Origin: Jiangella sp. DSM 45060
GTDB lineage: Bacteria > Actinomycetota > Actinomycetes > Jiangellales > Jiangellaceae
NCBI RefSeq assembly: GCF_900105175.1
Contig: NZ_LT629771.1
Coordinates: forward strand, 5,536,501-5,600,500
Length of the DNA: 64,000 bases
Direction of reading: 5' to 3'
The translations under genes and the position numbers were made by a program. Below are positions 1 to 64,000 of this stretch, in pieces. Numbering within the stretch: position 1 is the stretch's first letter; each line of letters opens with the position of its first letter. The notes under the pieces were generated by a model, which was given only the letters and a program-made list of their open reading frames with translations, made no database searches and was not told where the DNA came from.

Positions 1-78
1 GCGGCCGCCGCCCCGGCCGAACCGACCGCCCACTCGGGCGCGACGTCGGGCGCGTCACCGCTGTACCGCCACGGCTGA
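1..78 (+). CDS. C-terminal end of an unidentified protein (partial)
   Basis: A reading frame open from the first base runs to a TGA at 76-78 and ends in PLYRHG. Nearly all third codon positions are G or C, as in the real genes here, which favours this frame over the Arg-rich minus-strand frames. It would converge on the lasso kinase gene. Only 25 residues are visible, so no function can be assigned. Confidence 0.4.
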   Translation, partial: AAAAPAEPTAHSGATSGASPLYRHG

Positions 79-108
79 CCACGCTCAGCCGACCCGCGTT
101 CCCGGGGC

Positions 109-181
109 GTGTCTCCCGGGTCCGTGGCCTACTGCGCGACGCCCAGGCGGCGCCTCGCTACGGCCGAGACCCGGGAGACAC
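109..181. repeat. 14-bp perfect inverted repeat around the kinase stop codon
   Basis: GTGTCTCCCGGGTC at 109-122 is the exact reverse complement of 168-181, with a 45-nt spacer that contains the stop codon of the lasso kinase gene. The spacer is long for an intrinsic terminator and no T-run follows. It may still act as a bidirectional 3' structure between the converging genes. Confidence 0.45.
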
Positions 182-1124
182 CCCCCAGCCCGACGGCGTC
201 GGCGATGGCCGGCGCGACCGCCGGCGAGAACGGCGGGCCCCACGGCACGTGCGCCACGAACACCGGGACCCGCTCGACCAGCTCGCCCGCCTGCTGGAAC
301 TGCCGGTCCAGGATCTCCGGATCGGTCCAGCCGAGCAGCCGCGGGAACCGCAGCAACGTGATCAGCGCGTCCATGGCGCCCATGCGGGTCAGCTCGATCG
401 ACGCGCGCTCCCGGTCGGGCAGCGGGAACACGATCCCGGCCAGCGGCACCCGGTCGGCCCGCGACGGCGCCACGCTCAGCGCGTCGCGGGCGTCGCTGGT
501 GAGCCGGCTGGACGGTGCGACGGCGAACTGCTCGACCAGCTCGGCGGCGGACTTGCGCAGCCGCAGCTCCGTCGCGCCCAGCCGGCAGACCGGCCGCCCG
601 TCACCGTCGTCGTCCAGGCGGAGGACGTCGTCGGTGATCAGCGTGCCGCCGGCCGCGCACATCAAGGTCGCCATCGTCGACTTGCCCATGCCGGACCGGC
701 CGACGAACGCCACCGCGCCGCCGCCGATCTGCACCGCGCTGGCGTGCAGCACGACGTCGCCGCGGATCGTCACGAGAAACGACAGCAGCGCACCGGCGGT
801 CAGGATCCCGGCGATGCCCGGGTCGGCCCCCTCGACGACGTGCACCCGCACCGAGCGGCCGTCCGGCGCGACGACGAAGTCGCAGGTCCGGTAGAACCGC
901 AGCAGCCAGCCTCCGTCGGCGACCTGGGTGAACGTGTAGTACGGCTGGTCGGTCTCCAGGTGCGCCAGCACCCGCCCGGCCGGCGCGTGCGTCGTCAGCG
1001 GCACCGGGTCGCCCCACCGGATGTCGACGTCCGGCTCCCCCTCCGCCGCGACGGCGCGTTCCTGGTGCAGCGGGACCTCCGAGGCCACCCGCAGCCCGTA
1101 CAGCAGCTGCCGCTCCGTCCTCAT
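129..1124 (-). CDS. HPr-kinase-like lasso peptide kinase
   Basis: A 331-residue protein whose second half resembles the HPr kinase C-terminal domain: a P-loop GRSGMGKST at residues 142-150 followed by the acidic stretch ITDDVLRL. HPr-kinase homologues inside lasso clusters (paeninodin and related systems) phosphorylate the C-terminal serine of the precursor. Both precursors in this cluster end in Leu-Ser, so the same role is inferred. The ATG at 1124 overlaps the stop of the B2 gene (ATGA), which indicates translational coupling. The frame stays open further upstream, but that part only shadows B2. This is the last gene of the operon inside the window. The peptide-kinase role is inferred from context; a nucleotide-binding HPr-kinase fold is well supported. 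Confidence 0.85.
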   Translation of the reverse strand: MRTERQLLYGLRVASEVPLHQERAVAAEGEPDVDIRWGDPVPLTTHAPAGRVLAHLETDQPYYTFTQVADGGWLLRFYRTCDFVVAPDGRSVRVHVVEGADPGIAGILTAGALLSFLVTIRGDVVLHASAVQIGGGAVAFVGRSGMGKSTMATLMCAAGGTLITDDVLRLDDDGDGRPVCRLGATELRLRKSAAELVEQFAVAPSSRLTSDARDALSVAPSRADRVPLAGIVFPLPDRERASIELTRMGAMDALITLLRFPRLLGWTDPEILDRQFQQAGELVERVPVFVAHVPWGPPFSPAVAPAIADAVGLGGVSRVSAVARRRLGVAQ

Positions 1125-1576
1125 CGCGTCCCGCCCAACGCCTCGAACGTCCGGTACGTGGCGGCGCCGACCGGGTCCAGGCTCACGCCGTCGATCTCCA
1201 GCCACGCGTGCGCCTGGATCCGCCCCTCGACCTTGGCGACGCCGACCCGCAGCACCGGCTTCCGGCGGCGCAGCACGTGCCCGCCGACCAGCGCGCGGCG
1301 CAGACAGGTGTCGCCGAACGGCCAGTGCCGCAGCACGCGCCAGGTGGCGCGCAGCCGCCGCCGCTCGGTCGCGGACAGCCGCGCCGTCGCACCGCCGGCC
1401 GGCATCAGCGGCGACTCCTGCTCCAACCCCAGCGGAGCGCCCAGCCAGGCGGCCAGGCGCGGCAGCCGCGCGACCCGCAGGCCGACCTCGACCGTCGCGG
1501 CGATGACGGTGGCCGCCCAGACGGACGGCCACTCGCGCGGCGGTACGGCCCGCACCAACGTCAGGGGATTCCTCAT
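1121..1576 (-). CDS. lasso peptide biosynthesis B2 protein (leader protease)
   Basis: A 151-residue transglutaminase-fold cysteine protease of the lasso B2 family, which removes the leader peptide after B1 has bound it. The catalytic triad is visible: Cys91 in DTCLRR, His123 in AHAWLE and Asp129 in IDG. The length matches stand-alone B2 proteins, whose partner B1 is encoded separately at 3399-3662. The ATG at 1576 overlaps the cyclase stop (ATGA) and its own stop overlaps the kinase start, so cyclase, B2 and kinase form one tightly coupled block. Longer versions of this frame run antisense into other genes and are not credible. Confidence 0.9.
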   Translation of the reverse strand: MRNPLTLVRAVPPREWPSVWAATVIAATVEVGLRVARLPRLAAWLGAPLGLEQESPLMPAGGATARLSATERRRLRATWRVLRHWPFGDTCLRRALVGGHVLRRRKPVLRVGVAKVEGRIQAHAWLEIDGVSLDPVGAATYRTFEALGGTR

Positions 1577-2787
1577 TCGGCACCTCGTGGAGGGCTGGGC
1601 TGCGCGGCCAGCCAGGCCTGCTGCAGCAGCGTGCCGGACAGGGTCGACGGCCGGTCGGACAGCCAACCGGCCCGCAGCGCCTCGGGATCGACGAGTTCGG
1701 CGTCCACGCCCGAGCCGTCCCAGTCGCGGGCGAACGCGCGCGTGGGCTCGCCCATGTAGGCGCGGTCGAAGCTGGCCTTGCTGGACCGGCGCAGGATCTC
1801 GTCGGGCAGCACGTCGGCGAAGAGGATGCGCATCAGCGCGGTCCGCCCGGCGAACCCCCACCGGCCGCCGAAGCGCGTGAGAGCGGCGAGGAAGCCGGTG
1901 TCGAGCAGCGGGTGCCCGACGGCGACGTCGAACTCGGCGCCCAGCGCGGCGTAGTTGGCGATGACGGCGTCGACGGCGCGGCGGTGCCGCACCCACCACA
2001 GCGACCGGTCCCACGCCAGCGGCTCGGAACCCTCGTCGGCCGCGAGCAGCCGGCGGTGCCGGCGAGCGACCGCCGGACGCAGCCACGGCTGCTGCGCGTC
2101 GCCGCTCATCTGGCGGCGCACCCGGAACGCGCGCACCGGGCCCGGCGCCAGCGCGGCGGCGGTCGCCGCCAGCAGCTCCGGACGGGGCCGGCGGCGCTTG
2201 CGCACCAGCAGCGTCACCGGGGTCACGCGGCGCGGCCCGATGACCTCGTCGCCGCCCTCACCGGTGAGGACCGACCCGCCCGCGACGGTCTCGAACAGCC
2301 GGTCCTTGACGTGGAACGGCGGCGGCCACAGCACGCCGCGGCGCAGGAGACTGGCCCGGGCGCCGTCGCCCAGCAGGTCGCTCTCGGTCCGGATCGGCAG
2401 CCGCACCCACTCGGTCAGGCCGAGGTGCTCGACGACCAGCCGCTGCCAGTCCGCCTCGTCGGCGTCGGGGACGTCCGGGTAGACCTCGGTGACGGGGACG
2501 GGGTCGGCGTGCCCTTCGCGCCGGGCCAGCGCCGTCGCGGCCGCCAGGATGGCCGACGAGTCACGCCCGCCGGAGAACGAGACGAAGCACGGCGCACGCA
2601 GCAACGCCGGGCGCAGGGCGTCGTCCAGCGCCTCGCGCGGGGTCGCGGCCGTCTCCGGAGGCGGCGGCGCGGGCAACGAGCCGTGCACCCAGGACGTGGC
2701 GATCTCGAACGAGGAAAGACGGAAATAGCGCGGCGTGGATTGTGCCGAACCGGCGTCCATTCGCGCTGCGGCGGAATGTGGATTCAC
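1573..2787 (-). CDS. asparagine-synthetase-like lasso cyclase (short form)
   Basis: An adenylating ATP-pyrophosphatase of the asparagine synthetase B family, expected to activate the ring Asp side chain and close the macrolactam. The PP-loop SGGRDSS lies about 70 residues from the N-terminus, and GEGGDE further on fits the second ATP-binding motif. The GTG at 2787 is preferred because GGGAG sits 8 nt upstream; the frame is open to a GTG at 2808. At 404 residues it is about 200 shorter than typical lasso C proteins: the N-terminal glutamine-amidotransferase-like domain is missing. The gene lies just downstream of the precursors, separated from them by a hairpin. Family assignment is firm; the cyclase role follows from the cluster. 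Confidence 0.88.
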   Translation of the reverse strand: MNPHSAAARMDAGSAQSTPRYFRLSSFEIATSWVHGSLPAPPPPETAATPREALDDALRPALLRAPCFVSFSGGRDSSAILAAATALARREGHADPVPVTEVYPDVPDADEADWQRLVVEHLGLTEWVRLPIRTESDLLGDGARASLLRRGVLWPPPFHVKDRLFETVAGGSVLTGEGGDEVIGPRRVTPVTLLVRKRRRPRPELLAATAAALAPGPVRAFRVRRQMSGDAQQPWLRPAVARRHRRLLAADEGSEPLAWDRSLWWVRHRRAVDAVIANYAALGAEFDVAVGHPLLDTGFLAALTRFGGRWGFAGRTALMRILFADVLPDEILRRSSKASFDRAYMGEPTRAFARDWDGSGVDAELVDPEALRAGWLSDRPSTLSGTLLQQAWLAAQPSPPRGAE

Positions 2788-2816
2788 GCGATGCTCTCCC
2801 GACACCACGAGGGAGA

Positions 2817-2854
2817 CACGGCGGAGTCACCGATGACCGGACGACTCCGCCGTG
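2817..2854 (-). terminator. hairpin between lasso precursor and cyclase genes
   Basis: CACGGCGGAGTC at 2817-2828 pairs perfectly with 2843-2854 across a 14-nt loop, 17 nt after the first precursor's stop codon and upstream of the cyclase start. No T-run follows. A partial terminator or mRNA-stabilising stem here would let the precursors be made in excess over the enzymes, as described for other lasso clusters. Confidence 0.6.
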
Positions 2855-2870
2855 CCCCTGGTTGACGGCG

Positions 2871-3014
2871 TCAGGAGAGGCCGCCACCGCCCGGCGGCTT
2901 GTCGTTCCCCCACTTGAACCAGAGGAACTGGTCCGACGAGCCCTGGCCGCCCTGCGCGAGCGTCAACTCACGCACGGATCCGACCTCTTCCAACACGGGT
3001 GGCTGGTATGCCAT
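2871..3014 (-). CDS. lasso peptide precursor 1
   Basis: A 47-residue peptide. Leader residues 1-19 read MAYQPPVLEEVGSVRELTL and carry the lasso signature YxxPxLxxxG...LT, which B1 recognises. The conserved Thr18 at position -2 places cleavage before Ala20, giving a 28-residue core that begins AQGGQGSSD. The Ala20 amine and Asp28 side chain would form a 9-residue ring. The tail QFLWFKWGND is rich in bulky residues that can act as plugs, followed by a Pro/Gly stretch and a C-terminal Leu-Ser. The terminal serine matches the substrate of HPr-kinase-like lasso kinases. The gene is too short for common gene callers and was found by translating the gap between the cyclase and B1 genes. Core boundaries are inferred from the Thr rule. 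Confidence 0.9.
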   Translation of the reverse strand: MAYQPPVLEEVGSVRELTLAQGGQGSSDQFLWFKWGNDKPPGGGGLS

Positions 3015-3190
3015 GGCCGTGCCCCCCTTCTCGAAAGCCCCACTGCGGAGGCGTTAACGGCAGCGCATCCACCAATGCACCGCCTTCTACCAGACCGAGA
3101 TCGTACCGGCAGAATGGCGTTGTCGGAGGTATTTGTGGCTATTTCCTCGGTCAACCGCTTTCCGCCCGGTACGTCCGGCCGACCGGAGTG

Positions 3191-3325
3191 TCAGGACAGC
3201 ACGCCACCGGGGTCGTTGTCGTAGCGGAACCACTGGACCTGGTCGGATCGGCCGCGACCGCTCGCGGCGAGCGTCAACTCACGGACCGTGCCGATCTCCT
3301 CGAGCGTCGGCGCTTCGTACGCCAT
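3191..3325 (-). CDS. lasso peptide precursor 2
   Basis: A 44-residue paralogue of the neighbouring precursor. The leader MAYEAPTLEEIGTVRELTL is nearly identical and again has Thr18 two residues before the predicted cut. The 25-residue core begins AASGRGRSD, so Ala20 to Asp28 would again close a 9-residue ring. The tail QVQWFRYDND keeps the pattern Q-x-x-W-F-(K/R)-aromatic-x-N-D seen in precursor 1, and the peptide also ends in Leu-Ser. Two dissimilar cores with a conserved leader, ring size and terminal serine suggest duplication and divergence under one shared set of enzymes. It lies 74 nt downstream of B1. Confidence 0.9.
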   Translation of the reverse strand: MAYEAPTLEEIGTVRELTLAASGRGRSDQVQWFRYDNDPGGVLS

Positions 3326-3398
3326 CAGAGCCCCCACTTTCGTTTTCTGCGGATGGATGGAACTGCCGGACCAGCGGCAGACGCCGCCGGAACGGAGA

Positions 3399-3662
3399 CT
3401 AGGAATCGGCGGTGTCGAGAAGGTTCCGCTCGCGCAGCATCGCGATGAAGGTCTCGGTGTCGGCCGTGGCTTGGTCGGCCGGAATGCCGTACTCCTCGAC
3501 GAGGCCGTCGGCGAGTTCCGCGGTGGTGCGTTCCTCGGCCAGCAGCCGCATGATGGTCGAGCCGGCGGCGTTGGTCTTCAAGTAGGTGGACGACGAGAGG
3601 TCCAGAATGACCGTCTCGCCGTCGATCTCGCGCCAGCTGACGCTATTGGTGCGCAGTTTCAT
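3399..3662 (-). CDS. lasso B1 protein, PqqD-like RiPP recognition element
   Basis: An 87-residue PqqD-family protein. The wHTH-type RiPP recognition fold is suggested by the N-terminal strands (VSWREIDGETVILDLSSSTY) and the helical second half with the ELADGLVEEYGI segment. B1 proteins bind the YxxP part of the lasso leader and bring it to the B2 protease. It is the first gene of the lasso block, 46 nt after the end of cysN on the same strand. A separate promoter is not obvious there, so read-through from the cys genes is possible. Confidence 0.88.
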   Translation of the reverse strand: MKLRTNSVSWREIDGETVILDLSSSTYLKTNAAGSTIMRLLAEERTTAELADGLVEEYGIPADQATADTETFIAMLRERNLLDTADS

Positions 3663-3708
3663 CGGCCCCCAAAGAATCCTGCTACGGCGAACTGTAGCGC
3701 ACCCTTGC

Positions 3709-4959
3709 TCAGCTCGCCGAGGTGATCATGCCGGCGCCGACCGTGCGGTTGGTGGCTTCGTCGATGAGGATGAAGCCGCCGGTCTGCCGGTTGCGGCGGT
3801 ACTCGTCGGCGAGCAACGGCACGGTGGTGCGCAGCCGCACGCGGCCGATGTCGTTGAGACCGAGGTGCGTGGCGGTGTCGTCGCGGTGCAGCGAGTTGAC
3901 GTCGAGGCGGTACTGCAGCTCCTTCACCAGCGCCCGCGCCGACCGCGTCGTGTGCTTGATCGCCAGCTTCTGCCCGGGCGCCAGCGGCGTCTCGGCCATC
4001 CAGCAGACCATTGCGTCGATGTCCTGTGCGACCGCCGGCTGGTTGTGCGGACGGCAGATCATGTCACCGCGGGAGATGTCGATCTCGTCCTCGAGCCGGA
4101 CCGTCACCGACATCGGCGCGAACGCCTCGCCCACCGGGCCGTCGGCGGTGTCGATGCCGGCGATGCGGGTGGTGAACCCACTGGGCAGCACCATGACCTC
4201 GTCGCCGGCCTTGAGCACGCCGCCGGCGACCTGCCCCGCGTAGGCGCGGTAGTCGGTGCGCTGCAGCGACTGCGGCCGGATGACGTACTGCACCGGGAAC
4301 CGGACGTCGACGAGGTTGCGGTCGCTGGCGATGTGCACGTGCTCGAGGTGGTGCAGCAGCGACGGGCCCTCGTACCACGGCATGTTCGGCGACCGGCTGA
4401 CGATGTTGTCGCCGTGCAGCGCGGAGATCGGGACGACGGTGAGGTCGGGGACGTCGAGCTTGGTCGCGAACGAGGAGAACTCCTTCTCGATGCCCTCGAA
4501 CACCTCTTGCGACCAGTCGACGAGGTCCATCTTGTTCACCGCGAGCACGAGGTGCGGCACCCGCAGCAGCGACACCAGGAAGGCGTGCCGCCGGCTCTGC
4601 TCGACCATCCCCTTCCGCGCGTCGACCAGCACGATCGCCAGATCGGCCGTCGAGGCGCCGGTGACCATGTTCCGGGTGTACTGGATGTGCCCCGGGGTGT
4701 CGGCGATGATGAACTTGCGCCGCGGCGTGGCGAAGTAGCGGTACGCCACGTCGATGGTGATGCCCTGCTCACGCTCGGCGCGCAGGCCGTCGGTGAGCAG
4801 CGAGAGGTCGGTGTACTCGTCGCCGCGTTGCTGGCTGGCGCGTTCGACGCTCTCGAGCTGGTCGGTGAAGATCGCCTTCGAGTCGAACAGCAGCCGCCCG
4901 ATCAGCGTGCTCTTGCCGTCGTCGACGGAGCCGGCGGTGGCGAACCTGAGCAAATCCAT
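3709..4959 (-). CDS. cysN: sulfate adenylyltransferase subunit 1 (GTPase)
   Basis: A 416-residue translation-factor-like GTPase that drives ATP sulfurylase: with CysD it converts sulfate and ATP into APS. G1 is GSVDDGKST at residues 10-18, G3 is DTPGH and G4 is NKMD, followed by EF-Tu-like beta-barrel domains. There is no fused APS kinase domain, so this is the plain CysN form. The ATG lies 1 nt after the cysD stop. It is the third gene of cysQ-cysD-cysN. Confidence 0.95.
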   Translation of the reverse strand: MDLLRFATAGSVDDGKSTLIGRLLFDSKAIFTDQLESVERASQQRGDEYTDLSLLTDGLRAEREQGITIDVAYRYFATPRRKFIIADTPGHIQYTRNMVTGASTADLAIVLVDARKGMVEQSRRHAFLVSLLRVPHLVLAVNKMDLVDWSQEVFEGIEKEFSSFATKLDVPDLTVVPISALHGDNIVSRSPNMPWYEGPSLLHHLEHVHIASDRNLVDVRFPVQYVIRPQSLQRTDYRAYAGQVAGGVLKAGDEVMVLPSGFTTRIAGIDTADGPVGEAFAPMSVTVRLEDEIDISRGDMICRPHNQPAVAQDIDAMVCWMAETPLAPGQKLAIKHTTRSARALVKELQYRLDVNSLHRDDTATHLGLNDIGRVRLRTTVPLLADEYRRNRQTGGFILIDEATNRTVGAGMITSAS

Positions 4960-4960
4960 C

Positions 4961-5869
4961 TCAGAAGTAGCCTTCCTTCTTCCGGTCCTCCATCGCGGCC
5001 TCGCTGACGCGGTCGTCGCCGCGGGTGGCGCCGCGCTCGGTGAGCCGGGTGGCGGCGACCTCCTCGATCACCTTCTCGACGGTGTCGGCGTCGGAGCGCA
5101 CCGCGGCAGTCAGCGACGCGTCGCCGACGGTGCGGTAGCGGACCGTCGCGGCGAACGTCGGCTCGCCCTCGCGCGGGCGGCAGAACTCGTTGTTCGCGAA
5201 CAGCATGCCGTCGCGCTCGAACACCTCGCGCTCGTGCGCGTAGTAGATCGACGGGACGGCGATCTCCTCGCGCTGGATGTAGTGCCAGACGTCGAGCTCG
5301 GTCCAGTTCGACAGCGGGAACACCCGGATGCTCTCGCCCAGATGGATGCGGCCGTTGTACAGGTTCCACAGCTCCGGGCGCTGGTTCTTCGGGTCCCACT
5401 GGCCGAAGTCGTCGCGGAAGGAGAACACCCGCTCCTTGGCCCGCGCCTTCTCCTCGTCGCGGCGGGCGCCGCCGAACAGCGCGGTGAACCGGTGCTTCTC
5501 GACCGCCTCGAGCAGCACCGGCGTCTGGATGCGGTTGCGCGAGCCGTTCGGCTCCTCGGCCACCAGCCCGCGCTCGATGGCGTCGGGCACCGACGCGACG
5601 ACGAGGTTGACGCCCAGCTCGGCGACGCGGCGGTCGCGGAACTCCAGCACCTCGGGGAAGTTGTGCCCGGTGTCGACGTGCATGACGGGGAACGGCATCG
5701 GGGCCGGCCAGAACGCCTTCTCTGCCAGCCGGAGCATGACGATGGAGTCCTTGCCGCCGGAGAACAGCAGCACCGGGCGCTCCAGCTCGGCGGCGACCTC
5801 GCGGAAGATGTGCACCGCCTCGGCCTCGAGGAAGTCGAGCTGCGAGAGCTGGTACTCGTGGATCGTCAT
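4961..5869 (-). CDS. cysD: sulfate adenylyltransferase subunit 2
   Basis: A 302-residue PP-loop ATP pyrophosphatase, the catalytic half of ATP sulfurylase. SGGKDS sits at residues 37-42, and FPVMHVDTGHNFPEV, FGGARRDEEKARAKER and WTELDVWHYI are typical of CysD. The length equals that of the E. coli enzyme. Its ATG overlaps the cysQ stop (ATGA) and it ends in KKEGYF one base before cysN. Upstream extensions of the frame run antisense and are rejected. Confidence 0.96.
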   Translation of the reverse strand: MTIHEYQLSQLDFLEAEAVHIFREVAAELERPVLLFSGGKDSIVMLRLAEKAFWPAPMPFPVMHVDTGHNFPEVLEFRDRRVAELGVNLVVASVPDAIERGLVAEEPNGSRNRIQTPVLLEAVEKHRFTALFGGARRDEEKARAKERVFSFRDDFGQWDPKNQRPELWNLYNGRIHLGESIRVFPLSNWTELDVWHYIQREEIAVPSIYYAHEREVFERDGMLFANNEFCRPREGEPTFAATVRYRTVGDASLTAAVRSDADTVEKVIEEVAATRLTERGATRGDDRVSEAAMEDRKKEGYF

Positions 5870-6624
5870 GCGGACCTCACGGGTTCGGCGACGGCGGCCA
5901 GGAGCGCGTCGGCGAGCTCCGGGCGGGCGACGAGCAGGTCGGGGAGGTACGGGTCGGCCTCGTTGTAGCGCAGCGGCGAGCCGTCGAGGCGGCTGGCGTG
6001 CAGGCCCGCGGCCCGCGCGACGCCCACCGGCGCGGCGGAGTCCCACTCGTACTGGCCGCCGGCGTGGACGTACGCGTCGGCCTCGCCGCGCACGACGGCG
6101 GCGACCTTGAACCCGGCCGAGCCCATGGGCACCAGCTCGGCATCGAGGGCGGCCGCGGCGCGCTGGGCGGCGGCGGGCGGACGGCTGCGGCTGACGGCGA
6201 GGCGCGGCGAGGCGTGGGCCGGGCGAGGCGGGACGACGGCGGCGGGGTCGCTGGTCAGCGTGGCGCCGAGGCCGGGCAGTGCGACGGCGCCGGCGGCCAG
6301 CTCGCCGTCCTGCCAGAGCGCCACGTGCACGGCCCAGTCGTCGCGGCCGTCGCCGAACTCGCGCGTGCCGTCGAGCGGGTCGACGATCCAGACCCGCCGG
6401 GCGTCGAGCCGCTCGGCGGTGTCGGGCGCCTCCTCGCTGAGGACGGCGTCGGCGGGACGCTGCTCGCCCAGCGCGGCGACGAGGAACCGGTGCGCCGCCG
6501 CGTCCCCGGCGTCGCGCAGCGCCTGAGCGCCGGCGGACGGGTGGTGGTCGTGGCGCAGCGCGAGCAGCAGCGCGCCCGCCTCGGTGGCGAGGCGGGCGGC
6601 CAGGATCGCGTCAGACGATGCCAC
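5866..6624 (-). CDS. cysQ: 3'(2'),5'-bisphosphate nucleotidase, inositol-monophosphatase family
   Basis: A 252-residue metal-dependent phosphatase expected to hydrolyse PAP made during sulfate assimilation. Metal-site motifs are SEEAPD (about 63-68), DPLDGT (82-87) and WDSAAP near the C-terminus. The GTG at 6624 is chosen because GAGGAG lies 5 nt upstream; the frame is open to about 6687. The final TGA overlaps the cysD ATG. Family membership is certain; preference for PAP over inositol phosphates follows from the cys operon context. Confidence 0.88.
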   Translation of the reverse strand: MASSDAILAARLATEAGALLLALRHDHHPSAGAQALRDAGDAAAHRFLVAALGEQRPADAVLSEEAPDTAERLDARRVWIVDPLDGTREFGDGRDDWAVHVALWQDGELAAGAVALPGLGATLTSDPAAVVPPRPAHASPRLAVSRSRPPAAAQRAAAALDAELVPMGSAGFKVAAVVRGEADAYVHAGGQYEWDSAAPVGVARAAGLHASRLDGSPLRYNEADPYLPDLLVARPELADALLAAVAEPVRSA

Positions 6625-6723
6625 GGAACTCCTCGAAGCCGGTCTCGAACGACCCAGCCTAGGGTGATCCCGCCCGGAATCACGCACTCGCCCATTATCC
6701 GAGACGTAGCGTCCAGTATCCGG

Positions 6724-7095
6724 TCACGCCACCAGGGCGCACTCGCCGAACGCCAGGCACCCGCAGTCCGCGCACGCGCTGAAGACCTCGCGCCGCCGCT
6801 CCAGCGCGGCGATGCGCTCGTCGATCGCCTGGCCCCAGCACCGCGCCGCCCGGGCCCAGAACTCCGGCGTCGGGGCGCCGCCCTCGGGCAGGAACTCCAA
6901 CACCTCGCCGATGTCGGCCAGCGAGATGCCGACCCGCTGCGACGCCCGGATGAACGCCACCTGCCGCAGCATCGCCTCGTCGTAGCGCCGCTGGTTGCCG
7001 GTGGTCCGGCGGCTGCGCAGCAGGCCGTGCCGCTCGTAGTAGCGCAGCGTGGAGGCCGGGACGCCGCTGCGCCCGACCAGCTCGCCGATGGTCAG
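6724..7095 (-). CDS. soxR: SoxR-type [2Fe-2S] MerR regulator with non-canonical start
   Basis: A MerR-family regulator: the frame begins LTIGELVGRSGVPASTLRYY (winged HTH), continues through a dimerisation helix and ends with CADCGCLAFGEC, the exact CX2CXCX5C cluster-binding motif of SoxR. The frame has no ATG, GTG or TTG between the in-frame TAG at 7192-7194 and Met at 6972, which lies after the HTH. The CTG at 7095 is therefore proposed as start, giving 123 residues; a frameshift or a lost start codon is also possible. An 8-bp GC stem (7166-7173 with 7176-7183) lies just upstream. It is divergent from a reductase fusion, a typical SoxR target in actinomycetes. Confidence 0.8.
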   Translation of the reverse strand: MTIGELVGRSGVPASTLRYYERHGLLRSRRTTGNQRRYDEAMLRQVAFIRASQRVGISLADIGEVLEFLPEGGAPTPEFWARAARCWGQAIDERIAALERRREVFSACADCGCLAFGECALVA

Positions 7096-7250
7096 TTCGC
7101 CCGGCCCGCCGCTGCCCGGGCCACGACCACCCGGGCCGCCATCGGCCGCGACGCCGGGGGCGGACCCCGCCCCGAGGGGCGGGACCCCACTCTACGAGCC
7201 GACACCGACAGCGACGGACGAGAACCGATAGCGCTCACCGGTCCACCCTA

Positions 7251-7275
7251 ACTTGACCCGAACCAAGGTTTAAGT
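7251..7275. promoter_or_regulatory. putative SoxR/MerR operator
   Basis: ACTTGACC (7251-7258) and GGTTTAAGT (7267-7275) form an imperfect dyad centred near 7263. It overlaps a TTGACC -35-like hexamer (7253-7258) and lies 15 nt before the ATG of the NmrA-SnoaL gene. MerR-type regulators bind dyads in this promoter position. The -10 element is not clear. Confidence 0.5.
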
Positions 7276-7289
7276 CTGAGCCTGGGGAC

Positions 7290-8546
7290 ATGGACACCAC
7301 GAGCGACACCACGAACTCCCTCACCCTCGTCATCGGCGCCACCGGCAACGTCGGCCGCCACGTGGTCCGGACGCTGGCCGGGCGCGGCCTGCCGGTGCGG
7401 GCGCTGGCCCGCGACCCCGAGCGCGCCCGCGCGGCGATGCCGGTCGGCGTGGACGTCGTCGCCGGCGACCTGACCCGGCCGGAGACGCTGCCCCCAGCAC
7501 TGGCCGGCGTCGGCCGCGTCTTCCTGCTCTGGCCGTCCTTCGCACCGGACCACCTTCCGGAGGTCGCGGCCGCGCTGGCCGCCGCACCCCGGCACGTCGT
7601 CTACCTGTCCGCGCAGAACGTCAGCGACGACCGGCCCGTCGCGGAGAACGGCATCTGGGGCGCCGTCGAGGACGCACTGCGCCGGTCCGGGGTGAGCTGG
7701 ACGATGCTGCGCCCCGGCGGGTTCGCCACCAATGCGCTGGACTGGGCCACGCAGGCGCACACCGGCGTGATCAGGGCGCCGTACGGCGAGGCCGGGCGGT
7801 CACTCGTCCACGAGCGCGACCTCGCCGACGCCGCCGTCGCCGCGCTCACCGACCCGGGCCGGCACGCCGGCGTCGCCCACGTCCTCACCGGCCCGGAGAC
7901 GATCACGCAGGCCGAGCAGGCCCGGCTGATCGGCGAGGCGATCGGCCGGCCGGTGCGCTGGGACGAGCAGCCACCGGACGAGGCCCTGGCCGAGTTCACC
8001 GAGCGGTTCGGCGACGCCGAGTTCGCGGCGGCCGGGATGGCGTACTGGGCGACGCTGGTCGACCAGCCGGAGCCGGTGCTGGACACCGTCGAGCAGATCA
8101 CCGGACGCCCGGCCCGCCGGTTCCGCGACTGGGCCGCCGAGCACGCCGCGGACTTCCTGCCCGCGGCCGGCGTCCGGTCGCTCGCGGACCAGTACGTCGC
8201 GCTCATGCGGGCCGGCCGGCTGGACGCGCTGGACGCCCTGATGAGCCCCGATCTCGTGCGGGTCGCGCCGATGGAGACCCGCGGCGAACCGGTCGAACGG
8301 CGCGGCATGGCGGAGGTCGTCGGGAACGCCGACCGGCTGCTCGCCGACGTCGAGATCCATGCCGTCGACGTCGACGGGCCGTTCCTGGCCACCGGCCGGT
8401 TCGCCGTCCGCTTCCGGTTCGACCAGACGCACACCCCGACCGGCGCCCGGACCAGCACCACGAAGCTGTCGCTCTACACCGTCGCCGACGGCCGGATCGT
8501 CCGCGAGGAGGTCTTCTACTACGACGCCCCGCAGGCGGTTCAGTAG
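7290..8546 (+). CDS. NmrA-like NAD(P)-binding protein fused to a SnoaL-like domain
   Basis: A 418-residue two-domain protein. Residues 10-280 form an atypical short-chain reductase of the NmrA/NAD(P)H-quinone-reductase type, with GATGNVGR after the first strand. Residues 290-418 are a SnoaL/NTF2-like domain (SLADQYVALMRAGRLDALDALM to EEVFYYD). The ATG lies just after the MerR-type dyad, so SoxR control during redox-cycler stress is likely. NAD-dependent epimerase/reductase-like genes are known SoxR targets in Streptomyces. The substrate is unknown. Its 3' end overlaps the convergent sugar-transferase gene by 7 nt. Confidence 0.85.
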   Translation: MDTTSDTTNSLTLVIGATGNVGRHVVRTLAGRGLPVRALARDPERARAAMPVGVDVVAGDLTRPETLPPALAGVGRVFLLWPSFAPDHLPEVAAALAAAPRHVVYLSAQNVSDDRPVAENGIWGAVEDALRRSGVSWTMLRPGGFATNALDWATQAHTGVIRAPYGEAGRSLVHERDLADAAVAALTDPGRHAGVAHVLTGPETITQAEQARLIGEAIGRPVRWDEQPPDEALAEFTERFGDAEFAAAGMAYWATLVDQPEPVLDTVEQITGRPARRFRDWAAEHAADFLPAAGVRSLADQYVALMRAGRLDALDALMSPDLVRVAPMETRGEPVERRGMAEVVGNADRLLADVEIHAVDVDGPFLATGRFAVRFRFDQTHTPTGARTSTTKLSLYTVADGRIVREEVFYYDAPQAVQ

Positions 8547-10054
8547 GCGCCGGTGCTGCGCACCACGGCCCCGGCCGTGCGGCCGAGCAGCCGGACGTCG
8601 TCGCCGTAGGACCAGTTGTCGACGTAGCGCAGGTCCAGCCGCACCGTCTCGCTCCAGGTGAGGTTGGACCGGCCGCTCACCTGCCACAGCCCGGTCATGC
8701 CGGGGATCGCGGCCAGCCGGCGCCGGGCGGTGCCGTCGTACGTCGCGACCTCCTCGGGCAGCGCCGGCCGGGGCCCGACCAGCGACATGTCGCCGCGCAG
8801 CACGTTGATCAGCTGCGGCAGCTCATCGAGCGAGTACTTGCGCAGCAGCCGGCCGATGCGCGTGATGCGCGGGTCGTGGCGCATCTTGAACATGGGCCCG
8901 TCGCCGTCGGCGGCGTCCAGCAGCTCCGCGCGACGCTGGTCGGCGTCGACGTACATCGTCCGGAACTTCATCATGGTGAAGTACAGGCCGTCGCGGCCCA
9001 CCCGCACCTGCCGGTAGATCGCCGGGCCCGAGTCGGTGAGCCTCACCGCGAGCCCGATGGTCAGCAGCAGCGGCGCGAGCAGCAGCAGCATCAGCGCCGC
9101 CAGCACGCGGTCGGTGGCCACCTTCGCGGCCAGCCGCAGCCCGGTCGGGCGGACCTGCTTGACGTGCAGCAGCACGCTCGAGCCCATGCTGCCCAGCCCC
9201 ATGCGGTGCTCGGCGACGTCGGACAGGCCGAGGTCGGTGACGAGGTCGATGCCGATGTCGCCGAGCATCCAGCTCAGCGCGCGCAGGCGGTCGCCGGAGA
9301 ACTCCGAACCGGGTGTGACGCACACCGTGCGGGCCCGCACCCGCTGGGCGGCCAGCCGCACCGCGTGCACGATCTCCTCGTCACGCAGGACGTCGTCGTG
9401 GCCCGGGATGCCGCGGACGATCGTGCCGACCACCGGCACCGCGGCCGGCGGCTGCGTCCCGTCGTCCTCGACGCAGGCCGCGACCACGGACAGCGGGTGC
9501 TCGCCGTCGCGGGCGAAGCGGTCCATGGTGGCGACGACGCCGCTCGCCGGCCCGACCAGCAGCGTCCGCCGGGTCGCGCGGCCGAGCGTGCGCAGCCGGC
9601 GCAGCTTGCGCCGCACCAGCAGCCGCACCGTGATCGAGCCGCCGGCCAGAATCGCCGCGGCGGCCAGGAACGGCGTGCCCAGCAGCCGGATCGAGAGCAC
9701 CGCGCCGGCCACGGCCAGCACGGCGACCACCGCGGTCAGCGCCCGCAGCACGTCGCTGTAGGTGTTCTTGACCCCGAACAGCCGGTCCGCCCGGCCCGTC
9801 TTCACCGTCAGCACCAGCGGCCACGCGACCGCCATGGCCGCGAGCGCCGCCGCGGCGTCCGGGCGTGACCACGAGAGCAGCACGGCGACGACGGCCGCGA
9901 CGGCTCCGGTCAGCAGGTCACCGGCCGCGGTGACGCGGCGGTAGCGAAAAGGACGGGTCGCCGACGGCGCCTGCGGACCGCGTCCGTCGAATTCGGACGT
10001 AGCTCTCCGCGAACGTGTGCGCGCACCAGCCGACGACAGATCGACCGTAGCCAT
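8540..10054 (-). CDS. polyprenyl-phosphate sugar-1-phosphate transferase (exopolysaccharide initiation)
   Basis: A 504-residue membrane protein of the WbaP/CpsE-type family. N-terminal hydrophobic helices and a CoA-binding-like middle domain precede a C-terminal bacterial sugar transferase domain. That domain has one more membrane helix (VLAALMLLLLAPLLLTIGLA), then MMKFRTMYVDAD, SLDELPQLINVLRGDMSLVG, PRPALPEE and PGMTGLWQVSGRS. It starts capsule or exopolysaccharide repeat units by moving a sugar phosphate onto undecaprenyl phosphate. No glycosyltransferases, flippase or polymerase lie nearby, so it is an orphan initiator. A TATAGT hexamer on the minus strand near 10120 may be its -10. The sugar is not predictable. 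Confidence 0.9.
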   Translation of the reverse strand: MATVDLSSAGARTRSRRATSEFDGRGPQAPSATRPFRYRRVTAAGDLLTGAVAAVVAVLLSWSRPDAAAALAAMAVAWPLVLTVKTGRADRLFGVKNTYSDVLRALTAVVAVLAVAGAVLSIRLLGTPFLAAAAILAGGSITVRLLVRRKLRRLRTLGRATRRTLLVGPASGVVATMDRFARDGEHPLSVVAACVEDDGTQPPAAVPVVGTIVRGIPGHDDVLRDEEIVHAVRLAAQRVRARTVCVTPGSEFSGDRLRALSWMLGDIGIDLVTDLGLSDVAEHRMGLGSMGSSVLLHVKQVRPTGLRLAAKVATDRVLAALMLLLLAPLLLTIGLAVRLTDSGPAIYRQVRVGRDGLYFTMMKFRTMYVDADQRRAELLDAADGDGPMFKMRHDPRITRIGRLLRKYSLDELPQLINVLRGDMSLVGPRPALPEEVATYDGTARRRLAAIPGMTGLWQVSGRSNLTWSETVRLDLRYVDNWSYGDDVRLLGRTAGAVVRSTGAY

Positions 10055-10184
10055 GGCCCCCCCAAGGCTCCGATACCCCCCGCCGGCCCGTTTTCAAGCC
10101 GACGAAACTGGGACGGACTATACGCGCAAGGGTCGAAGGGGACCAGTCGAATGCGCCGATTTCGGACGAGTGGTCCGGGTCGGC

Positions 10185-10766
10185 TCAGCCGTTGTAGTGG
10201 TTCTGCGCGTAGGTCAGGCCGTCGACGACGACCGCCTCGGCGGCGTCGGCGGCGCGGTCGACCTCGAGGTCGATCTCACGCTTCTCAACAGTGGAGAACG
10301 GCTTGAGGACGAACGCGGCGGGGTCCATGCGCCCGGGCGGACGGCCGATGCCGAAGCGCAGCCGGCAGTAGTCTCCGGTGCCGATGCGGGCGCGCACGGA
10401 CCGCAGCCCGTTGTGACCGTTGTCACCCCCGCCGAGCTTCAACCGCACCGTGCCGAACGGGAGATCCAGTTCGTCGTGCACGACCAGCAGGCGGTCGGGG
10501 GTGATCTTGTAGAAGTCGGCCAGCAGCGCCACCGGCCCGCCGGACTCGTTCATGTACGTGTGCGGCTTGGCCAGCACGGCGCGCGAGCCGGGTAGGTCGC
10601 CGAGGCGCACCTCGGCGACGTCGGCCCGGAACTTGCGCTGCGATTTCAGCGGCGCGCCGGCCCGCTCGGCGAGCAGGTCGACCACCATGGCCCCGGCGTT
10701 GTGCCGGGTGCCGGCATACGTCGGGCCGGGGTTGCCCAGCCCGACCACCAACCACGCGTCGGACAT
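10185..10766 (-). CDS. pth: peptidyl-tRNA hydrolase
   Basis: A 193-residue Pth1-type esterase that releases peptides from peptidyl-tRNAs lost from ribosomes. It starts [21 protein letters not shown], containing the catalytic His and the family signature, and continues with [10 protein letters not shown] and [14 protein letters not shown]. It follows rplY with a 31-nt gap on the same strand, as in many actinomycetes. Confidence 0.96.
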
Positions 10767-10797
10767 CGGCAGGCTCCCCGGCCCGGCGGACGTGAAC

Positions 10798-11445
10798 TCA
10801 GGACTCGTCGGCAGGCGCCTCGGCCGGAGCCTCCTCGGCGGCGGCCTCGGCGGCCTCGCCCTCGGCGGCCTCGCCCTCCTCGGTCTCGCCCTCGAGCTGC
10901 TCGGCGGTCGGGGCGGCGGTGACGTTGACGACCAGCTGCTCGGGGTCGCCGGCCAGCACGGAGCCCTGCGCCAGCTGGAGGTCCTTGGCGAGGATCTGGG
11001 TGCCCTCCTCGAGGCCCTCGACGGAGACCTCGATGCCCTCGGGCAGGTGGGTGGCCTCGGCCTCGATGGCGACCGTCGGCTGGTCGAGGTTGACCAGCGT
11101 GCCCGGCGCGGCGTCGCCCGTGACGTGGACCGCCACCTCGACGGTGACCTTCTCGCCGCGCTTGACCAGCAGGAGATCGACGTGCTCGATGAAGCCCTTG
11201 AGGGGGTCGCGCTGGACGTGCTTCGGCAGCGCCAGCTCGCTGCCCCGGCCCTCGATGTCGAGGGTGAGCAGCACGTTGGCGGTCTTCAGCGCGAGCATGG
11301 TGTCGTGACCCGGCAGCGCCAGGTGGACGGGGTCGGTCCCGTGACCGTAGAGGACCGCGGGAACCTTGGCGGCGCGGCGGAGGCGGCGCGCGGCGCCCTT
11401 GCCGAACTCGGTACGCAGCTCGGCGGCGATCTTGACGTCGGACAC
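10798..11445 (-). CDS. rplY: ribosomal protein bL25 (CTC form)
   Basis: A 215-residue two-domain L25/Ctc protein that binds 5S rRNA. The N-terminal L25 domain ([29 protein letters not shown]) is followed by the TL5/CTC beta domain and an acidic Glu/Ala-rich tail of about 40 residues. The GTG at 11445 has GAGGAG 8 nt upstream, so the ATG at 11469 is not preferred. It lies between prs and pth. Confidence 0.94.
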
Positions 11446-11632
11446 GGTGAGGACTCCTCGAGAATGCACGGTGGGCGGTCAGCGGCACGTCGGGCTCGGG
11501 CAAGGGCGCGCACCGACTGCGCACCGCGTCGATCACGGTGGCAGCAGACACTGCACCCTCGCCGAGGCAACCCTCGAAGTCTAGCCCCGGAGCAGCCCCG
11601 ATGTGAAACCGGCCCCGAACCTCCCCGAGCGG

Positions 11633-12613
11633 CTACGCGTTGCCGTTGAAGAGGCTGGTGACCGAACCCTCTTCGAACACCTCGTGAATCGCGCGGGCGA
11701 TCAGCGGCGCGATGGACAGCACCGTCAGCTTGTCGAACCGGCGCTCCTGCGGGATCGGCAGCGTGTTGGTGACGATGACTTCCTTGACACCGGCCGAGTT
11801 CTTCAGCCGATCGACCGCCGGGCCGGACAGCACGGCGTGCGTGGCCGCGACGAGGACGCCCTCGGCGCCGGCCTCCATCAGCGCCTCGGCGGCCTGGGTG
11901 ATGGTGCCGGCGGTGTCGATCATGTCGTCGACCAGCAGACAGGTGCGGCCCTCGACGTCGCCGACGACCTCGTGCACCTTCACCTCGTTGGCGACGTCGG
12001 GGTTGCGCCGCTTGTGGATGATCGCCAGCGGCGTGCCCAGGCGGTCGGCCCAGACGTCGGCCACCCGTACCCGGCCGGCGTCGGGAGACACCACCGTCAT
12101 GTTCTCGGGCGCGTAGTTCTCCTGCACGTGGCCGGCCAGGATCGGCAGCGCCCACAGGTGGTCGACCGGGCCGTCGAAGAAGCCCTGGATCTGCGCGGTG
12201 TGCAGGTCGACGGCCATCAGGCGGTCGGCGCCTGCGGTCTTGAACATGTCGGCGACCAGGCGGGCCGAGATGGGCTCGCGGCCGCGGTGCTTCTTGTCCT
12301 GCCGGGCGTACCCGTAGAACGGCATGACCACGGTGATCTGCTTGGCCGACGCCCGCTTGAGCGCGTCGACCATGATCAGCTGCTCCATGATCCACTCGTT
12401 GATCGGAGCGGTGTGGCTCTGGATGACGAACGCGTCGCTGCCGCGCACGCTCTCTTCGAACCGCACGTAGATCTCGCCGTTGGCGAAGTTGAAGGTCTTG
12501 CTCGGCACCAGGCGGACGCCCAGGTGCTCGGCGACCTCCTCGTTCAGCTCGGGGTGCGCGCGCCCCCCGAACAGCATGAGCGTCTTGGTGCCGGTGGCGC
12601 GGATCCCCGTCAC
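11633..12613 (-). CDS. prs: ribose-phosphate pyrophosphokinase
   Basis: A 326-residue PRPP synthase making 5-phosphoribosyl diphosphate from ribose-5-phosphate and ATP for purines, pyrimidines, His and Trp. Motifs include FANGEIYVRFEESVRG, PFYGYARQDKKHRGREPIS, the metal-site VDLHTAQIQGFF and the PRPP loop DDMIDTAGT. The ATG overlaps the glmU stop (ATGA). The order glmU-prs-rplY-pth is a common actinomycete arrangement. Confidence 0.97.
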   Translation of the reverse strand: MTGIRATGTKTLMLFGGRAHPELNEEVAEHLGVRLVPSKTFNFANGEIYVRFEESVRGSDAFVIQSHTAPINEWIMEQLIMVDALKRASAKQITVVMPFYGYARQDKKHRGREPISARLVADMFKTAGADRLMAVDLHTAQIQGFFDGPVDHLWALPILAGHVQENYAPENMTVVSPDAGRVRVADVWADRLGTPLAIIHKRRNPDVANEVKVHEVVGDVEGRTCLLVDDMIDTAGTITQAAEALMEAGAEGVLVAATHAVLSGPAVDRLKNSAGVKEVIVTNTLPIPQERRFDKLTVLSIAPLIARAIHEVFEEGSVTSLFNGNA

Positions 12614-14061
12614 GGCTCGTCCCCCTCGTTCGTCCCCGTGGTGTCACCGGCGGCCTCGGCCGCGGCGGCGGTCTTGGTGCCGGGACGCTTGCGCGCCACC
12701 CAGCCCGCGATGTTGCGCTGCCGGCCGCGCGCGACGGCCAGCTCGCCCGGCTCCGTCGCCGACACGACCGTCGACCCGGCCGCGACGTAGCTGCCGTCGG
12801 CCAGCTCGACCGGCGCGACGAGCACGGAGTCGCTGCCGACGAACACGTGCTTGCCGACCGTGGTCGGGTGCTTCGCGACGCCGTCGTAGTTGGCGAAGAT
12901 CGTGCCGGCGCCGATGTTCGCGCCCTCGCCGATGGTGGCGTCGCCGACGTACGTCAGGTGCGGCACCTTGGCGCCGGGGCCGACCGTCGACTTCTTGATC
13001 TCGACGTACGCGCCGGCCTTCGCCTTCGCCTCCAGCACGGCGCCCGGCCGCAGGTAGGTGAACGGGCCCACCGCGGCCTCGGCGCCGATCTGGGCGCCGT
13101 CGGCGTGCACCCGCACGACGCTGGCGCCCGGCCCGACGACGGTGTCGATGAGCGTGGAGTCGGGGCCGACCTCGGCGCCGGCGGCGATCTCGGTGCGCCC
13201 GCGCAGCTGCACGCCCGGCCGCAGCACGACGTCGCGTTCGAGCACGACGGTGACGTCGATGAACGTCGTGGCGGGGTCGATCATGGTGACGCCGGAGCGC
13301 ATCCACTTCTCGGTGACGCGGCGGTTGAACTCGCGGTTCATGGCGGCCAGCTGGACGCGGTCGTTGACGCCCTCGGTCTGCCAGGCGTCGCCGGTGACGA
13401 CGGCACCGACGCGGCGGCCGTCCTGGCGCGCCAGCCCGAGCACGTCGGTGAGGTACAGCTCGCCCTGCGCGTTCTGCGTGGTGATGCGGCCCAGCCCGGC
13501 GCGCAGCACCGCGGCGTCGAAGACGTAGATGCCGGAGTTGATCTCGGTGATCGCCAGCGTCGCCTCGTCGGCATCCTTGTGCTCGACGATGGCCCGCACC
13601 CCGCCGTCTGCCTCGCGCACGATGCGGCCGTACCCGGTGGGGTCGGCGACGTGCGCGGTGAGCACGGTGGCCGCGTTGCCGTCGGCCACGTGCTGCTCGA
13701 CCAGCTCGTGCAGGGTGTCGCCGGTCAGCAGCGGCACGTCGCCGTAGGTGACCACCACGACGCCGTCGAGCTCGGGCAGCGTCTCGAGCGCGACGCCGAC
13801 GGCGTGGCCGGTGCCGAGCTGCTGCTCCTGGACGGCCGTGGTGACGCCCGGCGCGGCCTCGGCCAGGTGCGCGGCGACGAGATCACGGCCGTGCCCGATG
13901 ACGACGCTCAGGTGGTCGGGCTTCAACTCCTGCGCCGCGGCGACGGCATGCCCGACGAGGCTGCGGCCGGCCACTTCGTGCAGGACCTTCGGGGTGGACG
14001 ACTTCATCCGCGTGCCCTCGCCAGCGGCGAGAACGACGACGGCGGCCGGGCGCGTAGTCAC
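12610..14061 (-). CDS. glmU: bifunctional GlmU: UDP-GlcNAc pyrophosphorylase / glucosamine-1-P acetyltransferase
   Basis: A 483-residue enzyme making UDP-GlcNAc for peptidoglycan. The N-terminal uridyltransferase domain shows LAAGEGTRMKSSTPKVLH at residues 11-28, QLGTGHA and TYGDVPLL. The C-terminal half is a left-handed hexapeptide beta-helix (IGEGANIGAGTIFANYDG, HVFVGSDSVLVAP) for the acetyltransferase step. The length is usual. It sits directly upstream of, and overlaps, prs. Confidence 0.97.
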   Translation of the reverse strand: MTTRPAAVVVLAAGEGTRMKSSTPKVLHEVAGRSLVGHAVAAAQELKPDHLSVVIGHGRDLVAAHLAEAAPGVTTAVQEQQLGTGHAVGVALETLPELDGVVVVTYGDVPLLTGDTLHELVEQHVADGNAATVLTAHVADPTGYGRIVREADGGVRAIVEHKDADEATLAITEINSGIYVFDAAVLRAGLGRITTQNAQGELYLTDVLGLARQDGRRVGAVVTGDAWQTEGVNDRVQLAAMNREFNRRVTEKWMRSGVTMIDPATTFIDVTVVLERDVVLRPGVQLRGRTEIAAGAEVGPDSTLIDTVVGPGASVVRVHADGAQIGAEAAVGPFTYLRPGAVLEAKAKAGAYVEIKKSTVGPGAKVPHLTYVGDATIGEGANIGAGTIFANYDGVAKHPTTVGKHVFVGSDSVLVAPVELADGSYVAAGSTVVSATEPGELAVARGRQRNIAGWVARKRPGTKTAAAAEAAGDTTGTNEGDEP

Positions 14062-14166
14062 GCGTTCGTGCTCCTCGGCTTCGGTGGCGGGCTCGATACC
14101 GAGGGTACCTGTCCGGCCGGGCCGACGAGAACTCGATCAGCGACCCGATCCGGGATTCGAACCACG

Positions 14167-14237
14167 CTCCGCCGCCAGGACTCGAACCTGGACAGAGTGA
14201 GTCAAAGTCACCCGTGCTGCCATTACACCACGGCGGA
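14167..14237 (-). tRNA. tRNA-Gln (UUG)
   Basis: The minus strand folds as a cloverleaf: acceptor stem TCCGCCG (14237-14231) pairs with CGGCGGA (14174-14168), followed by discriminator G at 14167. The anticodon stem GGTGA/TCACT has one G-T pair around the loop CTTTGAC (anticodon TTG). The T stem CCAGG/CCTGG encloses TTCGAGT. CCA is not encoded. Confidence 0.95.
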
Positions 14238-14279
14238 AAGATGGCGCGGCTGTCACACGGCCGCGCGCATTGTTCTACG

Positions 14280-15155
14280 TTATCGCCTCGATCGCACCGC
14301 CCCCGCCACCGCAGACCAGAGTCCGTCCATCATCCGGTACTCGGGCGCACTCTTGGCCACCGTGATGACGAGGCAGCCCTGATATTCCACACCGGTGTTC
14401 TTCCGCACCGTCTTAGGGTTGTGCTTCTTGAGCGTTGCCCGGGCGAACCGTTCGACCGACACACCCACGACCTCAGCCCAGTGCGCCGTGGCCGCCGCTA
14501 CGTCAGCGGACTCGTGGATGTTGACGCGGTACTTGCGCCGGGCCGGGTCGACGCCGAGAAGGTCGAGCCAGCGCAGGAAGAGACGGATCATGTCGGGGTC
14601 ACTGTTGATGAAGTTCAGCAGCTCACGCGTCTGCCAGGGCTTCGACTTCGTCCCTTCGGCCCAGTAGGCCACAGCGCCGGCGATCAGCAGCTCACGGTCG
14701 GTCAGCTCGCCGAACGATTCCAGGATGCCGCTGGTGATGCGATCCCGTTCGACGGCGGTCTGCGCCTTCCTATCGCGCCAACCGGCACGAGCGGCCGCCG
14801 CCCGGCTCTCCGCACGATCCTCGGTCAGCGTCCATGGGATGTCCTTGGTGATCAGCCAGACCGTGCTCTTGGCCATCCCCAGTTCCTGGGCGATCTCCGG
14901 GACCGACTTGCCGTCAGTGCGCAACGCTCGCGCGCGCCCGCGCAACTCGTCGGTCACCCGAGGCCGCGCCCGTCCCTTCCCGTACACGCCCAGAATGCGG
15001 CTGATCGTGCTGGCGCCGATTCCCAGCTCGGACTTGATCTCGACGTAGGTCTTCCCATCGGTGCGCATGGCGTGCACGCGCGCGGCCAGTTCGGTGTCGT
15101 CCACGAGGCGTTCGATCATGGACCATAGCTTTACATTGCTACCGATAGTCATCAA
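14280..15155 (-). CDS. HTH protein with LAGLIDADG-like C-terminal domain
   Basis: A 291-residue protein with two similar HTH segments (about 22-60 and 70-105: MRTDGKTYVEIKSELGIGAS and LRTDGKSVPEIAQELGMAKS). The C-terminal part begins ELLIAGAVAYWAEGTKSK, resembling a LAGLIDADG helix, followed by FINSDPDMIRLFLRWLDLLG. This looks like a homing-endonuclease-derived fold joined to resolvase-type HTH modules. Such proteins are scattered in actinomycetes and generally unnamed. It lies 43 nt upstream of tRNA-Gln on the same strand. The start is uncertain; an internal Met at MIERLVDD is also possible. Nuclease activity is not established. Confidence 0.7.
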   Translation of the reverse strand: MMTIGSNVKLWSMIERLVDDTELAARVHAMRTDGKTYVEIKSELGIGASTISRILGVYGKGRARPRVTDELRGRARALRTDGKSVPEIAQELGMAKSTVWLITKDIPWTLTEDRAESRAAAARAGWRDRKAQTAVERDRITSGILESFGELTDRELLIAGAVAYWAEGTKSKPWQTRELLNFINSDPDMIRLFLRWLDLLGVDPARRKYRVNIHESADVAAATAHWAEVVGVSVERFARATLKKHNPKTVRKNTGVEYQGCLVITVAKSAPEYRMMDGLWSAVAGAVRSRR

Positions 15156-15228
15156 GTCGTCCAGCCGCCACCCTGTGGATAACTCAGTTCAGGCGAAGCC
15201 GTGCACATCGGGAGATTCGGGGTATACG

Positions 15229-15259
15229 ACCTACGGGATCGTAGGTTACGGTTCCGTAA
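15229..15259. promoter_or_regulatory. paired palindromic operators before the desaturase gene
   Basis: ACCTACGGGATCGTAGGT (15229-15246; perfect 7+4+7) and TTACGGTTCCGTAA (15246-15259; perfect 6+2+6) share one base and lie 30 nt before the desaturase ATG. The TetR regulator immediately downstream of the desaturase is the obvious candidate to bind here. Confidence 0.65.
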
Positions 15260-15288
15260 GGAAGGTTCCCCTTACACAGGAGACCCCC

Positions 15289-16287
15289 ATGGCTTCCACC
15301 GACACGGCGAACAGCCAGCAGTCCGCGCCGGCGCCGAGCGAGCTTCCTCGCGGCACCTTGTCGGGCGATACGCAGACGCTCGGCGAACGCATCACGATCG
15401 GCGTGTTCATCGCCGTCCCGTTCGTCGCGCTCGTGGCCGCCATCCCCGTGGCGTGGATGGGCGGCTATCTGAGCTGGCTCGACGTCGTGCTCGCGGTGGC
15501 CTTCTACGCGTTCACCGGCCACGGGGTCACCGTCGGCTTCCACCGGCACTTCACCCACCGCGCCTTCAAGGCGAACCGCGCGGTGAAGAACACGCTCGCC
15601 ATCGCGGGCAGCATGGCCGTCGAGGGGCCGGTCATCCGCTGGGTGGCCGATCACCGCCGGCACCACAAGTTCGCCGACAAGGACGGCGACCCGCACTCGC
15701 CGTGGCGCTACGGCGAGACGGTGCCGGCGCTGATCAAGGGGATGTTCTTCGCCCACATGGGCTGGCTGTTCGACGTCGAGCAGACCGACGCGCGCAAGTT
15801 CGCGCCGGACCTCATCAAGGACGACGACATCCGCCGCATCAGCAAGCTGTTCCCGCTGTGGGTCGCGCTGTCGCTGCTGCTGCCGCCGGTCATCGGCGGG
15901 CTGGCGACGTGGTCGTGGCACGGCGCGCTGACGGCGTTCTTCTGGGCCACGCTGGTCCGCATCGGCCTGCTGCACCACGTCACGTGGTCGATCAACTCGA
16001 TCTGCCACGCCATCGGCGAGCGGCCGTTCGAGAGCCGCGACAAGTCGGGCAACGTGTGGTGGCTGGCGTTCCTGTCGATGGGCGAGTCGTGGCACAACCT
16101 GCACCACGCCGACCCGACCTGCGCGCGGCACGGCGTGCTCAAGGGCCAGATCGACTCCAGCGCCCGCGTCATCTGGGCCATGGAGAAGGCCGGCTGGGTC
16201 TGGGACGTGCGCTGGCCGAGCCCGGAACGCATCCAGTCCAAGCGCGTCGACGACTACGGCGGCGAAGCCAACCTCATCGCGGAGTGA
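15289..16287 (+). CDS. acyl-CoA/fatty acid delta-9-type desaturase
   Basis: A 332-residue membrane di-iron desaturase. The histidine boxes are HRHFTH, HRRHHK and ESWHNLHH. Hydrophobic segments lie at about residues 36-58 and 63-78, with two more around 180-225. It inserts a double bond into saturated acyl chains and so adjusts membrane fluidity. The ATG at 15289 has AGGAGA 6 nt upstream. Two palindromes stand just upstream and a TetR gene follows 22 nt downstream on the same strand, suggesting repressor feedback on membrane desaturation. No electron-transfer reductase is adjacent. Confidence 0.92.
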   Translation: MASTDTANSQQSAPAPSELPRGTLSGDTQTLGERITIGVFIAVPFVALVAAIPVAWMGGYLSWLDVVLAVAFYAFTGHGVTVGFHRHFTHRAFKANRAVKNTLAIAGSMAVEGPVIRWVADHRRHHKFADKDGDPHSPWRYGETVPALIKGMFFAHMGWLFDVEQTDARKFAPDLIKDDDIRRISKLFPLWVALSLLLPPVIGGLATWSWHGALTAFFWATLVRIGLLHHVTWSINSICHAIGERPFESRDKSGNVWWLAFLSMGESWHNLHHADPTCARHGVLKGQIDSSARVIWAMEKAGWVWDVRWPSPERIQSKRVDDYGGEANLIAE

Positions 16288-16309
16288 GCTTCTGTCGCGA
16301 CACCGGAGC

Positions 16310-16969
16310 ATGATGGGTCGCGTGACCGACGACGTCGCGACGAGGCCGCGCGCCACGCCCAGCAGAGTCCGCATGACCGGCAAGCAGCGCCGCGAGCAGC
16401 TGCTCGACGTGGGCCGCGCGCTGTTCGCGGAGCGCGGCTACGACGGCACGTCCATCGAGGAGATCGCGGCCCGGGCCGGCGTCTCCAAGCCGGTGGTCTA
16501 TGAACACTTCGGCGGCAAGGAAGGGCTGTACGCCGTCGTCGTCGACCGCGAGATGGAGCTGCTGCTCGACCGCATCACGACGGCGCTCGCGACGCCCGCG
16601 CACCCGCGGGTCATCCTCGAGCGGGCCGCGCTGGCGCTGCTCGACTACATCGAGATGTCCACCGACGGCTTCCGCATCCTGGTCCGCGACTCCCCGGTCG
16701 CGCACTCGACCGGCGGGTTCGCCAGCCTCATCTCCGACGCCGCCAGCCAGGTCGAGCACATCCTGGCCGCGCAGTTCAAGGCGCGCGGCATCGCCACGAA
16801 GCACGCGCCCATGTACGCGCAGATGCTGGTCGGCATGGTCGCGCTGACCGGCCAGTGGTGGCTGGATGTGCGCTCGCCGAAGAAGGCCGACGTCGCGGCG
16901 CACCTGGTCAACCTCGCGTGGAACGGGCTGTCCGGGCTGGAGCACAAGCCGCGCCTCACCGACGGCTGA
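16310..16969 (+). CDS. TetR-family regulator, likely of the desaturase
   Basis: A 219-residue TetR protein. The HTH lies at about residues 24-70 (REQLLDVGRALFAERGYDGT, IEEIAARAGVSKPVVYEHFG), followed by a helical ligand-binding domain. It is cotranscribed with the desaturase and probably binds the palindromes at 15229-15259; acyl-CoA as ligand is an inference from the neighbour. The start could also be the GTG at 16321. It ends 3 nt before the convergent gene. Confidence 0.88.
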   Translation: MMGRVTDDVATRPRATPSRVRMTGKQRREQLLDVGRALFAERGYDGTSIEEIAARAGVSKPVVYEHFGGKEGLYAVVVDREMELLLDRITTALATPAHPRVILERAALALLDYIEMSTDGFRILVRDSPVAHSTGGFASLISDAASQVEHILAAQFKARGIATKHAPMYAQMLVGMVALTGQWWLDVRSPKKADVAAHLVNLAWNGLSGLEHKPRLTDG

Positions 16970-16972
16970 CGC

Positions 16973-17692
16973 TCACAGGCAGATCTCGATCCCCAGCACG
17001 TCGAGGCAGATCAGCGAGCCGCCACCGTCGCCCTCGTCCGGCGGCGACGTCGACGGCTTCGGCGTCTCCGGCGGTTCAGGTGGCTCCTGGGTCGGCGTCG
17101 GCTTCGGCTCGGGCGGCTGCGGCGGGGTGGTCGGCTGCACCGACGGCGTCGAGGTCGGCGTCGGCTCGTGGCTCGGCGGCCGGGGTGTCGACGACGGCGA
17201 CGGCTGCGGCTCGTGCGTCTCGCCCTCCGGCGGCGGCGACGGCCGGTCGGTGCCGGTGTCGCCGTCGGGGCCGTCCGGGTCGTCAGGACGGTCGTCCGTG
17301 GACGTCCCCGCGGGCACGTCGTCGTCATCGTCGTCGCCCGGCGGCACACCGGCGCCCCCACCGGCCGACGGGGCGGAACCGAGGTCCGGCGGCGGGCCGG
17401 CCGCGTCGGGCCGGCCCGCCGTCGGCTGGGGTGCCGGGGTGGCCGACGCCGATGGTGCTGCCGGCGACGTCGGTGTGCCCGTGGACTCGCCCGAGCCGCG
17501 GAGCTCCGGATTCTGCCCCTCCGAGATATCCGGCGTCCGGTTGCGCCCGAAGATCGCCGGCTCACCCTGGCCCGCCACGACGGCGACGACCGGGACGGTG
17601 AGCGCGGCGAGCGCCACGAACCGCAGGGTGTGCCGGCGGACGTGGCGCAGCGCCTGAGCGGCGCCGCTGGGCGCTCGTTTGTGTCCCCCCAC
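16973..17692 (-). CDS. membrane-anchored Pro/Thr/Ser-rich protein
   Basis: A 239-residue protein with a basic N-terminus, one hydrophobic segment (about residues 25-42, FVALAALTVPVVAVVAG) and then about 180 residues of low-complexity Pro/Thr/Ser/Gly/Asp sequence including a run of six Asp. It ends with a short hydrophobic motif ICLDVLGIEICL holding two cysteines. It looks like an extracytoplasmic stalk anchored by an uncleaved signal. I do not recognise a functional domain. It stands alone between two oppositely oriented units. Confidence 0.7.
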   Translation of the reverse strand: MGGHKRAPSGAAQALRHVRRHTLRFVALAALTVPVVAVVAGQGEPAIFGRNRTPDISEGQNPELRGSGESTGTPTSPAAPSASATPAPQPTAGRPDAAGPPPDLGSAPSAGGGAGVPPGDDDDDDVPAGTSTDDRPDDPDGPDGDTGTDRPSPPPEGETHEPQPSPSSTPRPPSHEPTPTSTPSVQPTTPPQPPEPKPTPTQEPPEPPETPKPSTSPPDEGDGGGSLICLDVLGIEICL

Positions 17693-17864
17693 GAGGAAAA
17701 AAGGTAGCGCCTGACGATCACTCTGCGTGGCGATTTGCCGGAACTCGTGCCGATGCGGTGCCGTTTGGGCCGGTCGGCGTCACTGTGTGTGGCTTCGCAG
17801 CGGCGCACCGACGTGGTGCAGGTGCCGCAGCGCGATCAGCTTCGCCCTGCGCAGGGGGACAGCC

Positions 17865-18623
17865 CTACCCTCGGTGGCCGACGGCGAAGATGCGCCGGTA
17901 CGGCAGCACGGTTCCGTGCCGGCCGGGCGGGTAGGCGGCGCGCAGCAGCTCGCGGTACTCGGCGACGAAGACCTCGCGGCCGGCGTCGTCGAGCGCGGCG
18001 AGGTACGGACGCAGCCCGGTCCCGCTCATCCACTCCAGCACGGCGTCGTCGCCCGGCAGCAGCTGGATGTACGTCGTCTCCCAGACGTCGGCGGCGAACC
18101 CGAGGTCGAGCAGCGCGTCGAGGTACGTCGCGGGCTCGTGCGCGGACGGCCGCTCGAGGTCGTGCAGCATCGGCCACCGTTCACCGGCGGCCAGTTCGCG
18201 CAGCAGGACGTGCGCGGGCTCGGCGAAGTTGCCAGGGATCTGGAAGGCGAGCCAGCCGCCGTCCACGACGTGCCCGGCCAGCCGCGGCAGCAGGTCGAGA
18301 TGCCTGGGCACCCACTGCAGCGTCGCGTTGCTGATCAGCACGTCGACGGGGCGCCGCGGCGCCCAGTCGCGCAGGTCGGCGTGGAGGAACTCGACCCCGG
18401 CGGGCGGGTCGGCGGGGGTCGCGGCGATCATCTCCGCGGAGGAGTCGACGCCGACGACATGCGCGCCCGGCCAGTGCCGCGCGAGGTCGGCGGTGAGCGT
18501 GCCCGGCCCGCAGCCGAGGTCCGCGACCTCTGTCACGTCCGTGGCCCGCACCTGCGCCAGCAGGTCGGCGAACGGCCGCGCCCGCTGCGCGGCGAAGGTC
18601 AGGTAGCGGTCCGGATCCCACAT
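17865..18623 (-). CDS. tam: trans-aconitate 2-methyltransferase
   Basis: A 252-residue class I SAM methyltransferase. It starts MWDPDRYLTFAAQRARPFAD, characteristic of Tam, with SAM motif I VADLGCGPGTLTADL, VVGVDSSAEMI, and motif IV LISNATLQWVP. Tam methylates trans-aconitate, an inhibitor formed from the TCA intermediate cis-aconitate. The ATG at 18623 has GGTGGAG just upstream. It is divergent from a MarR gene across an 88-nt region with two palindromes, the arrangement of tam/tamR in Streptomyces. Confidence 0.93.
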   Translation of the reverse strand: MWDPDRYLTFAAQRARPFADLLAQVRATDVTEVADLGCGPGTLTADLARHWPGAHVVGVDSSAEMIAATPADPPAGVEFLHADLRDWAPRRPVDVLISNATLQWVPRHLDLLPRLAGHVVDGGWLAFQIPGNFAEPAHVLLRELAAGERWPMLHDLERPSAHEPATYLDALLDLGFAADVWETTYIQLLPGDDAVLEWMSGTGLRPYLAALDDAGREVFVAEYRELLRAAYPPGRHGTVLPYRRIFAVGHRG

Positions 18624-18639
18624 CGCTCCACCTCTCATC

Positions 18640-18655
18640 ATCTTGAGACCAAGAT
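18640..18655. promoter_or_regulatory. MarR (TamR-like) operator 1
   Basis: ATCTTGAGACCAAGAT is a perfect 6+4+6 palindrome in the tam-tamR intergenic region, 16 nt from the tam ATG. Its half-site matches the ATCTTG type bound by many MarR proteins. Confidence 0.75.
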
Positions 18656-18669
18656 AAATCAGACCACTC

Positions 18670-18689
18670 TCTCGACGTCAAGAAACTTG
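18670..18689. promoter_or_regulatory. MarR (TamR-like) operator 2
   Basis: TCTCGACGTCAAGA (18670-18683) is a near-perfect palindrome overlapping CAAGAAACTTG (18679-18689). The same 14 bases occur upstream of icd at 55113-55126. Confidence 0.7.
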
Positions 18690-18711
18690 GCGGAGGCCGT
18701 AGAGTCGGACC

Positions 18712-19212
18712 ATGGCGCAGGACGAGGTCGACCGGCTGACCGAGGCGTGGCGGCACGAGCGGCCCGACCTCGACGTCAGCCCCATGGAGGTGCTGTCCCG
18801 CGTCAGCCGGCTGGCCCGGCATCTCGACCGCGAGCGGCGCGCCGCGTTCGCCGAGCACGGGCTGGAACCGTGGGAGTTCGACGTGCTCGCCGCGCTGCGC
18901 AAGACCGGCGAGCCGTACGAGCTGTCGCCGGGCGCCCTGCTCGGCCAGACGCTGGTCACCAGCGGCACCATGACGGCGCGGGTCGACAAGCTGACCGCCC
19001 GCGGACTGGTCAGCCGGCGCCGCGACGAGGACGACCGCCGCGCCGTGCGGGTCCGGCTCACCGAGTTCGGCAAGAAGTCCGTCGACGCCGCGCTGGAGGG
19101 GCTGCTGGCGAACGAGCGGCGGCTGCTGGCCGGGCTCGGCGCCGACGAGCGCGACCAGCTCTCCGGCCTCCTGCGCACGCTCGTCCTGCCGTTCGACGAC
19201 GCACCGAGCTGA
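18712..19212 (+). CDS. tamR: MarR-family regulator, TamR-like
   Basis: A 166-residue MarR protein with a winged helix (about residues 55-120: LSPGALLGQTLVTSGTMTAR, VDKLTARGLVSRRRDEDDRR). It is divergent from tam and flanked by two palindromic sites. In Streptomyces, TamR represses tam and other central-metabolism genes and responds to citrate/aconitate-type ligands. Family membership is clear; the TamR name rests on gene context and the shared site upstream of icd. Confidence 0.85.
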   Translation: MAQDEVDRLTEAWRHERPDLDVSPMEVLSRVSRLARHLDRERRAAFAEHGLEPWEFDVLAALRKTGEPYELSPGALLGQTLVTSGTMTARVDKLTARGLVSRRRDEDDRRAVRVRLTEFGKKSVDAALEGLLANERRLLAGLGADERDQLSGLLRTLVLPFDDAPS

Positions 19213-19249
19213 CCGATCGCGTCGCGCAATGGTTAGTCTGACCTCGACC

Positions 19250-20497
19250 ATGGGCCCCGTACTGCGCTCTCCCCGCAGCCGCCGCGTCTGGATCGTGCCG
19301 GTGGCGGCGCTCGTCGTGCTCGGCACCGGCGCCCTGCTGCCGGCCCGCGCCGAGGCTCCGGTCGAGACGCCCGCGGGCAGCGAGACGCCCGCGCTGCCCG
19401 TCACGCCGTCGCCCACCGTCCTCGAGCCGCCGGCCGACTCCCCCGTCGACGAGGTCGTCGGCGGCGAGGAGCTGGCCGCCACCGGCGTCGCGCTGGTGTC
19501 GCCCACGGCGCCGCCGCTGCCCGTCCTCGACGCCCAAGCCTGGCTGGTCGCCGACACCGAGACCGGCGACGTGCTGGCCGCCTACAGCCCACACGAGCGC
19601 CGTCCGCCGGCCAGCACCATCAAGCTGCTGACGGCGCTGGCCACCGACACCGCGCTCGAGCCCGACGAGACCTACGTCGCCACCGAGGCCGACGCGTCGG
19701 TCGAGGGCAGCCGCGTCGGCATCGTCGCCGCCCAGACCTACACCGTCGACCAACTGCTGCACGGCCTGATCCTCGCGTCCGGCAACGACGCCGCGCACGC
19801 CATCGCCGAGGCGGCCGGCGGCCAGGACCTCACCGTCGACAAGATGAACGACGAGGCCCGCCGGCTCGGCGCGTTCGACACCAAGGCCATCACGCCGCAC
19901 GGCCTCGACTCCCCCGGCCAGCTCTCGTCGGCGTACGACCTCGCGCTGATCGGCCGCGAAGCCCTCGGCGACGCCACCATCGCCGAGCTGGCCGCCACGC
20001 CCGTCTACGACTTCCCCGACGCCGACGGCGCCACGTTCCAGATCCAGAACCAGAACCGCCTGCTCGGTTCCTACGACGGCGCCATCGGCCTGAAGACCGG
20101 CTACACGACGCTGGCCGGCCACACCTTCGTCGGCGCGGTCGAGCGCGACGGCCGCACCCTCATCGTCACGGTCCTCGGCGCCGAGGGCCGCGCCGAGGAC
20201 GCCGCCGCCGCGCTGTTCGACTGGGCCTACGCCACGCCCGAGACCCCGGCCGTCGGCCACCTCGTCGCGCCCGACGAGGTCGAGGCCATGGTCACCGAGG
20301 CCGCCGACGACGGCGACATCCTCGGCCGCAACCCGCTCCAGGACTACGGCGACGCGCTGAGCAGCCCCGGCGGCAGCTCCGACGACGTGCCGCCGGTGGT
20401 CTGGCTCAGCCTCGCCGCCGCGGCGCTCGCCGGCGGCCTCGGCTTCGCGCTGCGGCGCCGCCGCCCGAAGTCGTCCGGCCGCTACTCGTCGCGCTGA
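19250..20497 (+). CDS. D-alanyl-D-alanine carboxypeptidase (DacA type)
   Basis: A low-molecular-weight penicillin-binding protein of about 415 residues that trims the terminal D-Ala from peptidoglycan stems. Active-site motifs: STIK in PPASTIKLLTA, SGN in ILASGNDAAHA and KTG in GLKTGYT. An N-terminal signal/anchor (WIVPVAALVVLGTGALL) and a C-terminal helix followed by basic residues (LRRRRPK) anchor it. The ATG at 19250 follows a TAGTCT hexamer by 10 nt, which would give a nearly leaderless mRNA; an in-frame ATG at 19229 is the alternative. It converges on yihY with a 16-nt overlap. Confidence 0.9.
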   Translation: MGPVLRSPRSRRVWIVPVAALVVLGTGALLPARAEAPVETPAGSETPALPVTPSPTVLEPPADSPVDEVVGGEELAATGVALVSPTAPPLPVLDAQAWLVADTETGDVLAAYSPHERRPPASTIKLLTALATDTALEPDETYVATEADASVEGSRVGIVAAQTYTVDQLLHGLILASGNDAAHAIAEAAGGQDLTVDKMNDEARRLGAFDTKAITPHGLDSPGQLSSAYDLALIGREALGDATIAELAATPVYDFPDADGATFQIQNQNRLLGSYDGAIGLKTGYTTLAGHTFVGAVERDGRTLIVTVLGAEGRAEDAAAALFDWAYATPETPAVGHLVAPDEVEAMVTEAADDGDILGRNPLQDYGDALSSPGGSSDDVPPVVWLSLAAAALAGGLGFALRRRRPKSSGRYSSR

Positions 20498-21507
20498 CCG
20501 CGGCGGAACGCGAAGCGCACCGTGCGGGCGGCCCGGGCCGCGGTCAGCACGACCGCCACGCCCACCGCACCGAGCACGGCGCCCGCGGCGACCTCCGTGG
20601 CGCGGACCTGGCCCGGCGAGAGCACGTCGACGGGAGCGGCGGCCACCTGGCGCTCCGGCGCCGCCTGGGCGCGCTCGTCCTCCTCGAGTTCGTCGATGGC
20701 GCTCTCGGCCGTCAGCGCCGCCGCGACCATGAGCAGGCGGGTCACCAGGTAGATCCAGGCCAGCAGGGCCAGCGGCGCCGCGAACGCCGCGTACGAGCTC
20801 TGCGTCGCCGTGCCGACGACGTACTGGACGAGGAACTGCTTGAGGATCTCGAAGACGACGGCGCTGAACAGCGACACGACCGCGAGATTGCGCACCGGGA
20901 CCACGATGCGCGGCAGGCCGGACAGCATGTAGGCGAACAGCGCCATGCTGCCGCCCACCGAGATCAGGCCGGTGACCAGCCGGAGCATCCAGCCGCTGCC
21001 GAACCCGAGCCAGTCGAGCACGTCGCCGGCGTAGGAGACGAGGACGACGCTGGCGCCGGACGACACCAGGATCAGCACACCGAGCCCGGCCAGCGACACG
21101 ATGTCGAGGCCCTTGCGCACGACGATGTTGCCGGGCTGGTCGTCCAGCCCCCACATGGAGCGGACCGCCGCGCGGACGGAGTCGACCCAGCCGAGCCCGG
21201 TGAACAGCAGCACCGCGGCGCCGATCACCCCGACGGTCCCGGCGTTGCGGTGGAACGTCGCGACGTCGATCTTCAGGCCCGGGAGGTTGTCGTCGACGAT
21301 CTCCTGCACCGTCTCGACGCCGGACGGGCCGGCGATGGCGCTGACGATCGCGGCGGACAGCACCAGCAGCGGGAACAGTGAGACGAACCCGTAGAAACTG
21401 GACGCTCCGGCCAGCCGGTTCCCGCGCAGGTCGCCGTAGCGCTTCCAGGCGCGAAGCGGCAGCGTCCGCTGCAGCCGTTCCCAGATGGCGCGGAGCCGAG
21501 CGATCAC
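20482..21507 (-). CDS. YihY/BrkB-family inner membrane protein
   Basis: A 341-residue membrane protein with the YihY pattern: ASSFYGFVSLFPLLVLSAAI in the first helix, a conserved domain with about six helices (to LALLAWIYLVTRLLMVAAA), then an acidic cytoplasmic linker and one extra C-terminal helix. Function is unsettled for the family (often misnamed ribonuclease BN). The GTG start overlaps the stop of the 2H phosphoesterase gene (GTGA), so the two are coupled. Confidence 0.88.
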   Translation of the reverse strand: MIARLRAIWERLQRTLPLRAWKRYGDLRGNRLAGASSFYGFVSLFPLLVLSAAIVSAIAGPSGVETVQEIVDDNLPGLKIDVATFHRNAGTVGVIGAAVLLFTGLGWVDSVRAAVRSMWGLDDQPGNIVVRKGLDIVSLAGLGVLILVSSGASVVLVSYAGDVLDWLGFGSGWMLRLVTGLISVGGSMALFAYMLSGLPRIVVPVRNLAVVSLFSAVVFEILKQFLVQYVVGTATQSSYAAFAAPLALLAWIYLVTRLLMVAAALTAESAIDELEEDERAQAAPERQVAAAPVDVLSPGQVRATEVAAGAVLGAVGVAVVLTAARAARTVRFAFRRGQRDE

Positions 21508-22055
21508 ACGCGCGCTGCCTCTCCCGTCAGGACGAAGTCCCGCTCGCGCCGCCAGTAGCCGTCGTCGCCGTGCTCGTAGAGGCTGAACGCCGCGACGTCA
21601 AAGCCGGCGTCGTAGCCGGCGAGGGTGTCGAAGGCGTTGTCCATCGCCTCCTCGGACACGTGGTGGGCGACGGTGACGTGCGGGTGGTACGGGAACGACA
21701 GCTCGATGTCGAGCGGGCCCGTGCGGATGGCCCCGGACAGCCGCTCGCACGCCGAGATGCCCTGCGCGAGCGCCACGAACACCACCGGCGACACCGGCAG
21801 GAACGTCGCCGTGCCGCGCAGGTGGACGCGGAACGGCGCGAACCGCGCGGCCACCTTGTCGAGGTGCTCGTACACGCCGGCGCGGTCGGCGTCGGCGATG
21901 GCCGTCGGCGGCAGCAGCGTGATGTGCGCCGGGATGGCGTCGGCCAGCGGGTCGCCGAACGAGCGGCGCCAGTCCTGCAGCTCGCGGCCGTAGGGCTCCG
22001 GGATCGGGACGGCCAGGCCGATCGTCTGGCCGGCGGGCCGGGGGGCGTCTGTCAC
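21504..22055 (-). CDS. 2'-5' RNA ligase / 2H phosphoesterase family protein
   Basis: A 183-residue 2H protein with both HxTx motifs, HITL (IPAHITLLPP) and HVTV (HPHVTVAHH), which form the active site for 2',5'-phosphodiester or cyclic-phosphate chemistry. The GTG at 22055 lies 4 nt after the trpS stop; longer versions overlap trpS and are rejected. Substrate unknown. It forms a probable operon trpS-2H-yihY. Confidence 0.85.
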   Translation of the reverse strand: MTDAPRPAGQTIGLAVPIPEPYGRELQDWRRSFGDPLADAIPAHITLLPPTAIADADRAGVYEHLDKVAARFAPFRVHLRGTATFLPVSPVVFVALAQGISACERLSGAIRTGPLDIELSFPYHPHVTVAHHVSEEAMDNAFDTLAGYDAGFDVAAFSLYEHGDDGYWRRERDFVLTGEAARV

Positions 22056-22059
22056 GAGG

Positions 22060-23082
<1,023 letters not shown>

Positions 23083-23118
23083 TCAGTCACCGCGCCGCGG
23101 GACACGCCGGTGCGCCGT

Positions 23119-24438
23119 TCAGCCGTCGACCGGCGGGACGAGCTCGGCGGACGGCGGCTCGGGGCGCGGGTGGACGCGCAGCCGCGAGGCGCGCCGTCCG
23201 TCCAGCGAGAGCACCTCGATGCGCACGCCGTCGTACTCGACGACGTCGCCGGGGGCGGGCAGCCGGCCGAGGCGTGCGACCACGAAGCCGGCCACGGTCT
23301 CGTACGGTCCGTCGGGCAGCTCGACGCCGGTGCGCTCGGCGAAGTCGCCGAGGTTCAGCATGCCGTCGACGTCGACGACGCCGCCGGCCGCGGCCGCCAC
23401 CGGCAGTTCGTCGGTGTCGTACTCGTCGCGGATCTCGCCGACCAGCTCCTCGACCAGGTCCTCCAGCGTGACGATGCCGGCGGTGCCGCCGTACTCGTCG
23501 ACGACGACGGCGAGGTGGGAGCCGTCGCGGCGCATCTCCGTCATGGCCGGCAGCACGCGCTTGGTGCCGGGCAGCACGAGCACGTCGCGGACCAGCTCGC
23601 CGACCCGGATGCTGCGCCCGGACATCTGCGGGTCGAACAGGTCGCGCACGTGCACGAACCCGACGACGTCGTCGGTGGACGCGCCGACCACCGGGTAGCG
23701 CGAGTGCGGCATCGTCGAGGCCAGCTTCACCGCCTTGAACACCGGCATGTCGGCGTCGAGGAAGTCGACCTCGGTGCGCGGGCGCATGACCTCGCGGACC
23801 TGGCGGTCGCCGACGTCGAGGACGTCGCCGACGATGCGCCGCTCCTCCTCGCTGAGGCCCTCGTGACCGGAGACGAGGTCGCGCAGCTCCTCGTCGCTGA
23901 TCTCCTCGCGCTGCGCCGAGGGATCACCGCCCAGCACCCGCACGACGAGGTCGGTCGACTTGGACAGGAACCAGATGACCGGGCGCATCAGCGTCGCGAA
24001 CCGGTCCAGCGGCGGCGCGACGGCGAGCGCGACGCCGGCCGAGCGCTGCAGCGCGATGCGCTTGGGCACCAGCTCGCCGAGCACCAGCGACAGGTAGGCG
24101 ATGAACAACGTCAGGACGATGAACGCGACGGTGTCGGCAGCGCCGCCGGGCAGCCCCCAGTCCGTCAGGACGGGGGCGAGGTCGGGCGCGAGCGTCGACG
24201 CGCCGTACGCCGCGGAGAAGAAGCCCGCGAGGGTGACGCCGATCTGCACCGCGGACAGGAACCGGTTGGGGTTGCGGGCCAGTGTCGCGACCTTCTCGCC
24301 GCGACGGCCCTGCTGGGCCAGCTGGGCGAGCTGGCTCTCCCGCAGCGACACGAGCGCGAGCTCCGTCGCCGCGAAGACCCCGCCGATGAGGATGAAGACG
24401 AGGACGAGGCCGAGATTGAGCAGAGTGCCCTGGTTCAC
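23119..24438 (-). CDS. HlyC/CorC-family membrane protein with CBS domains
   Basis: A 439-residue protein with the DUF21/CNNM membrane domain (about 1-190; FIAYLSLVLGELVPKRIAL is characteristic), two CBS motifs (about 215-340, including EVMRPRTEVDFL and VVVDEYGGTAGIVTLEDLVE) and a C-terminal CorC_HlyC domain. The family is linked to Mg2+ or Co2+ transport and efflux. It stands upstream of, and in line with, trpS but 48 nt away. Confidence 0.9.
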   Translation of the reverse strand: MNQGTLLNLGLVLVFILIGGVFAATELALVSLRESQLAQLAQQGRRGEKVATLARNPNRFLSAVQIGVTLAGFFSAAYGASTLAPDLAPVLTDWGLPGGAADTVAFIVLTLFIAYLSLVLGELVPKRIALQRSAGVALAVAPPLDRFATLMRPVIWFLSKSTDLVVRVLGGDPSAQREEISDEELRDLVSGHEGLSEEERRIVGDVLDVGDRQVREVMRPRTEVDFLDADMPVFKAVKLASTMPHSRYPVVGASTDDVVGFVHVRDLFDPQMSGRSIRVGELVRDVLVLPGTKRVLPAMTEMRRDGSHLAVVVDEYGGTAGIVTLEDLVEELVGEIRDEYDTDELPVAAAAGGVVDVDGMLNLGDFAERTGVELPDGPYETVAGFVVARLGRLPAPGDVVEYDGVRIEVLSLDGRRASRLRVHPRPEPPSAELVPPVDG

Positions 24439-24512
24439 GAGACCGGCCTCGCCGAGATATGTCGATCGCTCACGCCTGAATCCTAGAGCTGGTCCGGGGC
24501 TAGGGTGGCACG

Positions 24513-26162
<1,650 letters not shown>

Positions 26163-27110
26163 TCAGCGCCCTTCCGCGACGCGGCGGCCGGTGCCGGACT
26201 GCCAGTACAGCACCGACCGGCCGGACCGGCGGCGCTCCAGCAGCCCGGCGTCGGTGAGCACGCGCAGGTGGCCGGAGATCGTCGCCAAGGACAGCCCGGT
26301 CGTCGCGACCAGCGACGTGGTGCTGACGGGCTCGGCGGCCGCGGTCAGGACGCGGGCGCGGTTGCGGCCGAGCAGGCGCACCAGCGGCTCGTCCGCGGTC
26401 GCGGTGGCCGCGAAGATGCCGGTGACGGGGTACACGATGGCGTAGCGCTTCGGCGGCAGCCAGCTGACGTGCACCCGCTGGCTGTGGGTGGCGATGAACA
26501 GCAGGTCGCAGCCGCGCACGTCGGTCACCGGGTAGTCCCAGCGGTTGATCTGGATCCGGCCGTCGCCGAGCCACCGCACGTCCGGCCCCAGCCCGCGGAG
26601 CACCCCGGACCACCCGTGCTCGCTGAGCCGCGACGTCCGCGACACGATGTCGGCCTGCAGCAGCCTGACCCGCCGCGGCCACTCCGGCTCGACCGTCGTG
26701 GTCCAGATCCAGCGCAGCAGGTCCGCCGCCGCGGCCGCCAGCCCGCGCGTCTCGACCAGCACCGGAGGCAGCGGCGTGCGCACGAAGCCGAGGTCGGCGC
26801 GGATGCGGTCGTCGGACAGGGCGAGCAACGGCTCCAGCTCGTCGCGCAGCTCGAGGTCGGGCGCCGACGGCGGGACGGTGAAGAAGTCGGCCAGCCAGCT
26901 GCGCCCGAACGCGCTGTCGACGATCGCCGCCCACACCGGGTGCGCCGCCAACGCCGCCTGGTAGGCCGGGCCGTGCGCGTCCTTCCACGGCCGGAACCAC
27001 GGCTCTGCCCGCCCGTGCAGCAGCCGCAGCGCCGACACCGTCTCGGTGAGCTGCGACGTGCCGAACCGGGCGTTCGCGAGGGTGTCGGCATCGACCAGGA
27101 ACTCGGACAA
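26163..27110 (-). CDS. ArsR-like winged-helix regulator (DUF5937 type)
   Basis: A 315-residue regulator: a long N-terminal domain resembling DUF5937, then a C-terminal ArsR-type winged helix (VSTTSLVATTGLSLATISGH, LRVLTDAGLLERRRSGRSVL). The TTG start at 27110 is supported by GGAGG 7 nt upstream. It is divergent from an MFS exporter, its probable target, and abuts the convergent pgm stop. Confidence 0.8.
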   Translation of the reverse strand: MSEFLVDADTLANARFGTSQLTETVSALRLLHGRAEPWFRPWKDAHGPAYQAALAAHPVWAAIVDSAFGRSWLADFFTVPPSAPDLELRDELEPLLALSDDRIRADLGFVRTPLPPVLVETRGLAAAAADLLRWIWTTTVEPEWPRRVRLLQADIVSRTSRLSEHGWSGVLRGLGPDVRWLGDGRIQINRWDYPVTDVRGCDLLFIATHSQRVHVSWLPPKRYAIVYPVTGIFAATATADEPLVRLLGRNRARVLTAAAEPVSTTSLVATTGLSLATISGHLRVLTDAGLLERRRSGRSVLYWQSGTGRRVAEGR

Positions 27111-27169
27111 CGTTTCGCCTCCACCCGAAACTGTAGGCGGCGGCCGAGCGGGCGTCGATGCTGCTCGGC

Positions 27170-28351
27170 ATGGCCACCTACCGGGCGATCTTCGCCAACC
27201 GCGAGTTCCGCAACCTGTGGTTCGGCAGCGCGTTAGGCAACGCGTCGTCGACGATGACCAGCTTGACGCTGGCGATCCTGGTCGACGAGGCGACCGGTTC
27301 GGCGCTGCTGGCGGCGATGATCATGTTCGGGCCGTCGCTCGCCCAGGTGCTGGGGGTGTCGACGCTGATGTCCGCGGCCGACACCGCCCGGCCGCGGCGG
27401 CTGCTGACGCTGCTCTCCGTCCTCACGGCGGTCGCGGCCGGGCTGCAGGCCGCGCTCGACCTCTCCGCCGGTCAGCGGCTGGTGCTCGCCTTCGCGGTGG
27501 CCTACGGCCTCTCGATCGGGGCCGGAGTGCGCTGGGGGCTGCTCGGCGAGGTGGTGCGCACGGACCAGTTCGTCCTCGGCCGGTCCGCGATGAACCTGTC
27601 GGTCGGCGCGATGCAGATCGCCGGCTTCGGCGTCGCAGGCGTCCTGCTGCAGGTCGTCAGCCCGCCGGCCGTCCTGTGGATCGCGACCGGCTGCGCCGCC
27701 GTCGCCGTCCCGGTCATCCGGTTCGGCCTGCGCGATCGTCCGCCGCGCCGGCTGGCCCGCACCGGTCTCGCCGAGACCTGGCGCGGCAACCGCCGGCTGC
27801 TCGCGCAGGCCCGGACCGGGCCGCTGCTGCTGGCGCTGACGGTCCCGAACGGCCTGATCGTCGGCTGCGAGGCGCTCTTCGTCCCGTACGCGGGGGCACA
27901 GGCGGGCTGGCTGCTGGCGGCGGGCGCGGCCGGCATGATGGCCGGCGATCTGGTCGTCGGCCGGCTGCTCAGCCCCGGCGGACGCCGGATCGCGGGCCGG
28001 GTGCTCCGGTTCGTCCTCGCCGTGCCGTTCCTGGGCTTCGCGTTCGACCTGCCGATCGTGGTGCTCTGCGTGCTGGTCGCGGTCGGCAGCAGCGGCTATG
28101 CGGCGTCGCTGGCCCAGCAGGAGGTGCTGGTGGACCTGACGCCGGAGGAGCTGCGCGGCCAGGTGCTCGGCCTGGAGTCCGCGCTGCGGATGACGACATT
28201 CGGCGTGGTGGCGATCCTCGCCGGCGCGCTGGCCGACCTCACTGCGGCCGGCCCGGCGATGACGGCGTGCGCGGCCGCGTCGCTGCTGGTGTCGGTGGCG
28301 CTGTCGCCTCCGCTGGCCCGGGTCATGGCCCCCGTTAGCCTGGTGGCGTGA
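27170..28351 (+). CDS. MFS transporter
   Basis: A major-facilitator protein of about 393 residues with 10-12 hydrophobic helices, starting MATYRAIFANREFRNLWFGS, a common opening in actinomycete drug/metabolite exporters. An in-frame ATG at 27158 is also possible. It is divergent from the DUF5937-type regulator and overlaps by 4 nt the next gene (GTG at 28348 within the end of this frame). The substrate cannot be predicted. Confidence 0.85.
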   Translation: MATYRAIFANREFRNLWFGSALGNASSTMTSLTLAILVDEATGSALLAAMIMFGPSLAQVLGVSTLMSAADTARPRRLLTLLSVLTAVAAGLQAALDLSAGQRLVLAFAVAYGLSIGAGVRWGLLGEVVRTDQFVLGRSAMNLSVGAMQIAGFGVAGVLLQVVSPPAVLWIATGCAAVAVPVIRFGLRDRPPRRLARTGLAETWRGNRRLLAQARTGPLLLALTVPNGLIVGCEALFVPYAGAQAGWLLAAGAAGMMAGDLVVGRLLSPGGRRIAGRVLRFVLAVPFLGFAFDLPIVVLCVLVAVGSSGYAASLAQQEVLVDLTPEELRGQVLGLESALRMTTFGVVAILAGALADLTAAGPAMTACAAASLLVSVALSPPLARVMAPVSLVA

Positions 28352-29436
28352 CCGATGCGCAGCTCGCCCAGGCGCTGCGGTCCTGGCGGCGGCGGGTCAC
28401 GCCGGCCGCGGCCGGACTGCCCGACGCCGGTCCGCGGCGGCTGCCCGGCCTGCGGCGCGAGGAGTTGGCCGTGCTGGCCGGCATCTCCGTCGACTACATC
28501 GTCCAGCTCGAGCAGGGCCGCGCCCGGAACCCGTCGCCGCAGGTGCTGGGCGCGCTGGCCCGTGAGCTCCGGCTGAGCGTCGCGGAACGCGACACCCTCT
28601 TCCAGCTCGCCGGCGTGCGGCCGCCGCCGTCCACCGGGCTGGTGCCGCGACGCGTCGGGCCGGGCACCGCGCGGGTCCTGGACCGGCTGCACGACACGCC
28701 CGCCGCCGTCTTCACCGCGAGCTGGGATCTCGTCCGTGCCAACCCGCCGTGGGTCGCCCTGATCGGCGACGCCGCGGGCGGCGAGACGAACCTCGTCCGG
28801 CACCATTTCGCTGGACGCCCGAGCCCGGTGCGGCACACGGCCGGCGAGCACGAGCGGCTCGGCCGGGAGCTGACGGCCGATCTGCGCCGTGCGGTCGCGA
28901 CCTATCCGGACGACGCGGGGCTCGCGGCGCTGGTGGCGGAGCTGCGTGCGATCAGCCCGGACTTCGCGGCCTGGTGGGACGACTTCGCGCTGCCGCCGCG
29001 GGTGGCCGGGCACAAGACCGTCGACCACCCGGTGGTCGGGCCGGTGACGCTCGACTGCGACGTGTTCTCCGCGCTCGAGGGCGACCTGCGCATCGTCGTG
29101 TACTCCGCGGCGCCGGGCAGCGAGGACGCCGCCCGGCTGGACCGGCTGCGCGCGGGCGCGGCGGACCCCTCCCGGCCGGGTGGGCCTCCAACCCTACGGC
29201 CGGGCGCCGACAACCGCTCAGGGCCTGAGCCCGACGAGCCGGGCGCTCTCGTGCCAGAGCCGCTCGACGCGGTCCGGGTCGGTGGTGTGCGCGGCCGTCG
29301 GCACGACCCGGCGCCTGACGTAGAACCGTCCGGACACGCCGTCGACCTCGGGGGCGGTCGCCAGCCAGAGCGGGGTGTCGGCGCCCGTCTCGGTGCCCGG
29401 CGCGAACCGGCCCAGCACCGAGCCGAACACCCGTAG
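28348..29436 (+). CDS. MmyB-like XRE regulator, anomalous 3' end
   Basis: The N-terminal XRE HTH (about 30-90: LPGLRREELAVLAGISVDYI, VQLEQGRARNPS) and the MmyB-like ligand domain (about 105-270, to LRIVVYSAAPGSEDAARLDR) are clear. Family members normally stop a few residues later. Here the frame continues about 80 more residues of Pro/Arg-rich sequence antisense to the convergent SDR gene. The true end may be near 29228, where another frame has a stop, implying a small frameshift. TAGCCT lies 6 nt before the GTG, so the mRNA is probably leaderless. It probably regulates the convergent SDR gene, the usual partner of such regulators. Confidence 0.75.
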   Translation: MTDAQLAQALRSWRRRVTPAAAGLPDAGPRRLPGLRREELAVLAGISVDYIVQLEQGRARNPSPQVLGALARELRLSVAERDTLFQLAGVRPPPSTGLVPRRVGPGTARVLDRLHDTPAAVFTASWDLVRANPPWVALIGDAAGGETNLVRHHFAGRPSPVRHTAGEHERLGRELTADLRRAVATYPDDAGLAALVAELRAISPDFAAWWDDFALPPRVAGHKTVDHPVVGPVTLDCDVFSALEGDLRIVVYSAAPGSEDAARLDRLRAGAADPSRPGGPPTLRPGADNRSGPEPDEPGALVPEPLDAVRVGGVRGRRHDPAPDVEPSGHAVDLGGGRQPERGVGARLGARREPAQHRAEHP

Positions 29437-30078
29437 TGCTCCGCGGTCGTGACGGTTCAGCCGGCCCCCGCTGATGATGCCCGGATGCGCACCGTTGACC
29501 GTTGTGGCGGTGCCGTAGAGCCGCCGCGCGAGGCCGTACACGAACATCGCGTTCATGTTCTTGGTGCGCCCGTAGGCGGCGAACGGGCGGACGCTCGGCG
29601 GCCAGCCCAGGCCCCGTCCGGTCTCGGCGTTGAGGTCGTCGAGGTCGACGGGGACGCGGCGCAGTCCGCTCGGCGAGCCCCCGACGACGACGAACCGGCG
29701 CGGCCGCGGGCTCGGCCGTTCCGCGAGGGTGCGCAGCAGCAGGTACGGCGCGAGATGGTTCGTCGCCAGCGAGCGGTGCAGGCCGGCCGGCGTGCGATCG
29801 TCGAGCGGGGCGATGACCGCGGCGTTGCTCACCACGATCGACGGGTCCCGCGCGGCCAGCCGGCCGGCCAGGGCCCCGGTCTCGTCCAGGTCCGCGAGAT
29901 CGACCGCCTCCACGCGCACGTCGACGCCCGGCGCCAGCCCGGCGATGTGCCGCCGGGCCGCCTCCAGCCGGCCGCGGTCGCGCGCGACGAGGACCACGTC
30001 CAGGCCGCGGCCGGCCAGGCCGATCGCGATCTGCTGCCCGATGCCGGAGTTCGCCCCGGTGATCACCGCGAGTGTCAT
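29218..30078 (-). CDS. short-chain dehydrogenase/reductase
   Basis: A 286-residue SDR with the cofactor motif TGANSGIGQQIA at residues 7-18 and catalytic YGRTK. The active-site Ser is in VVGGSPSG. The usual NNAG is SNAA here. The layout resembles retinol-dehydrogenase-like oxidoreductases next to XRE/MmyB regulators. NAD(P)-dependent; substrate unknown. Confidence 0.85.
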   Translation of the reverse strand: MTLAVITGANSGIGQQIAIGLAGRGLDVVLVARDRGRLEAARRHIAGLAPGVDVRVEAVDLADLDETGALAGRLAARDPSIVVSNAAVIAPLDDRTPAGLHRSLATNHLAPYLLLRTLAERPSPRPRRFVVVGGSPSGLRRVPVDLDDLNAETGRGLGWPPSVRPFAAYGRTKNMNAMFVYGLARRLYGTATTVNGAHPGIISGGRLNRHDRGALRVFGSVLGRFAPGTETGADTPLWLATAPEVDGVSGRFYVRRRVVPTAAHTTDPDRVERLWHESARLVGLRP

Positions 30079-30139
30079 GCGTCCAGGCTGCGCCGGCCCG
30101 GCCCTGGGCTCCCAGGTACCGGGAGTACCACCCGTCAGG

Positions 30140-30658
30140 TCACGGGGCGGGCCAGTACCGCGACCCGTCGGCGGCCCGCTCGACCAGGCGCAGGTCGACC
30201 AGCAGCCGGCGCAGCGCCACCGGCTCGTCGCCGAGGGCGCTCAGCTGTGTGGTCAGCTCGCGCTCGGTGTACGCGTCGCGGCGCGGCAGCGCGGCCATGA
30301 TCAGGCGGCCCAGCTCGGCCTTGAGCCCGTCGTCGGCCGGGATGGTGGCGACGCGGCCGTTCTTCAGGCAGCCGTCCAGCCGCGGGAAGTCCGCCGCCAC
30401 CCGACCCACCGGAGTGGACGACGCCCCCTCGGCGGCCGCCGCCCGGATCGGCCCGAGGTCGGCGCTCAGCCCCGCGTCGTCGCGGCGGACCAGCCCGGCC
30501 CCGCCGAGCACCGCCAGCGCCCGCTGCACGTCCCGCTCGGACAACCCGGCCCGCGCCCCGATGCCGGCGACGGTGTGCGCGCCCGGCGCGGCGCAGAGCG
30601 CGCCGAGGACCGCCACGCGCTTCGGGTCGCCGAGCGCGCTGAGCAGTTCGGTGGTCAT
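30140..30658 (-). CDS. ArsR-like HTH protein with DUF2087 domain
   Basis: A 172-residue protein: an N-terminal winged helix of ArsR type (LLSALGDPKRVAVLGALCAA) and a C-terminal DUF2087 segment (FPRLDGCLKNGRVATIPADD, then YTERELTTQL and YWPAP at the end). The ATG at 30658 gives the natural MTTELLSALGDP start; an upstream ATG adds a basic stretch with no support. Possibly a small transcriptional regulator. Confidence 0.8.
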   Translation of the reverse strand: MTTELLSALGDPKRVAVLGALCAAPGAHTVAGIGARAGLSERDVQRALAVLGGAGLVRRDDAGLSADLGPIRAAAAEGASSTPVGRVAADFPRLDGCLKNGRVATIPADDGLKAELGRLIMAALPRRDAYTERELTTQLSALGDEPVALRRLLVDLRLVERAADGSRYWPAP

Positions 30659-30700
30659 GGGCGCACGGTAGGCGCGCGGCGGCGTCCGCCGCACCTGGAT

Positions 30701-31048
30701 TTACTCGCAGAGCGACTGCACGTACTCCGGCGGCCGGCCGGACCGCTCCAGCAGGACGGTCTCGGGCACGCAGGGCTCCGTCGCCGCTTCCTCGGCGCAG
30801 GCGTAGAGGTAGGGCGTCGCGCCGGTCTCCTCCGCCTCGCGCATGGCCGCCTCGATCCGCTCCACGCACTCGGGCGAGACCGTGGCGTCGGCGGGCACCG
30901 CCCGCGGCGTCGGGGTCTGTGGCGGCGGGTCGGGCCGGTAGTCGCTCCAGCCGGTCGGCTCGGACGTCCACGACGCCACCTGGAGCGCGGCGGCGATGGC
31001 GAGCGAACCGCCGACCACGACGCCCAGGATCGCCCGCCCGCGATGCAT
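30701..31048 (-). CDS. small membrane-anchored/secreted protein with Cys pairs
   Basis: A 115-residue protein starting MHRGRAILGVVVGGSLAIAA, a signal anchor, followed by a Pro-rich linker and a C-terminal domain with four Cys (SPECVE, YACAEE, EPCVPE, SLCE). These could form two disulfides outside the cell. No family is recognised. A degenerate copy lies immediately upstream (31071-31354), sharing 63 of 64 bases in the signal region. Confidence 0.65.
   Translation of the reverse strand: MHRGRAILGVVVGGSLAIAAALQVASWTSEPTGWSDYRPDPPPQTPTPRAVPADATVSPECVERIEAAMREAEETGATPYLYACAEEAATEPCVPETVLLERSGRPPEYVQSLCE
30961..31024. repeat. 64-bp direct repeat, copy 1
   Basis: Identical to 31291-31354 except for one base (T at 30996, C at 31326). 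It covers the N-terminal coding part of the small secreted protein and of its decayed paralogue. Confidence 0.9.
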
Positions 31049-31070
31049 CGGCACAGAGTACAGCGCCGGA

Positions 31071-31354
31071 CTAGTCGCTCGGCGGCGTCGAGACGATGGT
31101 CGGCCGCTCATCCGGGTCGCGGGGCGGCCCCAGCTCGCACAGGACGGCGGTCAGGGTCGCGCCTCGGCCTCGCGCATGGCCGCCTCGTACTCGTCCCGAC
31201 ACTCCGGCGACATCTGAAAGTCCGACGGCATCGGCTGGTCGGGAACAGCGGTCGGTGCGGGTTCGTCGACGCCGTCCCAGCCGGTGGGCGCGGACGTCCA
31301 CGACGCCACCTGGAGCGCGGCGGCGACGGCGAGCGAACCGCCGACCACGACGCC
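31071..31354 (-). pseudogene. decayed duplicate of the small secreted protein
   Basis: The frame 31151-31348 encodes VVGGSLAVAAALQVASWTSA and SPECRDEYEAAMREAE like the intact neighbour, but lacks the MHRGRAILG start, which is replaced by the deoR promoter region. It then stops early; a one-base shift after AMREAE restores GATLTAVLCELGPPRDPDER up to a TAG at 31071-31073. Truncation at the 5' end plus a frameshift mark it as non-functional. Confidence 0.75.
31291..31354. repeat. 64-bp direct repeat, copy 2
   Basis: Second copy of the 64-bp repeat at 30961-31024, one mismatch. It ends 9 nt before the deoR operator region. Confidence 0.9.
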
Positions 31355-31362
31355 GGCGTGCT

Positions 31363-31392
31363 ATCGTGAAAACACACGATCGAACACGTTCG
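31363..31392. promoter_or_regulatory. twin palindromes upstream of deoR-galTEKM
   Basis: ATCGTGAAAACACACGAT (31363-31380; perfect 6+6+6) is followed directly by CGAACACGTTCG (31381-31392; perfect 5+2+5), 17 nt before the deoR ATG. They are probably operators for autoregulation of the galactose operon by its DeoR protein. Confidence 0.7.
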
Positions 31393-31409
31393 CACAGAAG
31401 GGCACGCAC

Positions 31410-32198
31410 ATGCTGGCGGCCGAACGGCAGGCGCTCATCCTGGACGACGTCCAGCTGCGCGGTGCTGCCACGGTCGGCGAGCTGGCGGTCCGGTTCGGCG
31501 TCTCCGAGATGACCATCCGCCGCGACCTCGACGCGCTGGTGGCCCGGGGTGCGCTCGACAAGGTGCACGGCGGCGCCACGTCGAGACGCTCGCCCAGCAC
31601 CGACGAGCCCGGGTTCCGCACCAAGCAGCTGCGCCAGCAGGCCGAGAAGGAGGCCATCGCGCGGGCCGCCGCCCGGCTGGTCGAGCCGGGGTCGGCGGTC
31701 GGGCTGTCTGCCGGCACCACCACCTGGACGCTGGCCCGGCAGCTGCGCGCCGTCCCGCGGCTCACCGTCGTCACCAACTCCATCCGCATCGCCGACGAAC
31801 TGCACGACGACGACCGCACCGGCCTCGACGTCGTGCTGACCGGCGGGGTGCGTACGCCGTCCGACGCGCTGGTCGGGCCGGTGGCGGTGTCGTCGCTGCT
31901 CCAGCTGCACCTCGACGTCGTGTTCCTGGGGGTGCACGGCATCGACCCGCACGCGGGCTTCACCACGCCGAACCTGCTCGAGGCCGACACCGACCGCGCG
32001 CTGGTCGCGGCCGGCCGGCGGCTGATCGTCGTCGCCGACCACACGAAGTGGGGCACGGTCGGCATCAGCACCATCGCCCCACTCGACGGCGCCGACGTGC
32101 TGGTCACCGACGACGGCCTGCCCGCCGACGCCCGCGACGCCATCGCCGACCGGGTCGGCGAGCTGATCCTCGCTCCTTCCACGATCGGACCGTCATGA
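31410..32198 (+). CDS. DeoR-family regulator of the galactose operon
   Basis: A 262-residue DeoR/GlpR-type repressor. The N-terminal HTH carries VSEMTIRRDLDAL, the family signature, then VHGGATSR, and a sugar-phosphate-binding isomerase-like domain with GLSAGTTTWTLARQL and VVVADHTKWG. It is the first gene of the operon; its TGA overlaps the galT ATG. The effector is probably a galactose-pathway phosphosugar, by context. Confidence 0.9.
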   Translation: MLAAERQALILDDVQLRGAATVGELAVRFGVSEMTIRRDLDALVARGALDKVHGGATSRRSPSTDEPGFRTKQLRQQAEKEAIARAAARLVEPGSAVGLSAGTTTWTLARQLRAVPRLTVVTNSIRIADELHDDDRTGLDVVLTGGVRTPSDALVGPVAVSSLLQLHLDVVFLGVHGIDPHAGFTTPNLLEADTDRALVAAGRRLIVVADHTKWGTVGISTIAPLDGADVLVTDDGLPADARDAIADRVGELILAPSTIGPS

Positions 32199-33268
32199 AA
32201 CGCACCACGGCGCGGCTGGCCGACGGCCGCGAGATCATCTACTTCGACCGGCGCGACGACGCGACGCACCGGCTCGACGATCCGCGCGACCTCCCGCCGG
32301 TCAGCACCACGTCGCAGCTGCGCTACGACCCCGTCCTGGCCGAGTGGGTGGCCATGGCCGGGCACCGGCAGACCCGCACGTTCCTGCCGCCGAAGGACCT
32401 CTGCCCGCTGTGCGCGTCCACGCCGGAGCGGCCGACCGAGGTCCCCAGCAGCAGCTACGACATCGTCGCGTTCGAGAACCGCTTCCCCAGCCTGTCGACG
32501 CACGCCACCACCACCGAGACCGGCACCGAACTGGTCCCGGTCCGGCCCGGCACCGGCCGCTGCGAGGTCCTGGTGTTCAGCAGCGACCACAACGCCTCGT
32601 TCGCCACGCTCGAGCCCGAGCACGCGCGGCTGGTGGTCGAGGCCTGGGCCGACCGCAGCGCCGAGCTGTCCGCCGTCCCCGGCGTCGAGCAGGTGTTCTG
32701 CTTCGAGAACCGCGGCCAGGAGATCGGCGTCACGCTGTCGCACCCGCACGGCCAGATCTACGCCTACCCGTACGTCACTCCGCGCACCGCGCGCATGCTG
32801 CAGTCCGCCCGCGAACACCAGCAGCGCACCGGCCGCAACCTGTTCGCCGACGTGCTCGCCGAAGAGCGGGCGGCGGGCACCCGCGTCGTCGGGCAGACGC
32901 AGCGGTGGACGGCGTTCGTGCCGGCCGCGGCGCGCTGGCCGGTCGAGGTGCACCTGTACCCCCACCGCCGGCTGGCCGGCATCGGCGACCTCGACGACCA
33001 CGAGCGCGACGAGTTCGTCACGCTCTACCTCGACGTCCTGCGCCGGTTCGACGCCCTCTACGACGCGCCGCTGCCCTACATCGCCGCCTGGCACCAGGCG
33101 CCGGTGCGGACCGGCCACGACCTCGCCTACCTGCACCTGCAGGTGTTCTCGGTCAAGCGGGCGGCCGACAAACTGAAGTACCTGGCCGGGTCCGAGTCGG
33201 GCATGGGCGCGTTCATCACCGACGTGCTGCCCGAGGACGTCGCGGCCCGACTCCGGGAGGTCCGGTGA
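32195..33268 (+). CDS. galT: galactose-1-phosphate uridylyltransferase
   Basis: A 357-residue HIT-superfamily enzyme exchanging UMP between UDP-glucose and galactose-1-P. Active-site SHPHGQIYAYP places HPH at residues 183-185; a metal-binding CPLC is at 70-73; FENRFPSLS and HLQVFSVKRAADKLKYLAGSE (in two parts) match the family. The ATG is coupled to deoR (ATGA) and the stop to galE (GTGA). Confidence 0.95.
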   Translation: MKRTTARLADGREIIYFDRRDDATHRLDDPRDLPPVSTTSQLRYDPVLAEWVAMAGHRQTRTFLPPKDLCPLCASTPERPTEVPSSSYDIVAFENRFPSLSTHATTTETGTELVPVRPGTGRCEVLVFSSDHNASFATLEPEHARLVVEAWADRSAELSAVPGVEQVFCFENRGQEIGVTLSHPHGQIYAYPYVTPRTARMLQSAREHQQRTGRNLFADVLAEERAAGTRVVGQTQRWTAFVPAAARWPVEVHLYPHRRLAGIGDLDDHERDEFVTLYLDVLRRFDALYDAPLPYIAAWHQAPVRTGHDLAYLHLQVFSVKRAADKLKYLAGSESGMGAFITDVLPEDVAARLREVR

Positions 33269-34217
33269 AACTGCTGGTCACCGGCGGCGCCGGCTACATC
33301 GGATCGGTGGTGGGCGCGCAGCTCGTCGCGGCCGGCCACGAGGTGGTGGTGCTCGACAACCTGCTCACCAGCCACGAGGACGGCGTGCCCGACGGCGCCC
33401 GGTTCGTGCGCGCGAGCATCGACGACGCCGCCGAGGTCGTCGATTCCAGCTTCGACGCCGTCCTGCACTTCGCGGCCCGGTCGCTGGTCGGCCAGTCGGT
33501 CGCCGAGCCCGAGCTGTACTGGTGGAACAACCTCGTCGGCTCGCTGCGGCTGCTCGACGCCATGCGGGCGGCCGGCGTGCGGCGGCTGGTGTTCTCGTCG
33601 ACGGCGGCCACCTACGGCCAGCCCGCGGTCAGCCCCATCACCGAAGACACCCCGGCCGTGCCGATCAACCCGTACGGCCAGAGCAAGCTCGCCGTCGACC
33701 ACGCGCTGGCCGGCGCGGCACGGGCGTACGGGCTGGCCGCCGTCAGCCTGCGTTACTTCAACGTCGGCGGAGCGCTGGGCCGGCACGGCGAGCGGCACGA
33801 CCCCGAGACGCACCTCATCCCCAACGTGCTCATGGTCCCGGCCGGCCGCCGCGCCGCCGTCGACGTGTTCGGCACCGACTACCCCACGCCCGACGGCACC
33901 GCCATCCGCGACTACCTGCACGTCGAGGACCTCGGCCGGGCGCACCTGCTGGCGCTCGACTGGACCGGCGCCGACGACGCGGCCGGGCAGCACCGCGTCT
34001 ACAACCTGGGCTCCGGCACCGGGTACTCCGTCCGCGAGGTCGTCGAGGCCGTGCGGCGGGTCACCGGGCACCCCGTGCCCACCACCGACAGAGAACGGCG
34101 CGCCGGCGATCCGCCGGTGCTGGTCGCGTCGGCCGAACGCATCGCCGCCGACCTCGGCTGGCGGCCGCGGCACGGCCTCGAGCAGATCGTGGAGGACGCG
34201 TGGACGTTCCTGCAGCG

Positions 34218-34221
<4 letters not shown>
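33265..34221 (+). CDS. galE: UDP-glucose 4-epimerase
   Basis: A 318-residue extended SDR interconverting UDP-Gal and UDP-Glc. NAD motif TGGAGYIGS at residues 6-14, catalytic YGQSK, and SLRYFNVGGA and IRDYLHVEDL are typical. The GTG start overlaps the galT stop and the stop overlaps the galK GTG. Confidence 0.95.
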
Positions 34222-35320
<1,099 letters not shown>

Positions 35321-35324
<4 letters not shown>

Positions 35325-36232
35325 ACCCCAGCGGTTTCCAGATCGAGCTGGCGCACGGCGCCTACACCGCCGTCGTCACCGAGGTCGGCGCCACCCTGCG
35401 CGAGCTGCGCCACCACGACCACGCGCTGGTCGTGCCGTTCGGGGCCGACGAGATCCGGCCCAACTTCCGCGGCGCGGTGCTGCAGCCGTGGCCCAACCGC
35501 GTCGCCGGCGGCGCCTACACCTTCCAGGGCGACGAACGACAGCTGCCGCTCACCGAGCCCGACCGCGGCAACGCGCTGCACGGGCTGGTCGCATGGGCCC
35601 GCTGGCAGGTCGCCGCGCAGAGCGCCGACACGGTGGAGCTGACCCACCAGCTGGTCCCGTTCACCGGTTATCCGCACCCGCTCGACCTCCGGGTGCGCTA
35701 CGCCCTCGACGACGCCGGCCTGCACTGGACCGTCGCCGCCACCAACACCGGCGCCGGCCCGGCGCCCTACGGCACCGGCCCGCACCCCTACCTCGTCGCC
35801 GGCGCCGGCCGCGTCGACGACTGGTCGCTCGAGTTGCCCGCCGCCGAGTACCTCGCGGTCACCCCCGACCGCCTGCTCCCGGCGGGCGTCGAGCCGGTCG
35901 ACTCGGCCGGGTTCGACTTCCGCACGCCGCGGCGGCTGGGCGACATCTTCATCGACCACGCCTTCACCGCGCTGGCGCCCGGCGCCGACGGCGTCACGCG
36001 CGCGGTCGTCCGTGCCGACGACGGCCGCGGCGTGGTGTGCTCGTGGAACGTGGCCGAGTGCCCGTGGGTGCAGATCCACACCGCCGACCGCCCCGGCGAG
36101 GCCGGCCACCGCATCGGCCTGGCCGTCGAGCCGATGACCTGCCCGCCCGACGCGTTCAACTCCGGCACCGACCTCGTGGTGCTCGAGCCGGGCCAGACGC
36201 ACGCGACCACCTGGACCATCGCTGCGCTCTGA
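35321..36232 (+). CDS. aldose 1-epimerase (galactose mutarotase type)
   Basis: A 303-residue galactose-mutarotase-like protein. It shows LQPWPNRVAGGAYTFQG, GNALHGLVAWARW with the active-site His, and GPHPYLV with a second His. It equilibrates galactose anomers so that GalK receives the alpha form. GTG overlaps the galK TGA. Last gene of the operon. Confidence 0.9.
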
Positions 36233-36247
36233 GGGGGTGCCTTCCGC

Positions 36248-37147
36248 TCAGCGGCAGACCGGCGCGAAGGTGAACTCGTTCGTCACGACGCGCTGGCCGC
36301 GGTCCTTCAGCGTGTGGTCGGCGTCGATCTCGAACACGTCGAGCAGCGGGCCGCTGTTGAGGTCGAACTGCAGCCGCTCGAGATCCGTCGTCCAGGAGAA
36401 GTCGCCGTAGCGGCCGTCCGACACGTCGACACGGCGCACGTCGTCGACGTACTCCCGGCCGGTCGGGGTCGCCATCGTGAACGTGCGGCGCACCCGCGAG
36501 CCGTCGGCCAGCGTCAGCTCGACGGTCGTCGCCGGGTCCTTCGACGGCAGGACGTAGTGCAGGCCGCTGGTCCGCGCGCGCAGCCGCTGGCGGCCCTCCA
36601 CTGTGAACGTCGCGTCCATGAACAGCGGCTCGTCGCCGGCGCCCGGCGCGACCAGGTCGTAGGCGCCGCCCGCCATGCGCACGCGCAGCTCGGGACCATC
36701 CAGTTCCACCACGACGTCCTCGATGACGTGCGCCGCCGGGTCCAGGATCGGGTAGAACAGCGGCGTCACCGAGCCCCAGAACTCGCCCTCCATCGGGCCG
36801 CACCCGGTGTCGGGCGCGACACCGGCGGCGTGCCGGTCGTCGGCCGGGCCGTCGTAGTCGACTGCGAGCGTGATCCGGCTCGGCAGATGCGTGGCGACGA
36901 TCGAGTTCGTGGCCCGGTCGAACTCCGTCAGCCGCCACTGCGACCGCGCCTGCCGCGAGTACGTCACGGTGGCCGGTTCGGTGTCGACGACGAGCGGCTT
37001 CGGCACCCCCGCGGACGGCGGCAGCTCCCGGTCCAGCGCTCCGGCGCCGGCGGCCGCGGCGGCGGACGGGACGGCTGCCACGGCGGGCGCGGCGGCCGCC
37101 ACGGCGGCGACGGTGCAGAGCGTGGTCAGCAGTGCACGGGTCCTCAT
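36248..37147 (-). CDS. secreted protein of unknown function
   Basis: A 299-residue protein with a clear Sec signal (MRTRALLTTLCTVAAVAAAA, cleavage near AVA-AVP). The mature part is beta-rich with few cysteines (DTGCGP, APVCR) and no domain I recognise. It is convergent with the galactose operon, 15 nt away, and probably monocistronic. Confidence 0.7.
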   Translation of the reverse strand: MRTRALLTTLCTVAAVAAAAPAVAAVPSAAAAAGAGALDRELPPSAGVPKPLVVDTEPATVTYSRQARSQWRLTEFDRATNSIVATHLPSRITLAVDYDGPADDRHAAGVAPDTGCGPMEGEFWGSVTPLFYPILDPAAHVIEDVVVELDGPELRVRMAGGAYDLVAPGAGDEPLFMDATFTVEGRQRLRARTSGLHYVLPSKDPATTVELTLADGSRVRRTFTMATPTGREYVDDVRRVDVSDGRYGDFSWTTDLERLQFDLNSGPLLDVFEIDADHTLKDRGQRVVTNEFTFAPVCR

Positions 37148-37225
37148 GGACCCACAAGCTAGGGTCGCCGGGCGAACGCCGGGCGGGGCGCACGTGGCCG
37201 TTCGATGGCCAGTCGCCGACAGGAG

Positions 37226-37966
37226 TCAGTGGCCGACGGCGCGGGTGGCGAACGCCTGGCCGACGCGGAAGCCGAGGCGCTCGTAGAGGCGGCGGGCGAC
37301 GTCGTTGTCGGCGTACATGCCGAGCGTGACGGCCTGCGCGCCGGCGGCCAGAGCGGCGCGCGTGACGGCGGCGGTGACGTCGGCGCCGTAGCCACGGCCG
37401 CGGTGGGATGGGTGGGTGGCGATCGCCTGCAGGTGCCAGACACCGGGACGCTGGTCGCGTTCGGCGGCGCACGCCACCAACGTGCCCGACGCGTCGCGCA
37501 GCCCGAACCACGTGCGCACGTTCGGGTCGCCCGGCTGCGCCGACGTCCGCGGCGACGACACCCGCAGCAGCTCGGCGAGGTCGGCGTCGTCGGCAGGACC
37601 GAGCGGGCGCACCGCCTGCTCACCCGGCCGCGGCGCAGGCGCGGACGTCGTCCAGAACCAGTCCCAGTCGTCGCCCGCCCCGAGCGGCGCCGCCACGTAC
37701 GGCAGCGCACCGGCCGGGACCACGAGGCGCGGCACCGGCGCCACCTCCAGCGCCGCCGTCGCCAGCCGCCCGGCCTCGGGCTCGGGGCCGACGGCGACCA
37801 ACGCGAGTCCGCGCCGCCCCCGCACCGTCCAGCCGACGGCGCCGCCCAGCGACCAGGCGCGCTCGAACCCGCCCTGGTGGTGGTCCCAGCGCACGACGGG
37901 GTGTCCCCCACTCGCCGCCACCAGCGCGGCGTGATCGGGCAGCTCGACGAGCGCGGAGGTCAGCAC
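37226..37966 (-). CDS. GNAT-family N-acetyltransferase
   Basis: A 246-residue protein whose C-terminal half is a GNAT domain: HLQAIATHPSHRGRGYGADV contains the acetyl-CoA loop RGRGYGA, and ADNDVARRLYERLGFRVGQA is the usual ending. The N-terminal half is a diverged partner domain. The GTG at 37966 is used because further upstream the frame runs antisense into the NTF2-like gene. Substrate unknown. Confidence 0.85.
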   Translation of the reverse strand: MLTSALVELPDHAALVAASGGHPVVRWDHHQGGFERAWSLGGAVGWTVRGRRGLALVAVGPEPEAGRLATAALEVAPVPRLVVPAGALPYVAAPLGAGDDWDWFWTTSAPAPRPGEQAVRPLGPADDADLAELLRVSSPRTSAQPGDPNVRTWFGLRDASGTLVACAAERDQRPGVWHLQAIATHPSHRGRGYGADVTAAVTRAALAAGAQAVTLGMYADNDVARRLYERLGFRVGQAFATRAVGH

Positions 37967-38008
37967 CGAATCAGGGTAACGACGCTGTCGAGTGAGAGGA
38001 TCGCGGGC

Positions 38009-38392
38009 ATGACGACTCCCGAACCGCACGCCTTCGCCCGCGACTGGCTGGCCGCCTGGAACGCCCACGACGTCGAAGCGGTGCTGCGGCACTTCCACGA
38101 CGACGTGGTGTTCACGTCGCCGGTGGCGGCGCGGGTGCTGCCCGAGACCGGCGGGGTCCTGCGCGGCAAGAACGAGCTGCGCCGCTACTGGACCGAAGGG
38201 CTGCGGCAGATCCCCGACCTGCGGTTCGCCGTCGAGGCGGTCTACGCGGGCGTCTCGGCGCTCGTCATCACCTACCGGAATCAGAACGACGTGCTGGTCA
38301 ACGAGGTGCTGATCTTCGACGGCGACCGCGTGCGCGAGGGCCACGGCACCTACCCGGGCGACGACCCGAACCCGGCCGGAGCACGCGGCTGA
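38009..38392 (+). CDS. NTF2-like (SnoaL-type) protein
   Basis: A 127-residue single-domain protein with ARDWLAAWNAHDVEAVLRHF and DDVVFTSPVAARVLP, typical of NTF2-like proteins of the SnoaL group. It may be an isomerase or a small-ligand-binding protein. AGAGGA lies 9 nt before the ATG. It is divergent from the GNAT gene. Confidence 0.85.
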   Translation: MTTPEPHAFARDWLAAWNAHDVEAVLRHFHDDVVFTSPVAARVLPETGGVLRGKNELRRYWTEGLRQIPDLRFAVEAVYAGVSALVITYRNQNDVLVNEVLIFDGDRVREGHGTYPGDDPNPAGARG

Positions 38393-38430
38393 CGCCGAGT
38401 TGCGGCCCCGGAGGTGCGATCAAGAAATCC

Positions 38431-38449
38431 ATCGGTTAGCCTCCCCTAA
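38431..38449. promoter_or_regulatory. iron box (IdeR/DmdR-type operator)
   Basis: ATCGGTTAGCCTCCCCTAA, read on the minus strand, matches the actinobacterial iron-box consensus TTAGGTTAGGCTAACCTAA at 15 of 19 positions. It lies 32 nt before the siderophore-interacting protein gene, as expected for iron repression. Confidence 0.8.
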
Positions 38450-38481
38450 GTAAGGCGAAGCAACCTTCACACGGGGACTCG

Positions 38482-39435
38482 ATGACCATCGCGACCACCG
38501 AGCGTGCCGTCCGGCGCGCCGCAGACGTGCCGTCCTGGCGCCCGTTCCGGGTGACCGTCGCGCGCGTCCAGCAGCTCACGCCGTGCTTCCTGCGCATCAC
38601 CTTCACCGGCGGCGACCTCGACGAGTTCGGTCACGACGGCCCCGACCAGCGCATCAAGCTCTACCTGCCGAAGGCCGGCCGGGCCCTGCCGGACGCCGGT
38701 GACGGCGACTGGTTCGCGCGCTACCGGGCCATGGACCCTGAGGTCCGCGGCGCGCTGCGCACGTACACGATCCGCGCCGTCCGCCCGGCACAGCGCGAGG
38801 TCGACGTCGACTTCGCCCTGCACGGCGACGCCGGCCCGGCCTCGGCCTGGGCCGCCCGCGCCGTCATCGGCCAGGAGGTCGCGCTGATCGGCCCCAACCG
38901 GCTCTACGGCGCCGACTGCCAGGGCCACGAGTGGAGCCCGCCGGTCGACGTCAGCGACGTGCTGATCGCCGGCGACGAGACGGCGGTCCCCGCGGTGTGC
39001 GGCATCCTCGAGCGGCTGAGGGGCACGCTCGATCCCGGCGCGCGCGTGCAGGTGTTCCTGGAGGTCCCCGACGCCGGCGACGTGCTGCCGCTGCTGGCGC
39101 CCGACCAGGCCGAGATCACCTGGCTGTCCCGCCGCCGCCCCGACGGCACCGTCGCGGCCAACGGCGAGCTGCTGGTCGACGCGGTGTGTGCGGCCGAGTT
39201 CGGCCGGGGCGCCCGGGCCGCCGCGCTGGACGCGAGCGCCGTCGACACCGTCGACATCGACCTCGAGGTGCTGTGGGAGGTCGCCGCGGCGGCCGGCAGC
39301 AGCGCCTACGCGTGGATCGCGGGCGAGGCCGGCGCCGTCAAGACGATCCGCCGGCACCTGGTGCGCGAGCGCGGCATCGACAAGGGCGCCGTGTCGTTCA
39401 TGGGCTACTGGCGCACCGGCCGCTCGGAGAGCTGA
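38482..39435 (+). CDS. siderophore-interacting protein (ferric-siderophore reductase, ViuB type)
   Basis: A 317-residue FAD-dependent reductase that releases iron from imported siderophores. The FAD-binding barrel shows FLRITFTGGDLDEF, DQRIKLYLP and LRTYTIRAVR, followed by the SIP C-terminal domain (LIAGDETAVPAVCGILERL, AYAWIAGEAGAVKTIRRHLV). An iron box lies just upstream. No siderophore biosynthesis or uptake genes are in the window. Confidence 0.94.
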   Translation: MTIATTERAVRRAADVPSWRPFRVTVARVQQLTPCFLRITFTGGDLDEFGHDGPDQRIKLYLPKAGRALPDAGDGDWFARYRAMDPEVRGALRTYTIRAVRPAQREVDVDFALHGDAGPASAWAARAVIGQEVALIGPNRLYGADCQGHEWSPPVDVSDVLIAGDETAVPAVCGILERLRGTLDPGARVQVFLEVPDAGDVLPLLAPDQAEITWLSRRRPDGTVAANGELLVDAVCAAEFGRGARAAALDASAVDTVDIDLEVLWEVAAAAGSSAYAWIAGEAGAVKTIRRHLVRERGIDKGAVSFMGYWRTGRSES

Positions 39436-39438
39436 CCC

Positions 39439-40242
39439 TCAGCGCAGCCGCACCACGCTGCCGGTGAGCAGCTTGGCCTCGTCGGAGACGACCCAGGCGA
39501 TGACCTCGGCCACCTCCTCGGGGGTGGCGACGTGGGTGTGCTCGCGGCTGGACTCGACGGCGGCGCGGACGTCTTCGGTGACCCAGCCGGTGTCGGTGAC
39601 CGGCGGGTAGACGATGTTGGCGGTGACGCCGTACGCCGCCAGCTCGACCGACGCGGACATGGTGTAGTTCTCCTGCGCTGCCTTGGCCGCGCCGTACGAC
39701 ACCTCGTCGGGGAAGCCGTGCTGGCCGCCCGACGTCAGCCCGACGATGCGTCCCCAGGTGCCGCCGCGGGCGACGTGGCGGCGGGCGAACTCGGCGATCA
39801 GCAGCGCCGGTGCCATGGCGTCGACGCCGAACTGCTGCCGGAACGTCTGCTCGGTGACCTGGGTCATCGGCCGGCCGAACCGGTCGGTCGCGGCGGGCGC
39901 GAAAGTGTCCTGGACCCACCCGCTGGCGTTGTTGACGAGGACGTCGACCGGCCCGAGGTGCCGCTCGGCCTCGTCGAACAGCCGTCGCGGCGCGGCAGGG
40001 TCGGTGAGGTCGGCCTCGACGGTGTGCGCGCGGGCGCCCGCGGCCTCGACGGCGGCGACGACCTCGGTGGCGTCGGCGGCGCGGGCCCGGTTGTACGCCT
40101 CTTCCTGTCCCTCGGCGTGGCCCGGCCGGAAGAACGCCACGAGCACGTCCATGCCGCGCTTGCCGAGGGCGACGGCGGTGGCGGCGCCGATGCCGGCGTT
40201 GGCTCCGGTGACGATGGCGACGTGCGGCGTGATCTCGTTCAT
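39439..40242 (-). CDS. short-chain dehydrogenase/reductase
   Basis: A 267-residue classical SDR: TGANAGIGAATA near the N-terminus, NNAS in place of NNAG, active-site Ser in GLTSGG and YGAAK. The C-terminus (LLTGSVVRLR) is normal. It is convergent with the SIP gene by a 3-nt gap and 10 nt downstream of the YjbR gene on the same strand. Substrate unknown. Confidence 0.88.
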   Translation of the reverse strand: MNEITPHVAIVTGANAGIGAATAVALGKRGMDVLVAFFRPGHAEGQEEAYNRARAADATEVVAAVEAAGARAHTVEADLTDPAAPRRLFDEAERHLGPVDVLVNNASGWVQDTFAPAATDRFGRPMTQVTEQTFRQQFGVDAMAPALLIAEFARRHVARGGTWGRIVGLTSGGQHGFPDEVSYGAAKAAQENYTMSASVELAAYGVTANIVYPPVTDTGWVTEDVRAAVESSREHTHVATPEEVAEVIAWVVSDEAKLLTGSVVRLR

Positions 40243-40252
40243 CCGCCCATCC

Positions 40253-40666
40253 TCACGAGGGACGGCGGACCAGCGCCACCAGTTTCTTCGGCGCCAGGAG
40301 GCAGTAGCTCTCCGTCATCAGCTCCGCGACTTCGGTCCAGTCGACGTCGTCGACCAGCGCCAACACGACGACGTCGCGGCCCCAGCGGGCCTTGAAGAAC
40401 GGCGGGCCGCCCGCCACCAGCGCGTCCAGCTCTTCCTCCGCCGCACGGAACGTGAGCACCGTCACCTCCTGGTCGGCGCCGACCACCCGGGCGTATGCCG
40501 CATCGGTGTCGGGCACGACGGTGAGCACGTGCGCGAACGTGCGCCCGCGCACCCGCCACCGCGTACCCACCCACGCCTGCTCCTCGTAGGCGTCGGGCAG
40601 ACCCATGCAGATGTCGCGCAACGCCTCGACGAACTCTTCGGGCACGTCGTCGTCGTGCTGGATCAT
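40253..40666 (-). CDS. MmcQ/YjbR-family protein
   Basis: A 137-residue MmcQ/YjbR-like protein with a CyaY-type alpha/beta fold: ICMGLPDAYEEQAWVGTRWR, VRGRTFAHV and an ending WTEVAELMTESYCLLAPKKL. Related proteins bind DNA non-specifically, but a role is not established. It is the last gene before the repeat/IS region. Confidence 0.85.
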   Translation of the reverse strand: MIQHDDDVPEEFVEALRDICMGLPDAYEEQAWVGTRWRVRGRTFAHVLTVVPDTDAAYARVVGADQEVTVLTFRAAEEELDALVAGGPPFFKARWGRDVVVLALVDDVDWTEVAELMTESYCLLAPKKLVALVRRPS

Positions 40667-40807
40667 GCAGCGAGGCTAGCCGCCGCCTCCGACACCCACT
40701 TCGGGCGCGGCGGCGGGACGGCGGCGCGACGGCGGCGCGACGGTGCAAGCCAGACGAGGCCGCGCGGCGGGACGTGCCAGCCAGACGAAGCCAGGCGGCT
40801 GCGGGAG

Positions 40808-40889
40808 GGCGCCGGGCCGGCGGTGCTGGTCGATCGGCAGCAGCGAGAGTGTGTCAGTGCCCGCCCGTAGGGTGGGCACCCTCCCTAGA
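40808..40889. repeat. intergenic repeat, copy 1 left part (interrupted by IS)
   Basis: It matches copy 2 (42120-42199) over GGCGCCGGGCCG, GTCGATCGGCAG, GAGAGTGT and the hairpin GTGCCCGCCCGTAGGGTGGGCAC truncated here to its arms GTGCCCGCCC and GGGTGGGCAC. The IS481 element is inserted directly after CCTAGA at 40884-40889; the rest of copy 1 resumes at 42000. Confidence 0.85.
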
Positions 40890-41999
40890 TGTGATGTCCG
40901 GGGAGGTTGTGCCGCTCGGTGTTGGTGAGCCTGGCTGACAGGTGAAGGCCTCCGGTTGTGAAGTGGAGCTGTCTAGTTCACCGCTTCATCGACCGGAGGC
41001 CCTCGTGTCCCACGCTAACGCTGCTCTGACCCCGCGTGCCCGTCTGCGGCTGGCTCGGCTGGTCGTCGATCGTGGCTGGACCTACGTCGCCGCGGCCAAG
41101 ATGTTCATGGTCGCTGCGCGCACCGCGAAGAAGTGGGCCGACCGCTACCGCAGCGAAGGTGCCGCGGGGATGGCCGATCGTAGCTCGCGGCCGCACTCGA
41201 GCCCGACCAGGACCACGCCGGAGGTGGTGCGGCGGATCGTGCGGCTGCGGTGGCGGCATCGGCTTGGTCCGGTCCAGATCGCTGGCCGGCTCGGGATGCC
41301 CGCGTCGACCGTGCACGCGGTGCTGGTGCGGTGCCGGATCAACCGGCTCGCCCGTATCGACCGGGTCAGCGCTGAACCGTTGCGCCGCTACGAACACCCG
41401 CACCCGGGCTCGATGATCCACGTCGATGTGACCAAGTTCGCCCAACATCCCCGACGGCGGCGGGCACCGCTTCCTCGGACGCCAGCAAGGCGACAAGAAC
41501 CGAGAAGCCACGGCGAACAGGACCGGGCAGCGCAACCACCGCCACGACCCTCGCACCGGCACCGCGTTCGTGCACACCGTCGTCGACGACCACTCCCGCG
41601 TCGCCTACGCCGAGATCTGCACCGACGAGAAAGCCACCACCGCGATCGGCGTGCTGCACCGCGCGGTGGCCTGGTTCGCCGACCACGACATCACCGTTGA
41701 ACGGGTGCTGTCCGACAACGGCAGCTGCTACCGCTCCCACGCCTGGCGCGACGCCTGCACCGACCTCGGCATCGTCCACAAACGGACCCGGCCCTACCGG
41801 CCGCAGACCAACGGCAAAATCGAGAGATTCCACCGCACCCTGGCCGACGGCTGGGCCTACGCACGCCTCTACGAGTCAACCGACCAGCGCAACACAGCCC
41901 TGCCCGGCTGGCTGCACTTCTATAATCACCACCGCCCCCACTCCGCCATCGGAGGCCAGCCACCGATCACCCGGCTGACCAACCTCCCTGGACATCACA
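40890..41999 (+). mobile_element. IS481-family insertion sequence, 1110 bp
   Basis: The ends are inverted repeats: TGTGATGTCCGGGGAGGTTG at the left and its partner at the right agree at 19 of 20 positions. The element is flanked by a 6-bp target duplication CCTAGA (40884-40889 and 42000-42005), confirmed by the uninterrupted second copy of the host repeat, which has CCTAGA once. Together with the gap 40667-40807 (GC-rich, small GACGGCGGCGC repeats, nothing else seen) it fills the space after the YjbR gene. Confidence 0.95.
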
Positions 42000-42004
42000 C
42001 CTAG
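41005..42004 (+). pseudogene. IS481 transposase, frameshifted
   Basis: The N-terminal HTH part starts at GTG 41005 (GGAGG 6 nt upstream) and reads to SMIHVDVTKF, holding the first catalytic Asp. An extra base at about 41440-41443 then shifts the frame; PNIPDGGGHRFLGR and the rest follow in the next frame, including LSDNGSCYRS (second Asp) and NGKIERFHRT (catalytic Glu). All DDE residues exist but are split between two frames. The final TAG (42002-42004) lies outside the IS, inside the target duplication. Confidence 0.88.
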
Positions 42005-42119
42005 AGGGGCGGGTCATACCTACGACGGCGCGGCGAACGGCCGCAAGAGCCCGCCGCTGACCGCGCACGCACTGCACCCACGCCGAACGCCCACCGCATC
42101 CGCCGCTCGGCAGCGACAC
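42000..42119. repeat. intergenic repeat, copy 1 right part
   Basis: It begins CCTAGAGGGGCGGGTCATAC, as copy 2 does at 42194, and continues to a 35-bp block (42070-42104) identical to 42285-42319. No convincing gene is present; short minus-strand frames beginning MPTLRAGTDTL are just translations of the repeat. Confidence 0.8.
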
Positions 42120-42330
42120 GGCGCCGGGCCGAGGATGCCAGTCGATCGGCAGCGGCGAGAGTGTCAGTGCCCGCCCGTAGGGTGGGCACCCTCCCTAGAG
42201 GGGCGGGTCATACCTACTACGGCGCGGCGAAGGGCAGCAAGAGCCCGCCATCAGCCGAGCACGCTCCGCACCCCGCCGAACGGCCACTGCACCCACGCCG
42301 AACGCCCACCGCATCCGCCCATCGGCACAC
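42120..42330. repeat. intergenic repeat, copy 2 (uninterrupted)
   Basis: A full copy of the roughly 200-bp unit. It contains a strong stem (arms GTGCCCGCCC and GGGTGGGCAC, loop GTA, one G-T pair) just before CTCCCTAGAGGGG. Offsets between copies are 194 nt at CCTAGA and 215 nt at the 35-bp block, so copy 2 carries a ~21-nt insertion. The stretch 42331-42409 up to the kinase stop shows nothing else. Confidence 0.8.
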
Positions 42331-42409
42331 GCCAGCCACCGCCGGCCGGACACGCACCGCAGCCACAGGTCGGCGCATCACCGACCACCGAAGGCGGGCG
42401 GGCCGAGCC

Positions 42410-43885
42410 TCAGCCGCGGGCGAGGGCGTGCTGCACGTCCGCCGTCCGCTCGTGCAGCTCGCGATACAGCGGGAACAGCCGGTCGTACACGGCGGCGTCG
42501 GCGGGGTCGGGGGCCACCGTGACGCCGCCGCGGTTCCAGAGGTCGTCGCGGGAGGCGGCGCCGATCGCCACGGCCGCGAACTTCGCGTCGCCGTAGGCGG
42601 CGCCGACCGTCACCGGGGGGACCTCCTGCGTCACCCCGGCGGCGCTGCTGACGATGCCGGTCCAGAGGTCGCCCTGGGTCCCGCCGCCCACCGCGACCAC
42701 CCGCGAGGCCTCGACCCCGGCGGCGGCGAACTCGGCCAGGTTGTGCCGCACCCCGAACGCGGTCGCCTCCAGCAGCGCCCGGTAGACGTGCTCGGCGCCG
42801 TGGCGCAGGGACAGCCCGGCCAGCACACCACGCGCGTCGGGGTCGGCGAACGGGGTGCGCTCGCCGTCGAAGTACGGCAGCGCCAGCAGGCCATCCGAAC
42901 CTGCGGGCACCTCGGCCGCCGACGCCAGCAGCGACGCGTACGGCCGGCCACCGGTCAGCGAGCGGAACCAGCCGGTGATCGACCCGGAGCTGGCCATGCC
43001 GCCGGCCAGCGTGTGCACGCCCGGATGCTGCCCGGCCGTGCCCCACAGCTGCGGATGGGCGACCGGCGTGGCCGTGACCGCGATGAAGAACATCGTCGAG
43101 CCGTACATGATCATCACGTCGCCGGGACGACGGACGTCGACGCTCTCGGCCTCGGCCCAGGCGTCGATGGTGCCGACGGCGACCGGCGTGCCCTCGCGCA
43201 GCCCCGTCGCGGCCGCCGCGGGCGCCGTCACCGAGCCCGCGATGTCCGTCGGCCAGCGCAGTGACGGCAGCGCCAGCCCGGGCGCCACGACGTCGGCCCA
43301 CTCCGGGATCCACTCGCCGCGGTGCCGGTCGTACAGCGGCTGCGCCTGGTTCGCCGAGTGGTGGTCGAGGACGTACTCGCCGGTCAGCTTGTACACGACG
43401 TAGCCGTTGGCCATGAAGAAGTACCGGGTCCGGGCCCACACGTCCGGCTCGTTCTCGCGGATCCAGGCCAGCTTCGGCCCGGCCGACTGCGACGACAGCC
43501 GCGACCCGCACCGCTCCAGCACGGCGTCCTCACCCAGCCGCGCCGACAGCTCGCCGGCGAGACCCACCGCCCGGGTGTCGACGCCGTAGAGGACGGCCGG
43601 CCGCAGCGGCACCCCGTCGGGCCCGGCCACCAGCACCGTCGGCCCGATGCCGCTGACGCACACGGCGCCGATCGACGCGGCCGGGAACCGCGCCGTCAAC
43701 CGCCGGCTCAGCTCGCACACGTCGGACCACCAGACGGCGTCGGCGTCCTGCTCGACCCAGCCCGGCCGCGGCCGCTGGGTGTCGTGCTCGACCACCTCGA
43801 CGGCGACGACGTCACCGCCGGGCGACGCCAGGACGGCCTTGCTGCTGGCCGTCCCGATGTCGATCCCGAGGACGAACTCGGCCAT
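42410..43885 (-). CDS. FGGY-family pentulose kinase
   Basis: A 491-residue FGGY sugar kinase: N-terminal GIDIGTASSKAVLA (phosphate-1 loop), GWVEQDADAVWW, and C-terminal RVVAVGGGTQGDLWTGIVSS. It is closest in layout to xylulokinases/ribulokinases. Its ATG overlaps the isomerase stop (TGATG), so it should phosphorylate the isomerase product. With a D-arabinose-type isomerase that would be D-ribulose, giving D-ribulose-5-P. Kinase family is certain, substrate inferred. Confidence 0.9.
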   Translation of the reverse strand: MAEFVLGIDIGTASSKAVLASPGGDVVAVEVVEHDTQRPRPGWVEQDADAVWWSDVCELSRRLTARFPAASIGAVCVSGIGPTVLVAGPDGVPLRPAVLYGVDTRAVGLAGELSARLGEDAVLERCGSRLSSQSAGPKLAWIRENEPDVWARTRYFFMANGYVVYKLTGEYVLDHHSANQAQPLYDRHRGEWIPEWADVVAPGLALPSLRWPTDIAGSVTAPAAAATGLREGTPVAVGTIDAWAEAESVDVRRPGDVMIMYGSTMFFIAVTATPVAHPQLWGTAGQHPGVHTLAGGMASSGSITGWFRSLTGGRPYASLLASAAEVPAGSDGLLALPYFDGERTPFADPDARGVLAGLSLRHGAEHVYRALLEATAFGVRHNLAEFAAAGVEASRVVAVGGGTQGDLWTGIVSSAAGVTQEVPPVTVGAAYGDAKFAAVAIGAASRDDLWNRGGVTVAPDPADAAVYDRLFPLYRELHERTADVQHALARG

Positions 43886-45294
43886 CAGCCGCCCAGCCGC
43901 TGGAAGTCGACGTCCAGCTGCCGGCAGACCTGCTCGAGCTCGGCCACGTAGTCGCCCGGCACCGCGTGGATGTGGTTCGCGCCGAACCGGGACAGGAACT
44001 CGTCGGCCGGGACGTCCATGCGGGTGAACGCGTGCGGCCACTCGAACGTCGACTGCCGCGCCAGCTGCTCGTTGACCTCGTCGCCGTAGTCCTCGAACGC
44101 GCCGCGCACCACCTGCATGCGGTAGCGGCCGCTGTGCCGGGTGAGCCGGGCCAGCGTCATGTCGCCGGGTGCTGCGATGTGGTGCACGGACGCGCCGCCG
44201 GCCGGGAAGAAGAACACCTCCGGGTACAGGTGCACGCGGCGCAGGTTCTCCGCCGGGTCGTCGCTGCGGGCGGCGTACCAGGTGGCGTGCTGGCCGGAGT
44301 TGGCCATGTCCCAGATGTCGCGGTCGGCGTGGTAGTGCCGGACGTCGGCGAAGAGCACGGGGTCGCCGGAGATCAGCTTGAGGATCTGCATGGTCAGCGC
44401 GGCGTCCATGTCGGACTCCGTCGCGGTGACGTGGGTCGGCTTCGGGCCCTCCCAGTCGTACGGGTCGTTGAGGAACGCCTCGGTGACGTCCATGGTGGTG
44501 AAGTGCGTCGTCAGCTCCGGCTGGCCCTTGATGCCGGAGAAGTCGAGGTTCCACTCGTCGATCAGCTCACGCACCGCGTGGTACGAGCGGATCTGCCGCT
44601 CCAGCAGCTCGGGCGTCAGCTGCTTGCCGTCGTAGTGGACGTTGGCGTGCTTCTCCAGCCACTCCCGGCCCTCACGGGCGCGGGCCGGCGACACCAGCTC
44701 GGACCGGCGGACGATCTCCCACTGGTCGATCTCCTCGACGTCGACGCCGAACGTGGACAGCCACTGGTCGGTGTTGGCGACGGCGGTGTACATGCCCATC
44801 GGGCGGCCGCCGAACCGGCCGAACGTGCTCCCTCGCAGCCCGCCGACGGCCTGGGCGGCGCGGACGTGGACGAGCAGCCGCTCCAGCGTCGCGGGGTCGG
44901 CGACGTCGCCCCAGACCCGGCCGTGCACGCGGCCGATCTGGTCCAGCGAGCCGCCGGCGGCCAGCATGCCGACCATGCCGGGCTGGACGGGGTCGATGTT
45001 CGACAGCAGCACCAGCGGCCCCGGCGTCGCGTCGGCGGCGAGCATGGAGAAGTGCGGGAACGCCCACACCGAGTAGTTGAAGATGGTGAGGTCCGGCCGC
45101 GCCTCGGCGACCAGCCGGGCCTGGCTGGAGGCCAGCGCGTTCGACGACACCAGCTCGGGCGCCCGCACCACCTCGTGCCCGGCGCCCTCCAGCGCCGCGG
45201 CGATCGCGTCCTCCGACGAGCGAGCCCAGTCCGCGATGTCGCGGTGCACGAAGTCGCGTCCGTCGGAGATCGTCAACAGGCCGATACGTGCCAC
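43885..45294 (-). CDS. L-fucose/D-arabinose isomerase-like protein
   Basis: A 469-residue protein of the L-fucose/L-arabinose isomerase superfamily (FucI-related). It starts with the Rossmann-like RIGLLTISDGRDFVHRDIAD; GSTFGRFGGRPMGMYTA and the C-terminal half with many Glu/Asp/His, such as FADVRHYHADRDIW and HHIAAPGDMT, fit the metal-dependent active site. FucI enzymes also isomerise D-arabinose to D-ribulose. The GTG at 45294 is used; longer frames run through the regulated promoter. It is divergent from the ABC transporter operon and shares its operator region. Confidence 0.85.
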   Translation of the reverse strand: MARIGLLTISDGRDFVHRDIADWARSSEDAIAAALEGAGHEVVRAPELVSSNALASSQARLVAEARPDLTIFNYSVWAFPHFSMLAADATPGPLVLLSNIDPVQPGMVGMLAAGGSLDQIGRVHGRVWGDVADPATLERLLVHVRAAQAVGGLRGSTFGRFGGRPMGMYTAVANTDQWLSTFGVDVEEIDQWEIVRRSELVSPARAREGREWLEKHANVHYDGKQLTPELLERQIRSYHAVRELIDEWNLDFSGIKGQPELTTHFTTMDVTEAFLNDPYDWEGPKPTHVTATESDMDAALTMQILKLISGDPVLFADVRHYHADRDIWDMANSGQHATWYAARSDDPAENLRRVHLYPEVFFFPAGGASVHHIAAPGDMTLARLTRHSGRYRMQVVRGAFEDYGDEVNEQLARQSTFEWPHAFTRMDVPADEFLSRFGANHIHAVPGDYVAELEQVCRQLDVDFQRLGG

Positions 45295-45324
45295 GAGGCC
45301 ACTCCCATCACGTCGTCCACAAGC

Positions 45325-45371
45325 AGAAATCGATTGCCCACACGCTAGGCGAGGGCGCTCCGGACTGTCAA
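45325..45371 (-). promoter_or_regulatory. isomerase-kinase promoter with LacI operator O1
   Basis: On the minus strand, TTGACA (45371-45366) and TAGCGT (45347-45342) are separated by 18 nt. The operator AGAAATCGATTGCC (45325-45338) covers the expected transcription start, so a bound LacI protein would block the promoter. Confidence 0.75.
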
Positions 45372-45433
45372 CGGCGCGCCACCGTCGCGACCAGCCATGT
45401 CCGGCCATTTCGGCATTCATCCTGACCAGAGTG

Positions 45434-45489
45434 TTGACCGCTCCGTTGCACAGGGTTAACCTCTCCGTCACAGCAAGCAATCGATTGCT
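45434..45489 (+). promoter_or_regulatory. ABC operon promoter with LacI operator O2
   Basis: TTGACC (45434-45439) and TAACCT (45457-45462) are separated by 17 nt. The perfect palindrome AGCAATCGATTGCT (45476-45489) lies just downstream of the start site and right before the ribosome-binding site AGGAG. Confidence 0.8.
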
Positions 45490-45500
45490 GAGGAGTGGAC

Positions 45501-46949
45501 ATGGCACCGCCACCCGGTCACCCACCCGGCCGCCGATCCGGGCTCCCGCCCGGTCCCGGCCCCACCCCCGCGTCCCTCACCGCCGAACACCCCGAACGCC
45601 CGGCCGGGCAGCCCGAACGCCCGTCCCGGCGGCGCTTCCTCGGCCTCTCCGCCGCGCTCACCGGCGCGGTCGCCGCTCCCAGCCTGCTCGGCGCGTGCGG
45701 CGGCACGAGCACCGCCTCGGGCTCGGAGCCGCTGCAGTTCTGGAACTTCTACGCGCCCGCACCCAGCGAGGACCCGTCCCTGCTGGCCCGGGCCGCCTGG
45801 ATGCACGACACCGTCGACCGCTGGAACGCCGAGAACGAGCAGCAGATCGAGCTCGTCTACGCACCGGTCCTCGGCAGCGAGAAGCTGGCCACCGCGTTCT
45901 CCGCGGGCGAGGGCCCGGACATCTTCCTGATCAGTCCCGGCGACATCGCCCGGTACCTCAACGGGAACATGCTGGCCGAGCTCACCCCGCACCTGACGCG
46001 GGAGGCGGTCGACGACTTCTTCGCCGACAACCTGGCCACGCGCATGATCGGCGACAAGGTCTACGCGCTGCCGATGGAGATCGAGCCGCTCGCGCTCTAC
46101 TACAGCCGGCCGGCCTTCGAGGCGGCCGGGCTGTCCGAGGGCGACCTGCCGGCCGGCTGGGACGACCTCGTCGCCGTCAGCGACCGGCTGGTGTCGGCCG
46201 GCCAGGGCGGGCTGGTGTTCCCAACGGCACAGGACTACTACCAGAACTTCGTCTGGTACCCGTGGATGTGGCAGGGCGGCGGCGAGGTCATCGCCGGCGA
46301 CGGGCGCAGCGGCTTCGACTCCGACGGCGCCGTCGACGCGCTTCGGCTGTGGAAGGAGACCGTCGACCTCGGCATCACGCCGCGGGTGCCGCCGGCCTCC
46401 AACGACCTCGTCGTCGCGTTCTCGGAGGGCTACGCGTCGGTCTGGCAGTCGGGCATCTGGTCGATCCAGGACTTCGAGCGCAAGGCGCCGGACTTCGACT
46501 ACGGCGTCATCCCGCTGCCCGTCGCCAACGGTGGCGAGCCGGCCACCGTGCTGGGCGGCTGGGCGTTCGCCGCCAACGCCAAGGGCCGCAACCCCGACGA
46601 GGCGGCCCGGTTCTGCGCCTGGGCGCTGGGGTCGACCGACGATGACGGCGTCGCGCGGGTGGCCGACTGGTGCATCGACGCCAAGCGCGATATCTCGCCG
46701 CGCCGGTCCAGCCTCGAGCACGGCAGCCGGGCCGGCGGCTACGACCACGAGTTCATGCGGCTGTTCCGCGACGAGATCTTCCCGTCCGGACGCGGCGAGC
46801 CGCGCTACCCGCCGGTGATCTACAAGGCGGTGTCCGACGCCATCCAGTCCTGCCAGCTGGCCGGCGGTGACCCGGAGGACCAGGCCGCGACCGCGGCCCA
46901 GGCCATCGACGCCTATCTCACCACCTACGAGGGGGTGGACCTCGCATGA
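45501..46949 (+). CDS. sugar ABC transporter substrate-binding lipoprotein
   Basis: A 482-residue family-1 extracellular solute-binding protein. After a long Pro-rich N-terminus come a twin-arginine motif SRRRFLG and a lipobox LLGAC with Cys66, so it should be exported by Tat and lipidated. Mature motifs FWNFYAPAP, GEGPDIFLISPGDIARYL and YALPMEIEPLALYYSRPAFE are typical. The ATG has AGGAG 5 nt upstream. It is the first gene of the SBP-permease-permease operon; no ATPase follows, so a shared MsiK-type ATPase is expected. Confidence 0.92.
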   Translation: MAPPPGHPPGRRSGLPPGPGPTPASLTAEHPERPAGQPERPSRRRFLGLSAALTGAVAAPSLLGACGGTSTASGSEPLQFWNFYAPAPSEDPSLLARAAWMHDTVDRWNAENEQQIELVYAPVLGSEKLATAFSAGEGPDIFLISPGDIARYLNGNMLAELTPHLTREAVDDFFADNLATRMIGDKVYALPMEIEPLALYYSRPAFEAAGLSEGDLPAGWDDLVAVSDRLVSAGQGGLVFPTAQDYYQNFVWYPWMWQGGGEVIAGDGRSGFDSDGAVDALRLWKETVDLGITPRVPPASNDLVVAFSEGYASVWQSGIWSIQDFERKAPDFDYGVIPLPVANGGEPATVLGGWAFAANAKGRNPDEAARFCAWALGSTDDDGVARVADWCIDAKRDISPRRSSLEHGSRAGGYDHEFMRLFRDEIFPSGRGEPRYPPVIYKAVSDAIQSCQLAGGDPEDQAATAAQAIDAYLTTYEGVDLA

Positions 46950-47917
46950 GCACCTCCGCCACCAGCGCGGCGCCGGTGTCGACGTCGGCCGGTGCGTCCG
47001 CCGGACGGGACGGCGCGACCTCCCGCACCCGCTCCGACCGCGCCCGCCGCGAACGCCGGGCCGCCTACCTGTTCATGGCGCCCAACCTCATCGGCCTGAC
47101 CGTGTTCGTCGCGATCCCGATGCTGCTGTCGATCGTGCTGGCGTTCTTCCGCGTCGACGGCTTCGGCGGCTACGACTTCGTAGGGTTCGCCAACTTCCAG
47201 CGGATGTTCTCCGACCCCTACTTCGTGTCCAGCCTCGGCCGCACGCTGCTCTACCTGGTGGTGATGGTGCCCGGCCTGTTCCTCTCCGGCCTGGGCCTCG
47301 CCCTGCTGGTGCGGCACCGGTTCCCGCTGGTGGGGCTGTTCCGCACCGCGCTGTTCGCGCCCAACGTCGTCAGCCTGGTGGTCGTCGCGCTGATCTGGCA
47401 GTTCCTGCTGACCGACGACGTCGGCTTCATCGCCCGGCTGCTGGACGGCGTCGGAGTGACGGCGCCGTCGTGGCTGGGCGACCCCGCGTTCGCGCTGCCC
47501 ACCGTCATGATCATCACGATCTGGTTCTCGATGGGCTACTACATGCTGATCTTCCTGGCCGGCCTGCAGGACATCCCGCGGGAGTACTACGAGGTGGCCA
47601 GCATCGACGGCGCCGGGCCGTGGACGACGTTCCGCCACATCACCTGGCCGCTGCTGAAGCCGACCAGCTTCTTCATCCTGCTGACGTCGACGATCGCGGT
47701 GATGACCGGCGGGCTGGACCTGCTGGTGATCCTGACCGGCGGCGGCCCGGCCAACTCGACCACGCTGATCATCTACTACGTGTACCAGCAGGCGTTCGTC
47801 TACGGCGAGTTCGGCTATGCCGCCGCGATCTCGTCGTTCCTGGTCGTGATCCTGCTGGCGTGGTCGGCGCTGCTGTTCGCCCTGACCAAGGGAGGCCGAT
47901 TCACCCATGCCCAGTGA
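46946..47917 (+). CDS. sugar ABC transporter permease (MalF type)
   Basis: A 323-residue inner-membrane permease with about six helices after a Ser/Ala/Arg-rich N-terminus. The EAA loop reads EVASIDGAGPWTTFRHITWP, contacting the ATPase. The start overlaps the SBP stop (ATGA) and the end overlaps the second permease by 11 nt. Confidence 0.93.
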   Translation: MSTSATSAAPVSTSAGASAGRDGATSRTRSDRARRERRAAYLFMAPNLIGLTVFVAIPMLLSIVLAFFRVDGFGGYDFVGFANFQRMFSDPYFVSSLGRTLLYLVVMVPGLFLSGLGLALLVRHRFPLVGLFRTALFAPNVVSLVVVALIWQFLLTDDVGFIARLLDGVGVTAPSWLGDPAFALPTVMIITIWFSMGYYMLIFLAGLQDIPREYYEVASIDGAGPWTTFRHITWPLLKPTSFFILLTSTIAVMTGGLDLLVILTGGGPANSTTLIIYYVYQQAFVYGEFGYAAAISSFLVVILLAWSALLFALTKGGRFTHAQ

Positions 47918-48776
47918 GACCGCCACCCTGTCCCGTCCCGTCGCCCCCGCCGGCCGGCGGATGTCCTGGCGGCGCCGCCGGTCGGCCACCCTGTTCGTCG
48001 TGGTGGGCGTCATCACCATCCTGACGGTGTTCCCGCTGGTGTGGATGTTCACCAGCTCGTTCAAGGGCCCCGACGAGGTGCTCAGCACCGATTTGCTGCC
48101 GTCGGCGCCCACCGTCGACAACTTCGACTACGTGTTCTCGTCCGCGCCGTTCGGCCGGTACCTGTTCAACAGCTTTGTGGTGTCGGCGACGGTCACCGTG
48201 GTGGCACTGTTCTTCCACTCGATGGCCGCGTACGCCCTGGCCCGGCTGCGCTTCCCCGGCCGCGACGCGATCTTCCTGGGCATCTTCTCGACGCTGCTGG
48301 TGACCGCGCCCGTGGTGCTGGTGCCGCTGTTCCTCGTGGTGCACCGGCTGGGGCTGCTGAACAGCTACGCCGGGCTGATCCTGCCGGCCATCTTCAGCGC
48401 GTTCGGTATCTTCCTGCTCCGGCAGTTCTACCTGGCCATCCCGGCCGAGCTGGAGGAGGCGGCCGTGCTGGACGGCTGCGGCTACTGGCGCATCTACTGG
48501 TCCATCATCCTGCCGCTCAGCAAGTCCATCTTCGCCGCGCTCGCGGTGCTGTTCTTCCTGGCCAACTGGAACGCGTTCCTGTGGCCGCTGGTCGCGACGA
48601 CGGACTCGGACCTGCAGGTGGTGCAGCTGGGCATCGCCAGCTTCCAGGACCAGAACACCGTCGACTGGCAGTACGTGCTGGCCGCGGCCACGGTGGCGGC
48701 GGTGCCGACCCTGCTGGCGTTCGCGATCTTCCAGCGCCGCATCGTGGAGTCCATCAAGACCTCCGGCATGAAGTGA
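47907..48776 (+). CDS. sugar ABC transporter permease (MalG type)
   Basis: A 289-residue permease with six helices; the EAA loop is ELEEAAVLDGCGYWRIYWSI, and FPLVWMFTSSFKGPDEVLS near the N-terminus is typical of MalG-type subunits. It completes the importer presumed to take up arabinan oligosaccharides or arabinose. Confidence 0.93.
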   Translation: MPSETATLSRPVAPAGRRMSWRRRRSATLFVVVGVITILTVFPLVWMFTSSFKGPDEVLSTDLLPSAPTVDNFDYVFSSAPFGRYLFNSFVVSATVTVVALFFHSMAAYALARLRFPGRDAIFLGIFSTLLVTAPVVLVPLFLVVHRLGLLNSYAGLILPAIFSAFGIFLLRQFYLAIPAELEEAAVLDGCGYWRIYWSIILPLSKSIFAALAVLFFLANWNAFLWPLVATTDSDLQVVQLGIASFQDQNTVDWQYVLAAATVAAVPTLLAFAIFQRRIVESIKTSGMK

Positions 48777-48807
48777 CCCCCGTTCGATGACAAAAGGAGT
48801 TGTCCCC

Positions 48808-49905
<1,098 letters not shown>

Positions 49906-49906
49906 C

Positions 49907-51628
49907 GTGGCCGCGGTCGGCCGCCGGGCCGTGCTGCTCGGCGGCGCCGCGGCGGTGGCCGGCTGGTCCGGGCTGACCCCCGGCGGCCGGCCGCGCGCGA
50001 CGGCGGCCACCGCCTTGCCCGCAACCGCGGAACACCCGCTCACCAGCACGTTCTTCGCCACCGCGAGCATCCCGTACCGGCGCGAGCTGACCACCGCCAG
50101 CGACGGCGACCTGTGGCCGGCTGCCTGGGCCGACGACGGCGCGCTGTACGCGGCCAACGGCGACGGCCGCGGGTTCTCCGACCAGCCGTGGTCGGACATC
50201 GTCGTCAACCGCGTCGACGGCACCCCGGCCACCGGTATCAGCGGCGAGCGGCTGGCCGCCGGCGACCAGGTGGCGCCGATCTGGGGCGACCCGGCCCGGT
50301 TCAACCGCAAGCCCACCGGCCTGGTGGCCGTCGACGGTGACGGCGACGGCCGCGACGAGCTGTACCTCGCCGTCCAGGACCTCCGCCACGGCGACGGCGC
50401 GTTCGACGAGGCGCCGACGGCCACCATCGTGCGGTCTGCCGACTACGGCCGCACCTGGCAGTGGGACGCCGCGCCGATGTTCACCGATCACGTGTTCACG
50501 ACGGTGTTCTTCCTCGACTTCGGGCAGAGCAACGGCGGAGCCGCGGCGCTCGGGCCGGAGAACGCCGGGTACGTCTACGCGTACGCGCTGGACCGGAACT
50601 GGCGCGACTCGTTCACCGGCATCGTCGCCGACCCGCTGGACCTCTGGCTGGCCCGCGTGCCCGCCGGCGCGGTCACCGACCGGTCGGCGTGGCGGTTCTT
50701 CGCCGGGCTCGACGGCGACCGGCCGCGGTGGAGCGCGGACCTCGACGCCCGTGTCACCGTCCTGCACGACGAGCGCCGGGTCTACCCCGGCGTCGTCACC
50801 CCGGACGGCAACTCGGTGCTGTCGCAGGGCTGCGTCGTGTACAACCCGGCGCTCGGCCGGTACCTGTACCTGTCGTGGACCGAGCACACCTTCGAGTTCT
50901 ACGAGGCGCCGGCGCCGTGGGGTCCGTGGCGGCTGTTCCTGCACAAGGACTTCGGTCCGTATCCGTGGTGGGGCGACGACCCCGGCTCGCCCGGACCGAA
51001 GAACGGCGGCTACGCGACCGTCGCGCCGTCGAAGTTCATCAGCGCCGACGGCCGGGAGCTGTGGGTGCAGGCCAACTGGTTCGTCGGCGTCGGCCACCCG
51101 CCGAACACGTACCAGTTCTCGCTGCGCCGGCTCCGCCTCGAGCCGTACGAGCCGACGGCGCCGGCCAACCCGCGCGATCCCGGCCGCAACCTGGCCCGCG
51201 CCGAGCCGGGCGCCGTCGTCACCGACACCACCTCGCACTACGGGCACGACGCCTACCTCGCCGACGGCCGCACCGACCTCGGCGAGGACAGCTGGAACGG
51301 CCAGGCCAAGGAGACCGACTGGTGGGGGTACACCTGGCCGCGGTCGCTGCACGTCAACCGGGTCGTCTACACGTCGGGGCAGATCTTCCCCGACGGCGGC
51401 TGGTTCGGCGGCGCCCCGCGGGTCCAGGTGCGGCGCGACCACGAATGGCACGACGTCACCGGCCTCGCCGTCGACCCGCCCTACCCCACCGACGCCACCG
51501 CCGGCCCGTTCCGCACGTTCACGTTCGGCTTCGACGACACGTGGGGCGACGGCGTGCGGCTGATCGGGCCTCCTGGCGGCGCCGCGCGCTTCACGTCCGT
51601 CGCCGAGCTGGGGGTGTTCTACGGATAA
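49907..51628 (+). CDS. exported DUF4185-like protein with discoidin-like C-terminus
   Basis: A 573-residue protein with an N-terminal signal (RRAVLLGGAAAVAGWSGL, Tat-like). A five-bladed-propeller-type DUF4185-like region (about 45-400) follows, with FDEAPTATIVRSADYGRTWQ and LYLSWTEHTFEFYEAPAPWG. The last ~140 residues look like an F5/8C (discoidin) carbohydrate-binding domain (NLARAEPG to VAELGVFYG). DUF4185 proteins include GH183 endo-D-arabinanases. The GTG is 2 nt after the GH172 stop, with GGAGG upstream. Divergent within the family; catalysis is not assured. Confidence 0.75.
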   Translation: MAAVGRRAVLLGGAAAVAGWSGLTPGGRPRATAATALPATAEHPLTSTFFATASIPYRRELTTASDGDLWPAAWADDGALYAANGDGRGFSDQPWSDIVVNRVDGTPATGISGERLAAGDQVAPIWGDPARFNRKPTGLVAVDGDGDGRDELYLAVQDLRHGDGAFDEAPTATIVRSADYGRTWQWDAAPMFTDHVFTTVFFLDFGQSNGGAAALGPENAGYVYAYALDRNWRDSFTGIVADPLDLWLARVPAGAVTDRSAWRFFAGLDGDRPRWSADLDARVTVLHDERRVYPGVVTPDGNSVLSQGCVVYNPALGRYLYLSWTEHTFEFYEAPAPWGPWRLFLHKDFGPYPWWGDDPGSPGPKNGGYATVAPSKFISADGRELWVQANWFVGVGHPPNTYQFSLRRLRLEPYEPTAPANPRDPGRNLARAEPGAVVTDTTSHYGHDAYLADGRTDLGEDSWNGQAKETDWWGYTWPRSLHVNRVVYTSGQIFPDGGWFGGAPRVQVRRDHEWHDVTGLAVDPPYPTDATAGPFRTFTFGFDDTWGDGVRLIGPPGGAARFTSVAELGVFYG

Positions 51629-51634
51629 CGGCTC

Positions 51635-51662
51635 GGAAATCGATTCCACCGTCCACTAGGAT
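51635..51662 (+). promoter_or_regulatory. lacI promoter with operator O3
   Basis: GGAAATCGATTCCA (51635-51648), an imperfect copy of the operator, overlaps the -35/spacer region of a promoter whose -10 is TAGGAT (51657-51662), 6 nt before the GTG of lacI. The mRNA is probably leaderless, and autoregulation is likely. Confidence 0.65.
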
Positions 51663-51668
51663 CGTCCC

Positions 51669-52670
51669 GTGGTGACCATCTACGACGTCGCGCGGCATGC
51701 CGGCGTCTCCGCGGCCACGGTGTCCCGGGTGCTCAACGGGCACACCCAGGTCGACCCCGCGCTCGCGGAGCGGGTCACGTCGTCCGTCGCCGAGCTGGGC
51801 TATCGGCGCAACGCCGTGGCACGCAACCTGCGCCGCAGCCGCACCACGCTGTGGGCGGTGATCATCTCCGATGTCGAGAACCCGTTCTTCACCGCCATGG
51901 TCCGCGGCGTCGAGGACATCGCGCTGGCCGAGGGGTACTCCGTCGTGCTCTGCAACAGCGACGAGAACCCCGAGAAGGAGTCGAACTACATCGCCGCCGC
52001 GCTCACCGAGCAGATGGCCGGCGTCATCATCTCGCCGTCGTCCAACCGCGTCGACGACGTCAAACTGCTGCTCGACGCCGGTTGCCCGGTGGTCGTCATC
52101 GACCGCGAGCTGCAGGGACCACGCACCGACACCGTCCTCGTCGACAACGAGCACGGCGCCGAACTGGCCACCACGCACCTCGTCGAGCAGGGCTACCGGC
52201 GCATCGCCTGCATCGGCGGGCCGCGCTGGCTCAGCACCGCCACGTCGCGCCACGACGGCTACAAGCGGGCGCTCGCGGCCGCCGGCCTGCCGCTCGACCC
52301 CGCGTTGGTGCGGTTCGCCGACTTCCGCGAGCGCGGCGGCTACGAGGCCATGGCGTCGCTGCTCGACGACGGCGCCGAGCCCGACGCACTGTTCGCGGCG
52401 AACAACCTCATGACGGTCGGCGCGCTGGAATGCCTGGTGCAGCGGCGGCAGGCCATCCCGTCCGACATCGCCGTCGTCGGGTTCGACTCCATCCCGTGGG
52501 CCGACCTCATCCGGCCCACCCTGACGACCGTGGCGCAGCCGGCGTACGACGTCGGCCGGCAGGCGGGTCAGCTGCTCACCCGGCGGCTGACCAAGCCCGA
52601 CGCCGACGTCACCCGCGTCGTCCTGCCCACCGAGCTGCAGGTGCGGGCCAGCTCGATCCGGCAGGCCTGA
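51669..52670 (+). CDS. LacI-family transcriptional regulator
   Basis: A 333-residue repressor: the HTH IYDVARHAGVSAATVSRVLN at residues 4-23, hinge YRRNAVARNLRRSRT, and a periplasmic-binding-protein-like effector domain (VENPFFTAMVRGVEDIA, VVGFDSIPWADLI). Four sites of the ATCGAT-centred type required by LacI proteins flank this locus, three at promoters of catabolic units and one at its own. The effector is presumably D-arabinose or an arabinan fragment, by context only. Confidence 0.93.
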   Translation: MVTIYDVARHAGVSAATVSRVLNGHTQVDPALAERVTSSVAELGYRRNAVARNLRRSRTTLWAVIISDVENPFFTAMVRGVEDIALAEGYSVVLCNSDENPEKESNYIAAALTEQMAGVIISPSSNRVDDVKLLLDAGCPVVVIDRELQGPRTDTVLVDNEHGAELATTHLVEQGYRRIACIGGPRWLSTATSRHDGYKRALAAAGLPLDPALVRFADFRERGGYEAMASLLDDGAEPDALFAANNLMTVGALECLVQRRQAIPSDIAVVGFDSIPWADLIRPTLTTVAQPAYDVGRQAGQLLTRRLTKPDADVTRVVLPTELQVRASSIRQA

Positions 52671-52681
52671 CGGCCGGTCCC

Positions 52682-52725
52682 TTGACCCCTCGGCGACGGC
52701 GCACCTAGGCTGGAAATCGATTTCC
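52682..52725 (+). promoter_or_regulatory. promoter of the secreted GH183-like gene with operator O4
   Basis: TTGACC (52682-52687) and TAGGCT (52706-52711) are 18 nt apart, and the perfect palindrome GGAAATCGATTTCC (52712-52725) follows at once, covering the start site. Confidence 0.8.
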
Positions 52726-52755
52726 CAGTCTCCGCCGACGCCGAAGGAGACCCCC

Positions 52756-53832
52756 GTGCGACTGCTACCCCCGGCCGCCGCCGGCGCGAGCCTGCTGCTC
52801 GTCGCCGCCCTCACCTCCTCCGCCGCCGAGCCCGAGCCGGGCGTCACGGTGGCACCGGGCGAGCCGATCGCCCTGCTGACCGGCGCGGGCTCGATCAACG
52901 AGACCGACGTGCGCTACCAGGTGCACGCCACCGACCTCGGGATCATGTGGGACGACGGCGACGGCTCGGTGCTGATGGCCTTCGGCGACACCTACGGCGA
53001 GGGCTGGGGCGGCAACGGCGCCGGGCCGCGCGAGGCGGACTGGCGGTGCAACGTGCTGGCGGCGTCGTCGGACCGCGACCTCGCCGACGGCATGACGTTC
53101 GACACGATGGTGCAGGACCGGCCCGGCCACGCCGGCCAGCTGCTGGACTGCCTGCAGCAGAACGAGGTCGAGGAGACGGTCATCCCGACGGCCGGCATCG
53201 CCGTCGACGGCCGCAGCTACCTGCACTACATGTCGGTGCACCACTGGGGACCGGCCGGCACGTGGTTCACCAACCACTCCGGCATCGCCTGGTCCGACGA
53301 CGGCGGCCGGACGTGGACGAAGGACCCCGACGCCGTCTGGCCGAACACGCCGGAGTGGGACAACGACTTCCAGCTGACGGCGTTCGCCCGCCACGGCGGC
53401 CACGTCTACCTGTTCGGCACGCCCAACGGCCGCTGGGGCGACGCGCACCTGGCCCGGGTGCCGGCGGGCGGCGTGCTGGACAAGGACGCCTACCGCTACT
53501 GGGACGACTCCGGCTGGACGCGCTCGGAGACCGCCGCCGCGCCCGTCGCCGAGGGCCCGATCGGCGAGCTGTCGGTGCAGTACAACGAGTACACCGGCCG
53601 CTGGCTGATGACCTACCTCGACGAGTCGCGGGCCCAGATCGTCCTGCGCGACGCGCCCCGGCCGACCGGCCCCTGGGGCGACGAACAGGTGCTCGTCGAC
53701 GGCGCCGAGTACCCGGCGCTGTACGGCGGGTTCATGCACCCGTGGTCCAGCGGCCCGGACCTCTACTTCGCGCTCACCCAGTGGGGTCCGTACAACGTGA
53801 CCCTGATGCGTTCGACGCTCACGCGGCAGTGA
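52756..53832 (+). CDS. secreted DUF4185 (GH183-like) protein, putative endo-D-arabinanase
   Basis: A 358-residue secreted protein with a Sec signal (MRLLPPAAAGASLLLVAALT) and a single DUF4185 propeller domain: VRYQVHATDLGIMWDDGDGS, LMAFGDTYGEGW, HHWGPAGTWFTNHSGIAWSD and FMHPWSSGPDLYFALTQWGP. DUF4185 proteins of mycobacteria and relatives are GH183 endo-alpha-D-arabinanases that cut arabinogalactan and lipoarabinomannan. It has its own LacI-controlled promoter, separate from the ABC operon. Family is well supported; the substrate is inferred from the family and locus. Confidence 0.85.
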   Translation: MRLLPPAAAGASLLLVAALTSSAAEPEPGVTVAPGEPIALLTGAGSINETDVRYQVHATDLGIMWDDGDGSVLMAFGDTYGEGWGGNGAGPREADWRCNVLAASSDRDLADGMTFDTMVQDRPGHAGQLLDCLQQNEVEETVIPTAGIAVDGRSYLHYMSVHHWGPAGTWFTNHSGIAWSDDGGRTWTKDPDAVWPNTPEWDNDFQLTAFARHGGHVYLFGTPNGRWGDAHLARVPAGGVLDKDAYRYWDDSGWTRSETAAAPVAEGPIGELSVQYNEYTGRWLMTYLDESRAQIVLRDAPRPTGPWGDEQVLVDGAEYPALYGGFMHPWSSGPDLYFALTQWGPYNVTLMRSTLTRQ

Positions 53833-53855
53833 CGGACCGCCACTGCCGCGTGAGC
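53817..53855. terminator. bidirectional hairpin terminator
   Basis: GCTCACGCGGCAGTG (53817-53831) pairs perfectly with CACTGCCGCGTGAGC (53841-53855) across a 9-nt loop. It covers the stop of the GH183-like gene and ends 9 nt before the stop of convergent icd. No T-run, as is usual in high-GC actinomycetes. Confidence 0.8.
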
Positions 53856-53863
53856 CGGGTCGA

Positions 53864-55081
53864 TCAGACGAGGCGCTTGGCGAGGTTCTCGTCGAGCGCG
53901 CCGAGGAAGTCCTCGGTGGTCTTCCACTCCTGCTCCGGGCCGACCAGCAGCGCGAGGTCCTTCGTCATGACGCCGGACTCGACGGTCTTGACGATGACGT
54001 CCTCGAGGGTCTCGGCGAAGCCGGTGACCTCGGGGGTGTTGTCGAGCTTGCCGCGGTGCTTGAGGCCGCCGGTCCACGCGAAGATCGAGGCGATCGGGTT
54101 GGTGGAGGTCGGCTTGCCGGCCTGGTGCTGGCGGTAGTGCCGGGTGACGGTGCCGTGCGCGGCCTCGGCCTCGACGGTCTTGCCGTCGGGCGTCATGAGC
54201 ACGGACGTCATGAGGCCGAGCGAGCCGAAGCCCTGCGCGACGGTGTCGGACTGGACGTCGCCGTCGTAGTTCTTGCAGGCCCAGACGTAGCCGCCCTCCC
54301 ACTTCATGGCGGCCGCGACCATGTCGTCGATGAGCCGGTGCTCGTAGGTGAGCCCGGCCTGCTCGAAGTCGGCCTTGAACTCCCGCTCGAAGACGTCGGC
54401 GAAGATGTCCTTGAAGGCGCCGTCGTAGGCCTTGAGGATGGTGTTCTTCGTCGACATGTAGACCGGGTAGCCACGCTGCAGGCCGTACGAGAACGAGGCC
54501 CGGGCGAAGTCCTCGATGGACTTGTTGAAGTTGTACATCCCCATGGCCACGCCGCCGTCGTCGCCGTAGTTGGCGACCACGTGCTGGATCGGCTCGGAGC
54601 CGTCGGCCGGCGTGAACGTGATGGTCAGCTCGCCGGCGCCGGGCACCTTGAAGTTGGTGGCCTTGTACTGGTCGCCGTGCGCGTGACGGCCGATGATGAT
54701 CGGCTTGGTCCAGCCCGGCACCAGCCGCGGGATGTTGGAGATGATGATCGGCTCGCGGAACACCACGCCGCCGAGGATGTTGCGGATCGTGCCGTTGGGC
54801 GAGACCCACATCTTCTTCAGGCCGAACTCCTCGACCCGCGCCTCGTCGGGCGTGATGGTGGCGCACTTGACGCCGACGCCGTGCTCCTTGATGGCGTTGG
54901 CGGCGTCGATGGTGACCTGGTCGTCGGTGGCGTCGCGGTGTTCGATGCCGAGGTCGAAGTAGCGCAGGTCGATGTCGAGGTACGGATGGATCAGGCGATC
55001 CTTGATGAACGACCAGATGATCCGCGTCATCTCGTCGCCGTCGAGCTCGACGACGGGCCCGGCTACCTTGATCTTCGCCAT
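53864..55081 (-). CDS. icd: isocitrate dehydrogenase (NADP)
   Basis: A 405-residue dimeric eukaryote-like [27 protein letters not shown] at the start, [25 protein letters not shown]-like [13 protein letters not shown] and [14 protein letters not shown]. It oxidises isocitrate to 2-oxoglutarate. Upstream lies a 14-bp site identical to one in the tam-tamR region, suggesting TamR control. It is 55 nt downstream of mdh, with its own upstream region. Confidence 0.95.
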
Positions 55082-55112
55082 GTTGTCAGCAACTCCCGGA
55101 TGAGAATGTTTG

Positions 55113-55126
55113 TCTCGACGTCAAGA
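55113..55126. promoter_or_regulatory. putative TamR site upstream of icd
   Basis: TCTCGACGTCAAGA, identical to 18670-18683 in the tam-tamR intergenic region, and nearly palindromic around GACGTC. It lies 32 nt before the icd ATG. Confidence 0.65.
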
Positions 55127-55136
55127 TAACAGACGG

Positions 55137-56510
<1,374 letters not shown>

Positions 56511-56514
<4 letters not shown>

Positions 56515-57638
56515 CGCTTCGAGATCTCCACCCACTGCTGGTCGTGCGGCCCGGTGTAGTCGCTGTCGGGCCGGATGAGGCGATTGTCCTCGTGCTGCTC
56601 GATGACGTGCGCCGTCCAGCCGCTCATCCGCGAGATCGCGAAGACCGGCGTGAACAGGTCGGTCGGGATGCCCAGCGCGTGGTAGACGCTGGCGGCGAAG
56701 AAGTCGACGTTCGGGAACAGGCCCTTCTCGTCGAGCACCGTCTGCTCCATGCGGCGGGAGAACTCGTAGTAGCGGCGGTTGCCGGTGAGGTCGGCCAGCT
56801 CCTCGCTCATCTTGCGCAGGTGCGTGGCGCGCGGGTCCTCGGTCTTGTAGACCCGGTGGCCGAACCCCATGATCTTGCGGCCGGCGCCCAGCTCGTCGCG
56901 CACGAACCGGTCGACGGCGTCCTCGTCGCCGTCGATGGACGTCAGCGTCTTCATGACCGCCTCATTGGCGCCGCCGTGCAGCGGGCCGCGCAGCGCGCCC
57001 ATGGCGCCGGTGATGGCCGAGTGCATGTCGGAGAGCGTGGCGGCGATGACCCGCGCGGTGAACGTCGACGCGTTCATCGTGTGGTCGGCGTGCAGCACCA
57101 GGCACTCGTCGAAGATCTCCGCGGCCCGCGGCGCCGGCCGCTCACCGGTGATCTGCAGCAGGAAGTTGCCGGCGATGCCCAGCTCGGGGTCGGCGTCGGG
57201 CACCTCGCGCCCGGACCGCTGCGCCTCGTACGACGCCACCAGCACCGGCAGCTGCGCGACCAGCCGGGTCGCCTTGCGGCGGTCGGCCTCGATGGACGCG
57301 TCCTCGGCGTCGGGGTCGTCGATGGCCAGCGACGACACCAGCGTGCGCAGCGCCTCCATCGGCGTGCCGCTGCCGACGACGTACGGGAGCAGCGTGGCCG
57401 ACACCGAGCCGTACCGGCGGCCGTCGGCCAGCTCGGCCGTCAGCCCGTCGAGCTCGGCCTGCGTGGGTAGCGTGCCCCGCTGCAGCAGGTGGACGCACTC
57501 CTCGAAGGTGATGCGCCCGGCGATGTCGTGGATGTCGTAGCCCCGGTACCAGAGCCGACCCTCTCGCCCGTCGATGTCGGAGATCGACGTGGACGCGGCC
57601 ACGACGTCGGCGAGGCCGCGCGGAGACTTCTCGGCCAT
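56511..57638 (-). CDS. citrate synthase
   Basis: A 375-residue citrate synthase (methylcitrate-synthase-like in size, about 370-380 residues): GRLWYRGYDIHDIAGRITFE near the N-terminus, HADHTMNASTF with a catalytic His, GPLHGGANEAVM and MGFGHRVYKTEDPR with the second active-site His, and FFAASVYHALGIPTDLFTP. The ATG at 57638 has AGGAGG 9 nt upstream; a Met further upstream is not supported. Whether citrate or 2-methylcitrate is the main product is not decided by sequence; neighbours mdh and icd favour citrate. Confidence 0.92.
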
Positions 57639-57712
57639 GTAATGAGTCCTCCTCAAGGGGAAGAACGAACCGGCGCCGATGCCGCCGGTCCGCTCGCCGG
57701 GCGTGGTCCGGC

Positions 57713-58582
57713 CTACGCGGGGACGGCGGCCTCGGCCGCCTCCACGACGTTGGCCAACAGCATTGCACGAGTCATGGGGCCGATGCCGCCGGGCATCGGC
57801 GCGAGATAGCCGGCCACCTCGCGCACCTCGGGCGCGACGTCGCCGGTGTAGCGGCCCTTGCCGTCAGGACCGACGACGCGGGTGATGCCGACGTCGAGGA
57901 CGGCCGCCCCCGGCTTGACCATGTCGGCGGTGAGCAGCCCCGGCACACCGGCCGCGGCGATGACGATGTCGGCGCGCCGCACGGTGGCGGCGAGGTCGCG
58001 GGTGCCGGTGTGGCAGACGGTGACGGTGGCGTTCTCGGTACGCCTGGTGAAGAGCAGCCCCATGGGCCGGCCCGCGGTGACGCCGCGCCCGACGACCACC
58101 AGCTCGGCGCCGTCGATGGGGACGTCGTAGCGGCGCAGCAACTCGAGGCAGCCGCGCGGGGTGCAGGGCAGCGGCGCCGGCTGCATGAGCACCAGCTTGC
58201 CGAGGTTCTGCGGGTGCAGCCCGTCGGCGTCCTTGGCGGGGTCGATGGCCGACAGCACCCGCTCCTCGTCCAGGCCCTTCGGCAGCGGCAGCTGCACGAT
58301 GAAGCCGTGACAGGCGGGGTCGTCGTTGAGCTGGGCGACGGCCGCCTCGACCTCGGCCTGGGTGGCCGTGGCGGGCAGCTCGACCTGCATGGACTCGATG
58401 CCGACCTCGGCGCAGTCGCGATGCTTGCCGGCGACGTACGCATGGCTGCCGGGGTCGTCGCCGACCAGGACCGTGCCCAGCCCCGGGACGATGCCCCGCT
58501 CGCCCAGGGCCTTGACCCGGGCGGTGAGCTCGGAACGGATGGTGGCCGCCGTGTTCTTGCCGTCGAGAATCTTCGCGCTCAC
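57713..58582 (-). CDS. folD: bifunctional methylenetetrahydrofolate dehydrogenase/cyclohydrolase
   Basis: A 289-residue FolD interconverting methylene-, methenyl- and 10-formyl-THF; the latter supplies PurN and PurH. It has [19 protein letters not shown] with the catalytic Lys, [39 protein letters not shown] for NADP and [17 protein letters not shown]. It is clustered with purH and purN. Confidence 0.96.
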
Positions 58583-58625
58583 GTATCTGATTCTCGCATG
58601 GTCCGAACCGGCGGCCGACCGGTGC

Positions 58626-58799
58626 TCAGCCGCTCTTGCGGCGGAACATCCGCTGGGTCTTCGCCGCGTCCTCGTGGGACGGGCCGGTGCCGGACGCTTG
58701 GTCGTCCGGGTGCTCGTGATCGGCGGACTTCTTGCGCTCCAAGGCCTCGCGCATCTTGGCCTTGAGATCGTCGTTACCGCCGGACTTCTTGGCTGCCAT
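58626..58799 (-). CDS. DUF5302 small protein
   Basis: A 57-residue charged protein: [20 protein letters not shown] at the start and RMFRRKSG at the end, as in DUF5302 proteins of actinomycetes. Probably cytoplasmic; no function known. The ATG at 58799 is used; a longer frame has no family support. Confidence 0.8.
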
Positions 58800-58852
58800 G
58801 GTCGTCACCCTACCCTCAGCGTCGGGGCGGGCATCGAGGTTCGCCGCGCCGC

Positions 58853-59212
58853 TCAGCCCGCGGCGGACGGCCGCAGCGCCGAATGCGGCACCCACCCGGC
58901 CCGGCCTGCGGCGTTGACGCACCAGCTCCAGCCCGACTCGGGGTCGTCGGCCGTCACGGTCAGCCGCTCGCCCGCGCTCACCGGCAGCTCCTGGGTGTCG
59001 TAGCCGTGCACGACGACGGCGCGCGGCCGCTCGTCGTTCAGGTGCCGCTCGGGCACCCAGCCGGACCCGGACGTCGTCGTGACGAACACGAACGCCGGCC
59101 AGGTGGTATCGCGCTCGCCCACCTCGACCGTCTCGCCGGGCTCGATCCGGATCGCCGCGCGCTCCGGGATCTCGTGGCCGGCGGCCGCGACGATCGGATC
59201 GTCCGGCGCCAT
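58853..59212 (-). CDS. SH3-like domain protein
   Basis: A 119-residue protein apparently made of two SH3-like beta-barrels (AAIRIEPGETVEVGERDTTW to GSGWVPERHL, and ELPVSAGERLTVTADDPESG to GWVPHSAL). The ATG overlaps the purH stop (TGATG), so it is coupled to purine synthesis genes. Role unknown, possibly peptide- or ligand-binding. Confidence 0.75.
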   Translation of the reverse strand: MAPDDPIVAAAGHEIPERAAIRIEPGETVEVGERDTTWPAFVFVTTTSGSGWVPERHLNDERPRAVVVHGYDTQELPVSAGERLTVTADDPESGWSWCVNAAGRAGWVPHSALRPSAAG

Positions 59213-60774
59213 CAGTGGAAGAAGTGCCGGGTGCCGGTGAAGTACATGGTCACGCCGGCCGCACGGGCGGCCGCCACGACCTCCTCGTCACGCACCGAGC
59301 CGCCCGGCTGGACGATGGCGCGGACGCCGGCCTCGGTGAGCACCTGCAGGCCGTCGGCGAAGGGGAAGAACGCGTCGGAGGCGCCGACGGAGCCGGCGGC
59401 GCGGTCGCCGGCGCGGGTCACCGCGAGCCGGGCGGAGTCGACGCGGTTGACCTGGCCCATGCCGACGCCGACGGCGGCGCCACCGCTGGCCAGCAGGATC
59501 GCGTTGCTCTTGACCGAGCGCACCGCCCGCCAGGCGAACGCGAGGTCCGCCAGCGTCGCTTCGTCGACCGGCGAACCCGCGGCCAGCGTCCACGTCGCGG
59601 GGTCGTCGCCGGGTGCGTCGACGCGGTCGGCCTGCTGCATGAGCAGGCCGCCGGAGATCGCCCGGGTCTCGACCGGCGCGGCAGGCGCCGCCGCGACCCG
59701 CAGCAGCCGCACGTTCTTCTTCTGCGTCAGCAGGTCCAGCGCACCGGGCTCGAAGTCGGGCGCGACGACGACCTCGGTGAAGATGGTCGCGATCAGCTCC
59801 GCGGCCTCGGCCGTCACCGGCCGGTTCGCCGCGATGACACCGCCGTACGCCGACACCGGGTCGGTCGCGTTGGCCTTGCGGTGCGCGTCGGCGATGTCGG
59901 CGCCGACGGCGATGCCGCACGGGTTGGCGTGCTTGATGATCGCGACGGCCGGCTCGGCGAAGTCGTGCGCGGACCGCCAGGCGGCGTCGGCGTCGACGTA
60001 GTTGTTGTACGACATCTCCTTGCCGTGCAGCTGCTCCGCACCGGCCAGCCCGGGCGCCCCGAAGCCGCTGCGGTACAGCGCCGCGGCCTGGTGCGGGTTC
60101 TCGCCGTAGCGCAGCACGGCCTCGCGCTCCCACGTCCCGCCGATCCACTCCGGGAACACGGTGCCGTCGGCGGGCGGCGCGACGACGCTGCCCAGCCAGG
60201 ACGCCACGTGCACGTCGTAGGTGGCGGTGTGGGTGAACGCCTGCAGCGCCAGCCGCTGCCGCTCGGCCAGCGTGAACCCGCCGGCCTCGACGGCGGCCAG
60301 CACCTCGCCGTAGCGGGCGGGGTCGACGACGACGGCGACGTTCGCGTGGTTCTTGGCCGCGCCGCGGACCATCGACGGGCCGCCGATGTCGATCTGCTCG
60401 ATCACCTCGTCCGGGCCGGCGCCCGACGCGACCGTCTGCGCGAACGGGTACAGGTTGCTGACCAGCAGCTGGAACGGCTCGATGCCGAGCTCGTCGAGCT
60501 GCGTGCGGTGGCTCTCCAGGCGGACGTCGGCGAGCAGGCCGGCGTGCACGTTGGGGTGCAGCGTCTTGACCCGGCCGTCGAGGCACTCGGGGAACCCGGT
60601 CAGCTCCTCGACGGCGGTCACCGGCACGCCCGCGGCGGCGATGCGGGCCGCCGTCGATCCCGTGGAGACGATCGCGACGCCGGCCGCGTGCAGGCCGGTG
60701 GCCAGCTCCTCCAGCCCCGTCTTGTCGTAGACGCTGATCAGCGCGCGCCGGATCGGCGTACGTGCCTCGCTCAC
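59212..60774 (-). CDS. purH: bifunctional AICAR transformylase / IMP cyclohydrolase
   Basis: A 520-residue enzyme for the last two steps to IMP. The N-terminal cyclohydrolase shows [26 protein letters not shown] and [17 protein letters not shown]. The C-terminal transformylase shows [28 protein letters not shown] and [20 protein letters not shown]. The GTG start overlaps the purN stop. Confidence 0.97.
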
Positions 60775-61376
60775 GGGATGGTGACCTTTCTCTCGGTGAT
60801 GGTCCAGCCCTCGCGGGCCAGCCGGCCGACCCAGTCGACCAGCTGGACGCGCTCGGCGACCTTGATGCGCTCGGTGAGGGTGTCCTCGGTGTCGTCGTCG
60901 TGCACCGGGACGGCGACCTGCGCGACGATCGGGCCGGTGTCGACCCCTTCGTCGACGAAGAACAGGGTGGCGCCGGTGATCCTGACGCCGTACGCGAGCG
61001 CGTCGCGGGGGCCGTGGATGCCCGGGAACGACGGCAGCAGCGCGTTGTGGGTGTTGAGGTAGCGGTCGCCGAACCGGCTCAGGAAGGCCGGGCCGACCAG
61101 CTTGAGGAAGCCCGCCGACACGATGAGGTCGGGTGCGTGCTCGGCGGTCCGCTCGGCCAGCGCGCGGTCCCAGTCGGCGCGCTCGGGATGGTCCTTCACC
61201 CGCTCGACGAACGTCGGCACGCCGGCCTCGGCGGCGAGGTCGAGCGCGCGGATACCGTCACGGTCGGCGCCGACGGCCACCACCGTCGCACCGTAGGAGG
61301 GGTCGGCGCACGCGTCGAGCAGGGCGGCGAGGTTGCTGCCGGTACCCGAGACCAGCACCACGATCCGGCAGGTCAC
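60771..61376 (-). CDS. purN: phosphoribosylglycinamide formyltransferase
   Basis: A 201-residue 10-formyl-THF-dependent GAR transformylase: [36 protein letters not shown] with the catalytic Asn/His, and [19 protein letters not shown] with the catalytic Asp. The GTG at 61376 is preferred; the longer frame begins with an unsupported basic stretch. It is coupled to purH by a GTGA overlap. Confidence 0.95.
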
Positions 61377-61395
61377 CCGGCGACAATACCTGGAC

Positions 61396-62817
61396 CTACT
61401 GTTCGGGCGGCGGAGGTGGTGGGTCCTCTTCTCTGACGGAGACCGGCTCACCCTCCGCTGTGTCTACTGCCCGGTCCGCCGGGTCGGCGTCCGCCGCATG
61501 CGCCGCACCGTCCCGCGTGCGCTCCGTGTCGTCCGCCTCGTTCCCGTCCGCCTCGTCCGCCGCGTCGGCCGGGCGGCGGCGGAACCGCAGCACCAGCACG
61601 ACCACGAGGGCGGGCACCGTGACGAGGCCGAACGTCGCCGCCGCGACCTCCCACGGCACCGGGCCGAGGGCCGTCAGCCGCTCCGCACCGGCCGATCCGC
61701 CGGACAGCAGCGCCAGCACGGCCATCGCGACCGCCGCGATCGCGCCGGCCCCGGCCGCCACGCCGAGCGCCGGCCCCAGCGCCACGCCGTCGCCGTCCCC
61801 GTCGCCGTCCTCGCCGACGTCGCCGTCGGCCTCGGAGCCGAGACCGAGGTCCGGGACCCGGCCGAGCCGCCGGTGCACCATCAGCCCGGCCAGCAGGCCC
61901 GCGAGCACCGGACCGGCCACGACCAGCCAGGTGAGCGAGCCGGGCAGGTCCGTCGGCAGCGCGCCGAACACCGGGACCGCGGGCACCAGGCCGAGCGTGA
62001 CCCCGTCCGGCGCCACCGAGGTCGCCGTGCCGACCGCGAAGCCGGGTCCGAGCGCGAACGCCGCGGACCACACCACCAGGTTCGGCACCAGCAGCGCGCA
62101 GCCCACGATCAGCAGCGTCGCGCCGAGCGGGCCGGCGTCCAGGGCGGTGGCGAGGTCCCCGATCCGGCCGGTGTGCGCGACGAGGCTGACCCCCATCAGC
62201 GCCGCGCCCACACCGACCAGCCCCGCCACCGCCACGCCCGCGCCGGCCAGTGCCGCGCGCATCAGAGGTGGCACCCGCCACCACCAGTCGGCCAGCAGTC
62301 CGGATTCGTGCGCCACCCCGGTCGCCACGGCGGCGCCGGACCACAGCGCCGCCCACAGCACGGCCTCGAACGGGTCGCCCGCGACGTCGTGGCTGGTCGA
62401 CAGCGCCGCGACGATCCCGGCGCCGACGATGTACGTCACCACGGCCGGCACGACGACGGCGACCGCGCCGCGCGTCGTCGCCACCCCGGCCGAGTGCGCC
62501 GCCCACCGGGCGGACCGGTGCAGCAGCAGCACGAACAGCAGCGTGAGGCCGAGCGGGGCCAGCGTGAACGACCCTCCGCCGACGTCGAGGCCGGCGTGGT
62601 GCGCGGTCAGCCAGGCCTGGGAGGCGAACCGCAGCGGGTCGCCGAGCGGGCCTACCGCGCCCTCGGCGATCCACACCGCCACGCCCGGCAGCACGCACAG
62701 AGCGAACCCGGCCAGCAGCGCCCAGGCCGTCGCGACGATGGCCGCCAGCCACGGGACCCGCGACCCCCACGCCGGCTCATCGCGCCGGAGCAGCGGTCGG
62801 GTCAGCAGGTCGGCCAC
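61396..62817 (-). CDS. PerM-like (DUF6350) multi-pass membrane protein
   Basis: A 473-residue protein with about ten hydrophobic helices, beginning LLRRDEPAWGSRVPWLAAIV, and with an acidic, Asp/Gly/Glu-rich cytoplasmic tail. It matches the actinobacterial PerM/DUF6350 family, linked in mycobacteria to cell division and persistence. It lies upstream of purN on the same strand, the usual neighbour. Exact function unknown. Confidence 0.8.
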   Translation of the reverse strand: MADLLTRPLLRRDEPAWGSRVPWLAAIVATAWALLAGFALCVLPGVAVWIAEGAVGPLGDPLRFASQAWLTAHHAGLDVGGGSFTLAPLGLTLLFVLLLHRSARWAAHSAGVATTRGAVAVVVPAVVTYIVGAGIVAALSTSHDVAGDPFEAVLWAALWSGAAVATGVAHESGLLADWWWRVPPLMRAALAGAGVAVAGLVGVGAALMGVSLVAHTGRIGDLATALDAGPLGATLLIVGCALLVPNLVVWSAAFALGPGFAVGTATSVAPDGVTLGLVPAVPVFGALPTDLPGSLTWLVVAGPVLAGLLAGLMVHRRLGRVPDLGLGSEADGDVGEDGDGDGDGVALGPALGVAAGAGAIAAVAMAVLALLSGGSAGAERLTALGPVPWEVAAATFGLVTVPALVVVLVLRFRRRPADAADEADGNEADDTERTRDGAAHAADADPADRAVDTAEGEPVSVREEDPPPPPPEQ

Positions 62818-63009
62818 GTTCCCATCGTCACCGCAAAGGGCGCGCGAATCGGCGGCACCACGCCGGTCATGCCCTGATCAGCTGCTATTTCGATGATCGG
62901 AATACGAGGAAACGCGCCCGATCACCGAATAAGTCGTGCAACCGTGGTGCGCACTCACGAGTCCTCCTGGGTGTAAGCGGAGAACGATGGGCACAGGGGA
63001 GGTTCCGGC

Positions 63010-63483
63010 ATGCGCGAGCCCGCGGACTTCGACGCGTTCTACGACGCCACGAGCCGGCGCGTGCTGCACCAGCTCTACGCGCTGACCGGAGACCTCGGCC
63101 GGGCCCGCGACTGCACCCAGGAGGCGTACGCGCGGGCCTGGCGCCACTGGCCCGCCGTCACCGCCGCGACCAGCCCGGAAGCCTGGGTCCGCGGCACCGC
63201 CTGGCGACTGGCGTCGGGACGGTGGCGGCGCGGCGGGCGGCGGGCGACTGCGCCACCCGGCACCGCGTCCGCGGACGTCGTCGCGGCGCTGCTCCGGCTG
63301 CCGGAGAAACAGCGTTACGCGATCGTCGTCCGGTACCTCGCCGGTGCGGCCGTCGCCGACATCGCGGCCGAGACCGGAACGTCCGTCGCGACCGTCGAGA
63401 ACCGTCTCGCGAAGGCGCATGCCACCCTGACTCGCATTCTCCCCGGCGACATCGCCGCTCTCACCGGAGGCCACCGTGTCTGA
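63010..63483 (+). CDS. ECF sigma factor, SigE family
   Basis: A 157-residue RNA polymerase sigma factor: region 2 (FDAFYDATSRRVLHQLYALT, DCTQEAYARAWRHWP) and region 4 (RLPEKQRYAIVVRYLAGAAV, ADIAAETGTSVATVENRLAK). AGGGGAGG lies about 10 nt upstream. The 192-nt gap before it has no gene. It overlaps by 8 nt a gene for a membrane protein that may be its partner. Confidence 0.9.
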   Translation: MREPADFDAFYDATSRRVLHQLYALTGDLGRARDCTQEAYARAWRHWPAVTAATSPEAWVRGTAWRLASGRWRRGGRRATAPPGTASADVVAALLRLPEKQRYAIVVRYLAGAAVADIAAETGTSVATVENRLAKAHATLTRILPGDIAALTGGHRV

Positions 63484-64000
63484 CAGCCTCGACGACAGCC
63501 TTTCCCGGCGCTTGTCGTCGCTCGAATCGGACCTTGGGGGCGTATCGCTGCCCGGTCCGGCCGCCGCCCGGCGCCGTGCCGCGCAGCGGACCCGCAACCA
63601 GGTCACCGGCGGTGTGCTGGCCGGGGTGGCGGCGGTGGCGCTGGGCGTGTTCGCGGTCAGCCCGCCCGACTTCGTCGCGTCCCCGGACCCGGCCGGCACC
63701 CCCACCGACTCCTCCACCCCGACGACCACCCCCACGACGCCGTCCCCGGAGCCGACCACCCCGCCGCCGACGACGCCGCCCACCTCCGACCCCACCAGCG
63801 ACGAGAGCCCCGGCGGCGACGGCGAGGACGGCGGCGGGTCCGGCTCGCTGGTCGTGCCACCCGGCGCGCTGATCGGCATCGACTTCCTGCTCGACCCGAA
63901 CCCGGCCGACCTGGACTGGGCCGAGGTCCCGGCCGACGGCACCTGGCTGCCCTGTGTCCCGGACTTCGCCGACACCGCGGCCGCGGTCTCCTACGAGACC
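63476..64000 (+). CDS. membrane protein following the sigma factor (partial)
   Basis: The frame starts at GTG 63476 inside the sigma gene and is cut by the window edge after 175 residues. A cytoplasmic N-terminus (DSLDDSLSRRLSSLESDLGG) precedes one helix (GGVLAGVAAVALGVFAVSPP), then a Pro/Thr/Ser-rich stalk and the start of an extracytoplasmic domain (GIDFLLDPNPADLDWAEVPA). The layout fits an anti-sigma-like or cell-envelope protein, but no zinc-binding anti-sigma motif is visible. Confidence 0.75.
   Translation, partial: MSDSLDDSLSRRLSSLESDLGGVSLPGPAAARRRAAQRTRNQVTGGVLAGVAAVALGVFAVSPPDFVASPDPAGTPTDSSTPTTTPTTPSPEPTTPPPTTPPTSDPTSDESPGGDGEDGGGSGSLVVPPGALIGIDFLLDPNPADLDWAEVPADGTWLPCVPDFADTAAAVSYET

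Follow-up and report, generated by a model that had tools for sequence, protein, structure and literature searches.

Reports of phosphorylated lasso peptides come from Bacillota and Proteobacteria (PMC8498205, PMC9266682, PMC5067487, PMC10368454). The paeninodin system of Paenibacillus dendritiformis (PadeK/ThcoK) is described as a class II lasso system with a split B1/B2, a cyclase C, an HprK-like kinase carrying a His-Lys-Asp-Asp motif, and a precursor with a C-terminal Ser (PMC9266682); its gene order is given as C-A-K-B1-B2-D (PMC5067487). The pseudomycoidin cluster of Bacillus pseudomycoides, also of the Bacillota, contains a kinase gene (PsmK) together with a nucleotidyltransferase gene (PsmN), and PsmN is credited with placing one or two hexoses on the phosphorylated Ser (PMC9266682, PMC8498205). 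Among Proteobacteria, the HprK-like SyanK of Sphingobium yanoikuyae is likewise reported to target a C-terminal Ser (PMC9266682), and one proteobacterial kinase cluster has the order A-B1-B2-C-K-D (PMC5067487). Two further systems are described as modifying Ser3. In Bradymonas sediminis, BsfK accompanies lasso genes with B1, B2, N, and D, and its precursor ends in Asp and has Ile at leader position -2 (PMC10368454). The LppK system of Bacillota makes linear polyphosphorylated peptides with an RRE protein, an HprK-like kinase, an NTP transferase, and an exporter, and is described as having no cyclase (PMC13381572).

The locus of Jiangella sp. DSM 45060 considered here lies in a 64-kb stretch of DNA that was analyzed as a whole (the window). 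It shares with paeninodin the split B1/B2, the cyclase, the kinase motif, the Ser-ending precursor, and the class II type, with SyanK the kinase type and predicted target, and with pseudomycoidin the presence of a kinase gene and a nucleotidyltransferase gene. Unlike paeninodin, it has the order B1-A-A-C-B2-K, two precursors, a kinase of an actinobacterial clade, and N and D genes detached from the operon by 16 to 19 kb.

A lasso operon with two precursor genes

The operon occupies positions 129 to 3662 on the minus strand in the order B1-A2-A1-C-B2-K. The first-pass annotation had proposed a lasso gene set of B1, C, and B2 with an HPr-kinase-like gene, and profile matches bear this out, with B1, B2, and C together in one cluster. 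B1 (3399 to 3662, minus strand, 87 aa) is a PqqD-type leader-binding protein (PF05402, 2.9e-16); its match to NF033530 (3.3e-13) falls under that model's cutoff. C (1573 to 2808, minus strand) is an asparagine-synthase-like lasso cyclase (PF00733, Asn_synthase, 3.7e-16) whose start codon at 2808 is uncertain, as the real start may lie downstream. B2 (1121 to 1576, minus strand) is a transglutaminase-like leader peptidase (NF033537, lasso_biosyn_B2, 5.7e-16). ATGA overlaps join C to B2 and B2 to K.

Both small precursor genes that had been proposed were recovered on the minus strand with the same coordinates, A1 at 2871 to 3014 (47 aa; leader MAYQPPVLEEVGSVRELTL, predicted core AQGGQGSSDQFLWFKWGNDKPPGGGGLS) and A2 at 3191 to 3325 (44 aa; leader MAYEAPTLEEIGTVRELTL, predicted core AASGRGRSDQVQWFRYDNDPGGVLS). 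The lasso leader motif read in them is also confirmed: both score above the cutoff of NCBIfam lasso_leader_L3, at about 3e-8 (A1, 3.5e-8; A2, 3e-8), and both leaders show YxxP...LT-L before the core, with Thr at leader position -2. Each core has a predicted Ala1-to-Asp9 ring and ends in Leu-Ser, as had been noted. The ring prediction holds under comparison, with Asp9 in 22/22 family cores, found by a search pattern that required an acidic residue (Asp or Glu) at core positions 7 to 9 and did not specify position 9. Paeninodin reportedly has the same Ala1-Asp9 ring.

Among the Jiangellaceae, 12 naturally occurring clusters together contain 16 different cores. A1 has counterparts in family loci, and pN/pS for A2 is 0.15 (36 pairs of 9 genes); on this sequence comparison, A2 is under purifying selection. 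Precursors of this type adjoin the kinase in 12 of 12 Jiangellaceae loci, and this adjacency, together with the pN/pS of A2, indicates that the cluster is more than a chance arrangement. A stem-loop lies just 3' of A1, ahead of C (2813 to 2858, minus strand; folding z of -4.8). An equivalent structure was found in all 10 loci tested, Jiangella sp. DSM 45060 included (z of -3.1 to -6.8), and stems are also predicted, in folding run with no control, in the remaining two of the 12 loci. It is possible that the stem-loop acts as an attenuator or as a 3' stabilizer.

It might be supposed that such a cluster is silent or decaying and yields no product, since 10 of the 22 family genomes are without K and two of the other family loci (L026 and L027) show a single precursor. 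This seems very improbable to us, as every reading frame of the operon is open, A2 appears constrained, and the position of the stem-loop is conserved.

The kinase and the C-terminal serine

K (129 to 1124, minus strand, 331 aa) is an HPr-kinase-like putative lasso precursor kinase. Its match to Hpr_kinase_C (7.4e-5) scores 22.8 bits and thus falls below the curated cutoff of 33.3 bits; at an E value of 0.01 or lower, 18 of 21 aligned kinases match this profile, K among them. Among the best 60 of 125 PDB matches of the kinase profile, the top ones are ABC-transporter P-loops, and the HPr kinase chains 1ko7, 2qmh, 1jb1, and 3tqf match at 3e-4 to 2e-3 across the stretch from the His to the Asp-Asp pair. 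The catalytic residues His128, Lys149, Asp166, and Asp167 (P0003 numbering, in which one residue is counted ahead of Met) are invariant in the 12 family kinases; in the alignment of 21 kinases, His, Lys, and Asp167 are invariant and Asp166 is conserved at 90% or more. K was present in 12 of the 22 Jiangellaceae genomes, and B1 in the same 12.

The C-terminal Ser had been proposed as the target of K, and comparison upholds this reading. All 22 Jiangellaceae precursors beside the kinase end in Ser, the sole hydroxyl position that they have in common. Outside the family, 11 of 13 precursors from kinase-bearing actinobacterial loci also do so (the exceptions are L097, ending in Val, and L098, ending in Gly), against none of the 21 from lasso loci of the same class that lack the kinase. 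One kinase-less row (L196) is doubtful, and Fisher's test was run on 11/13 versus 0/20 (p of 4e-7, uncorrected for relatedness). Two proteobacterial or other kinase-adjoining precursors end in Thr and Leu.

It is important to state what these counts cover. The 13 strict rows came from 12 of 36 nonfamily actinobacterial loci, none being counted from the remaining 24. Excluded were two strict matches within longer genes (L019 and L021, both Phe-ending), one TTG match in L085 (Gly-ending), and L099, which repeats L098. The count also leaves out rows that only the relaxed pattern detected; the plausible ones among these end in Ser (L082, L087, L091, L094, L100, and L109), in Val (L101), or, for three in L122, in Ala, Val, and Pro. 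The kinase-less sample was a nonrandom set of 40 loci, of which 5 were family loci and the other 35 came chiefly from the best-ranked matches, and 19 of the 40 yielded the 21 rows. A Ser-ending match on the opposite strand in L164 was left out of these rows because the kinase-bearing search demanded the cluster's strand. One control locus, L182, contains a weak 114-base match to the kinase profile (5e-4).

Alternatively, K could phosphorylate a Ser of the ring (Ser8, or Ser3 or Ser7), with the terminal Ser being kept for some other reason. The Ser3 targets reported for BsfK, with its Asp-ending precursor (PMC10368454), and for LppK (PMC13381572) lend this idea some credit, as does the presence of Ser8 in 19 of 22 family cores. 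However, no ring Ser is invariant, the L026 core has the terminal Ser as its only Ser, and the terminal Ser accompanies the kinase across clades, so that we regard a ring target as improbable. Action of K on the C-terminal Ser is well supported by the comparison.

The proposed likeness to paeninodin-type systems stood only in part. The C-terminal-Ser kinase reading was supported, but K did not group with the Bacillota paeninodin-type kinases in a quick tree (SH-aLRT, no bootstrap): the actinobacterial kinases form a separate clade of 32 rows (SH-aLRT 99), apart from the Paenibacillaceae (paeninodin-type) clade (100). Nine long end branches were flagged, none of them inside the actinobacterial clade, along with two long-branch joins and 11 rows of odd letter makeup, two of which are in that clade. 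From this separation, K would be functionally like the Bacillota kinases yet outside their clade, and the system seems to represent a distinct actinobacterial lineage, not one transferred from Bacillota.

Distant N and D genes

Positions 129 to 3662 probably do not hold the whole system. A nucleotidyltransferase gene, N (NTP_transf_5, PF14907, 1.3e-37), and an ABC exporter gene, D, lie 16 to 19 kb downstream of the operon, on the opposite strand and outside the 64-kb window. The genomes with D are precisely the 12 of 22 Jiangellaceae genomes that have K; in 11 of them D shares the kinase's contig at a distance of 1.6 to 18 kb, and N adjoins D in 9 of the 12. Beyond the family, 14 of 19 loci of the kinase clade, among them Nocardioides, have N and/or D, and the other 5 have neither. 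In the 40 kinase-less loci N was absent and D gave a single weak match, a comparison that favors finding N and D in kinase-bearing loci, as the control stretches span 6.7 to 14 kb, whereas those around the kinase reach about 20 kb. A profile made from N and related sequences of the loci analyzed also matches N-like genes in Paenibacillaceae loci that bear the kinase. Whereas N is inside the cluster in pseudomycoidin, the Jiangella N is on the opposite strand and shares its distribution with a second kinase.

This second HprK-like kinase (HprK2) is found in the same 13 of 22 genomes as N, namely, the 12 with K and G001, which is without K, B1, and D. N may thus serve the second-kinase system. 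Phosphorylation would then be the only tailoring of the lasso peptides, and N, perhaps with D, would be part of the PqqD2/HprK2 locus, with some other substrate to modify or export. Other arrangements point the same way: in G002, a single short contig carries N and D next to PqqD2 and HprK2; G007 and G012 each have a sole N (49 to 51% identical) that is not adjacent to D; and the N of G012 is closer to HprK2 (7.5 kb) than to D (20 kb). Against this, D goes with K and B1 and is missing from G001, which has HprK2, and N and/or D recur with the kinase clade beyond the family. We consider this alternative unlikely; N and D appear to belong with the K system, although N has the exact distribution of HprK2. 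As a pseudomycoidin-type nucleotidyltransferase and an exporter appear to be part of that system, phosphorylation may not be its end product.

Sulfation was also considered, since cysND/cysQ lie directly upstream of the cluster, and was set aside: cysN is near B1 in 8 of 11 other family loci (the exceptions being L019, L021, and the short contig L024), and no sulfotransferase was recognized among the window's gene calls, judged by eye from the first 90 residues of each. The surroundings have a glycan-like character, with cysND, an exoY-like sugar transferase, a sugar epimerase, and glycosyltransferases (mostly named by eye), and they also include the second PqqD/HprK pair.

Proposed pathway and significance

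Taken together, the locus can with good confidence be read as a two-peptide lasso system in which K would phosphorylate the terminal Ser, N may add sugar, and D would act in export. B1 would hold the precursor leader, and K, with ATP, would place a phosphate on the last Ser of each linear precursor. B2 would cut the leader off after Leu(-1), and C would join Ala1 to Asp9 around the threaded tail. N may then attach a sugar to the phosphoserine, in the manner of PsmN in the pseudomycoidin system, and export of the product would fall to D. The stem-loop after A1 may allow an excess of precursor over enzymes. The two lasso peptides made would probably carry a terminal Ser that is phosphorylated and possibly glycosylated. 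Calculated [M+H]+ values of the cyclized cores are 2860.344 for A1 and 2720.292 for A2, rising to 2940.310 and 2800.259 with one phosphate; each further phosphate would add 79.966 and each hexose 162.05.

Lasso Ser tailoring of this sort is known from other phyla, and judging from sequence the actinobacterial variant appears to be new; in the titles and abstract openings listed we found no announcement of an actinobacterial phosphorylated lasso peptide, which is no proof of absence. The gap of 16 to 19 kb between the operon and the N and D genes suggests that searches confined to the operon would overlook some components of these systems. A speculative and quite unlikely reading is that of a conserved actinobacterial K-N-D system with two different peptides per strain and a sugar-bearing phospho-Ser, set in the glycan-like surroundings, so that the phosphopeptides may join or act on a cell-surface polysaccharide rather than serve as free antibiotics. 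The 12 family clusters provide a way to ask what role the terminal phosphate has, whether a single kinase acts on both peptides, and whether N glycosylates phosphoserine.

Layout and spread of the lasso cluster

The window's genome comprises 7.49 Mb on a single contig. In transcription order on the minus strand, the cluster contains genes for a PqqD-type leader-binding protein (B1, window 3662-3399), two lasso precursors (A2, 3325-3191; A1, 3014-2871), a cyclase (C, 2808-1573), a leader peptidase (B2, 1576-1121), and an HPr-kinase-like kinase (K, 1124-129), with ATGA overlaps at both the C/B2 and B2/K junctions. This gene order and the family assignments bear out the two-precursor lasso cluster described in the first-pass annotation. 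K scored 22.8 bits against Pfam Hpr_kinase_C, under the cut-off of 33.3 bits; 18 of 21 aligned kinases, including that of the window, matched the family at E<=0.01.

Among 22 Jiangellaceae genomes searched, K was present in 12, and B1 in the same 12. A kinase profile (E<=1e-8) had matches in 26 genomes among 393 from the class, a count that includes those of the family, and in 17 among 396 from the phylum. All 12 family K loci had plausible precursors (n = 22, with 16 distinct cores), two in each of ten loci and one in each of the other two. The cluster is not due to chance and is conserved in part of the Jiangellaceae. The pN/pS of A2 was 0.15 over 36 pairs. For the A1 core, the closest group gave a ratio of 2.1 from just 2 synonymous and 10 nonsynonymous pairwise differences, too little divergence to say much about selection.

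A strong stem-loop lies directly 3' of A1 (window 2813-2858), with z of -3.1 to -6.8 in 10/10 loci tested; two other window spacers, taken for comparison, gave -0.4 and -2.1. As the stem sequences vary between clades, what is kept is position and strength, and we infer that the element balances precursor against enzyme amounts. Immediately upstream of B1, at 3709-6687, lie genes identified by eye as cysN, cysD, and cysQ-like; cysN and cysD recur close to the cluster in 8 of the 11 remaining family loci.

The kinase and its predicted target residue

All 22 family cores beside K have a terminal Ser, Asp9, and Gly6, whereas Ser8 occurs in 19 and Ser7 in 9. Because the only hydroxyl residues of the window A1 core are Ser7, Ser8, and the last Ser, no further hydroxyl position is common to all cores. 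Outside the family, precursors were counted with one strict pattern, blind to the C terminus; Ser-ending precursors made up 11/13 at other actinobacterial kinase loci, 8/8 at Bacillota kinase loci, and 1/3 at the remaining kinase loci. Precursors beside K ended in Ser in 22/22 family cases, versus 0/21 at lasso loci from this class that have no kinase (rows from 19 of 40 loci). The terminal Ser is thus tied to the kinase and not general to lasso peptides.

The exceptions, by last residue, were L097 (Val), L098 (Gly), L081 (Thr), and L090 (Leu); by analogy with BsfK (PMC10368454), these loci may have another target site. At L097 and L101, the candidate precursors next to kinases of the actinobacterial clade terminate in GSAV and GSTV, respectively (that of L101 by a relaxed pattern only), which places Ser two residues before the last; the target site there is possibly a different one. 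A single locus, L098 (genome G501), has three matches to HprK-like kinases and two to cyclases, together with Ser-ending and Gly-ending precursors, which form a natural pair for studying kinase site choice.

His128, Lys149, Asp166, and Asp167 are invariant in the 12 family kinases and correspond by position to the His-Lys-Asp-Asp motif required in lasso kinases (PMC9266682). In a quick tree of 64 kinases, 32 actinobacterial rows, including all 12 from the family, formed one clade (SH-aLRT 99), separate from ten Paenibacillaceae rows (SH-aLRT 100). Because of this separation, K looks like an old actinobacterial lineage and not a recent acquisition from Bacillota. The paeninodin-type reading was largely right on the meaning of kinase and terminal Ser, but the kinase itself belongs apart from the Paenibacillaceae rows.

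Exporter, nucleotidyltransferase, and a second kinase

An ABC exporter follows the kinase in the Nocardioides loci L076 and L080. Its membrane part has one orthologue (D) in exactly the 12 K-bearing family genomes and none at E<=1e-30 in the 10 K-less ones; the chance of the same 12 of 22 genomes, if independent, is 1 in 646,646, which overstates the case since the genomes are related. D shares a contig with K in 11 genomes, at 1.6 to 18 kb. In the window's own genome, D (G000:C1:5518408-5520414, plus strand), recognized by its match to the Nocardioides membrane part, overlaps by one base a nucleotidyltransferase gene just upstream (N, G000:C1:5517227-5518408, plus strand; NTP_transf_5, 1.3e-37). 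Both lie outside the window, as D ends 16 kb left of its start. N adjoins D in 9 of 12 K-bearing genomes. Of 19 loci that belong to the kinase clade but come from outside the family, 14 have N and/or D, and L097, L100, L102, L118, and L120 have neither. Across 40 kinase-less loci, N was found in none and D as one weak match (L165). The system is probably wider than first described. N-type genes are credited with hexose addition to phosphoserine in pseudomycoidin (PMC9266682, PMC8498205). A sugar-epimerase-like gene, named by eye, is found in the N-D neighborhood (G000:C1 ~5515462-5516493; L201 5463-6494); such genes at L076 2786-3793 and L080 2834-3841 are 67-70% identical to copies near N-D in several Jiangellaceae.

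Thirteen of the 22 family genomes carry N: the 12 with K and also G001, which has no K, B1, or D; D thus follows K. A second HprK-like kinase, HprK2 (G000:C1:5491432-5492088), is accompanied by a PqqD of its own and occurs in exactly the same 13 genomes as N. In G002, N and D share one 6-kb contig with the second PqqD/HprK pair, and in G012 the sole N is closer to HprK2 than to D. From this co-distribution and these two genomes, N may work for the second-kinase system, or for both. The pair (G000:C1:5491432-5492297; L016 ~7430-8367, minus strand) could form a system of the LPP-like kind or one linked to polysaccharide. Beside it is a glycosyltransferase-like gene, named by eye. Divergent from it, at L016 8490-8990, is a small Pro-rich protein with a signal-like start and an LPNTG-like stretch, a possible candidate substrate.

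Relation to known phosphorylated lasso systems

Gene content here is that of phosphorylated lasso systems, but the order B1-A-A-C-B2-K differs from C-A-K-B1-B2-D in Bacillota and A-B1-B2-C-K-D in Proteobacteria, as described in PMC5067487. PMC8498205 names Firmicutes and Proteobacteria, and PMC7533575 indicates that association of kinase, glycosyltransferase, and nucleotidyltransferase appears characteristic of Firmicutes. In the part of the literature covered, we found no description of an actinobacterial phosphorylated lasso peptide. The initial observation was right and its meaning largely so, with the cluster conserved in 12/22 family genomes and its kinase clade actinobacterial.
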